Of a DNA stretch of 64,000 bases, positions 1-64,000 are shown in pieces. A model generated the notes under the pieces. That model was not told the DNA's origin and did not search any database. It worked only from the letters and a program-made list of their open reading frames with translations. Origin of the DNA: Panorpa germanica (taxonomy: Eukaryota > Arthropoda > Insecta > Mecoptera > Panorpidae); contig OY783207.1 of NCBI GenBank assembly GCA_963678705.1, positions 23,410,001-23,474,000 on the forward strand. Direction: 5' to 3'. Position 1 is the first letter of the stretch, and every line of letters starts with the position of its first letter. A program made the translations under genes and the position numbers.

Positions 1-452
1 TCGGCCATTTGTATGACGTGAAATTCATTTTATACGTCAGTTATTTGATGAGTAGGTCACTGCTGTAGTAATGTTTTGTAGCAGTTGGTAGTCGAAATAA
101 TCAAGTCTATTCAAAGAATAATAAGTTTTTATTTTATTTAACCCTGTTACGGCAGACATAATATTGAAATTTTATTGTTCCTTGAAATAGCTGTAAATAA
201 TATTTGATATTTTGATATATAAATACATATAGCAGAGACTTATGAGCTGTAAGGTTGGTAACGTTACACAAGGATTGTGATGTCACATGCAGTTGGAATG
301 TGAAAAACGTTGAATCCCTTTAATAATTAAAGAGACAAAATGACTTTTTATATGGAGTTATTAAAAAATAATTGAACATTTGAGGTTCTAGTAACCAACT
401 TTATCAATATGTAGTACACTTTTATAGAAATTAAGACATAGGACACAAGCCC
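1..452 (-). mobile_element. Family B non-autonomous DNA element, cut by window edge
   Basis: Reverse-complement copy of the ~630 bp family B repeat that is complete at 27684-28310 and 4240-4870. It ends at 452 in the terminal motif ggacacaagccc, the inverted form of the gggcttgtgtcc that opens the other copies. The far terminus lies outside the window. No coding capacity is visible. The terminal inverted repeats and lack of an ORF suggest a MITE mobilised in trans. Confidence 0.75.
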
Positions 453-1098
453 ATGTTAAATACGTAACGGTACGTCACATCCTGATTATCTAAATAGACG
501 ACGCTACACGCTAGAAATTAAGGAGCATAAATGTTGCAGTAAATTTCTCGGTAAAGTAATTTTTTTTTGCATCTTTCTTTAACACTAAGTACTGGGAGTT
601 GTTTTCAGTCAATATTTTCCAAGTATTTGTTCAATACATGTTCTACAGTATGTTAATTTCTATGACAAGTTCATTTTAATAGAGAACGCATCAGTTGGAC
701 ATCACCGGAAGTTGTTAATCACAGGCTGTGAGTCCTCTGACGACTCCTGACTCCCGGACCGCACGCGCAAGCGCATTTAGACGTCATCCCCTCTATACCT
801 CTTGTCCTCATCCAAACACTGTCCCAAGGATTTGTGGAGAATCAGCTGATTGTAACAAGTGGTACAATGTTCTTACAATTGTAAATTAAAATGATGAGAA
901 ATGAGGGTACCATAATTAATAGAGCTGCGGAGTCCGTATAAAAAACATCACAATCCGACTCTGAACAAATGAACTACAAAGTAATTTTAGAGTGTGTGCA
1001 ATAGAAATAGAAATTATTGAAAATTTGAGTTGAATTCAAATTGAAATGAATCCAAATTTGTAAACCTGATAGCGATGGTTTGTGGCCTTACTATAGCC
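453..1098. other. Intergenic, no gene seen
   Basis: Mostly AT-rich with no supported ORF. A short GC-richer patch at about 690-800 (ccggaccgcacgcgcaagcg) stands out, but it shows no splice sites or codon structure I can use. Confidence 0.5.
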
Positions 1099-1750
1099 TT
1101 AAGGAGGGGGTTACTTTTTTTAAATTTGTATTAATGTACAACATATTAAGTCTATTGTGTGAAAATTTGAAGTCGATTGGAGTAAAAATGTAGGAGATAT
1201 AGAGTTTTAAGTCTTCACCTGTCTGGTCTGGTTCTCCTTTCTTTGAAACTTTTAAATGTGTTTTTTCACACATAGCTTTTTCAGAGTCGGTGTCCTCTCT
1301 AGCTCAAAATCTACTGGACCAATTCTTTTGAAACTTTGCACATACTTTCTTTACATAAATGCCAAGGTAACACTGTCGAGTTTTTTTATTTTTTTATTTT
1401 ACCGTCTTTTAAAATAACAAAGTTTCTGATTTTTTTCATGAAAAATCGATATTTTGACTTTTAAGTGCTGTAAAAAATTGAATAATCAATAAAAAAAGAA
1501 AAACTCGACAGCGTTACCTGCAAAAATTTATCAATTATTGAAATCATTTTGGTTTTTCGATTTCAGAAAATCCAGTGATGAGTTATGAGTGGCACTGCAA
1601 TGTTACTTTTTTTTGTGACGTCTGCGGAGATTCATTGTCAATGCCTCATTTCTTGATATTTATTTATGAAAATTTCACAAAGTATTCTTCAAATGTTATT
1701 TTATCATGTAGTAATTATAGAAATAATTATATATTAACTGTGTCGTAAAT
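1099..1750 (+). mobile_element. Family A TTAA-flanked element, copy 1
   Basis: Starts ccttaaggaggggg and then runs through the family A signature (acaacatattaag, gaagtcgattggagta, agctcaaaatctactgg, ccagtgatgagttatgagtgg) and ends near tgtgtcgt, just short of the terminus. It is colinear with the copies at 20030, 26571, 33645 and 40333. No ORF is shared in frame between copies, so this is a non-autonomous element. Confidence 0.75.
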
Positions 1751-1936
1751 GACAGCAGCTTTTATAAACTCTAATTAATATTCTACTGGTAAATCATTTT
1801 GGATCTTCAATTTAACCCTGGGATTATTTAAATAAGGACTTTGACTCTATTGCATGGTATATGTATATATAGATATTTATATAATATATAATACAAAATG
1901 TAATTAGACAATATATTAGGAACCAAGATCAAATAT

Positions 1937-2270
1937 TTGTTACGTTATTTGGACAGGAACTTCCGGCGCTTAGCGTCAACGTGGGCATCGCCGTCGTTGC
2001 CACAGTGGCTCGGTTCTAGCAGCCGGTATGGCACCATTCTACTCCAGGGGGGACTGAGAGAAGCTGAGAGGGAGGAGAGGGTATTAAGTGTGTTACTTGT
2101 TGAGGTGCAACACTCGCTGACATACTTAGAAGAGAAGATGAGCGCGTATCCAGAGAATCAGCCGGGATCTCTGCCTCTGGAACGTAAACGCCCGTGATCT
2201 GGGCTCTGAATTTAGAGCCCAGCAGACTGAGCGCTTCCAGGAAATTTGGCAACTCGAGAATATGGTACAA
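1937..2270. other. GC-rich block open on both strands
   Basis: About 330 bp of clearly higher GC than its surroundings. An 86-codon frame is open on the plus strand (1937-2197), and an 84-codon frame on the minus strand (2270-2016). A plus-strand acceptor-like ggacag precedes the block at about 1959. A 24 bp near-palindrome (arms CTGGGCTCT / AGAGCCCAG) lies at 2199-2222. Neither product is recognisable. It could be an exon, a promoter CpG-like block or a foreign insertion, and I cannot tell which. Confidence 0.3.
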
Positions 2271-4239
2271 GTATATTTATTGTTAGTTTATTTAAACTGT
2301 ATCATGTGTTTTTGCCTCTCTCTCTCGTATTGCTTCGAATACAAATGATTCGAACTTTGATTATTAATACCTAGAGTACGAAACGGTCAACCAACTTCAA
2401 ATTTCAGGATAATTAGATAATGATGTTCTTTATAAGTGTACAAAATTTTATAGCAATCGCACATGAAACACGATAACTGACTTAAGTTTAAAAATAAATT
2501 AAAATAACGATTGACTATAGGTTCCAGATAAAAAACAATAATTGCAATAGTCCCCCTCACCATTTAATTACGTCACTGACCAATCAAACGTATCGTGGCT
2601 TGGACCCCTTAAACTGTGACCTGCATTAACGCACTGTCCAATGATCCGTTACATAACATTAATATATATGTATACATAACATATATAACACATTAAAATT
2701 TAATGTTTTTTTTTTGTTTTGAATTTGTGATATTATGGGAATATTTATAGCTGAAATGTAATTTCCCACGGTTGGTACACCTGCTTAGTTGTTGACGAGC
2801 TATTTCTTAGTACTTTTAGTCCCCTATCAGTTAATGCCAACCTCGTAAACACCCCCGCTTATGTAAAAATGCATATTTAGGGCGTTTCGGAAATATTTAA
2901 ATTAAATTTTATAAATAGGTATATAAAAATATGTTTTGTATATTACTGATGATTAGGGTTTGCCTAATAAGGTCCTGGTCGGGTATTCAACAGAGTTACA
3001 TTTCTTCCAGGACCTTATCCGACTTCTAAAAAGTCTTGTTTGTATCCATATTTAGATGTTTTAATAAAACTTAAAGTTTATTATTCATAATTATCACAAA
3101 AAAATATATTTTATTATGTTTTCATTGTTCCATAAATTATTTATAATATATATTTTTATTTATATTTTTAACTCTCGCATTAATAATATTTGAAATTTGT
3201 AATATAAAAGAAAGCAAAATAAAATAATTTACATTTAAATTCGTCGATATGTATTAAGCATGACATGTTAAACTAATTTTTGAAGATTTTTATAACTTAA
3301 TATTTTTTTTTAGTAAAAAATATTATTTTATAAAAATCCCTAAACAATAAATATATTAAAATATATATTATATACAGTAGGTTTTAATGAAAACAAATAT
3401 ATTGACAGGTAACAATTATTCTGATGCTTCTACCAATGTGTAACACGAGATCTTCTAAATTACGTTATTATTAAAAATTATATTAATATCTGTAAAAAAA
3501 TTGTCCACAAATTGAATGAAAACATAATGTACCTTTATTTTCAAGATAACGCCCGCTTCCATGGGGGTGTTTCCATCTCGAAAATTCTAATTTGAATTCA
3601 CATTTATTCTTCACCTTTAACATGATAGAATAGAATTGCTGCATACACAAAATGTACGATCCATGTTGTTGTGTAATATCTGAATATGATCCCTTTTCCC
3701 CCACATAACCCCACGCAGATATTAAAACTATAATCCCCACCCCTCTAGAAGCGTTACGAGGTTTAAGAACGTACGTAAAGACTACTTAAAATATATTTTC
3801 GAAAGCAGCTTTATGCCATATACCATAATACATAAAATGCAGGTTATATATAAATAGCATTAAGTACATGTATTCGTTATGTCCGCGAGGTATAACCGGA
3901 AGTACGCTTCGGTGAACGCTTTGCCTGATTCGACTCTGTCGCCCTCTATATTATGCTAATAGTTTAGGTGGAAAAATATAAAATTATCATATTGAAAGAT
4001 AAAAATGTCAAATTAAAATTGCGAGGTCATGGCTAACAGATTTATGTTCGCGAAGTTGTCAACATCTGGTTTAAAAGTGTGATCATTTAACGTAATAATT
4101 TTTACCTAATTTTACCTATTGTTTTATTATACTTAGTTTCTTAGGTAATGTAAAAAAAATCTTTATTTATATATTTGATATATTTATATATTTATTGTTT
4201 ATGATTTTTCTAAAATGTTATTCTTTTAAAGTAAGCAAT
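2271..4239. other. AT-rich intergenic with one perfect hairpin
   Basis: No gene is supported. It contains the 12 bp perfect inverted repeat ATAAGGTCCTGG / CCAGGACCTTAT at 2967-2978 and 3007-3018, and a small GC-richer patch at about 3885-3960. Confidence 0.5.
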
Positions 4240-4870
4240 GGGCTTGTGTCCTATCTCTTAATTTCTACAAAAGTGTACCACATATTGATAAAGTGGGTTA
4301 CTAGAACCCCAAATGTCCAATTATTTTTTAATAACTCCTTATATGTTAGGATATATTAACAATTAAAGAAGTCATTTTGTCTCTTTAATTATTAAAGGGA
4401 TTCAACGTTGTACACATTCCAAGTGCATGTGACATCACAATCCTTGTGTAAGGTTACCAACCTTACAGATCATAAATCTTTGCTATATGTATTTATATAT
4501 CAAAATATCAAATATTATTTACAGCTATTTCAAGGAACAGTCAAATTTCAATATTATGTCTGCCGTAACAGGGTCAAATAAAATAAAAACTTATTATTCT
4601 TTGATTTGACTTGATTATTTGACTACCAACAGCTACAAAACATTACCACAGCACTGACCAACTCAACAAATAACTGACGTTAAAATGCATTTCACGTCAT
4701 ACAAATGTCCGACCATTTCTAGCGCTAAAACTACAGTTCAAACTTTTAATTGCTATATCTCCGTCAACATTTAGATATTTAATAAAGTAGACACGCCAAT
4801 ACACATTTATTAACATCAATTTCAATCAACAATTGAAAAATCGACCACTAAAAAATGAGTACACAAGCCC
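4240..4870 (+). mobile_element. Family B element, complete copy
   Basis: Runs from gggcttgtgtcc to acacaagccc, so both terminal inverted repeats are present, and it is ~630 bp long. The internal sequence matches the copy at 27684-28310 nearly throughout. It has no transposase and fits a MITE. It lies in the opposite orientation to the copy at 1-452, 3.8 kb away. Confidence 0.8.
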
Positions 4871-5693
4871 ATTCATTACTCATAAAAAAAATATTAAATG
4901 TTAAAAATGTTAAAAAATTATTTTGTATATTTTTAAAATCCCGTAATGTAATAGTAAAGTTACATTTATTTTAATTAGTTTATTATTAAATATTATTACT
5001 ATGAGAGTTTAGGATAAATAAAATAAAAATAAAGTAGTAAATATTACTTCCAATACCATAACTTCTAAGATTAATGACTTCACTCAATTCCTTTTTAATT
5101 TGACACGAATTCCAAAATGATCTTCATTAATATTAAAAAACAAAAAGGGTTCAACAATTAATATCTAAAACACTTTAATACCACAAATCGTAACCAAATT
5201 AAGATTCGGATCTACAAATCTTTATTAATTTGTCAGGTTCTGTCTTCTATTTAATTACCCCTATCTTTAGGGGTTGTTAGTCGTTAATCGAGGCGTTTAT
5301 TAGGTCCTCGGGGTATCATGACTCATTCATTACCTCCGCGCCGCCCCCCTACTTCAAACGTAGTTCCTTATTACCACCTGAGGGTTAAACTGGAAAAGTA
5401 TCGGCTTGTCTTGTTTAAATACAAGTAGCGCAACTTAAGTAACGGAGTTAAAATTACTTCAGTTTGGTATAATTAAGACTACTGGAGGTTCCATACAATT
5501 TTTTATATAAACTCACTGTTGTATATCGACAATGAAACATTTAAATGCTTATAGAGCTTCTATAGAATACCAAATTTGAATTATTTCAGATTGGGAACAA
5601 TTCATCATATTATTGAGTAATTTGGCGTCGTCTTTTCAGTTGCCAGCTAACTACAGACTATTAACTAAGACCGAAGAGGTAATACAGTTGAAA
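4871..5693. other. AT-rich intergenic, nothing recognised
   Basis: No supported ORF and no repeat I can assign. A GC-richer patch sits near 5320-5370. Confidence 0.4.
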
Positions 5694-5780
5694 TTACGAG
5701 AGATCGCCGGTGACTCATGCTTAAAATACGTATAAATCCGCGATATGATAATAAATCTTATCTTATTCGTTCCTATATGC
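5694..5780 (+). mobile_element. Family E element, left half only
   Basis: The stretch acgagagatcgccggtgact through tatcttattcgttcctatat matches the left half of the family E copy at 39405-39604. Beyond about 5780 it gives way to LINE 3' sequence. Confidence 0.5.
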
Positions 5781-6340
5781 AGTATTATTATTAATATAAT
5801 TTTTATTGTAATGTTTTTGCTATTAGGCACTACATTCTACCGCCTTAAATCATTAAATTACATACCATTGTGCTTAATTACATACCATAATTCAAATTAC
5901 AAAAGTTCGGCGGCGACTCACACTTAAAACAAGTTGTGGGGTATAAACTGCAATAAGATAAAATTCATTATCGTATTATAGATTTATACCACTCTTATAG
6001 TCTCTTTTAAGTATAAGTCGCCGCCAAACTATCGTGATTTGGACTATATCTACCTATTCTTACTCCTTCCAAAAGAAAAATACAAACAAAACAGATAAAT
6101 GAAAAACCCTATTGCTTCTCTCTTCCTGCTACTCTCCCTCCTGCCTCTACTCTGCTTTTCCTTCTCTTTTCTCGCTCCTTCTCTCTATCTCCGCCATTCA
6201 CTGCCTCCCTTTAATAACTGCACAATCTTCTTTTCACTTTTTACTCCTTTCTCACATGAATACTTAATGTGCTCCAACGTTTGTGACCATACGATCGATC
6301 TTAATTTTCCTAATCATCAATAATTTATCTGAAAATCGTG
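5781..6340 (-). mobile_element. LINE 3' end remnant, interrupted by family E
   Basis: The reverse complement carries the 3' end of the LINE seen at 29165-29860. The shared stretches are the ggcactacattct segment, then after an interruption the pyrimidine-rich Leu/Ser-coding antisense block with ttctcacatgaatacttaatg. The sense frame there encodes a tail like HIK..CEK found in the 29.5 and 35.9 kb copies. A family E element sits inside it at 5903-6036. It is a 5'-truncated relic. Confidence 0.6.
5903..6036 (-). mobile_element. Family E MITE, internally shortened
   Basis: Termini are gttcggcggcgact at the left and agtcgccgccaaactatcg at the right, an inverted pair. The reverse complement matches 39405-39604 except for ~55 bp absent from the middle. 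It is inserted in the LINE relic at 5781-6340. Confidence 0.7.
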
Positions 6341-9300
6341 TGTATCACACAGCATCTTCGTTCCGCTCCGCCAAAATGAATTTAAAAGCCTCCCAGATTC
6401 AAACAAACACATGTAGGTATTCTACGGCATGTGTCTAAAAAACGATTTCACTCTGATCGTATTATACACCAATTAACAAATGAATTAGTTTCAGAAAGTT
6501 ATTGTTCTAAATCTGACACGATTCTGTTTGATCAGACTTATCGAAAACAGCTGTTTAAAATCGTCTTATTATTTTATTTCTTTTTTGATAATTTTATAAA
6601 AGAAAAAAAAATTAAATTTATTACATATATCAAAACATCAGAATACAAAATGATCAGCGCTGTTGAAACTTACGGAAGGATATTATGAAAGAAGAATAAA
6701 TAAACAAAACATAGATCGCAGGGGGAGAGAGGAGGATGTGAGAGGAAGTATGAGAAGACGTTATTCGCGGTGCTGACTCCGGGAGACGAGGTTAAGGTCT
6801 ATTTCCAGTTGCATTTAGTCGTCGACTATTTTTATATCACTCTGGCTAATTTCCGCTACAATATAAAAATATCTCGAGTGTTTTAAATGAGATGATACCT
6901 TTTTGATAGCCCGCCATTTTTGTTGTATGCTATCCCGATAGTCCACATTTTACAGGAGTGTAGTGTACACTTTAACAATTTGTTACTACATCTCCACATA
7001 ATTAACAAACTGATTTTAATAACAAAAACATCTTATAAAAGTAACAGGTCGATTTCATAAATATTGAGAAAACTACCTGATGGCAAACAGAAATTTTTCT
7101 GCAAGTGTGAATTGCCTGTACTACAACTAAACGATAGAAGTACCATCTACCGGAAGAATTATATTGCACAGAAATGGGATGTTTATATAAAAATATGAAC
7201 ACGAATTAAATTTATTTGATTGAAAAAAAAAACTGTTGAACTTTCAAAAATATGTATTTTACCAGTATGACAACATTATGTGTGTGTGTGTGTATTTGAC
7301 AGATATTTAAAGAGCAAAAATTTAAGGCTATGCTTCCAACAGTCAAATTACTCGAAGTGGAAATACGAATATTTAACCGAAAACAAATTTCTTAAGTGTA
7401 ATTTTCCACTAGATGTTGTAAGGATCCTAATGAGGCTCCTGATAAGGCGCAGGTAGAAAATGTAACGCGGTTGCCTCACCATGACCTTACCAGGTTAACC
7501 TCATAAGGTTTTAGTATGAGAAAACGTTGTATAATTTTTGAATACAATCAAAAAGTAAACAGTTCTCTTAAACTGAAAGATCTTTCGTCATCATTTAGGG
7601 GTTACCAAAGATTTAATAACAGCCTCGGCTCCAGACCTTTTTGAGACAGTATTGTCCCTTCTAGAGACCAGAAAATGCACTTATGATCTTGCAAAAATCT
7701 TATCTTATCCAATATTTAACACTCGTAATAAACTGAGCGATATTATTTATTGAATAAATTTAGAAATTAATCTTAACCTACTTGCATGCAAGTTACTTGA
7801 TTGTTAACATTAAATATAGCAATAAATCTAACTGAAAGCGGAAAGGGATACCCTTTAATAGCGAAGTACAAAATAGCGCACAGTGGTCCAGAGACATCAG
7901 CTATAATACTCTAATCCAAAATAGAATTTGTTTGACTATGAAAACGCTACTTCCGGTGCTAAGATCTGTTTAAATATAATTTATTCATATTTATATATAT
8001 ATATATATATATATACCGGATATTATATTGTTTTGATATTAAAAAAAAGAACTAAAATTAATGAGTTAGTCGACATGTTTAGGAAAACGTCAAGATGAGA
8101 AAAGATTAACACATTTCTTAAAAATTTGTTGTAATTTAAGAAAATTACACAGCTTCAGCTAATGAGTAGAAAAAAAGTCTTTTATCTTTTAATTATGTAA
8201 AATTTGCATTTATTATAAATCTCGTAAATGTTTCAACAGCGCAATTACCTTATTAGTTTATTGATCATTATTATTCTTCGGTAAGTTATGTGGCTAATTA
8301 GAAACTATCATCAAAGCTGAATCAACATTATTAACCGATGGACGGGATTTTAAAAAGAAAGCACTGATTAAAATTGTTAGAAGAGGAACTTGTAACATGA
8401 ATTGGACTTTTGTGATATTCATTTCTTTGTTAACCCTGAGTGTGTACACTGGGTCTTTTAAGGAACAGTTGAAATTTCAAACTCCTATTTATCTCTAATA
8501 AGTTTTTGAAGATGGGTGACCATTCAACGGGTAAACTAGAAAAGCGAAAACCATGTTGTGAAGGAAAACAAAAAAACAATGCATTCTTGTGTATCGTGCG
8601 GTGTGCCGGTTTGCGATAATTATCGTAGCCACTTTTATCCCAGTTGCGCACCGTAAATTATTTACTATTATTAATTATTATTTCATAACTTTTTTCAACG
8701 TATTTTCAACAATAAAAACATATTTTGTGCTGAATAATCACCACAATTTTATGCGTAAAATATTCCCCAATTTCAGGTGCACAAATAATTCAACTTTTTG
8801 GAGCCCACGCCAAAAACACTACATTCTTTCGAAAACTTATAGTCTAAGGTAAAAAAGCCTACAACCGTTTTTCTTAATATTTCTTTGTTATAAAGTTATG
8901 AATTATTTAACAATATTCCATTTTTTCCGCGTTTTTTACTATTTGTGAATTTTTATTAACTACGGTTTTAAACTTTGGACTTTGGTGACTTCTGGACCAT
9001 GTAGTAGACACTTCAAGAAGTAATCCAGAATTTTTTCAGATTTTTTCAAAACTTAGAAAACTCGAAAAACTCTATGACTTGAAAATATTGGCAAATAAAA
9101 GTTGCATTTTCAGTGTAATAGTGGTTCCTCTCATACTGAAACAAACTTCTTGTGACCTACAACTTTTTCAGAAGGATGAATTCTAGAAATTTAAATATCT
9201 ATATCTGACAACTGTCTTAAAGCAGTCCTGTCTCTATTGTGCGCTCTTCCTAAGGTTAGGCGATTAATATGTGTAAGGATAACCACAACCATCTATTTCA

Positions 9301-9540
9301 ATATCATAAATTAACATATAGTTTACATTTAAGATTTCTTTGTTTATATCATATATATATTAACCTATTATAACCTTATATTAATCGTATTTTTTTTTAA
9401 ATATATGTAAATTTATAAATAATTATAAAAATAAACAATCAAAACCCTACGTTCACACAGTTTGTATTAATTATAATTGAGCTTTAAACTTTTAAACACA
9501 ACTTCGTTTAATTTATCTATTTTCGTTTAATTAACCAGTT
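6341..9540. other. AT-rich intergenic, no supported gene
   Basis: Contains short microsatellites: a (GT)n run near 7278-7294 and a (TA)n run near 7997-8016. Frames at 8430-8651 (minus) and 8589-8852 (plus) overlap on opposite strands, resemble nothing I know and lack codon character. No RNA gene was seen. Confidence 0.4.
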
Positions 9541-9715
9541 GTATATATAGGGTGCCCCAAAGGACAATTTCAATTTGATCGACTCACTCACTGTCTTACA
9601 ATTATTTTGCCTTTTCATTCCACTTATTTTTGTTTACATTAACCTACAATTTAAATCTTATTTACAATTACAAGCTATCTGTCCTTCCCTCTTTCCTTGC
9701 ACTACCCCCTCTAGG

Positions 9716-10055
9716 CAGAGGCGGTCTTTGGGGGTGGCAAGCAGGGCAACCGCTCGGGGCTTCGCATTCTCGCGCAACAAGCCAAGTACAAAAATTCATT
9801 ACTATATATGTATTTGAATCTCGCGCCTCGCCCTTTAAAAATCCCATTGGAATCACTGCGTATATCTTTTAAGGCATTCATGTGCCTTAGTTTATCATCA
9901 TTAATATTTGTCGTCTTTGTGCTTGTTAACTTTTATAAAACTTCCAATATAAAATTTTATTTCTCGTCAATTATCAATCATCAAAAATACTTACTTCTTA
10001 CAATTTACATAAATTATATAAAGAACAAGTGCCTCGCAAAAATCGGCCGCCCCTT
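9716..10055 (+). mobile_element. Family C hAT-like MITE with 8 bp target duplication
   Basis: Begins cagaggcggtc and ends ggccgcccctt, imperfect inverted repeats. It is flanked by cctctagg (9708-9715) and cctgtagg (10056-10063), an 8 bp target duplication with one mismatch. Eight-base duplications and CAG-type ends are hallmarks of the hAT superfamily. At 340 bp and without an ORF it is non-autonomous. It is inserted into a LINE relic. Confidence 0.75.
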
Positions 10056-10063
10056 CCTGTAGG

Positions 10064-10300
10064 CTTAATCACTTTCCTCCTTATCCCAAGACATACTCCT
10101 AATGTGTTTCAATTTCTCGTTTTCCTTCCAACTACACGTTTTCTCGTCCTCATTTCTTCGTTGCCTACTCTAAACCTTGCGATCATTCTCATTTCTTTCT
10201 TTCCCTGCTTTTCCATGTACTCCAGCATTCTCTTCGTCCACAATATTTGACTGGCTTTTAGGATCTCGATCCTTTTTTCGCCATACAACATTTACATTCT
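10064..10300 (-). mobile_element. LINE ORF2 C-terminal fragment
   Basis: The minus-strand frame 10291-10109 reads through MEKQGKKEMRMIARFRVGNE. The ARFRxGNE motif also occurs in the related relic at 29845-29483 (ARFRLGNEK). This is the region just before the CCHC-like tail of a non-LTR ORF2 common in hymenopteran genomes. The rest of the element continues on the other side of the family C insert. Confidence 0.6.
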
Positions 10301-10428
10301 CAATAAACTCAAACTACAAATTTTTATAGACACCAAACAATATTTTCTCCTTATGATAAATCCAATTCACATTTCGATTTAAAAAAATACATTTTCCAAT
10401 GTCTTTTAGGACACCCTGTATATATTAC

Positions 10429-10845
10429 AATAATACTTGTTTTATTTTTATTATTATTTCGTAGTTGTTGGTTGGTATCACTGGTCAGGTAGAGGTACTG
10501 TGATGACGTCATACGTGGTGGGAACTTCAGGCAGGTGTTCTTTATCCAAGTAAAGGTATAAATACAAAAATGAACATCAAGCATCTATCGCCCTTGACTC
10601 GTTAATGATTTAAGATTACCATACATAAAACAATCATTTGTGAATTGAAGGCAATACAGGAGAAACTTATAATTTAACTAATAATATGTGATACGAGGGT
10701 AATTTGATAATTCAGTGACTCATTGAAATTCCCGTGCAGTTCCCGTCAACTACCTATTAATCTATTAATAGACAGTGCTGAATTTTAAGCAAGCTGCGTC
10801 ATTTATTTTATGTTTGAAAGCATTGACTGTGTAATCACTATGGCG
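10429..10845. other. Intergenic, nothing recognised
   Basis: No gene or assigned repeat. The minus frame 10584-10351 has no recognisable product. Confidence 0.4.
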
Positions 10846-10942
10846 AAAATGCATAAATTGGGCTAAGAACTGTTACCCCATCCAGCATATACTCTAGAAT
10901 TAGCCCCCTGCGACTATTTCCTGTTTCCAAAACTAAAGAAAT
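10846..10942 (+). pseudogene. mariner transposase fragment (DD34D region)
   Basis: In frame from about 10854 the sequence reads MAKMHKLG, a TAA stop at 10863-10865, then ELLPHPAYTLELAPCDYFLF and PKLKKW. This is the well-known mariner segment HELGFELLPHPPYSPDLAPSDYFLF that carries the last catalytic Asp. It is a dead fragment of fewer than 40 codons, cut on the right by the family C copy that starts at 10942. Its subfamily cannot be assigned from this length. Confidence 0.8.
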
Positions 10943-11325
10943 GGCTGTGCCTTAGGGGGTGTAAGTAGGGCAACCGCCTAGGGCCTCGCATTTTCGCGCA
11001 ACAACCCAAATAGAAAAATTCATTACTATATATTTATTTGAATATCGCGCCTAGCTCTTTAGAAATCCCACTAGAATCACGGCGTATATCTTTTAAGTCA
11101 TTCATGTACCTTAGTTTATCATCATTAATATTTATCATCTTTGTGCTTGTTACCTTTTATAAAACTTCCAATATAAAATTTTATTTCTCGTCAATTATCA
11201 TCAAAAATACTTACTTACAATTTACATAAATTATACAAAGAACAAGTGCCTCGCAAAGATCTGTCACCCCGGGGGCTTGCAAAGATCTGCTGCCCGAGGC
11301 ATCGCAATGGCTAAGACCGTCTTTG
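10942..11325 (+). mobile_element. Family C hAT-like element, copy 2
   Basis: Shares the agggcaaccgcctagggcctcgc start and the caaagatctg ... ggctaagaccgtc end with the 31159-31534 copy, in opposite orientation. It is 40 bp longer than the copy at 9716 because the gcaaagatctg motif is present twice. The left terminus is degraded. It abuts and probably interrupts the mariner relic. Confidence 0.7.
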
Positions 11326-11335
11326 TCTATAGTAT

Positions 11336-11690
11336 AGTGGATTTAGCGCCACAGAGGACGGCCATATTTATGACGTAACATGTCTGTATTATTAATGGTA
11401 GGTCAGTTATTTTTCTATGAATAAGAGTTCTGTGTTGAATATGCTATCTCTTTTACGCTGTGTTATATAAAAGAGATGACAACTTTGCTGAGGTGATGTC
11501 ACATGTCTTGGAATGTTCTATAACGTTGAATACCTTTAATAATTAAAAGGACAAAATGACCTTTTTAATTGTTAATATCTCTTAACATATAAGGAGTTAT
11601 TATAAAGTAATTGGACATTTGGGGTCCTAGTAACCCACTTTATCGATATATAGTACACTTTTATAGAAATTAAGACATAGCGCGCAAATA
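11336..11690 (-). mobile_element. Diverged family B element, partial
   Basis: The reverse complement of family B is visible in the terminal half (gtcctagtaacccactttatcgatat, ttaagacatag). The middle is a variant carrying gctatctcttttacgctgtg, also present at 30672-31060. This indicates a second subfamily of B. Confidence 0.6.
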
Positions 11691-11774
11691 CATCGCCTGT
11701 GCATATATGCACCAAGTAAACGAATAATTTAAATGAGAAATGCAGTAATGCAGGTGCATACTGTGTCGGGGTTA

Positions 11775-12000
11775 CCTGGATTTAGGATTCCAGGTGAGCA
11801 AGGAGTTTATTTTCGTTCTTGCGCTTGTCTCATTAGCGTATCGCGTTGCATTATGGACTATGGACTGCCATAATGTGTGTGCCAAGCAGGACGGCAGGCC
11901 GGTGTTCTCGCTTGGCCTCGGTGACATCTACAAACGGTCACACTCATTTGCATAGGTCAAAATTATCGATATACGTCACATATCACATGTGCGATGTACG
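11775..12000. promoter_or_regulatory. Candidate housekeeping-type core promoter
   Basis: A GC-richer block in AT-rich surroundings contains cggtcacactc (11935-11945), a 10 of 11 match to the insect core-promoter motif 1 (YGGTCACACTR). Twenty bases later comes tatcgata (11964-11971), the DNA replication-related element DRE. In Drosophila these two motifs mark TATA-less housekeeping promoters. No downstream first coding exon is identified on either strand, so direction and target gene are unknown. Confidence 0.35.
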
Positions 12001-12814
12001 AGTTATATTGTTCAATTATTGCGAGTTGAAAGAAATCCCGCGAAACTATTTACATCCAGTATAATTTAAAGGCTATCGCAATCGTAAAATGTTGCAAGAG
12101 TTACAAACCTAATGGACCACCAATGGCGGCTTCTTTATCCACAATCAAAACGCTTCAAATTATTAACCAGTAATAAACATTTTGAAATGTAACATATTTT
12201 CGATATTAATAATAATAATTAGTTGCCTTATATTCAGATAATCTGGAATGTTTTAAAGTTATTTTAGTATTTTGAATTCGTTACATTTTTGTAATATTTG
12301 TTCAACCAGTTAAGTCTGTATTACAAGTTAGTAATTTAAAATGTTTTATGCTTTGAATATGGATAAAAATTAAATAATTCCCTATTGTAAAAGAGGCGTT
12401 CAACATTTTATTAAAAGTAAGATCGAAAATTTTATCTAACTTATGGTGTAATTAAATTTAAATTTCTATTAATTAGGGTTATGTTCTCGTTATCGTAATT
12501 TCTTGAAATTTCATTATTAATTCGTCTCTGAGGTGGCTAAAAGTTGCGTTGGTGGGTCTTCTGGTATAGAACGCGGCAATCGCCCAAGGATACAACATTC
12601 TAGAAGGCACATTTATATAATATTTTACTTAAGCAACAACTAGTACTTTAAAATCCGAGAGGATCTTATTTTAAAGCTGTTCTAAAAGCCATTTATCCTT
12701 AAAAAGAAGTTGTTTTACAATCTTTAGCAGTTTTATCATGCCCAAAGGGGTAGGCTTATTATTCAAAAAGCAATAAAATCGTTTACGTAAAAGGTAACTT
12801 GCAGGTATTGTTTC
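12001..12814. other. Intergenic, nothing recognised
   Basis: AT-rich, no supported ORF or repeat. Confidence 0.4.
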
Positions 12815-13315
12815 GTAAGGTCAAAACGATAAAAAAGAACACATTTTTGATAATGTTTTTTGACGACACAGTTAATATATAATTATTTCTATAATTACTA
12901 CATGATAAAATAACATTTGAAGAATACTTTGTGAAAAAAAAAATATCAACAAATGAGGCATCGTCTCCGCAGACGTCACAAAAAAAAGTAACATTGCGGT
13001 GCCACTCATAACTCATCACTGGATTTTCTGAAATCGAAAAACCAAAATGATTTAGAGCATTTTCTCGGCATTTATGTAAAGAAAGAGTGTGCAAAATTTC
13101 AGTAGATTTTGAGCTAGAGAGGGCACCGACTCTAAAAAAGCTATGTGTGAGAAACCGCATTTAAAAGTTTCAAAATAACACGAAAGTAGTTCAGAGAGGT
13201 GAAGACTTAAAACTCTATATCTCCGACAGTTCTACTCCAATCGACTTCAAATTTTTACACAATAAACTTAATATGTTGTACAATATATAGAGTTATGATT
13301 ATTATTATTGAAACC
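12815..13315 (-). mobile_element. Family A element with internal deletion
   Basis: The reverse complement matches both ends of family A, but the ~150 bp middle segment between acataaatgccgagg and aatgaaatcattttgg is missing: the two parts meet near 13050-13070. The 125-codon frame over it (13160-12783) is repeat sequence, not a gene. Confidence 0.7.
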
Positions 13316-14819
13316 CAAATACATTTCTAAGAATTATCACAAGAAATTTTAAATCGAGCAGCATGTATGTATACATAACTGATACAATACAGATATACAA
13401 CAGTATGTTTAGTATACTTGTTGGTATGTATACATATCAACAATAAAAGGCCGGTCGGCTAATTGGAATCAATTTGGCGCAGCTTTCGTTCCCAGGATGG
13501 AAACAGTGTACACTGCGCTGAGAATAAAATACTAAAAAAAATAATATCCATATTACAGCACAATAAAAAAATAACCATAAAAAATAATATACAAATATAA
13601 CGATGAATATTAGTGACATCCATTAAAGAAAACGTGAAATTATACCAAAGAAAAAACTGTGAAATGATGAACCGAAGATACAATTATAAATTGGTTGTAT
13701 TGTGTCCGTCTTCTAAGTGTGTGTGTGTGTCTGTGTGGTCTTGACAATAGTTCCTATCTTCAAGAAACATCAAATTAACAACTTGTAAACCTAATATATA
13801 GGAAATTGTAAATAAAAATTAAGTAAATGTATTTTATACTTAATTAAATGTTCAGTTTTATAGCTGATAATCAATGAGCTTTTATAATAGCCCATTGTAC
13901 GTAGTGTAAATGTTGAATGTACTTAATTTAAAGGTAATTAAGGGGAAGGTATCCCCTTTTTAATACATTTGCAATAACCTGTGCAATCACTGTAGAAACA
14001 GTCTTCATCTGCGCTTCTCCTTATAATACTCTTTTTATATATAAAGTATAATTACTTAATTTTTTTTTTTAATGTCTTAATACATAATTAATATATATTA
14101 TAATCCGTAATGAAAGTAATTTAGAAAGCAGTGACGATGACGTCACGGGCTGCTCATCCGTTCATAGCAAATCAATTTATTTCGATAATATTTATTTATT
14201 CACAACAAAAAAAACCTGTCCAATTTCCTTAGAAGAATATAAAAGAAAAAAGAATCCTAACAGAACACTACGACGACTATCTTAAATAATGTAATATATT
14301 ATATTATAAGTTTTTTGTGTTTTTTTTTGTTCTACTAATAATAAATCTCCAGACCTGTGTGGCTGTTTGGATTATGTCATGTCCGGCCAGGTTAATTTAT
14401 AACCTCTTGTGTTAATTTAATGAACTAATAGCCACCAGCTTCAGAAGGGGGGAGGGGGAAGAGGACTAGCTACCTATGCGAGATGTAGTGATTCGAATCT
14501 ACATTGTAAAGCATTAGGATCTCATCAGATCTTTATCAGAGGCTGTATGGATTATTGTTTTACAAGATTTCGATGAAGATGTTACAAGCGCACATGATTT
14601 TAATTGATTATAATATTTTTGGTGATAGTATTAATTTTGATAGCGCTATTAATTAATGGAAAATTCTGTACTTTAAGTTTTAGAAAAATTGGCTATCAGA
14701 ACTTCAAATTTTTTTTATTATTAATAATTTACGGGCTTCCTAGGTCCACGGTTCTTTTTTCGCCCTACTTAATTCATTTTATTAACATTTTACATATTTA
14801 CATTTCATTTATTATTACT
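13316..14819. other. AT-rich intergenic, nothing recognised
   Basis: Holds a short GT-rich run at about 13718-13738 and several short frames rich in Phe/Ile/Tyr, which AT-rich DNA yields by chance. Confidence 0.4.
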
Positions 14820-15435
14820 ACCTAAACTTTTAAACCCGCTATATTCCATATCCTGTCTATCACTAAGCACACTGGCCACCCGTTGGCAACACCACTCCAT
14901 TTTTCACCAAAACTCTGTACAAATTATTTCTGCAGGCCTCCGTTTCTGTACATTGGAAGATCAAATGTTCTGGATCTGCTACCCCTTCTCCACAATTACA
15001 CATATCTTCTTGCACCAAGTGATTTCTTTTAAGATGTGCCAATGCCCCTGTATGGTATACCCTCAGTAACACTCTTCTCGGACATTGGGCTTTCCACCAC
15101 CAACGACGTCCGCACACCGAAGACTGTAAACTGAATTTTTTTCTTCCTTTCTCTGAATTATTCCACATACCCTGCCACTTCTCTTTCGCTTCATTTTTGC
15201 TCTTTGCCAATAAGTCGACTTCATATTGAATTTCTCCACTTGCTACTGTTCTAGCTGCTTGTTGTGTCCTGTGATCCTTTGTGAGCTGGAATCCTCACTT
15301 ACGGTACATCGCATTCTTTCATCTTTATTCTATTTAGATTTCTTCTTACTGTATAAAATATATTTCACGCTTTTCTGCTTCACCACTGCTTTTGACAGGT
15401 CCTCAAATAATTCGCTATATTTTAGAAGATATTAA
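14820..15435 (-). mobile_element. LINE ORF2 C-terminal relic with RNase H-like trace
   Basis: The minus strand first shows VRIPAHKGSQ (about 15300-15270), resembling the W(V/I)PAHxGIxGNE motif of LINE RNase H domains. It is followed by a frame open from 15210 to 14863. That frame contains TGALAHLKRNHL and the zinc-knuckle-like CNCGEG...PEHLIFQC, typical of the end of R1/jockey/I-type ORF2 proteins. The RNase H part has stops, so it is degraded. No 5' half or poly(A) end was identified. Confidence 0.7.
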
Positions 15436-17990
15436 CATTTAAAATAAGCATTTGTGACCCTTTAAATAAATCTGCGTGTGACGTCACAACCGATAATTTC
15501 CCATCTCTTTTAATGTGAGTGATACGTCATTTTCTACAACAGCTACATCATCGCATCCCATCAAGTTTTATACTACAGTGATTGTGTAAAAAGTAATATA
15601 ATCTTAATTACTTATCAAAGCTATACCACAAGCGCCAAAATTTAAATTTAAGTTTGAAACAGCATATTTTCTTCATCTTATGGATATTTCAATAAATACA
15701 AATGATAATATACCCCTAAAAAAGGATTTTACAAACCAATTGGTTTTTTTTATGAGACTGACTGTACCAGTCCACTTTGCATATGAACAAAACAAATGTA
15801 TGCGCGCTCATGCGTACTATGACCAAACAAAATAAAGTATACTCGTAAGTCATTACGTTTGCAGGCATAGCGACTGGCGCACACATATATTGTTTCATAT
15901 TACATGTTTTAACTGTTTTATTAGAATAATACAATGTTGTAACAAAGAATCAACGATACCTAATATCAAATTAGTCATTAGACAATCTGCAAACTCTAGA
16001 CACACATGGAAACGATCAAAAAACATTATAATTCTATTTCTTAAACATTTTTAATTAGTTTTATATATCAAATATAGATTTTATTGGAATCTAATGCGTT
16101 TCAAACGTACACCTGGATAATTTTAAACTATATCTACATATTTAGCACCGCTAGAACAATGCTAGGTAACTATAACATGTTCTAATGCTTGTTCTATTTA
16201 ATATTCTATTGCTTTGTGACTGAAATAACATGTATATTAAATATTGTGTAATGCTATTAATAGTTTCTTTGTACACCTGCACAATATGGTGTACCTGGAT
16301 TGTAATGATGGTTGATGCGAATCAGGCGTCGCTGAAGAAACCAGGAGGAAAACGACGCCTGTGATAAAATGAAACCGCAAGAGTTTTGAGAGCCACGCTT
16401 TTTTGTAAATAAAGGACACACACAGAAAAATATAGACAAAACATATTATTGCTGATTATTTATATTAAGAATGTAACGGATGTTCCGATTTCGGTCCCGA
16501 CCAGAAATGTGCCTTTTTCAAATACATATACTCAAAATGCAAATACAAAATAGTAAATACCTATTTTCTATTTTGTATTTAAATATCTTTTAAGAGTAAA
16601 GAATTTTATATTTTATTTAAAAACTTTTACAAACCTATTTCCTATTTGGAAAATACAAAATACTTTTCCATTTTTGTTACTTCATAGTGTTAATCAGTAA
16701 ATATTATTTTTTGAATATAAACTTAAAATCCCACCAACATTAGCACCATCTATGATCTAAAAGTATGTGCACAATTGTCCTAATATCCCATACTAACCCC
16801 ACATGCAACAACCAACATTTATATATTTTCATTCATAAGTTGACATTATTTAGACATGAGTGTACTAAATGTGTTGTACTTTTAACGTACAGACTAGTGC
16901 GACACTAATAAAACCCTTACTTTTGCTAGTAGTATTTTTATTAAACAAAAATGTTTCAAAACGAAGTCGGTCTTTATCAAAGAAAATTCTCATAATTATT
17001 AAAAAAAAATAACATTTATATTAGTAACACTATTAAATCACTAAATTAAAGTATGTACTGTTAGCGTTAAAACCCTTTAAAGATTCCAGAACAACCTTGG
17101 TACTAATCTCGTCCTGCTGTAGTCTTATCTTAACATAAACAATTTTGGAATGCGTCTATGATTTCGCATTCGAGACCACTTGAAGAGAGTGATGAAATCT
17201 GACTCGTGGGTAACCTTAGTATTAATTTGTTTTATTAGACCCGCCCTTAACAGTCTTAACACTAACTCTGCCCCCTCCTTCACCTCCGATTCCGATTTCG
17301 GTTCAAAAAAAAACAAAATAAATAAATTCTATCAAAATAAAAAAATATCACCTTTCTTACTATACACCCTGTGTATGTACAATATACCTTCTTATACAAG
17401 TAAAAAGTTTTTAAAATGAAAACTTAATTAACTCCCCTCCCCTCCACTTTTAATAATTGAATCATGAAGCACCATTATTTGCTACCAATATTAAATAATG
17501 TTTCATAATTGTGTTTATAATAATTATATTTTTTTACGATGTTTTTGTTGTCAGCAAGAAAAACTGATTACAGTAGAATTACAACGGAGCCCCCCCCCCC
17601 CCTACACCCCTCGCCGTTGAGCAACCACCCTGGTCCATGGGTGTCACAACGCACCAAAGTACCCCGTTGTACACACACAGAGAGAACAACGACGGAAAAC
17701 AACGAGGGAAGGCGAAGAGGGACGACTCGTTACTCGGTAAAAGTTCATTATTATATTTACGTTCGTTTTTGATTCAAAATTAATTATTGTATCAGTATTG
17801 GTGCATGTGAGGTAGCTGTGACGTCATTGAAGTTGTACGGATTTTTAATCATTTAGATTTTCTATAAAACTGTACTATATATTTATAAAATTGGCTATCG
17901 TGAGCTCAAATATCTTAATTATTTATTAAGTTATAAGAAATAGTATATTTATAATTTTATACAACAGAGTGTACAAAAGATCAGGTGCTT
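15436..17990. other. AT-rich intergenic, nothing firm
   Basis: Short family B-like similarity near 15475-15560 (gtgacgtcacaacc, gtgatacgtcatt) is too weak to delimit. An inverted pair aaatacaaaatag / ctattttgtattt near 16550-16600 resembles AT-rich ends of hAT elements. A run of C bases lies at about 17590-17602. No gene supported. Confidence 0.35.
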
Positions 17991-18250
17991 CTTACAGCTG
18001 ATTCGTACGACACATAAAGTTTCGATATTATGAAGGTTGTGAACAGAGAAAATTAAGATCGATTACTTATTAGTTGCAATGTCAAAAGACTGTGTGAAAT
18101 TAAATTGCAAGACAGCTATTCAAATTTTATATAACTATATCTTCGTCAACTTTTGGATATTTAAAAAAATCTAAACGCCAAACTATGTATATTAATCTAT
18201 ATTTCAATTAAAAAAACGACTCCTGAAAAATGAGTTCAAAAAACGATTTT
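17991..18250 (+). mobile_element. Diverged family B right-half fragment
   Basis: Retains the right half of the family: attcaaattttatataactatatcttcgtcaac, then the aaacgcca segment, ending tgaaaaatgag. It is more diverged than the other copies and resembles the 38455-38878 copy. Confidence 0.5.
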
Positions 18251-18956
18251 TTTTTTTTTGGGTAAATTTTCAATGAGTTCGAATTTTAAAAGAGTACTTT
18301 AAATAAATTAAATTAAGTCAAAAAAATTATTAAAATCTTATTAGACAATCGAAAATGATAATATTTTACTGAACTATACTACCATGCATTAATGAAAGAA
18401 CAAATTTAAACACCATAATAATAAAAATAGCTATTATTTTTAAAGTTACTTTTACAAAAATCCCTTTTAAATTTTAAAGTACTTGATGAATTGTCGTGCT
18501 CGATTTAACATTTTAATTTTATCAAAAAATTCTATTAATTGTTAAAAGTAGAAACCTCACAAACTCAATGATATAATTATTAGATTAATATTTTTCTGTG
18601 ATAGTGCAAACCTTTTAAACTTTTCCCTTATATTTTTGCGTCGCTAATATAATTACAGAATGGAGTGGTACAGAAAGTATCGGAGTGCTGCCACGTTGCC
18701 CCTCCCCCGCGCCACTCATTTCCCCTTCTGAGCGAACGACTGTGGTGGACCATATGACCGGATATGACAGTAAGAAAAAAGGTGAAAAAAATAAACAAAT
18801 AAAAACTAGTAATATGTAAAATACAAAAAGTATATATTATGCAAAAATTTCACCATTTAATTAATGTATTTGAGGTTTACCTAATGTAAGAAAGTGTTAA
18901 GAAATAAGGACCATAATTTGCTTGGAAATTAGTTGAATAATTGACAGCAAAAAAAG
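18251..18956. other. Intergenic with a small GC-rich island
   Basis: The GC-rich stretch at about 18690-18770 (ccctcccccgcgccactc) stands out. I see no coding frame or convincing promoter motif there. Confidence 0.35.
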
Positions 18957-19462
18957 TTGGTTACTAGAATCTCAAATGTCCAATTAATTTTTAATATAAC
19001 TCCTTATTTGTTAAGAGATATTAACAATTAAAAAAGTCATTTTGTCTCTTTAATTATTAAAGGGATTCAACGTTGTACAACATTCCAAATTCATGTGACA
19101 ACCGCTGCCAACCTTACAGCTCATAAATCACTGCTAAATCAAAATATCAAATATTATTTACAGCTATTTCAAGAAACAATAAAATTTCAATATTATGTCT
19201 GCCATAACAGGGTTAAATAAAATAAAAACTTATTATTCTGTTATTTGACTACCAACAGCTACAAAACATTAACACAGCACTGACCTACTCAACAAATAAC
19301 TGACGTATACAATGCATTTCACGTCATACAAATATGGCTGACCATTTCTAGCGCTAAAACTACAATTCAAATTTTTAATTGCTATATCTCCGTCAACATT
19401 TAGATATTTAATAAAATATACACACCAATACACATTTATTAACATCAATTTCAATCAACAAT
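18957..19462 (+). mobile_element. Family B element, left end missing
   Basis: Begins inside the element at ggttactagaatctcaaatgtcc and runs colinearly to tcaatttcaatcaaca. Both terminal motifs are absent. Confidence 0.75.
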
Positions 19463-19669
19463 ATGGTATACTAAACTATATGTACATTTATATTCTTCAC
19501 AAAACTAACTTAGTTTACTAATTATATTATTCCAGGATTTAATCAATCAAATTTTATAATTAGACTTTATATAGAAGCAGTGAATGACATTTAGTTTTAA
19601 TAAATCATAACTAAAGTTATGATTTGTAAACAAATGTAATAACATAAGGTATAATAAACTCAGCCGGAA

Positions 19670-19760
19670 ATCGTTAGACGCTGAACCAATCATCCTCTTC
19701 TACGCATAGAGGCGCTAGGCGCTACACCATCGATAGTCGCACGATTCTCTACGATAGTCG
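19670..19760 (+). promoter_or_regulatory. Possible promoter / untranslated first exon
   Basis: A GC-richer stretch with three related motifs (atcgatag, acgatag, cgatagtcg), similar to the insect DRE, is followed by the consensus 5' splice donor aag|gtgag at about 19762. This could be an untranslated first exon of a plus-strand gene. No matching second exon is identified, so it stays tentative. Confidence 0.25.
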
Positions 19761-20029
19761 AAGGTGAGTAGAAGTCAACAAACTGAAAGAGCAACGCAAA
19801 ACAACAAAAAAGGAGAACAGAAAAGTCGAATTCACGCAAGGGAAATGTTTTTTTATAATGAATCTCTTTAAAAATTCATGTTACATTTAATACGATTTGT
19901 TCTACATATGAATGTGAATCTACAAACAAAATTTCAACTTTCTACCTCTTTGCTATCCACATCCATCATCATCACAAAGTTAAATTATTTTTCATTTCTT
20001 AAATTACTAAGAGAAATTATTTATATAAC

Positions 20030-20656
20030 GAAATATTATTATTATTGTACAACATATTAGGTTTATTGTGTAAAAATTTGAAGTCGATTGGAGTAAAACT
20101 GTCGGAGATATAGAGTCTTAAGTCTTCACCTCTCTGGTCTGCTTTCGTGTTACTCTGAAACTTTTAAATGCGGTTTCTCACACATAGCTTTTTCAGAGTC
20201 GGTGCCCTCTCTAGCTCAAAATTTACTGGACCGATTCTTTTGAAATTTTGCACACTCCTTCTTTACATAAATGCCGAGGTAACGCACGCTGTCGTGTTTT
20301 TTTTTATTTTTTAATTTTAATCGGTATTTTGACTTGTAAGTGCTGTAAAAAATTTAAAAATCAATAAAAAAAGAAAAACTCGACAGCGTTACCTGCAGAA
20401 ACTTATCAACTAATGAAATCATTTTGGTTTTTCGATTTCAGAAAATTTAGTGATGAGTTATGAGTGGCACCACAAAGTTACTTTTTTTTGTAACGTCTGT
20501 AAATGCCTCATTTCTTGACATTTATTTATGAAAATTTCACAAAGTATTCTTTAAATATAATTTTATCATGTAGTAATTATAGAAATAATTATATATTAAC
20601 TGTGTCGTCAAAAAACATTATTGAAAATATGCTTGTTTTTTATCGTTTTCGTTTCA
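20030..20656 (+). mobile_element. Family A element, copy 3
   Basis: Colinear with the other copies from ttgtacaacatatta to tttttatcgtttt. The outermost TTAA-GGGGG terminus is not preserved. Confidence 0.75.
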
Positions 20657-23600
20657 GCTGTGTAAAACCGACTTCTAGACCAGTAATCCAAAAACTTGCT
20701 CCCAGCAAAGTACTATATTAGCCATTGTAAAATATAAAGTATAGTATAATAATATCGACGCCTTAAGCGTCTAAAGACAAATCGTAAAACAAAGCTAGTA
20801 CAGTCATATTAGAAAACAAAAAATCATTAAAAATAGACAAAGATAACGAACATGTTAAGATACAAAAACTTGTTAATTATAAAAAAAAGGAAAATTTGCA
20901 TACGTTAGATATTGCCGATAGATAGATTATCAAATCATTGAATTTAAATAAAAAATATGTAAATGGTGTTTCAAATAAGACTATTTTAAGACTTTCTTCA
21001 AAATGCGCTGTTTTTGTTGTGTGCAATTTTTCAAGTCAACAAGTAATTTTTTCATAACACAAAATCTGTTTCTTTAATGAAAATACAATAAAATAAAATA
21101 TTCATATAAAAAAAAACCTCCGATTTTAACGCTATAATAAATTTTACATTCGCTTTAATCTCTAAATCGTTATATAAACTATAAAATTATAATATGGTAG
21201 AGCAGGGATACAAAAAGAACAAGAAAAGAAGTAAAGAACGAATTAAATAAAATAAATATAATAAAAAACAACAACTAATATTCAATAAAAATGAGAAACC
21301 GGTCTAAAGAAATAATATAATAAAAACTGGACAACGAAACATTCATTCACAATTCCGAACAGTCGCGTGGCTCATTCGGGTTTCAGTCGTTTATCTTCGG
21401 AAGGCAGTTGATTAGTACAGCGAGAACAGACGCTAAAAAAACTACATAAAGCAAGAAAACGCAAGATGATATCGCAATAAATTTACGTATCATCATAATT
21501 CTTAAATTGAATTATTTATTTTGTTTAACGTCGACCTTTTTTGACAATTACAGAATCCAGGACGCGAGCTCCAATATTGATTTTAAAGGAGACAAGGTTT
21601 TCAGAAACCATGTGTTGTATAAAAATCTCCTAGATGAAGATAAGTAGAATTTTGACTAGATATAAATAAATTAAAGTACCTGGATTAAACGAAATCAGCT
21701 AAGATGGTTAAAAGTTAATGCAAGACACAAATATATAAAAATAATTGTTTGCAATAATAATAATAGTAAATTATAATTATTCTTACAATTTAATTACGTA
21801 ATCAAAAATAATTCCAAGTTCAGAACCGAAAGAGTAACTGCTTTACCGACATCAAGTTATTTTTAGCAGCATCTCTTACTTTACTTAATGTGATGGGCTT
21901 CATTTAAGGATTACACCACTGTCTAAAAACCATTCGTCTTTATTTTCTTCATCTCATCTTCATTTTATTTCACCATATTTTATGAAAAATGTCCCAACAG
22001 TACATAGTTAAATTTAAATACATTCGCTTAAATTTGCAAGTATTATAATTGTGAGTACATGGTCCAACTGTTTCGAACCAGAATTTATTTTAATTAAATG
22101 AATACGTAAGAAAAAGAACGATTAAATTATTTTTAATAATTAATATTTCAAATAATATTAATTAAGAATATGATAGAACAAGTAGCGACATCTACAACCA
22201 AATGGAATCTACATTACCATTAGTCAAGACGCAAACTAAAGTTTTCTATAATTTAAAAATTTCATAATTATTTCTTAATACAATAATTATATAATTATTT
22301 ATTTTTAATGAAAAGCAAATACTTTGATATTTTATAAAACACTTGATTTTATTTTAAAGTATTATTCACATTCTTATCTTATTTCTTATCAGAAATTAGT
22401 GTATAATTGTTTAAGTTAATCCTTTTATAAATAAATAATTTATTATAATGAAACATGTGTTAATCTTTAGAATTAATTGTAATTAAAAAGTTATTAAAAT
22501 AATAATTAAAAATAAGAGAATGAACAGTTGAGAAACAAACCATTAGTAAAAGTTTTAAAACATAGATGGCGGATAATATGTCTAATATTATTAAAACCAA
22601 TAAATGAATACTTTATAAAGGTAATTGTTTAAATGTTATTAGATTTAGATAATAATAAAAACATATCTTGTCAATTTTTGTAAATCTACACGTTTATCTA
22701 CTTAAAATCATGAGACCATTATTTAGTACAGTCATATATAAAAATAAACATTGGAAATTCCAAAATGTATTAGTCAAATACATATAGGCACTTATAATTC
22801 TTTAAAAAACATTTTAAAATGATTTTTTTGAAAGATAATCTTTGATAAGGACATGTTTTTACCTGTTTTAAAATAGTTTTATTGTTTTATAATAAACGAA
22901 ACAAACAAAATATGAATTCATTGAAATAAAATAAACGGTGTATGTTCATTAAATATTTGCTCTTTCACCATAAAAAAAAACCCTAACACTAAAAATAAAC
23001 TTTTAAAAAAAGGAACAAAAATAAACTAACAAAAAATATATTTATAAAAAATTCTGTTGGGTATTAGAGAAAAAAACTAATGTATTTATATAACATAGTC
23101 GGAGGATACAGTTGAAGAAAACATTTTGAAATAAATGAATTTGTTAAAATAGTGGAGTAGGCATAATGATTCATTAAATATAATTAACATAGAGCCCCTA
23201 ATTGTAATTAATTAAACCACGCTTATGAATAATATAAAGTGTTAATGTTGGTCGATAAAATAATTTTCTGTTTTAAGTTGTTTAAAGCTTTGCTAGTTTA
23301 AAATTAAAAATATTGAAATTAAATAAATATATTAGCAATATATTGACAGCGAAAAGTTTGTAAATAAATTGAGGGCATCTCACAGGGGCGGCTATTTAAT
23401 CAAAGTAATGTCCATCATACAATGCTCTTTATTTAAAACACCCTGCATTGTTGAATGTTAAAACACGTTTCAAATAAAGACAAAATAAAGTTATTTTTAA
23501 CATGGCGCCTGAAAGCGAGATACTTTTAATGAATTTAAACAAAACGACGGCGCATGGATCAGTTTACAGACAAATTAATATAAATAAAGACGACATATTA

Positions 23601-24000
23601 ATCAGCCAACAATTGTTAAAAAAAAACTCTCCGCCACTTTGCCCTCTTTCGGCGATATTGTCAACTCATTATTATGCATCTGTCTATGACATTGTATAAT
23701 AATTAATATTTATAATTTAAAATCATGAAACAAACGCGTCATAATATCTCTTTAGTTCTATAAACAAAAATTGAACTTGTGACTGATAGAAAAAGTTTTG
23801 AGAAAGAGTGGGAAGGAGAAAGATGTCTTCTGAGATGTGAGTCAGAATACGCATTTCTTGTGTGTGAAATTATAAGTAAACTGAAGAAGGTCAACAGAAT
23901 CATAAAAAGAAAGAAATAGAACTATTTTCTATTGTGTTGTAAAAACAATTAAATATTAAAGTGTACTCCAATTAGAGGAATAACTTTATTTCTATTTCAT
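20657..24000. other. Long AT-rich gene-free stretch
   Basis: Very AT-rich. The only richer spot is about 21350-21430, where gggtttcagtcgttt resembles an insect initiator (TCAGT) in a locally GC-richer context. The 65-codon frame at 23502-23699 begins ATGGCGCC but has no recognisable domain, and I do not call it. Confidence 0.4.
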
Positions 24001-24130
24001 TTAGTTGGTTACCAGAACCTCAAATGTCCAATTATTTTTGAAAAACTTTTTATATTTTAGAAGATATTAACAATTAAAAAAGCAGTTTTCTCTCTTTAAT
24101 TATAAAAGAGATCCAACGGTTTAGAAAATT
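24001..24130 (+). mobile_element. Family B fragment
   Basis: Only the ggttaccagaacctcaaatgtcc to ttaattataaaagagatccaacg part is present, about 130 bp. Confidence 0.6.
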
Positions 24131-24175
24131 GTCTAAAACATACAGCAAAACTGAATTCAATTGATATAGCTATAC

Positions 24176-24636
24176 AGTCTTATTCCCACTCACTGCTTTA
24201 ATTTAATTTTGTATTTCGTATTTAATTTAAATTGTTTACCATATAGCAATACGCGTAGTCATTCACAGTACCATTTTTAATTAAATTTATTTTTTAAGTT
24301 TTCTTAGTTTTTTCAGAACAATGTTTTAAATTAAGAAGAGCTATATTATATTATAACCTCCAAAATGTGACAATCTGTCAAAATGTAGCAAGATTTATTT
24401 TTAAAAGAAGTTATTTGAAAGTCAGTTTTTGAAAAATATAGAAGTGAAAACAATTTCCATTACTAATTCTTATTAAAAATAGCAATTTTAATTATTTCAC
24501 ATACAATTGTAGGTCGAACTGTCAAAATTTATATCACTAACGACGCATACGTACCAACTAAATTAACTAAACTTAAATTAAAACACGAATGTGACTAGGA
24601 ATGCCTATTCTGAAAACCTGAAATCTAGATTAATCA
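24176..24636 (+). mobile_element. Family F element, right end lost
   Basis: Starts at ttcccactcactg, the left inverted terminus of family F, and matches the copy at 47925-48440 up to cctgaaatctagatta. The right terminal cagtgagtgagaat is missing. Confidence 0.7.
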
Positions 24637-25880
24637 TCTCTTGAAACTATTGTTTTTAAATCCAATAACTGATTGTTGTGAACGATTGGTAAAAGAATTC
24701 ACATTCTTGTTAGAAAAGGTAGAAGATATAAGACTGTCTTACAATCTCAATGACAAAAGTTAACTTGCAATCGAATTGCATTGCATTGCAATCCATATAG
24801 AGCATCTCGGTTCTCGGTTCTCGTTTCTCGATTCTCGATTCTCGACTAGCCTGGAGCATTTTTCAAGTCAACAGTAGTCTAGTTACAAGTATATCAATGC
24901 CCAGGTCGTGTTTTTATACATATATTTATTTATATACAAAATAAAGCCTGTCCAAAGAGTCAAGACTCCCAGTTGAGTTCACAAGCATGAGATGGAGGCG
25001 ATGAAATGGTCGTTGGGTTGGCAACGCAACGCATACTGATAAATATATATATTGCAACCTGATCATGTGAACGCATCTGTATGTTTATGTGTGTGTGTGA
25101 AATAAAACTCTCCGCTGAACACTCAACAGCGATTCAAAACATATTTATGAATGGAAACTAATCCCCTCCTACTCTCTTACTCGCCCCACCAACAAACTCA
25201 TTCAACTTTACATCGTGTTTGATATTAAGTTTGTACAAAGGAAAATAGAGTGGGATTCCCGATATATCGATTCCATTTATTGTGGAAGTAGGATTCTCCG
25301 GTATTTAATATTTATTTGTTTACATAATATTGCAAAAAAAGAAACGAAATTTACTGAACATGCTTTCGTAATGCTTAACCCACGCAATGTTTCTCAAAAT
25401 CTTCGAGCTTCTTCGTCACTTCAAGAACAAATACACTAAGATAAATATTGTCTCCATTCCAATAACCACAAGTGTTAAAAAAACTAGAAAGATCGTTTAA
25501 CGTTATTTGTTTTCAATATGTAATTAACGATAACATGTTAAACTTTAAATATTTGTTTTCTTAAGTCTTAAAACCCCCATGGATTTACGTCAGCGGAATA
25601 AAATACCTAGCCTAACTAACCATGGAATCGACACTATTGCACAAACTCAAGTTTCATACGATTTGCAGATTCTAATTTCTAATTCTCTGGAATATCTTTT
25701 TTATCAGATTTTGATGATTCAGTTACAAATTTTACTATTTTGTGTATTTTGCAGAGTTTCTTTTCTTATTTTTTTTTTTTTCCCCTTTTAATTAATTTAC
25801 AATCTGTCCGAGGACATTAAGTAAAATTGTATGACATAAATGACATGTGAGGTTGCCATCCATTATACTATGTACAATAA
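24637..25880. other. Intergenic with heptamer tandem repeat
   Basis: Contains about six head-to-tail copies of a TCTCGRT heptamer at 24807-24848. Frames at 25215-25439 and 25579-25791 show no recognisable product. Confidence 0.45.
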
Positions 25881-25889
25881 CTGAGTTTC

Positions 25890-26290
25890 GTATATATTTT
25901 ATTACTACGATGACATTTCAATTTTAGTTTTCATTTGGGATTAAATTCGCTAAGTCCTTGGGATCTGCTCTTTTCAGACGTCTTACGGGCCTATGATGGA
26001 ACAACTTCACTGCTGCTTCATTGGGATGATTCTGCAATCGAAAGTGGTACTTCCTACTGTAGCTTTGGATTTCTTCTTTGACCAGGGGCATTCGAAGATC
26101 TTTATGTACTAACAAATTAGGGACATATCTTGGGACATTTAATATTTGTTTCAATATTTTGTTTTGAAAACGCTGGAGAATTTCTATGTTTGACATGCTA
26201 GCGCAGCCCCATAGTTGTATACCATAAGTCCATATTGGCAGAATTATTGTCTTGTATATCTTTTCTCATGAATAATGTTCCCTCGTACAG
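25890..26290 (-). mobile_element. jockey-like LINE, C-terminal relic of ORF2
   Basis: Minus-strand translation gives the PIWTYGIQLWGCAS stretch, followed by SNIEILQRFQNKILKQILNV and PRYVPN, then LVHKDLRMP...EEIQSYSRKYHFRLQNHPN. This is the signature C-terminus of arthropod jockey-clade reverse transcriptase proteins. The frame is open from 26196 to 25924, and the upstream half is gone. 5' truncation is typical for LINE insertions. Confidence 0.85.
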
Positions 26291-26570
26291 TGTTTCTTCC
26301 AGAATTAAAGGTAAGATAATAAGATAAGATTATAATAAAGTTCGATTTCTTAAATACGTTTAATATTTTATGAAATTTCTTCGTATTCAAATATTTGAAG
26401 TTTTCCAAAAATGTGCCCAACTTTAAAGCCCTATAACTTTATATTTATTACAGATACAAAAAAATGTAAAAGACAAAAATTGTAGGAAATTGAGTCCTCT
26501 ACAAGATTGATTATAACTATTTTTACCATACGACGCACTGATAAGAAGCTATTGCATAAAAATCATATCC

Positions 26571-27278
26571 TTAAGGAGGGGGTAAGGTTTCAACTATTTT
26601 ATTTATTTATTTATATTATTGTACAACATATTAAGTTTATTGTGTAAAAAATTGAAGTCGATTGGAGTACAACTGTCGGAGATATAGAGTTTTAAGTCTT
26701 CACCTCTCTGGTCTGCTTTCGTGTTACTTTGAAACTTTTAAATGCGGTTCTCACACATAGCTTTTTCAGAGTCGGTGCCCTCTCTATCTCAAAATCTACT
26801 GAACCGATTCTTTAGAAGTTTTGCAATTTACATAAATACCGAGGTAACACTGTCGAGTTTTTTTTTATTTCTTAATTTTAACGTATTTTAAAATAACAAA
26901 GTTTCTGATTTTTTTCATGAAAAATCGGTATTTTGACTTTTAAGTGCTGTAAAAAATTAAAAAATCAATAAAGAAAGAAAAATCGACAGCGTTACCTGCA
27001 GAAATTTATCAACTAATAAAATCATTTTGGTTTTTCAATTTCAGAAAATCCAGTGATGAGTTATGAGTGGCACCGCAATGTTACTTCTTTTTGTGACGTC
27101 AGCGGAGATTCGCTGTCAATGCCTCATTTCTTGACATTTATTTAAGAAAATTTTACAAAGTATTCTTTAAATATCATTTTATCATGTACTAATTATAGAA
27201 ATAATTATATATTAACTGTGTCGTCAAAAAACATTATCGAAAAGGTGTTTCTTTTTTATCGTTTTTACCTTATCTAAT
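26571..27278 (+). mobile_element. Family A element, near-complete
   Basis: Left terminus ccttaaggagggggtaaggtttcaac is intact; the right end is tttttaccttatc. It is about 700 bp long. The left TTAA-GGRGGGGTAAGG matches, in inverted form, the right end of the copy at 40333-41045. Confidence 0.8.
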
Positions 27279-27683
27279 ATGTTGTAATACATATCTTCCC
27301 CTTAATAATAATCAACATTGTGTAATAGTGTACAAGTACTAGAATATATAAATAAGCAGGTCCATTTATCCTCCTCTTAATCCATTAGATTCGAATAAAT
27401 GGAGCAATGGGACATTGCGACAATATAGATTATTAGACTGCGCTATTGCATGACTGCACACACACATGCATATGTAGTGTATGTGTAGTTTATACACACA
27501 CTATAGAACAAATGAAATAATTCACTACATCCTCATTAGAACAAAAACTATATAATTTATAAACATAAAGGATTAAGCTACGGAACCATCGTTTAATAAA
27601 ATGGTTCTCAAACCCCCTTAATAATATAGAGTAAGAATAATTGACTACAGTAGAACTCCTTTTATCCGGATATAAAATAAAAT
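27279..27683. other. Intergenic, nothing recognised
   Basis: Only short CA/GT-rich tracts near 27455-27500. Confidence 0.4.
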
Positions 27684-28310
27684 AATGGGCTTGTGTCCTA
27701 TGTCTTAATTTCTATAAAAGTGTACTATATATTGATAAAGTGGGTTACTAGAACCTCAAATGTCCAATTATTTATTAATAACTCCTTATATGTTAAGAGA
27801 TATTAACAATTAAAAAAGTCATTTTGTGTTTTTAATTATTAAAGGGATTCAACGTTGTACAAATTCCAAATGCATGTAACATCACAACCGCTGCCAACCT
27901 TACAGCTCATAAATCTCTGCTATATGTATTTATATATCAAAATATCAAATATTATTTACATCTATTTCAAGGAACAATCAAATTTCAATATTATGTCTGC
28001 CGTAACAGGGTTAAATAAAATAAAAACTTATTATTCTTTGAATTGACTTGATTATTTAACTACCAACAGCTACAAAACCTTACCACAGCACTGACCTACT
28101 CAACAAATATCTGACGTTAAAATGCATTTCACGTCATACAAATATGGCCGACCATTTCTAGCGCTAAAACTACAATTCAAACTTTTAATTGCTATATCTC
28201 CGTCAACATTTAGTTATTTAATAAAATAGACACGCCAATACACATTTATTAATATCAATTTCAATCAACAGTTGAAAAATCGACCACTAAAAAATGAGGA
28301 CACAAGCCCT
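27684..28310 (+). mobile_element. Family B element, reference complete copy
   Basis: Opens aatgggcttgtgtcc and closes ggacacaagccc, giving a perfect 12 bp inverted terminus. There is no ORF of note: the 63-codon frame is repeat sequence. Internal sequence is shared with at least nine other sites in the window. Confidence 0.85.
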
Positions 28311-28499
28311 TTGTTACACATATTAAAACTTATTTACACGTAATAAAATATTATTAAATACATATTTAAATTTTGCGCTGGGCGTCGTCTGATTCCATAT
28401 ATCCGAATTCGGAAGTAAGGTAACTGTTGAACAGTTGACTTTAGAATTAGTTTACAAATTTATATTTATGTCTATTTCCGGCTTGTCAGCTGATTTTTG

Positions 28500-28632
28500 A
28501 AATAGAGAAATTGATGTTTTTATTTTATTAAATATCTAAATGTTGACGGAGATATAGCAATTCAAAATTTGAATTGTAGTTTTAGCGCTATAAATGTCGG
28601 CCATGTTTATGACGTAACATGTCGCACTATCA
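28500..28632 (-). mobile_element. Family B end fragment
   Basis: The reverse complement of the atagcgctaaaac...tccgtcaacatttag part of family B, about 130 bp, with the variant gtttatgacgtaacatgt seen in the diverged subfamily. Confidence 0.6.
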
Positions 28633-28754
28633 AGGGATGCGTTGGTCCCAATTATTCGGATATGAGATTTTAATTCTTACAAATTAGTTTTCAAAGAGAT
28701 TTCAATATATTCAATGTTTCTTGTACGAAAATGTAACGGTTGTTACCTACAATT

Positions 28755-29000
28755 ATTGTGAGATACCCTGTATTTACAAGTAAATATACATTCATCATTA
28801 GTAAGCCACTTAAAAACATTACAACCACGAAATAATGTAATAAAAATAAACTAAGAACAAATTGCAAATGCCCGTCATTCATAACGAGAACTCTCTTGAA
28901 AGTTGAGCCAAGATTTTGTGCAGCTTGTGCCAAAACGTTTGCGTAATTCTCTTTAAGAGAATACATGAGCCATAACTAAACGGAGTGGAGTCTCTTTGAG
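28755..29000 (-). pseudogene. Possible Tc1/mariner-type transposase C-terminal fragment
   Basis: The minus frame contains NVLAQAAQNLGSTFKRVLVM then NDGHLQFVL. It resembles the closing segment of some IS630/Tc1-mariner transposases, where NVL..v..nf..R...c....GgHfeHlL is usual. Close by lies gataccctgta (TACAGGGTATC inverted), a terminus type linked with such elements. The similarity is short and by eye only. Confidence 0.3.
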
Positions 29001-29164
29001 ATGGCTTATTATTTGTAGTCTGCTTTCCGTGGAGAAAAGTGAACGCATACTCTTACCCGATTTAAAAAAGCACGTGATTCATTTTTGTATGAAATTTTTA
29101 CACAATATTTAGTCTAATAAATTACTTAGCTTGATTAGAGGGAGGAGGAGTGTGGGGGGTATTA

Positions 29165-29860
29165 TTTTATTTTTTTAATGTTTTTGCCATTTGGCACTAC
29201 ATTCTTGTGCCTTAACTCATTTATATACATGTCATTGTGCTTAATTCAATTTTGATCCTTATTAAATCTAAACATTCTCTTTTTTTTTCAAACGAAAAAA
29301 AAAATATGTATAAAATTCCTTATAAAAATAAAAACAAAACTGCTACTGCTTCGATCCTCCTGCTACTGTCCCTCCTGTTTCTACTCTGCCATTCCTTCTC
29401 TTTCCTAGTTTTTTTTTCTCTATCTCCGCCATCCACCTCTTCCCTTCACTTTCGGCATTACATTCTTCTGCCTTAAAAAGATTTAAAAAGCTTCAGCCTT
29501 CCTTCTTCTAATTATTTCTGCCATCCATCTGTTCCCTTCCTTGCCCCCTTTTAAGAGCTGCCCAATATTCATCTCACTCCCTACTTTTTCCTTATAATCA
29601 AACTTAATGTGCTTCAGTGTTTCGTCCTCCGTTCTGCACACTCTACACATTTCTTCCTTACTACTTTCCCAGTATCTGTTTCCTTCTTTCTCATTTCCCA
29701 ATCTAAACCTTGCTGTCCTTATGTTTTTTATGTCTTTTTCTATTAAGTACTGAGGTATATTACTTTCCCAAATCCTTTTATATCTTAGAGTAGAGGGAGA
29801 GTGAAGCAACATAGTTTTTTTTAATTTATTTTTTTGTAAGAACACTAAATAATTTTTTTA
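29165..29860 (-). mobile_element. LINE 3' relic, longest copy in window
   Basis: The minus frame 29845-29483 (120 codons) reads ...ARFRLGNEKEGNRYW, then the zinc-knuckle-like MCRVCRTEDETLKHIKFDY, and ...GGKEGNRWMAEI. This is the C-terminus of a non-LTR ORF2. About 300 bp of 3' untranslated sequence follows (29165-29480). Related pieces lie at 5781, 10064, 35880 and 62630. No reverse transcriptase core is present. Confidence 0.75.
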
Positions 29861-30671
29861 ACCAACTATAGGTGAGGTGGTCTTGGAAAAAACTATGCTT
29901 GGGCACAGAGGGATGTGAGGCACGGGGATGGGGGTTCTCAAAATGAAAGTACGTAGGTTATGGATGACCACTAAGTATCAAATGCTAATAAAGTCATAAC
30001 CTTCGGATTCCCAAAAGTTTTACAACATTTTTTAAACACTTATGTTATATTAAATACGCATTATTTTTAATCACAAATTTTGAAATCATTTATTTTCCAA
30101 ACAGTAAAAATTGAATACTAACGAAAAAATCTTTTATCAAGTTGATTAAAACGGTACTGATAAGAAATAAACAGAAAGTAGTGAGCTACAAGCTGTAGTA
30201 TACAAGGAAAAACATTGAAAGTGATAAAAATCCCCGCTTGACTGATCCAAACAGCAGACTAAATGTTATATTGTTCCATTTCCAAGAAATGGTTATGAAG
30301 CTTTCTTGTTTCTTTCTAGCAAATATTGACATATATAATAAATAAATATAAGTCATTTTTATTGTCTAATTAACTCAACAACGTACTTCTATAATCATTT
30401 ATCAATATACTGATAACGGAAGTATAATGTCCCTTTTGTTGAAGAATGGATCATATTTTATTATTAATTGAAATTTATTAATCATCGTTGAAAGAGGCTT
30501 ATTCATTGGATAACATTGAGATATCCTACATAACGTACTGTTTTGTTGTCAATTACTTTATTTAATATAGTTGCCATATTATACTTAAAAACTACGTCGA
30601 AATTGTAGCCGAGATCGTAAAGAAGTTAGCCAACTATTGATCAACAGTAGTTACGAGCTTGTGAACACACT
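29861..30671. other. AT-rich intergenic, nothing recognised
   Basis: No supported gene or repeat. Confidence 0.4.
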
Positions 30672-31060
30672 TTGAAATAGAGAAATAGATGTTAATAAAT
30701 GTATATTGGCGTTTTTATTTTATTAAATATCTAAATGTTAACGGAGATATAGCAATTAAAAATTTGAATTGTAGTTTTAGCGCTAGAAATGGTCGGCCAT
30801 ATTTATGACGTAATATGTAGCACTATTAAGGAAAGTATGCTATCTCGTTTACGCTGTGTTGTATAAAAGAGATAGCAACTTAGCGGCGTGACTTTACATG
30901 CCTTGCAATTTTCTATAACGTTGAATCCCTTTAATACTAAAATGTAATTAATTTAAATTAATAATTAGACATTTAAGGTCCTAATATTCAATTTTAACAA
31001 TGTCCTAATATCATATTTTATCAAAACTGTGCAATATAGTTTTATAAAATATCAACTCCG
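30672..31060 (-). mobile_element. Diverged family B element, partial
   Basis: The reverse complement of B from gcgctagaaatggtcggcc through ttgaatccctttaat, with the gctatctcgtttacgctgtg variant also present at 11336-11690. The outer end has decayed. Confidence 0.6.
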
Positions 31061-31158
31061 TAATGAATTTTGTGATAACAACAAAATTCTTTCCACACGC
31101 TTGCACGCTTATGTTAAGGAACCAACAAGGTTGAGGAATCAGAGCAATAGGTGACATG

Positions 31159-31534
31159 CAGGGGCGGCCTTAGCTATTGCGAGGCCCCGGGCATCAGATC
31201 TTTGCGAGGCCTCGGGGCGGCAAATCTTTGCGAGGCACTTGTTGTTTGTATAATTTATGTAAATTGTAAGTAAGTATTCTTGATGATAATTGACGAGAAA
31301 TAAAATTTTATATTGGAAGTTTTATAAAAGTTAACAAGCACAAAGACGACAAATATTAATGATGATAAACTAAGGCACATGAATACCTTAAAAGATATAC
31401 GCAGTGATTCTAGTGGGATTTCTAAAGAGCGAGGCACGAGATTCAAATACATATATAGTAATGAATTTTTGTACTTGGGTTGTTGCGCGAGAATGCAAGA
31501 CCCCGGGCAGTTGCCCTGCTTGCCATCCCCTAAG
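31159..31534 (-). mobile_element. Family C hAT-like element, copy 3
   Basis: Begins caggggcggccttagc and runs, as reverse complement of the 9716 and 10942 copies, to tgccctgcttgccatcccctaag. The duplicated gcaaagatctg block is present as in copy 2. The far terminus is degraded. Short frames on both strands over it are repeat sequence. Confidence 0.75.
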
Positions 31535-31645
31535 TTTTCTATTTTACCTTTTTCTCAAATATCACATACATCTTTCACACAAAAATTTTATAGTTTTCAT
31601 AGTAAAATTTGAAGGCGTACACATAACAAATTAAAAAAGACTTAC

Positions 31646-31754
31646 CCAATGATGACTCAGGGTCAGAAAGGTCACTAAGTGACGGCACTTTGCGCATGCC
31701 GCGAGGAGCGTCTTCCGGTTCCTCCTTGAGTAGCATGTTACCGCCATCGAGATT
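31646..31754 (-). CDS. Coding exon of an unidentified host gene (downstream exon)
   Basis: A 109 bp exon bounded by acceptor gtttcag (ends 31755) and a consensus donor gtaagt (starts 31645). The frame is set by the upstream exon 36926-37055, which ends in phase 0. This exon encodes 36 residues starting NLDGGNMLLKEEPEDAPRGM, then RKVPSLSDLSDPESSL, and ends in phase 1. It is Ser/Glu/Pro-rich and looks like a disordered regulatory segment with possible phosphosites. GC content and codon use are clearly higher than the flanking AT-rich DNA. I do not recognise the protein. No exon further downstream was identified in 1-31645, so the 3' part is either in short exons I missed or outside the window. 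Confidence 0.7.
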
Positions 31755-31997
31755 CTGAAACGAACAATAAAATAATGAACAAGTTTCACACCTCCAACAA
31801 TTGATGCAATTGTTCATTGCGGAAATAAAACAATTTGCCAAATTACTGTTACGACAAATTAACTTAAATATAATTAGAGTAAGTGTTAATAGGTCAGCAT
31901 TACCGCATCGGATTTATCATTTAAACATGGAAGATGAGACACAAACACGAATTTTTTTGTGAAATCTGAATGGTTCGTATTTTTGTTATATTTAACT

Positions 31998-32318
31998 AGC
32001 TGTCCCGGCCACGCGTTTTGTCATATTACATTACATAGCGCCATCTATTGAATATTTACTCAATTTAGTCAACAGAATATTTACTCAATCTAGTCAACAG
32101 ATGTCGCCATCATCGTCGCCAGATGTCATATGTCATATACAGATAATTAATAGACAAATAATTTGCAATAAGATAATAATAAATTGAGATGTAAGCTATC
32201 CTATCTTTCAAGTTGGATCAAACTGCACCCGGTGTACAAATTTGATTAAAATCGGTTAAGTAGTTTAGGAGTCCATCGCGGAGAGACAACGTGACACGTA
32301 ATTTATATATATTAAGAT
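31998..32318 (+). mobile_element. SINE- or RTE-like retroelement 3' relic
   Basis: Starts ctagctgtcccggccacgcg and ends acgtgacacgtaatttatat, with the tracts ttggatcaaactgcacccgg and gattaaaatcggttaagtag between. Such blocks recur in insect introns as ends of short non-LTR elements. It contains a 25 bp tandem duplication at about 32047-32098. Family assignment is by memory and uncertain. Confidence 0.4.
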
Positions 32319-32999
32319 TTAATAAACTTACTGAAATTCATTTTTCTTAACACTTGTAATTAGTTGACAAATTTCCAATGAATTTAAATGATAATATTTA
32401 GGTATCTTAGAAATAAATGCGGGAGCAATATTCTTTATTTATTTGCCAAAATTTTGTTAGCACTTCACTTTATTTGTCCTTAGCTAATAATACTCTATCT
32501 ATCTCCAAGATATGTATTTTCTATTTGCTCAAATTTCCACACTAAAATCATGCAAAATCAAATTTTTAATTTAAGTTTCTTTACTATTGTGTTTTTAGAT
32601 CTATCTATAATATATCATTTCTCGTTTTAAAATATTTTTATATGTATATACAAGTAAATACACAAGTCGTTCACTTTCCGAACAATATTGCACTAATATT
32701 AAAATGAAGTTAAATTAATAATAAATCGATAAAAACTGTAAATTTATTGGTGAATCATTATTATCAAAAATGTTATCTGTCTTGCCACAAGCGCACGTTT
32801 GTTCTTCAAAAAGGTAAAGAAGGATTATAAGTGTGTATTTCCGGGTTTGATTTCAAAATGATGCAAGAAATTATTGGCATAACCTTTTTTAGTTTATCTA
32901 TGTTTTACAGCTCTTGCAAATAACCCCAATAAAAAAGTCTGGGGTATATTTCTGAAGGGTTTGTGAACAGTGTCATAATTTCTATAAAACTGTGCTATC

Positions 33000-33185
33000 A
33001 GGGCCGGATTTAGAGATGTGGAGGCCCTGGGGCAAGTAATTATTATTAGTTATTACCATTAGTACCCTAATTATTTTCCGAATAAAAGGAACAATTTTTT
33101 ACGTCAAGTCTTTTTAAAAATTTATTTCTTTTATCTCTATTGTGAGGGCCTTCTCTTGTGGAGGCAGTAGTTCCGCCTGCTATTT
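33000..33185 (+). mobile_element. hAT-like terminal fragment
   Basis: Opens cagggccggatttagag followed by ggaggccctggggcaag. The CAGGGCCGGA-type end is typical of hAT-derived MITEs and differs from family C. The second terminus was not found. Confidence 0.4.
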
Positions 33186-33223
33186 ATAAGTATAATTTAC
33201 AAAAATTCTTTAAAAACCAATTT

Positions 33224-33225
<2 letters not shown>

Positions 33226-33302
<77 letters not shown>
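33226..33302. repeat. (TA)n microsatellite, ~77 bp
   Basis: Uninterrupted TA dinucleotides, about 38 units, by far the longest simple repeat in the window. The Ile-Tyr run in the frame across it is an artefact of the repeat. Confidence 0.95.
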
Positions 33303-33305
<3 letters not shown>

Positions 33306-33644
33306 GTGGTATATATATGTCACCTTACCGGCACAGGAAGTTTGCTTGAGCGATCTGGCGGACAAAATTACAACCAATATATGATTGAGACCCTCTAGAA
33401 TTACCTGCAGAGCTTGGGGGAAATGCTGCGTAATTATAATTAACTAAAAAAGGGAAAAGGGTTCGTCTAAATAAAGTATATACCTTAAAAAGTGTAATTA
33501 TCAAACAATAATGTAGCAAACGTGCAGCGGATGTGACGTTTTGAATACCATTTCTTTTTTTAAATGATTTAAATCTTTTGTCGACTTTAATGACATTATA
33601 ATTTTATTTAATGATAACTTATTTTCGATAGGTTCGAATTATTT

Positions 33645-34304
33645 ATTTATTTTTATTATTGTACAACATATTAAGTTTATTGTGTGAAAATTTGAAGTCG
33701 ATTGGAGTAAAACTGCCGGAGATATAGAGTTTTACGTCTTCACCTCTCTGGTCTAGTTTCGTGTTATCTTGAAATTTTTAAACGCGTTTCCTCGCACATA
33801 ACTTTTTCAGAGTTGGTGCCCTCTCTAGCTCAAAATCTACTGGACCGATTCTTTTGAAATTTTGCACACTCTTTCTTTACATAAATGCCGAGGTAACGCT
33901 GTCAAGTTTTTTATTTTAACGTAATTTAAAATAACAAAGTTTCTGATTTTTTTCATGAAAAATCGGTATTTTGACTTTTAAGTGCTGTAAAAAATTGAAA
34001 AATCAATAAAACAAGAAAAAATCGACAGCGTTACCTGCAGAAACTGATCAACTAATGAAATCATTTTGGTTTTTAGATTTCAGAAAATCCAGTGATGAGT
34101 TATGAGTGGCACCGTAATGTTACTTTTGTGACGTCAGCGGAGATTCGCTGTCAATGCCTCATTTCTTGATATTTATTTATGAAAACTTCACAAAGTATTC
34201 TTTAAATGTCATTTTATATTGTAGTAATTATAGACATAATTATACATTAACTGTGTCGTCAAAAAACATTATCAAAAATATGCTTTTGTTATCGTTTTGA
34301 CCTT
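33645..34304 (+). mobile_element. Family A element, copy 5
   Basis: Colinear from ttgtacaacatattaag to tatcgttttgacctt. The TTAA-GGGGG left end is missing. It is intronic to the unidentified minus-strand gene. Confidence 0.75.
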
Positions 34305-35879
34305 GAAAGAATTGGTTCTTTTTAGTGGGAGAAAGCGTGGTAAATTCTATCTAAGTACCTAATCACTCCTGCAGGATAAGCTTCGCAATATTTTGAGAGC
34401 CACTGCATGCATTTTACATAAACCAAGCATAAGTAAAACATTTGTCCGTTGAAGATAAATATATAAACACTTGTCTCTGCACTTCCCTCAGTCAGTTTAT
34501 TAACCTTGAAGTTGCTTCAGACGGTTGTTTGTATGCGTGCGCATGCGTTGACAATGTACGACGTCGGATGAGACAAATGATGAAGATAGATGAAAGAGAA
34601 TGAAAGAGACAACGATATATACTGATAGACGCGCATCAAGCTGTTACAGTTGTATACATTGAATTAATTATCTTGTAATTTGTAAGCAGTCTTACAATGA
34701 CGATGAGCCATCAGATACGACTAGGTTAAAATTAATTATTTATTTATAAATTCAATTCATTTGTCACTAAACTTTATATTGATTCAAATATTGTCATAAA
34801 TATAAGCCTGGTAAATAGCACAGGGACTCAGAGAGTCGTTTATTTAGAGCCCCTGAGTGTCTGAATAGAATTGAACGTAAAGAGAGCAAAACACAGTGTA
34901 TCAATAAGAACTGACTATTTTGTTTTTTGAATAAGACGTAAAATATTTGGAATACTTTTGATTTTTTAAATTTATTATGTTACTAAAATACGGGAAATAT
35001 TTAAGGAGTACGTGGTTTGAATCACAGCTTATGGTAAGCGTCCACAGTTTAGCACGGAAAGCTATCAAACGCATTCTGTTTAAAGGAAATGAATCGTGTG
35101 ACTGAAACTCTGACGCAAGATCATATTTTTCATGGCATTTGCAAATAAATTTAGCTCTAATTTGAGCTCAGGTATCGTTGAAACGTTATCATCATATGCA
35201 CTAGTTCTAGAACACCACAAAGAAGAAATCCAAAAATGTATGGTCATTTTACAAGACAAGAAATTACCGAAAGAATTATTTTCACACACAATTTTCATGA
35301 CTTATCGTCATTGTTGATCTGTATAACTTTCCACTATTAATTTCCATGTCTATAGACTTCATATAACAAATTTCAAACGTCCAAGTGATACTGGTGCAAA
35401 ATGGCGACATATTTAAAACTATCATCTACTATTGATACGCTTAAAATAATTACAGATTTTTTACCCATTGAAAATTCTAGTTTGAAAGTTTATGTGCGAT
35501 TGTGACTTTGCCTTTAAGGGCTATTGTTTATTTTTATAATTTCTTGTTGCACCGGATGACATGTACAGCAGTTAGTCCCCCTCCTTTTCCCCTATCCTTC
35601 GCCCTTTATACTCTCTCTCACATTTAAATGCATCCAATAATAACACGTACTCATAAGAGAATATTTATTTCTGTACGCAGTCGTTTGTTAAATACAATTA
35701 TTTTAAATACAATTTGTTAACACCTGCATTTGAAACAATCAGGGCTTTTGTCCTTATAATGAATTGATTAGTAAGGCACGGAATTGTTACGTCATCAAGG
35801 AAGTAGTTGAGTGGCTTGCCGCGCTGGTACCGGTAACGAAAAACCGGGTATTTCAAAGATTAGGTATTGTTGAGTACTT

Positions 35880-36250
35880 GAACTTTGTGGAAGATTAGAT
35901 TGATAGATTAAAAATTTCGCAATATGTCGAAACCTTCACGGAGATAGAAACATTGGAGCACATTAAGTTTTCATGTGAGAAAAAGGTAATAAGCGAAAAG
36001 AATATTGAGCAGTTATTAAAGGGAGGCAGTGAAGAAAAGAGGTGGATAGCGGAGATAGAGAAAAGGAACAAGGAAAGAGAAGGAATGGCAGAGTAGAAAC
36101 AGGAGAGAGAGTAGCAGGAAGAGTGAAGCAGTAGCAATTTCGTTTTTATTTTTATATGGACAAATTTATATTTTTTTTTCGTTTGGAAGGAGTGAGAATG
36201 TTTAGATTAATAAGAATCAAAGAATGGCAAAAACATTCAAATAAAATAAA
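35880..36250 (+). mobile_element. LINE 3' relic, plus orientation
   Basis: The plus frame shows ETLEHIKFSCEKKVISEKNI, then EQLLKGGSEEKRWIAEIEKR. This matches the tail of the 29.5 kb LINE (HIKFDYKEKV...QLLKGGKEGNRWMAEI). It is followed by the same gtttggaaggagtgagaatg 3' sequence. A 5'-truncated copy. Confidence 0.65.
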
Positions 36251-36925
36251 GTAAAATTGAAAGTATAGATATTTTGTTTTCGAGATATTCTCAAAATTTC
36301 AAAAATATTCTCTGAAAATTTCAGGTCGATCTGTTGAAAATTAAATGACTTATAGGCACTCGTTTAAGGACGCTAGAAAAAACGTTTTTCAAAATCAGTA
36401 CAACACCGATATCTCGAAAACCACTGCTTTGATCAACGTGAAATTTTACAAGGCTATATACTTTACATATCAAAAAACACTGCTTTGTTAAAAGTATTTA
36501 AACTTCAGAAAAAGGCGAAAATAGAGCGCCTGTTTCTCGAAAATCAATAATATGACTTTGGAAAGCGACAATTTTCTCAAAAATCAATATTTTATTGAAT
36601 GCTTTGTCCACAGACTAGATAATTTAATGCAGAATTTAAATGCGTTTGATTTTATATTGCATTCGATTCGAGTGATCTTTGTACCGCGTAAGAGCGTTTT
36701 CTAAGCAACGACTTGCCCAAACGATTGCCTCTACCATATTTAAAAATATTTTTTAACAAAATAAATTGTAAAAGATAGGTTAAATCAATACTCTTTAATT
36801 TAAACATTTTTATTTTTGAAAACCTTCACAAAATTCTCCAGAAAATGGTGACCAAAATTTCGCTCAAAATTATTTTTATAAAAATTTAGATGAACTATTA
36901 GTAATAAAAATTAAAGTATGTTTAC

Positions 36926-37055
36926 CTGAACATAACGTGGCAAAAACGTGACAGTCTTCCTATTTTTTATAGGACGCGCTGCCTCATAGAAAGGTAACTC
37001 TTGCAGCGAGTAATCTGCCAACGCCTCGCACGCCTCCAATTCCATGGCAGCGTGC
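36926..37055 (-). CDS. Coding exon of an unidentified host gene (upstream exon)
   Basis: A 130 bp exon with acceptor ttgttttag (ends 37056) and donor gtaaac (starts 36925). One base completes the previous codon, then it encodes HAAMELEACEALADYSLQEL and PFYEAARPIKNRKTVTFLPR-YVQ, ending in phase 0 and joining in frame to 31754-31646. The ATG inside it sits in a strong context (gctgccATGg), so translation could start here. The open frame also extends back to the acceptor, so an upstream coding exon is equally possible. GC content is well above that of the flanks. There is no domain I can name; the sequence is acidic at first, then basic with a KTVTF-like patch. Confidence 0.7.
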
Positions 37056-37922
37056 CTAAAACAAAAAGAAAATATTAATTAGTGACAAATATTAACCGTT
37101 AATATAAATATACATTTTTCTGCACTCTAGTACATTGCTGGCTAGAACAATTCTTTTATCAAATTTGTGACAGATATACCATACATACATTTATAAGAAT
37201 ACTTTCTTCAGATGAAGTTACACAACTAGTGAAACATTTGCATTGAAAAAAATGTAGAATTTCTCTTATAAACACCAAAATATTTGAACTTTAAACGTTA
37301 AAAACATCAACAACTCTAAAAATACACAAAACAAACAAATAAAAAATTTATACGCAAGTCTGTGGGTTGTATGTTAGTTACTGCACTACTCTACAGGGTT
37401 ATTTAATAAACAAACAATTCACCCAGCACTGCAGAATGTGCATCTAAATCTAAATTGAATTACGCAATTTTTGTATGTATCTATCTCCATCTCACATTGC
37501 GTAAATTGAATAATACAAGTTAGAAAAGGATAGAACATCAATTGTACAAAATAAAGATATTAAAATGCTTTAAAAATGTACAGCATTATTGTTATAAAAA
37601 AATAGCTATACAATTGAACGAGGTACATTAAACAAATTGATACACTTCTAATTACAAAGTCTAATTGTTAAAGGTTTTTACATTTTGCATTATAAAATAA
37701 TTTATGAATGAACTTATAAATAAATAATATCTCAAGGTTGTAAGAATAGAAAAGTATAGAAAGAGATAGTTGTTAAATTTATAACGTAAGAGAAAGAGAG
37801 ATATATACTATATACATATATATAGTTTGATAACTACAGATTATGTAAAATAATCTACGGATAATAATTACATGTACTTAGAGCTCAGACTGGTTGCTCT
37901 AGTATAGGTTTTACCGGTCTAA
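37056..37922. other. AT-rich, probably intronic, nothing recognised
   Basis: No supported ORF. A short purine-rich tract lies near 37750-37805. Confidence 0.4.
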
Positions 37923-38302
37923 CACAGAGCTCCCCAAACTTTTAGAGCGCATGGGCCACATTGCAGTAACACGTCACTGAATAAGTCCGTGAAATGACAT
38001 ATAGGTGGTGCCTCTATTAACAAAACCATATGATTTTTAGATAGTACCAACCTTCAAACGATATGTCACAAAATTTTATGACATTCCTACAATTAGTTTG
38101 CGAGCTACAGCTGTTTTAGTGACGCAACTTTCGTAATTTTCAAAACAATCAAAAAATCTGAATTTCGTGTATTGATACAGCTTTGTTTTAACCAACGTTA
38201 AAATAGATATTCTATTTTCTAGTAAAACTGCTTGTAAAACTGCAAATTGTAGTTTCCTAGTTCTGACAAATAATCCTCGGCCTTTGTTTGAGAGCCACTG
38301 GT
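37923..38302 (+). mobile_element. mariner-like 5' remnant with inverted ends
   Basis: Starts cagagctccccaaac and ends gtttgagagccactgg, an imperfect inverted pair. Inside, after an untranslated leader (gatagtaccaaccttcaaacg), the plus strand reads KSEFRVLIQLCF before a stop. Hymenopteran mariner transposases start in this way (MEKSEFRVLIKH). Almost all of the transposase is deleted. Confidence 0.6.
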
Positions 38303-38454
38303 ATATGCAAACGAATATCGGATAAAAATCCACGCCGAAGCTCACCGGATGTGGGTATATTGATTAACCTGATCAAAGTATTGAGTTTTCTGTTTCATTA
38401 TATTTATTTTTAAAAGCCGAGATTGTTAAGGCAACGATGCCTGAAATGAATCTT

Positions 38455-38878
38455 GACTTAATTTTTATAAAAGTGTCCTTTATACTTTATTAATCCTTAT
38501 ACTTTAAGAAAATATTAATAATAAAAAAAAACATTTTATCTCTTTAATTATTAAAGGAAAAATTCCAATACATGATACGGCACGTCCGCAGATTTGCCAT
38601 CCCTTTTATACAACACACATATGAGTGTGTGTATGTGATACGTCATTACGACTACAAACATCTAGGTTGTATATCCCGTGAAGTGATATATTATGACGGT
38701 TGTGAAAAATAATCTCCATTACTAATTTATTTTGTGACGTCATATGCAGAGCTATAACATGCTGCGAAACAGTTATTCAAATTTTATATAATTATAATTC
38801 CGTCAACTTTTTAGTAATACAAATTGAATAACATTTATTTCAATCAAAAACCCCTAAAATATGGGGACACAAGCCCAT
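38455..38878 (+). mobile_element. Diverged family B element
   Basis: Recognisable by taatttttataaaagtgt, ctctttaattattaaagg, and the intact terminus ggggacacaagcccatt. It is shorter and more diverged than the 27684 copy. Confidence 0.6.
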
Positions 38879-39404
38879 TCCTAAAATTACGCCGCGTCTT
38901 TAAACACGACGTTCTTAAGATATACTTCTTCTTGAGATATGCCTCACTTTTAACGGCGTGAGCAGTCGTTACGCTTGGTAAGTCCAGTCCAGTGTTTTGT
39001 TACTAAATGAGGTCTATATCATATTTCATTTAAATGCGTATAATTAGATTTTTATTTGCATTTATAATTTTATTTGTTTTCTAGATATTTGCATTTCTAA
39101 AGTTTAGTAATTTATAAACAAACAATACATTGTAATTCCATAATGTGACGGCCCAGGTCACTAGGACTCCTACAGAAAAAAGAAAAATGATTGTGCAGCT
39201 AATTTTCTAAAACGCAGCTCTATGGAAATACGACCCGCTGAATCTTTACGTGTTTCGACACGAATTTTATTTATTTCTCACGTTGATATCTGATACTACG
39301 TATCCAGTGGATATGCAGGTATAATGAGGAGCTGAGAACAAATATGCTGTCTCATTTTTGCAGTGCTATTTCACTCTAGCATAAAGGCTGTGATAGTATA
39401 ATCA
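38879..39404. other. Intergenic, nothing recognised
   Basis: No gene or assigned repeat. Confidence 0.4.
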
Positions 39405-39604
39405 AAATCACGATAGATCGGCGGTGTCTTATACTTAAAAGAGGTTATAAGAGCGGTATAAATTTATAATACGATAATGAATTTTGTCTTATTCGTTTCT
39501 ATATACATTATAGAAAAATAAGTGACTCAGTGCTTTTTAGTTATATCAGCAGTTTATACCCCACAACTTGTTTTAAATATGAGTCACCGCCGAACTCTCG
39601 TAAC
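39405..39604 (+). mobile_element. Family E MITE, complete copy
   Basis: About 195 bp from cacgatagatcggcggtgtc to gagtcaccgccgaactctcg. The two ends are inverted repeats with an ACGATAG outer motif. Colinear with 5903-6036 but with ~55 bp more in the centre. No ORF. Confidence 0.75.
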
Positions 39605-40332
39605 TTTAACCGTATTTAGTTGGAGAAGTTTTTGTAGCGATTTTTTGTCTTTGAATATTGCTATCAAGAGGTAAACAAAAAGGTTCTCTCCCTCCTCCAC
39701 CTTATAACCAACAAAATTTTGATTATCAACTATACCCAGAAAACAATTTGAAAGTTTATATTTATAAAGAACTATAAATATTTGTCGTGAAAGAGTTTGC
39801 TCAAAATTGTGCAATCGGTTTAAAGCAAGTAGCAAATTATTAGAAAATATTTTAAAACTAAAATAACAATATATTATCTTCGGCATCTTAGGTAATAAAA
39901 AATAAAAATTAGGTATATTGCACAATACAAATATTGAGAGATTTTATCTTTCTTATTTTTACAACTGTTTATACCCACAAAATTATTTATTATAGAAATC
40001 AATTTAGAATATAAAATATAGCAGTAAATATTATGGTACTATTACCGTAAAGTGACGATACTAGGTAGTATTAGAAACTAAATTTATGACATTGATGTGT
40101 CATGTTAATAGTGTCGAGACGGTAAGTTATTTAGGGGTTGTTATTTTGATACCTCCAACCTGGCGCCAATATTTATGACTCAGAATTTTTTTAAAACTAT
40201 TTTGGAATTAGAAAGCAATTACTCATAGGCTCCAGTTTTTAGAAAACAACAAAAATAATCAATGGGCACCTTTAGCCTAGTAGACAATTCACGTATTTTT
40301 GACCTAACCCTCAAGACAGTAAGTAGACATTT
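39605..40332. other. AT-rich, nothing recognised
   Basis: The 113-codon minus frame (39925-39584) partly overlaps the family E end, has no recognisable domain and is not called. Confidence 0.4.
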
Positions 40333-41045
40333 AAGGGGGGTAAGGTTTCAACTTTTTTTTTATTTATTTATATTATTGCACAACATATTAAGTTTATTGT
40401 GTAAAAAATTTGAAGTCGCTTGTAGTAAAACGACGGAGATATCGAGTTTTAAGTCTTCACCTCTCTGGTCTGCTTTCGTGTTACTTTGAAACTTTTAAAT
40501 GCGGTTTCTCACACTTAGGTTTTTCAGAGTTGGTGCCCTCTCTAGCTCGAAATCTAATGGACCGATTCTTTTGAAATTTTGCACACTCTTTCTTTACATA
40601 AATGCCGAGGTAACGCTGTCGAGTTTCTATTTATTTTTTAATTTTAACGTATTTTAAAATAGCAAAGTTTCTGTTTTTTTTTTCATGAAAAATCGGTATT
40701 TTGACTTTTAAGTGCTGTAAACAATTAAAAAAGCAATAAAAAAAGAAAAACTCAACAGCGTTACCTGCAGAAACTTAACAACTAATGAAATCATTTTGGT
40801 CTTTCGATTTCAGAAAATCCTGTTATGAGTGGCACCGTAATGTTACCTTTTTTTGTGACGTCTGCGGAGATTCGCTGTCAATGGCTCATTTCTTGATATT
40901 TATTTATGAAAATTTCACAAAGTATTCTTTAAATGTCATTTTATCATGTAGTAATTATAGAAATAATTTTATAGTAACTGTGTCGTCAAAAAACATTATC
41001 GAAAATATGCTTTTTTTTATAGTTTTGACCTTACCCCATTTAAGA
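40333..41045 (+). mobile_element. Family A element, complete with both inverted ends
   Basis: Left end ttaaggggggtaaggtttcaac, right end gttttgaccttaccccatttaa: inverted repeats of about 15 bp inside flanking TTAA tetranucleotides. A TTAA target and no ORF suggest a piggyBac-type non-autonomous element. This is the copy that defines the family borders. Confidence 0.8.
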
Positions 41046-41577
41046 GAACATTTGTTACGTAACCTCGACATTATATAAACTATAAAACTTTTTTATGTTA
41101 AATACATAACTTTAAATCTATGTAACTAAGTTTACCGAGATATTTGTTGAAGAAGAAATGAGACAACGTCTTTTGAATATGTTTCTCGATTCTTGAGAAG
41201 CTGTTAGTTACACCAGTCAAAAAGCCTGGGCCCCATTGGGCCTTCCATCGTCCCACTGAGCTAAATAAATTTAAATACTGAATGAATAATACAGTAATTA
41301 ACTATACCTATTGTACTTTTCAAACAATAGTCAACATCAGGGTGGTATATTATTAAATGTAAATAAAAACCCACCCCTATTTAAATATGATTTTATTTAA
41401 GAAATGTGATGACACTAAAAATAGATTCTACAGCATTTTGAAGAGAATATTAAAGTGTGTCTAATTAATTTGCTTTCGTTGCTGTGTTAATATTAAAAAA
41501 AATATTAATATTAAAAATGTATAATATAAATACAACTAGAAGAAAATGATTGACTATGGTGTTGAGAAAAGGATGAG
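41046..41577. other. AT-rich, nothing recognised
   Basis: No supported gene or repeat. Confidence 0.4.
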
Positions 41578-41864
41578 GAAAAAGAAACAGCGTTACGTGC
41601 AGAAACTTATCAACTAATGAAATCATTTTGGTTTTTCGATTTCAGAAAATCCAGTGATGAGTTATGAGTGACACCGCAATGTTACTTTTTTTTTGTGACG
41701 TCTTCAGAGATTCGCTGTCAATGCCTCATTTCTTGACATTTATTTATGAAAATTTCACAAAGTATTCTTGAAATGTCATTTTATCATGTAGTAATTATAG
41801 AAATAATTATATATTACCTGTGTCGTCAAAAAACATTACCGAAAATATGCTTCTTTTTTATCGT
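41578..41864 (+). mobile_element. Family A right-half fragment
   Basis: Only the portion from acagcgttacgtgcagaaac to ttttatcgtttta is present. It lies 0.5 kb after the complete copy, in the same orientation. Confidence 0.7.
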
Positions 41865-42125
41865 TTTACGACAGTCGTGTCTACAGTGTGCAATCACTGC
41901 AATACAAAAACGTACTTTCTGCATTATTTAAATTTAAACTAAATATAGACAGCATGCGTAGATAATTTTAGCCTTGATTGAGAGTTCTTTGAAGCCAGAC
42001 AATAAGCTGCAGTCTTATATTTAGACAAATTATTTTATTCAGCTCACAGAAAGAATATTAAATATTTTTAAATTCTACATAAAACTTCATTCATATTTGA
42101 ATGAACTAACGTCATTTGTATACTA

Positions 42126-42405
42126 TAGTGGTTCTCAAACTGTCATTTACTTTTATTTAGTATCACAATACTCAATAAGACATATAAATGGCGGCACTAT
42201 TGAGAAATTCATATAATTTTTAGATAGTACCAACCTTCTAACGATATGTGTCAAAATTTCATGACATTCCGTCCATTAGTTCACAAGTTACAGCGGTTTC
42301 AGTAACGCTACTTTTGTAATTTTCGAAACAACAGAAACATCTGAATTTCATGTGTTGATTTTTAATCTCAAACAAAATCTTTAATTATGAATAATTTGCG
42401 GTCAT
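42126..42405 (+). mobile_element. mariner-like 5' remnant, second copy
   Basis: Shares with 37923-38302 the agtggttctcaaac end, the atttttagatagtaccaacc leader, and the start of transposase coding (cagaaacatctgaatttcatg). It is followed directly by a family F element. A matching inverted end, attgagagccgctgg, appears after that insert at about 42951-42965, so F may sit inside it. Confidence 0.55.
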
Positions 42406-42938
42406 AAAGCCTCATTCTCACTCACTGTTTTGATATTTAAATTACTGTTTTTTTTAATATTGTAATCTAGATTTCAGGTTCTCGTTTAAGCATTCCTTGT
42501 CACATTCGTGTTTTAATTTAAGTTTAGTTAATTTAGTTGGTGCGTATGCATCGTTAGTAATATAAATTTTCAGTTCGACAAAATTGTATGTGAAATAATT
42601 AAAATTGCTATTTTTAATAACAATTAGTAATAGAAATTGTTTTTACTTCTATATTTTTTAAAAACTGACATTAAACTTCTTTTAAAAGTAAATCCTACTG
42701 CATTTTGACAGATTGTCACATTTTGGAGGTTATAATATAATATAGTTTTTCTTAATTTAATATTTTTAATTTAAAACATTGGACCTTGTAAGGTTCTAAA
42801 AAACTAAGAAAACTTAAAAAATAAATTAAATTAAAAATTGTACTACGAATGACTACGCGTATTCCCATATGCTAAACAATTTAAATTAAATATAAAATAA
42901 AATTAAAGCAGTGAGTGGGAATGATACTTTAGAGTATC
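42406..42938 (-). mobile_element. Family F element, complete
   Basis: Runs from cctcattctcactcactg to cagtgagtgggaatgatac. It is the reverse complement of 47925-48440, sharing for instance acattttggaggttataata and cattccttgtcacattcgtg. No ORF. Apparently nested in the mariner-like remnant. Confidence 0.75.
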
Positions 42939-42965
42939 ACATTTTCTAATTGAGAGCCGCTGGTG

Positions 42966-45447
42966 ATTTTGTATGCATTTTGTTAATCCGTTTATAAAAT
43001 GTCCAACCCATAAGTCTATCTACATAGAGACAATGACGTACAGATAATGTTATTCCTTCTTAGTACAAATGTACGCAGATTGAATGCATAAAAAATGTAC
43101 TCGTACGTTTATATTTATAATAAAAAAAACGCAGGCTCAAGAAATAGCCAGTAAGATGGGACATTGCTCGGACTGGACAGAAGACAGAAAAGTGAATGAA
43201 TCTTGTTTGTGAATAAAATAGTTTTGTCAGTTAAGAACAATCGAATAGTTGATTATTAGTCTACCAAACACAATAATTAAACAACTAACAAAATGACAAA
43301 TTTAAACAATTAAAGGAAATGATGAAAAAGTAATAATCAACTAGTTTAATAACTTATAGATGATTCAATTTGTGTTCGCGCTTTTTGTGTAGGCAAAAAC
43401 TTTCTTTGTTTATCCACCATCTTGGAAATAAAGGTGGAATCAGTTTCTTTTGATTATCTCGGAAACTATAACTCTCACAAAAATGTTGATAATAACTTTT
43501 TTGTAGATAATAATATTGTCTACAAATTTTATTAATAACTTTTTCTTGTAACTTTTATAATAAAAAAGCTATGAGCAAAAATAAATCTAAAATTCAATTT
43601 TACTGAAGTAAATTTGTAATTTGACATATCCAAGCCGAAGATATGAGAAAATAATAAAGAGGTTAAAATTACAAAACAATTCTCACATGTTTCCAAAAAA
43701 ATTATAAAAGGGTGTTTTCTTATAACGGTGATTTGAAATTCAACCTCGCTTTTTTCTGATACAGTTAGATTAATTGTGTTCGGCACGTAATCCTCCTATT
43801 TACTCCAATTATATACTTCGAACGTTTTACATCTTCAATTTGATATTCAGCGATTCTTAAATATTTAGAAAAATCTGTTACATTTCCTTCTAATTAAAAA
43901 ATTAATGAATTCATAGATAAAGAGTTGTCCATAAACATCGTAGCTTAGTTGGTGGGAAGAGAGGGGCTTCGTGAGGGGAAGGAGAGTGTTTAGAGTGAAG
44001 CTACGTAATTTATTATACAATGAATAGATTTTTCTTTTCTTTTTAAGTGCAAATGATTATTTAACAATTACTAAAGATGAAAATCCATCTTTATGCTATT
44101 GAGATCTAGATAAACAAATATCAATACCTCTCCTTCCACTCCGCTGCCCCTCCAACCAACAACGTCATCATCATTATCATTTTTAGTTTACAATATATAA
44201 GCTATATAAGCCCTGCTATTCTTTTCGCTACATTTACATAAATAAATTCTATTGATGGTAAATTCACACAAAAATTATATATGTCTTGTTTGAGAAGCAC
44301 TGTGCCGAGATCTGCATTCGTGACGTCACAGGACCAGCTGTCTTGATGAAACACAAGGCATGATGGGAACCTAACGTGCTTCAGTACAAAAAGATTTTGT
44401 TTAAAAAGAAATAATATGTGTAAGCTGTTGTAGAGGGCGGTAGTGAACTACTTTGAACGGGGGTGTACCTTTATAACAGAGCTTGAATTTATAAATATAT
44501 TTTTAGCATTTAAAGAAAAAACATATTCTTTTTTTAAAATGAAATTTAACGCGTGATTAGAATTATAAGGGTGTAGATGTGAGGGCTATATTTAGATATT
44601 CAAAACGTGCTTAGAACAATACTGTATTTCTCGAAGCCGTGTGATCTTTTCTTTATGTTACTAAAACATACTTTCCTAATTATAATTTATCAAATTGACT
44701 ATAAGTCATTTAACACTTTTGCGTTGCCGACATTAAACTTAATTAAATTTTGAGTGTCTGTCAACAACCACTCGACCACAATATGGTTAATATCATGATA
44801 GTTCGTAGATTTCAATTGAAGATGGCGTTAGTAGCTTACTATAGATTATGCATGCATTCTTAAGGCATGTTCATGCTTGTTTTATTTTACTTAAAACTTC
44901 TTATGCTTTTCCTAAAATATCTAACAAACGCAAGCATCTTGCATGTGCAATATCCGATAAATTAGGGGTGTAGTTTGAGTAATATATAAGTATATATATA
45001 TTAACCTAATGTGGATATCTTTCGAGAGCACGAATTTTTTAATAAACGCTGAAAATCGTAGCTCGTATGTCCACAAAAAGTTGTAAGACTACAATAGTCA
45101 CAAATTCCGTACATTTAATTTTTCTATAACTTTCAATTTACTGAATGAAAATACTATTCAAAACATTTAACAAAACAGGTAATAAAAATTATAACAGAAA
45201 TATTTTAAAGCTGCTTAAAGAGTATGTTTTGCGGTTTCTAAGGGCTGTAAATTTAGTTAAAGAAAAGGTATTGTATGTTTCTCACAAAATTACTTAGTAA
45301 GTACTCAAAAAATTTTGTTAAGAAAGGTAAAGGACACGGTAAGACAGAAAAGAATATGATGTGCCAAATTTTTGTTTCTGTAGGAGCACCTGAATACTAT
45401 CTTTTATCAAAAAGTAGTAAATTTGTACCTCAGAGTACCTATCTACA
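42966..45447. other. AT-rich, nothing recognised
   Basis: Minor GC-richer spots at about 43950-43990 and 44300-44370 have no clear motifs. The 84-codon minus frame at 43786-43532 shows no recognisable product. Confidence 0.4.
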
Positions 45448-45845
45448 TACCTAATTTATGTAAAAGTATACTATATATTAATAAAGTTGACTATCAGGAC
45501 CAGAAATATGTAATTATTCTTTAATAGGATGCAATATTATAATAGATATTAACAAGTAAAAAAGGTATTTTTGTCCCTTTAACTTTTGAAGGAATCAATC
45601 TTCCATCTTCCCTTTCTCTTTGGAACTAAGAAGTTTGCAACAATGGACATAAAATGGATTAGAAATTGTTCTACAGACTGTAATATTGATTAAGTGATAC
45701 CCAAATATATCTAAAAATTAAGTAAGAAAAGAAAATACCATTTTTAAAATAGCTATACCTTCGTCAACTTCATATTAAAAATATATATAACAAGGCGATT
45801 GATATAATATATTATCCAACTTTAAAAAATAAGTTCGCAAGTCCA
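45448..45845 (+). mobile_element. Strongly diverged family B element
   Basis: Order of landmarks is preserved (atgtaaaagtatactatata, agatattaacaagtaaaaaa, cttcgtcaac, aataagttcgcaagtcc), but identity is low. It looks like the oldest copy in the window. Confidence 0.5.
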
Positions 45846-46439
45846 ATAGTATTGTAATAGTTAAAAACTATCAAAAATATCACTCTCAGTAGTACAATAA
45901 TTATGAGTATTACGGATCAGTCAACATTGCGTAATATTTGATATCATACTACGCATACTACATACAAAATAACTGCTATACTATTCCATTGATAAATATG
46001 ACACACTTTGACCTGGCTTATTATTAATAGCAAAGTTTCAAACGAACTGTTTAAATGTCGAATGATTCATTATTATTCTAGCACCCATCGTCGTCACATC
46101 ATTTATTTATTCAATGTGTTCAACGCAACAGATGTTAAATATATTTAAAAATAAGTTTTCAACTACGACCCTGGACCTATACGTTCAGGACCTTTTATTT
46201 TTGACCCGCAGGTACTTTGGTAACACAAGTGCTGGTGTTTTTTTTCTTATAAATGGTTTATATTTAATATTTTAGGGTGATTTTACAGGTGCTGTGAACT
46301 GATTCCTTAAAAAATACGCAGGAAAAAAATGCAATTTTTCTATCTGTGAGATAAAAGCCACTTACTTATAAACATGTCAGAATATATCGAGTGCTACATG
46401 CACTAAAACACAGTATGTATGTGAAAAATGTATTATTTT

Positions 46440-46560
46440 GAGAAGAATAAGTGTTAGTATAGTTCAAAAGAAGTTGTACCCTATAAATGTAAAATATAGG
46501 TTTAAATTACTTTTACAACCTCTTTTAAAAATGAGTTACCGCCATATTTAGTGTATTCTC
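46440..46560 (+). mobile_element. Possible diverged family E right half
   Basis: The stretch gaagttgtaccctataaatg ... tcttttaaaaatgagttaccgccata resembles the right half of family E (ccccacaacttgttttaaatatgagtcaccgccg), with many differences. Confidence 0.3.
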
Positions 46561-46610
46561 TATAAATATTGAGGGTTAAGTGCATTTAGTTGATCCCCGT
46601 AGAAGATTAC

Positions 46611-46722
46611 CGTTATCTTTTATTTCTGTTGGCTCCAATTTAGTTCTCTTGGGAATATCCACTGGACTATCCACTGGTACATCAGTTATTACTTCTCTCT
46701 GTCTCTCACCCCCAATAAAAAG
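46611..46722 (-). CDS. Possible coding exon, unidentified
   Basis: A 112 bp segment between acceptor tttttgtcag and donor gtaatc, open in only one frame: LFIGGERQREVITDVPVDSP then VDIPKRTKLEPTEIKDN. It would end in phase 1, which does not fit the phase-2 entry of the exon at 37055-36926. If it belongs to the same gene, at least one more exon lies between. The donor is weak. It could equally be chance or repeat-derived. Confidence 0.2.
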
Positions 46723-47924
46723 CTGACAAAAAGGACTATTTCCTAAATAACTTATAAGTTGTAAAATTTTCACAACAAAAACAATGAAATAATACTTAAA
46801 GTAAAGTAAATAATAACGTAAATCTATTTCGGAAACATAGAAATGTCACAGAGATGTAATCCTTTGATAAAATCTGTAGCAAAGTCATTTAATTTCAAGG
46901 TTATATGTATTTACAGAAGCCTAACATGTTCTAAAAGTTTAATTTTAAATGATTATCTGAATATCTTAAAAAGCTAATAAAAGGTTGTCAACACCAGCTA
47001 ATTTTCATCCTACACCGGCAATGTGCAAAGATATAACCCATAAGAAACTACAGCACTAGCAGACGGCGATGTCGATCATCTGGACTCAATACGGCCCCCG
47101 GCCCCGATTCCTGTCGTAGTTCAAGAGACCTTACAAGTTGAAATCCAGCCCGTTTCAGCGGCTCTTGTCCTAAAGGCTAACGTTACTCAAGCAAAAAAAA
47201 GCGAGTGTAAAAGAGATGGAAGATATAGTTTAAGATGTCTCTCTCTTTACCACAAAGAGAATCTAGATCTAAAATCCCTTGTTCGTTGAAGAATATACAA
47301 CCTACAAATAAAACACATGTGCTCCGAGATCAACAAGGGTGGAAGGGGGGTGGTTGGACTAGTGCAGAAGCAGCGATGAAATTGTAAGATGGCAAATATC
47401 TCTACAAATAAATATTTCTTAATTTTTCTTTGTAATTTTGATAAAAATCAGGTGTAAGTCATTCATTGTCTTTTATTAACAAGATTAATCAAATTTCACT
47501 GATAAGGATATAAAAAAATAAAGCGCAGAGAATAAAATTAGATAACAATATCGCGGTGTCAAAGTACGATTAATTTGATGATTAACTATAACAAGTGTTA
47601 AAATATAAAATAATTCACAAATAATATTCTCCACATTCTAGAAATGTTTTCGTATTTTGCAGATTTAAGATTTAAAATTAGTATTGCAATGAAATTTGTT
47701 TTTCAAATTTTCCAGTTGTAAATTTACTTCAAATTAGAATTATAGAATTACGTAAACCTCCGATAGAGCTTGTCAAATATTGACACGAAACTTTTTAAAT
47801 TTAGCAGTTGAAAAAAATACATATTGATATTTTTTTATTTGCAAACATAAAACGAAAAATAAGTTATCAAATAAGTTATCAAGAAGTTTAACAAAATCAT
47901 ACTTTCTAAAAGCTAAAACACCTA
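46723..47924. other. Mostly AT-rich, nothing firm
   Basis: A GC-richer segment at 47060-47190 (cggcccccggccccgattcc) lacks an ORF of note. Confidence 0.4.
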
Positions 47925-48440
47925 GAGTATCATTCTCACTTACTGCTTTAATTTAATTTTGTATTTAATTTAAATTGTTTAGCATATGGCAATATGCGTA
48001 GCCATTCACAGTACCATTTTTAGTTTAATTTATTTTTTAAGTTTTCTTAGTTTTTTTAGAACCTTATTAAATTAGGAAAATCTGTATTATATTATTACCT
48101 CCAAAATGTGACAATCTGTGAAAATACAGTAGAATTTATATTTAAAAGAAGTTCAATGTCAGTTTGTCAAAAATAAAGAAATAAAAACAATTTCTATTAC
48201 TAATTGTTATTAAAAACAGCAATTTTAATTATTTCGCCTTCAATTTTGTCCAATTGTCGAACTGTCAAAATTTATATTATTAAAATATTGTGAACACATG
48301 CGCACCAACTAAATTAACTAAACTCAAATTAAAACACGAATGTGACTAAGAATGCCTATTCTGAAAACCTGAAATCTAGATTACAATATTAGATAAAAAC
48401 AATAAATTAAATATCAAAACAGTGAGTGAGAATGAGGCTT
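47925..48440 (+). mobile_element. Family F element, complete reference copy
   Basis: About 515 bp with inverted ends agtatcattctcacttactg / cagtgagtgagaatgaggct. No coding capacity. Its internal sequence is shared with 24176-24636 and 42406-42938. Confidence 0.8.
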
Positions 48441-51400
48441 AATTGAAAAATGTAACGAACTAAAAAGAAAATATACAAATTGAAAAATAGATTGAATTTA
48501 AAAAAAAATGATTTTCAAGTTTGATACAATAAATAATCGAACTCAAAATTTTTAAAAATGTTTGAACTGACAATCCAAATTCACATCTTACCATACAACA
48601 TATTTTTACATATTTTACAGATTTAACTTTACTCTATCTTGTATTTCATGCAAGATTTTTTCAAAATCAAAAATCTGCTTAACAACTTCCTGTTCATTAT
48701 TGGTTCAACAGGACGATAGATGATCTAGCCATCATCTTATTTCAAAAAGTGTTCAATCAGGCAAACTTTAAATCATCTCGATTGTCAGATCGAAACCAAT
48801 TTTATAATACTCGCAGCATAGTCGTGGTAGACAACCCCCGCTAGCTTCAAATTACACGGGACCTACCGGTTATAAATAGGATAGATGCATATTCCGATCA
48901 CCCCGAGTACAAAAGCGCTCCGGCGACGATTCTGCTCGAGCAGTGCTTCCACGAGATGCAGCTTCTTCGCTCGAAAACAAAACCACACACAGAGGACTCG
49001 AATACCAGACCAGTGAATTTGAAACAAGTATTAATTTCGAAAGAATTGCTGTATTTATATTTTCGCTCATGAGACAACAATAATTGAGAGCCACTGGTTT
49101 ACATTTATCCGGAATTTTGTTTGTCAAATTCAAAATACACCCAACAATGAATCAGAGAATAAATATTAAAGAATTGCATGCATATTATTTAGATTTTTAT
49201 CTCTTTAAGTGAGTTCCAACAATAAAACATAAATTCATAATTATCCAGTGTCACTTGAAGGTTAATTATTGTAAAAGTGAACATAGATTATTTATGAGGT
49301 TAGAAAGAGATAGATTATATTACTTAACTGTCTTCATATTTATATCGGTAAATTAATACATTTATTGATTTTTGTCATTAATAAATAAAACAAATATGCC
49401 AATAATTTGTTTAATTTATTCTAAATCAAACTAAACAACAAATATTTGTGCAATTATATTATTTTATTTATTATCATTATAAAGATTAACTAACCTACAC
49501 ATTCATAATAATACTTAAGTGTTTATATTTTTGAAATGCAGCCCAATTCGACCAAGACTCATAATATGAACAAAGCGTACTAATAGAAGGTTTTAAAAAA
49601 TACCGGAACTAAATTTTCTTCTGAAAAACATTCGATTTAATTTATAACTGGACTTTCACCTGAAAGTGGTCCTTTTGTTAAAGGACGAAGGTTTTTTTAT
49701 TTTATGACTACACCAGAACAGTTACAAAATTTACGAGCGTTTAAAAATCCTAGACAAAAATAATTCTAATCTTACAACTGATATTTTATTCGGTTAATAA
49801 TTTTGTTGTAATTCAAAAGAAACATTGTCTATTTATTTAGTTCAATATATATAAATATATCTATTACAAATAGTTTAAATTTATTTTAGTTTGTTTTACC
49901 ACAAACTTATCCAAAAATGTACTATTAAGACCACTTTACTTTAATGGTGTTTTATCATTGTATATTTATTATCATCTTATCAAGATGGCCTTCAATCATT
50001 TTTAAACAATTTAAAGATTAAATGACTAAAAATTGTGTATCTCTTAACTACTAATTTGCAATAGACACTTTGACATAGGGCCAAGACAACATGACATATT
50101 TAATCTCTTAAATTTAAATGATAACTGTAGGTACTTATTTCTTATCTTAAAAGTTACGCGGACATTGAGGTTATGTATTTTTTTAAATATCAATAATGAA
50201 CTTTTAAAGAGATTGTATTAAATAAATTAAGATGAATAGATAGTATATCTGTCTTATGATTAAATTTAAATTTCCTGCGCATGTATTTAGCTCCTATCTT
50301 AAATTAAATAATTTTCGTTCTACAATCAACAGGTAATATCAAATTCATAATATCTGAGTCTATCACAATAAATTGAATATGATAAGAACATTGATAAAAC
50401 GATAAATACAGAAAATATACGTGTGTCTACGTAAAGTTATTGGCAATGCGTATAATAGAACGTATTATTAGAATTACGTTATCTAAATATAATTATTTAT
50501 TTTAAATACTTGAGAATGATTCGGTTTGGTTGAATAAATACAAAATATAACCTTAATCATTTAAAAATAACTCAGTCCTAAATCTATTTCAACGAATGCC
50601 TGGCATAAAGATTAAAAGTAACCAAAATGTCAACAAAAATAAATATGTATCACAAAAACCTAAAAAAAGTGATTAGGAAAACTTACCAATAGTTTATTTC
50701 CAATGTCAGTTATTCAAGAAATCACTTAATTATAAAACACTAAATAACTTTATACACTCTTTATAATTATTTTAATATAAAACTGTATTTAAATAAAAGA
50801 AATATTAAAATAAAACAATAACACACATTAAAACACTCGCGCGAACTACATGGACCGTCCCTTTCTATAAGATAGCTCAACACACAATAACAAATCTAAT
50901 ACGAGATTAAACTACGAGTTACGAAGAACTCAGACCATTTGGGACAGCAGAACTTATGAATGAACACAGATACTACGAGATATTAGCAGTAGCGCCGTAA
51001 AGAAGGGATAGAGTAATATTAATGAATAATATTTAATTAATTAAATTTTATTACATCTTCTAATTTGTTCATATGTCACAAATTTTCTAAATTATAAGAA
51101 GTAACAACCTAATAAATCATTAGAGGTAAAATATGAAGACTACTTATGGTATCATAGTGAATAAAGTTGACTACGCCACTGTCTTTTAGTAATATATATT
51201 TCATTTTTTTCAAAATTAATATTCACATAACGGTGCAATACAAGCACTAAGCAAAAAGTGACACGCCACATTTGAAATTCCAGTCTCTCAAATGACCTTT
51301 TATAATTCTCACGCAAAATCAAATGTATCTAGTCACAATTGACTTTTAAGCGTAATCAGTTTCATTTGGTCTTTCGGCGAAATTAATTGTATCTAGTCAC

Positions 51401-51999
51401 AATTGTCTTCTGCTAAATCAATTGTATCCAAACACAATTACCTTTAACGGTAGGTCTATTTCAAAGATAGGCGCAAAAGTAACCAACAGACATGGTTACT
51501 GCTTCAAATATATTGAGCGAAGTACAGAGTGAATTCAAACATTCCTCCCTGGCTATATTAATTTATTTATTGACTAGATTTTTTTTTAAATATATTTTTC
51601 TTAACAATGAAGTATGTACTTTGTTATTGAATGTAATAGATGTCAAATTGTTTATCATATCATTTCCTTTTTTAAAAACATTGAACAATAATTTGGGCCC
51701 CCTAAGCAATGCAGATAATCGAAGCCTCTGGTTGAAAATATTATGCACATGTTCAATCGCCCACGAAGTCCTGAATGTAGTTCGTATAAATTCGAGTTGT
51801 CTCGTCGACGAACTAAGTTGAGGAAACTACTGTAGAGACAAATGCACGATAAACATTGAACTAGTCTGAAACATTAGTCAACAGAACTCCTTTTATTAAT
51901 AAAAAGAAATATTTATAATTAATTAAATATTTCGTATATATATTTAAAATTAATAGTTAATATTATTATATGTAATTAAATTAATTTAGACGAACAATT
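48441..51999. other. AT-rich with a few richer spots, no supported gene
   Basis: A GC-richer segment at 48860-49080 ends in attgagagccactgg, the same end motif as the mariner-like remnants. Near 50830-51000 a richer block (cgcgcgaactacatggacc on the plus strand) could be a promoter for the minus-strand gene with exons at 37 and 31.7 kb, but no motif decides it. Three related aattgtatc.a..cacaatt motifs occur at 51322-51440. The 109-codon frame 51492-51821 (…LGPLSNADNRSLWLKILCTC…) is unrecognised. Confidence 0.35.
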
Positions 52000-52482
52000 T
52001 GCAGATCATATGAAAAAGAAAACTGCAATTGATATTGGTGTTACGCCATATTGATTTGATCTTAATTCTACTGTTTTTCTGAGTTAGAAGTTACATCTTC
52101 TTGATTTAAGTAATTTTTATTAATATTAATTAATAAAGGTTTGTACAAATATAAAATAAATATATTTAATTCGTGATACATTTTTCTAAGCTGTAAGTTT
52201 GTATAGCTGAAATGTTCATAATAATTTTTTGTTAAAGACATTTATATGTTACATAATTTGTTATAATTCATCTAAGATATTATTAATTTTAGAAATAACT
52301 GCTTAAGTAATTAAACTAGCAAGTTATTAACGCAGATTTAGTATTCTACAATTATTTAATTTATTACTTTTATATTAACAAAAGTTTTTACTACTTGTCA
52401 AAAACATAACCTCAATATAATTAGACATTTGATTTACAATACTTTAATATCTATTGTAATTAAGTTTCTTAATATAATTTAG

Positions 52483-52876
52483 ATGATGCAGACAGTACTT
52501 CTAAATGGAAAGGGTTCCATGGCATTAATTGTACGCGTTACGCGGAGAAATATTGGAATTGTTGCTCCTGCACTTCAAAAAGCCAAAGATCCAATTCAAA
52601 ACTTATTCGTCTCTAAAGTAAGAGAATATCAACAAAAAAGCGGGTACGTAAATTAACATTAATTGTACTTAACTTAGTTATTATATTATTTCTTAACATT
52701 TAATATCATTTAGGGGTAAACTTCTGGATCCATCACCTGCAATCCAAAAGGAACTGAAATTTGAACATGAAAAATGCGAAAAACTTTACGGTGGTGGGGC
52801 TGGAGTTAATTTGGAAGAATTTCCAGAATTCAAGTTTGTTGAACCTACAGTTGATCCCATTAATCAACAAGCCTAG
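52483..52876 (+). CDS. ATP5PF: ATP synthase coupling factor 6, mitochondrial (ATP5PF / F6)
   Basis: Coding exons 52483-52643 and 52714-52876 (70 bp intron, donor gtacgt, acceptor atttag, phase 2) give 107 residues. An acceptor-like tttag abuts the ATG, so a 5' untranslated intron is likely. After a basic presequence (VRVTRRN-IGIVAPAL) the mature part begins near residue 35: DPIQNLFVSKVREYQQK, SGGKLLDPSPAIQKEL, KLYGGG, EFPEFKF, VDPI. All are hallmark positions of coupling factor 6, and the length is usual (human 108, fly 106). The protein belongs to the peripheral stalk of F1Fo ATP synthase in the inner mitochondrial membrane, holding F1 still while the rotor turns. It is followed 613 bp downstream by a diverged tandem paralogue on the same strand. 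Either of the adjacent ATGs (52483 or 52486) may start translation. Confidence 0.95.
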
Positions 52877-53489
52877 ATGTTGAATATTTTAAAGCTTTCT
52901 GCAGAGGCTCAATCAGACACCTAAATACTCTAATGCCATCTAAAATGAAGAGTATGCAACGTACCCATAAACAATTGTAAATTAGAACAGCTGTAATGAT
53001 ATATTTAAATATTATATAAAACTTTCAAAAACCATTTCTATCTTTTACATTACCTATATCATTCTGTTAACATTACCAGAATATATGAACAAATATAAAA
53101 AAGAAACATACAAATAATACACTTTTTCTAGTTACTTAATTTGAATGCACCGCTACTAATTTAACTTTTAGTTCAGTTGTATTCTTCTTCCTAAATCAAT
53201 TTTTTGAATCTACAGATATATCAATATTTGTTAAATCTAACTTTTACTGGAGTAAAAGCACATTATTTAATATTTTTATTTGAATCTATAAAATACTCTT
53301 AAATTAAAAAGACTGCTACGATATTTAAAAACAAGTGCCATGACATTATTTTTCTAATATTATTATTTACATATGTTAGATACTTTAGATACAATTTAAT
53401 ATTTAATACAATAAATAATTAGTCATACCAAAAACAGTTTAATTGGAAGCAGGTATATCACACCGAAAAGCAAGCAAATGTATAGATAA
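52877..53489. other. Spacer between ATP5PF and its paralogue
   Basis: 613 bp of AT-rich sequence holding the 3' end of ATP5PF and the presumed promoter of the next gene. No TATA box or core motif is convincing. Just before the next start lies ATG-TAT-AGA-TAA (53478-53489), a three-codon upstream frame whose stop directly touches the main ATG. Confidence 0.5.
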
Positions 53490-55737
53490 ATGAGTTGTCT
53501 AAATATATTAAGACAAATAGCAAAAAATAAAAGCTTCAAATGGAAAATAATATTTCTTGATAAAAGAACCTTTGCTGAAAAACCGAAACCACCTGGAGCC
53601 GCAGGAACACCACCCGCAGCTGGTGGTGGTTCAAAACCAGGTGACAAACCTGGAGACAAACCAGGAGCTAAGCCACCAGCAGGAGGAGCTAAGCCACCGC
53701 CAGCAGCTGGAGCTAAGCCACCGCCAGCAGCAGGAGCTAAGCCACCGCCAGCAGCTGGAGCTAAACCACCACCAGCAGCCGGAGCTAAACCACCACCAGC
53801 AGCCGGAGCTAAACCACCACCAGCAGCCGGAGCTAAACCACCACCAGCAGCCGGAGCTAAACCACCAGCTGGCGGAGCGCATCCACCACCGCCACCAGCT
53901 GGTGGAGCTCATCCACCACCGCCACCACCAGGAGGTAAGCCACCAGCTGGTGGAGCGCATCCACCACCGCCACCACCAGGAGGTAAACCACCACCTGGTG
54001 GAGCGCATCCACCACCGCCACCACCAGGAGGTAAACCACCAGCTGGTGGAGCGCATCCACCACCGCCACCACCAGGAGGTAAACCACCAGCTGGTGGAGC
54101 TCATCCGCCACCCCCAGCAGGAGGAGCACACCCACCACCACCACCAGGAGGAGCACATCCTCCACCGGGAGGAAAACCTCCAGGTGCAGCTCATCCACCC
54201 GGAGGAAAGGCTCACCCACCCGGAGGAAAGCACCCACCCGGAGGAGCACATCCGCCTGGCGGAGCTCACCCACCTGGAGGAGGCCCTCCACCTATAGGAG
54301 CCGCACCAAAAAAGCAAAAAGCTACATATACGATAGATATTCAAAATGATTTTGTTCAAGGATTATTTTTGCAAAAGATTTTGGAATATCGAGTGCAAGC
54401 CGAATACATGTAAATAATCATTTATTATTCAATTATCTGTAAGACATTCTATTATCCGCCTGCTTGACAAAAAAACCGTGATACAATGATACGTGATATA
54501 ATGATTTAATCTATTTAATATTTATTTAATTATTTGACTTTAAATCGGATTATAAAGATACTTTACAATCCTTTAAACCTTGACAAGATCTTAAGAAATT
54601 GTATAAATTTATTAATACGAAGAAGGTAGTAGATATATTTTTTGAGTAATAAAAATAGGTCACAAATTTTATATCTTTTTATGTTAAATATACTTTAAAT
54701 AAACTGTGATCTAATAATTTATTATAAATATAATTCAAACAGTCTCGAAAATAAATAAACTTAACGCGAAAACCAAAATTCAGTCAAAATAAAAACATTT
54801 GTTAATAAGAACTGTAGCATTTTAACTTACTTTCAGTCGATGGAGATTGCTTGATCCAACACCCCAAATAATTGAAGAGCGTAACCATGGAATACACACT
54901 GCCTTGAAACATTACACGAAGGAAACTGAGGCAAAATATACAATATTTCCAAGACTTGATTTCCCGCCACCGGTCCTTGATCCCATTGATGAAGTTGCAA
55001 CTACAGAAACTAAGAAAAAGATCGAATTATCCGTATTTTTGGAAGCTACTGGTGAACTTGATCCTAAAGCTATACTGAGTATGCTTGATGGAGAAATACC
55101 AAAGACACCCCCTCCAGCAACTGGTGCACCTCCAGCAGCTGGTGCAGCACCAGGAAAACCAGGAGCACCTCCAGCAGCCCCAGGGAAGCCAGGAAAACCT
55201 GGAGCAGCTCCAGCAGCTGCTGCAGCCCCAGGAAAACCAGGAGCACCTCCAGCAGCCCCAGGGAAGCCAGGAAAACCAGGAGCACCTCCAGCAGCTGGTG
55301 CAGCCCCAGGGAAACCGGGTGCAAAACCAGAAGAAAAGGGGAAGCCAGGAGCAAAACCACCAGCTAAGCCAGCAGCAGAAGCAAAAGGAAAGCCAGGAGC
55401 AAAACCACCAGCTAAACCAGCAGCAGAAGCAAAAGGAAAGCCAGGAGCAAAACCACCAGCTAAACCAGCAGCAGAAGCAAAAGGAAAGCCAGGTGCAAAA
55501 CCACCAGCTAAACCCGCTGCTCCTCCAGCGGGAGGAAAACCTGGAGCTGCACCACCAGCTAAACCAGGAGCAGACGCAAAAGGAAAGCCAGGAGCTAAAC
55601 CTGCATCCGCTCCACCAGCTGGCGCAAAACCCGCAGCCAAACCGCCGGCAGGTGCTAAACCTGGATCCGCTCCACCTGCTAAAGATGCTAAACCAGGAGA
55701 TAAAGATAAGTCTGGAAAGCCTCCTGCAAAGAAATAA
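53490..55737 (+). CDS. Coupling factor 6-like protein with long Pro/Gly/Ala-rich arms
   Basis: Exons 53490-54409 and 54837-55737 (427 bp intron, donor gtaaat, acceptor ctttcag, phase 2) give about 606 residues. Residues 1-31 (MSCLNILRQIAKNKSFKWKI...DKRTFAEK) form a basic presequence-like start. Residues ~32-276 are low complexity: first GAKPPPAA-type octamers, then GGAHPPPPPPGGKPP-type repeats rich in His. Residues ~277-360 match coupling factor 6: DFVQGLFLQKILEYR, RRLLDP-like RWRLLDPTPQI, FPRLDF, LDPID, with the intron at the homologous codon. Residues ~361-400 are predicted helical and unique (KKIELSVFLEATGELDPKAI). Residues ~400-606 are a GKPGAKPPA / AEAKGKPGAKPPAKPA-rich, Lys-rich tail. 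Inference: a tandem duplicate of ATP5PF, mitochondrial, perhaps tissue-restricted like the fly coupling factor 6-like paralogue. Function of the arms is unknown. Other open frames across the arms are shadows of the GC-rich repeats. Confidence 0.85.
53640..54300 (+). repeat. Coding tandem repeats, His/Pro/Gly arm
   Basis: 24 bp units encoding GAKPPPAA dominate 53660-53870. They are followed by ~45 bp units encoding GGAHPPPPPPGGKPP until about 54110, then shorter GGAHPP / GGKHPP units. GC content is far above the rest of the window. Near-identical neighbouring units (ccaccagcagccggagctaa) point to recent unit duplication. Confidence 0.9.
55110..55700 (+). repeat. Coding tandem repeats, Lys/Pro/Gly arm
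   Basis: Imperfect units encoding APPAAPGKPGKPG (55150-55310), then three near-identical 48 bp units (about 55360-55500) encoding AEAKGKPGAKPPAKPA, then degenerate copies. Composition differs from the first arm: Lys instead of His. Confidence 0.9.
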
Positions 55738-55781
55738 TGCTTTAACACTTAGAGGTAGAGGAATCTAAAAAAAGAAGAAAT

Positions 55782-55787
55782 AATAAA
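55782..55787 (+). terminator. Poly(A) signal of the coupling factor 6-like gene
   Basis: AATAAA 45 bases after the stop codon. A second AATAAA lies at 55847-55852. Both fall in the 214 bp between this gene's stop and the stop of the convergent POLE gene. Confidence 0.55.
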
Positions 55788-55951
55788 TTCAGACTATTGC
55801 ACAGTTTACAGTTAGTAATTTACACCAACTACTAAAACCAGAAAAAAATAAATAACTTTTAGAAAAAGAAAGCCTGTATTTAAATGTTGATTAAAAAAGA
55901 TAACACTTGATATTTTGTACATTTCAAGAAATAATATACAAAAACAATTAT

Positions 55952-64000
<8,049 letters not shown>

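Follow-up and report, generated by a model that had tools for sequence, protein, structure and literature searches.

A diverged tandem paralogue of the coupling factor 6 gene with two long Pro/Ala/Gly/Lys-rich arms in Panorpa germanica

A 64,000-nucleotide stretch of the Panorpa germanica genome (contig OY783207.1, positions 23,410,001 to 23,474,000; hereafter the window) contains an ordinary gene for coupling factor 6 (F6), a peripheral-stalk subunit of ATP synthase, and directly downstream of it a much larger gene, which raises the question of what this second gene is and what its product might do. The ordinary F6 gene consists of two exons (52483–52643 and 52714–52876, the latter including the stop codon; + strand), separated by a phase-2 intron (52644–52713, + strand). 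The 107-aa product encoded by this gene model has a clear match to PF05511 (E = 1.3e-26), and its nearest relative in the PDB is the brine shrimp protein (E = 3.1e-22), with the human protein at E = 2.8e-14. The second gene follows on the same strand after a gap of 613 bases. Its exons, at 53490–54409 and 54837–55737, join into 1,821 nt (606 codons plus stop) in a single frame, and its phase-2 intron (54410–54836, + strand) has a GT donor (CAT/GTAAAT) and an AG acceptor (TTTCAG/T). The two-exon gene of about 606 residues that a sequence-only reading had placed directly after ATP5PF is therefore present as described, with an intact frame, GT/AG borders and the F6 gene adjoining. A TAA codon immediately precedes the ATG at 53490, which rules out an earlier start of the frame unless there is another exon. 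In both genes a phase-2 intron lies ahead of the LLDP motif, at a distance of three whole codons in the second gene vs. two in F6, so that relative to LLDP the two intron positions are within one codon of each other. An AATAAA is found at 55782–55787 (+ strand), 45 bases beyond the stop codon, and another at 55847, in an AT-rich window with about five occurrences of AATAAA or ATTAAA per kb on the + strand. The locus is a paralogue of F6, clearly diverged and unusually decorated.

The F6-like core was compared with PF05511, the PDB and shuffles. Its exon 1 part (54330–54409, + strand) carries the helix-1 motif DFVQGLFLQKILEY, and its exon 2 part (54838–54999, + strand) reads RWRLLDPTPQ...FPRLDF..PVLDPI.... 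The HMM comparison proposed in the sequence-only reading gave a mixed outcome for the joined core, which matches PF05511 with a significant E-value (E = 0.00037), whereas its score of 21.3 bits falls short of the curated gathering cut-off (27.9 bits). The match is weaker for the whole 606-aa protein (E = 0.0065, 17.3 bits) and slightly stronger for a construct without arms (E = 0.00015, 22.5 bits). By itself, the end of exon 1 reaches only E = 0.098, and exon 2 has no match to PF05511; since the halves are weak or unmatched alone, the match of the joined core supports the splice. Two separate Pro-rich genes are ruled out, as the F6 match requires both exons. Four PDB entries match the core at E up to 10, the best being brine shrimp F6 chain 9b0x_L (E = 1.8e-4) and the second-best an unrelated protein (E = 0.18). 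The core is identical to the neighbouring F6 at 24 of 72 aligned residues (33%), with a Smith-Waterman score of 89; the maximum in 5,000 core shuffles was 52, and none of them reached the observed score. A local F6 HMM assigns it 32.9 bits, compared with at most 12.7 bits for shuffles (4,485 scored of 5,000), and when the F6 of the window is left out of that HMM the core scores 20.7 bits and the shuffles at most 10.2 (4,437 scored). Judged by these comparisons, the joined core is homologous to F6 over most of the mature protein, and the earlier identification of an approximately 80-residue F6 core is upheld. A recent duplication is ruled out, the best blastn alignment between the two loci covering 33 bases at E = 0.027.

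Conservation within the core is uneven. Twenty-two invariant columns were defined from five F6 sequences (those of the window, brine shrimp and human, and two nearly alike PDB chains), and the paralogue retains 11 of them: seven of nine in helix 1, none of eight in the middle and four of five in the tail. The difference between ends and middle is significant (Fisher P = 0.001) for a grouping that was made after seeing the data. In the brine shrimp enzyme, F6 residues Q8 and F11 are proposed to touch Y183 of OSCP, and F11, L12 and I15 are listed among the residues in hydrophobic contacts around the C-terminal domain of OSCP (PMC12325954). All four of these residues, whose letters agree with the numbering used, are identical in the paralogue, and the ordinary F6 of the window has valine at two of the four positions. 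The four retained OSCP-side residues are the best hint in the sequence that the paralogue may still dock in the stalk, while such docking is called into question chiefly by the altered middle helix. The AlphaFold2 model built from exon 2 only (residues 308–399) is poor (pLDDT 63.3, pTM 0.21), and a Foldseek search with it returned four matches at E up to 10 and none at 0.001. The core is followed by an acidic, non-repetitive linker (residues 362–399; 55000–55113, + strand) that is absent from the aligned F6 sequences. This linker is predicted, with low confidence, to be partly helical, and no Pfam family matches it at E up to 1.

Most of the additional length lies in two arms. The N-terminal arm (residues 36–276; 53595–54317, + strand) includes repeats such as GAKPPPAA and GGKPPAGGAHPPPPPP, and the C-terminal arm (residues 400–606; 55114–55734, + strand) is built of Pro/Ala/Gly/Lys repeats. 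Low-complexity arms of about 245 and 200 residues had been noted earlier, and the arms measure 241 and 207 residues. The residues P, G, A, K and H account for 235 positions in the first and 194 in the second (429 of 448 together), and the net charges are +19 and +30. Just one F, W, Y, I, L, V or M residue is found in the N-terminal arm, and none in the C-terminal arm. From this composition, the arms would be expected to be disordered. No 15-base word is common to the two arms, or to the arms and the rest of the window. Given the lack of common words between them, the arms look like separate expansions of similar composition, and the idea that one is a recent copy of the other is ruled out (0 common 15-mers on the same strand).

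Other reading frames are likewise open across the repeats, so that openness is no proof of coding. The repeat periods in the arms are multiples of three. For a test of codon position, six arrays were chosen from TRF rows, mostly the best-scoring row for each stretch (the array at 54188–54281 scored one point below the best). Across the six arrays, 39 of 80 variable columns fall at the third codon position (P = 0.003), a figure to be read with the caveat that columns in repeats depend partly on one another, since altered units get copied as well. The proportion rises to 20 of 28 (P = 4e-5) in the four indel-free arrays, a subset picked after the six-array result by the TRF figure of 0% indels. 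The two arrays with indels, taken in an ungapped register, show weak or no bias (6 of 13 at 54188–54281 and 13 of 39 at 55328–55601). The excess of third-position differences between repeat copies speaks for translation of the arms, and we consider it very probable that the gene derives from F6 and that its arms are translated.

The protein begins with a basic N-terminus (residues 1–28; 53490–53573, + strand) that ends in KRTF/AEK and is a candidate mitochondrial presequence. This segment (MSCLNILRQIAKNKSFKWKIIFLDKRTF/AEK) has eight K/R vs. two D/E in residues 1–31, and it contains at position 26 what we take to be an R-3 type cleavage motif, the sole one in the paralogue protein. Its helical amphipathicity is no higher than that of shuffles, 1,101 of 2,000 being equally high. 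Mitochondrial import of the paralogue is likely, by its descent and the presence of the motif. Upstream of the ordinary F6 gene, an NRG-type 10-mer RTTAYRTAAY (GTTACATAAT) is found at 52248–52257 (+ strand). It is one of five in the 64-kb window, and there is no full NRG 10-mer between F6 and the paralogue. Among insect OXPHOS duplicates, the NRG element is reported in just one paralogue in 214 of 215 cases (PMC2241641), and the arrangement seen here is weakly consistent with loss of the element in the duplicate; the evidence is weak because 39 copies of the 8-mer core are present in the 64 kb. That palindromic core, TTAYRTAA, would be expected 22 times in the window, and none of 100 shuffles contained as many copies as observed.

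Beyond the paralogue, the reverse strand encodes the catalytic subunit of DNA polymerase epsilon (PF08490 E = 1.6e-107; PDB E = 1.5e-112), as determined from ORFs 56937–57851 and 63031–63753, which were compared with Pfam, and one of them with the PDB. This gene probably extends over approximately 55955–63753 (− strand) and converges with the F6 paralogue, the two 3′ ends facing each other. Its presence marks the window as eukaryotic nuclear DNA, evidently from an animal. Outside the paralogue, the window contains 158 stop-to-stop ORFs of at least 60 aa. Those at 14866–15294 and 29486–29857 (both − strand) display cysteine/histidine patterns resembling those in the C-terminal region of non-LTR reverse transcriptases; neither matches Pfam at E up to 0.01. 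None of 16 further ORFs of 94–125 aa from 1–41100 matched a Pfam family at that threshold, so that there may be few genes in this part of the window.

The closest described parallel is Knon (knotted onions, CG7813), a Drosophila testis paralogue of stalk subunit d that measures 734 aa vs. 178 aa for the ordinary subunit and has a charged, predicted disordered tail of 532 aa (PMC5364652). Knon is located on spermatid mitochondria and required for Nebenkern structure, and its expression in flight muscle leads to a lower dimer:monomer ratio of ATP synthase (PMC5364652). Drosophila also has a testis F6 of 147 aa vs. 106 aa for the ordinary form, and mutation or knockdown of Knon or testis F6 blocks spermatid mitochondrial elongation (PMC5364652). 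Such lengths contradict the assumption of the sequence-only reading that the stalk subunit is of constant size. Like Knon, the present protein is a stalk-subunit paralogue with a very long, charged, predicted disordered extension, and the identity of the core to the ordinary subunit is similar (32% in Knon, 33% here). Unlike Knon, which is a subunit d with one C-terminal E/K-rich extension, it is an F6 with two Pro/Ala/Gly/Lys arms, and it lies in tandem with its parent, whereas the Drosophila paralogue pairs are described as not close in the genome (PMC5364652). The testis-enriched F6 of Drosophila (CG12027 in PMC551531) is likewise larger than the ordinary form, but by just 41 aa or so. It is stated to be intronless and away from its parent (PMC5364652), although a table in PMC551531 appears to list two exons. 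Because the Drosophila paralogue is intronless and distant and the present one intron-bearing and tandem, the two probably arose, judging from gene arrangement, by separate duplications.

With canonical F6 (PF05511; brine shrimp 9b0x chain L) the paralogue shares the helix-1 motif, the FP..F tail, DPI (compared with the F6 of the window and of brine shrimp) and the intron phase, whereas canonical F6, here a precursor of about 107 aa, is armless and has the middle-helix invariants that the paralogue is missing. Long Pro/Ala-rich extensions on a subunit of an ordered array are also known from flight-muscle tropomyosin or troponin-I, but these are carried by myofilament proteins with an unrelated core (PMC4657346). 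A proteome of honeybee drone glands reports coupling factor 6 from the seminal vesicles, with no mention of arms in the available text (PMC4425483), and no coupling factor 6 with long arms is described among the open-access titles and abstract openings listed. The paralogue joins the armed peripheral-stalk paralogues, Knon being the described case.

These features could best be explained by an old tandem duplicate of the F6 gene that became a specialised peripheral-stalk subunit. Its product would be imported into mitochondria, dock via the retained first helix (on OSCP) and the retained C-terminal tail, and take the place of ordinary F6 in some of the enzymes. Its two arms, long, basic and disordered, would then act as bristles that space adjacent ATP synthases or alter their dimerisation, which in turn would change inner-membrane curvature. 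Through excluded volume, arms of more than 200 residues at this site would be expected to keep stalks separated, or else to loosen dimers or change their angle, in line with the proposal for Knon, and their positive charge could bind the acidic inner membrane. In a Polytomella dimer the stalks meet at a distance of approximately 80 angstroms from the membrane, which fits where d and h/F6 are located, and yeast subunit h is able to stabilise dimers (PMC5364652). Arms projecting from the stalk in a special tissue, as suggested earlier, are plausible and have a close precedent; tethering of enzymes was among the effects then suggested, whereas hindered or reshaped dimerisation is the one with the best precedent. 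The tissue would most likely be the male germline, with its spermatid mitochondrial derivatives: OXPHOS duplicates of D. melanogaster are testis-biased (PMC2241641), and by precedent the testis is likeliest, with flight muscle second. The account is favoured by the F6 homology of the joined exons, the same intron phase at nearly the same place, the adjacency of the genes, the OSCP-side residues, the third-position repeat bias, the N-terminal motif, and the precedent of Knon and the Drosophila testis F6. Against it stand the F6 score under the Pfam cut-off, the loss of every middle invariant, an N-terminus not amphipathic above shuffles, the weak or missing bias in the indel arrays, and the poor exon-2 model with no Foldseek match at E up to 0.001. 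We consider it rather probable that the paralogue enters ATP synthase, and give about an even chance to the explanation as a whole, that of an armed stalk subunit, likely of the male germline, altering spacing or dimerisation.

The 0/8 middle invariants, the high positive charge of the arms (net +19 and +30) and the new acidic linker could also belong to a matrix protein that has departed from ATP synthase and in which the F6 core survives as a relic. The basic arms of such a protein would attach to membrane lipid or nucleic acid, or form a scaffold in the matrix, for example the dense substance of the mitochondrial derivatives in sperm. That helix 1 and the tail were kept selectively, with the four residues that are reported to lie near OSCP among them, runs counter to such a departure, which is unlikely. 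If instead the armed stalk subunit served in flight muscle, its arms would keep densely packed mitochondria or cristae ordered, much as the Pro-Ala-rich extensions of troponin-I or tropomyosin, to which the arms are similar in kind of composition, are thought to order the myofilament lattice (PMC4657346). Those extensions are not mitochondrial, however, OXPHOS duplicates in D. melanogaster show the testis bias cited above (PMC2241641), and the Drosophila F6 and d stalk paralogues act in spermatids (PMC5364652), which makes a flight-muscle role distinctly unlikely.

It is very unlikely that the duplicate is dead or hardly expressed and that its repeats are functionless products of slippage. Tandem repeats do expand readily, the core is far diverged (24/72 identical) and the indel arrays have little codon bias, but the 606 codons are free of stops, the splice sites are usable, the repeat periods are multiples of three with differences mainly at third codon positions, and the F6 contact residues are kept. 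Exon sharing, in which F6 exon 1 would be spliced to paralogue exon 2 to give a one-armed F6 with the ordinary presequence, seems highly improbable, as the paralogue comes with a start codon of its own and with a possible presequence. The in-silico junction from 52483–52643 to 54837–55737 is nevertheless in frame, both introns being of phase 2, and the 613 bases between the genes contain AATAAA/ATTAAA hexamers just at 53303 and 53410, with no TATA-like pattern found in 53289–53489, upstream of the paralogue.

An F6-based, two-armed stalk subunit with an origin independent of Drosophila Knon is a tentative proposition, somewhat short of probable. If it is true, animals would at least twice have converted a subunit of the peripheral stalk into a bristle controlling how ATP synthases pack, via different subunits and unrelated disordered sequences, and in the present case arms with different repeats and a matching Pro/Ala/Gly/Lys-rich composition would have grown on both sides of the core. 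Knon is the one case in which mitochondrial shape is tied to a stalk subunit with an arm. A second, independent case based on another subunit would point to a general mechanism of inner-membrane reshaping via ATP synthase packing, and would offer a natural test of it, with the same stalk, a different subunit and a different arm chemistry.
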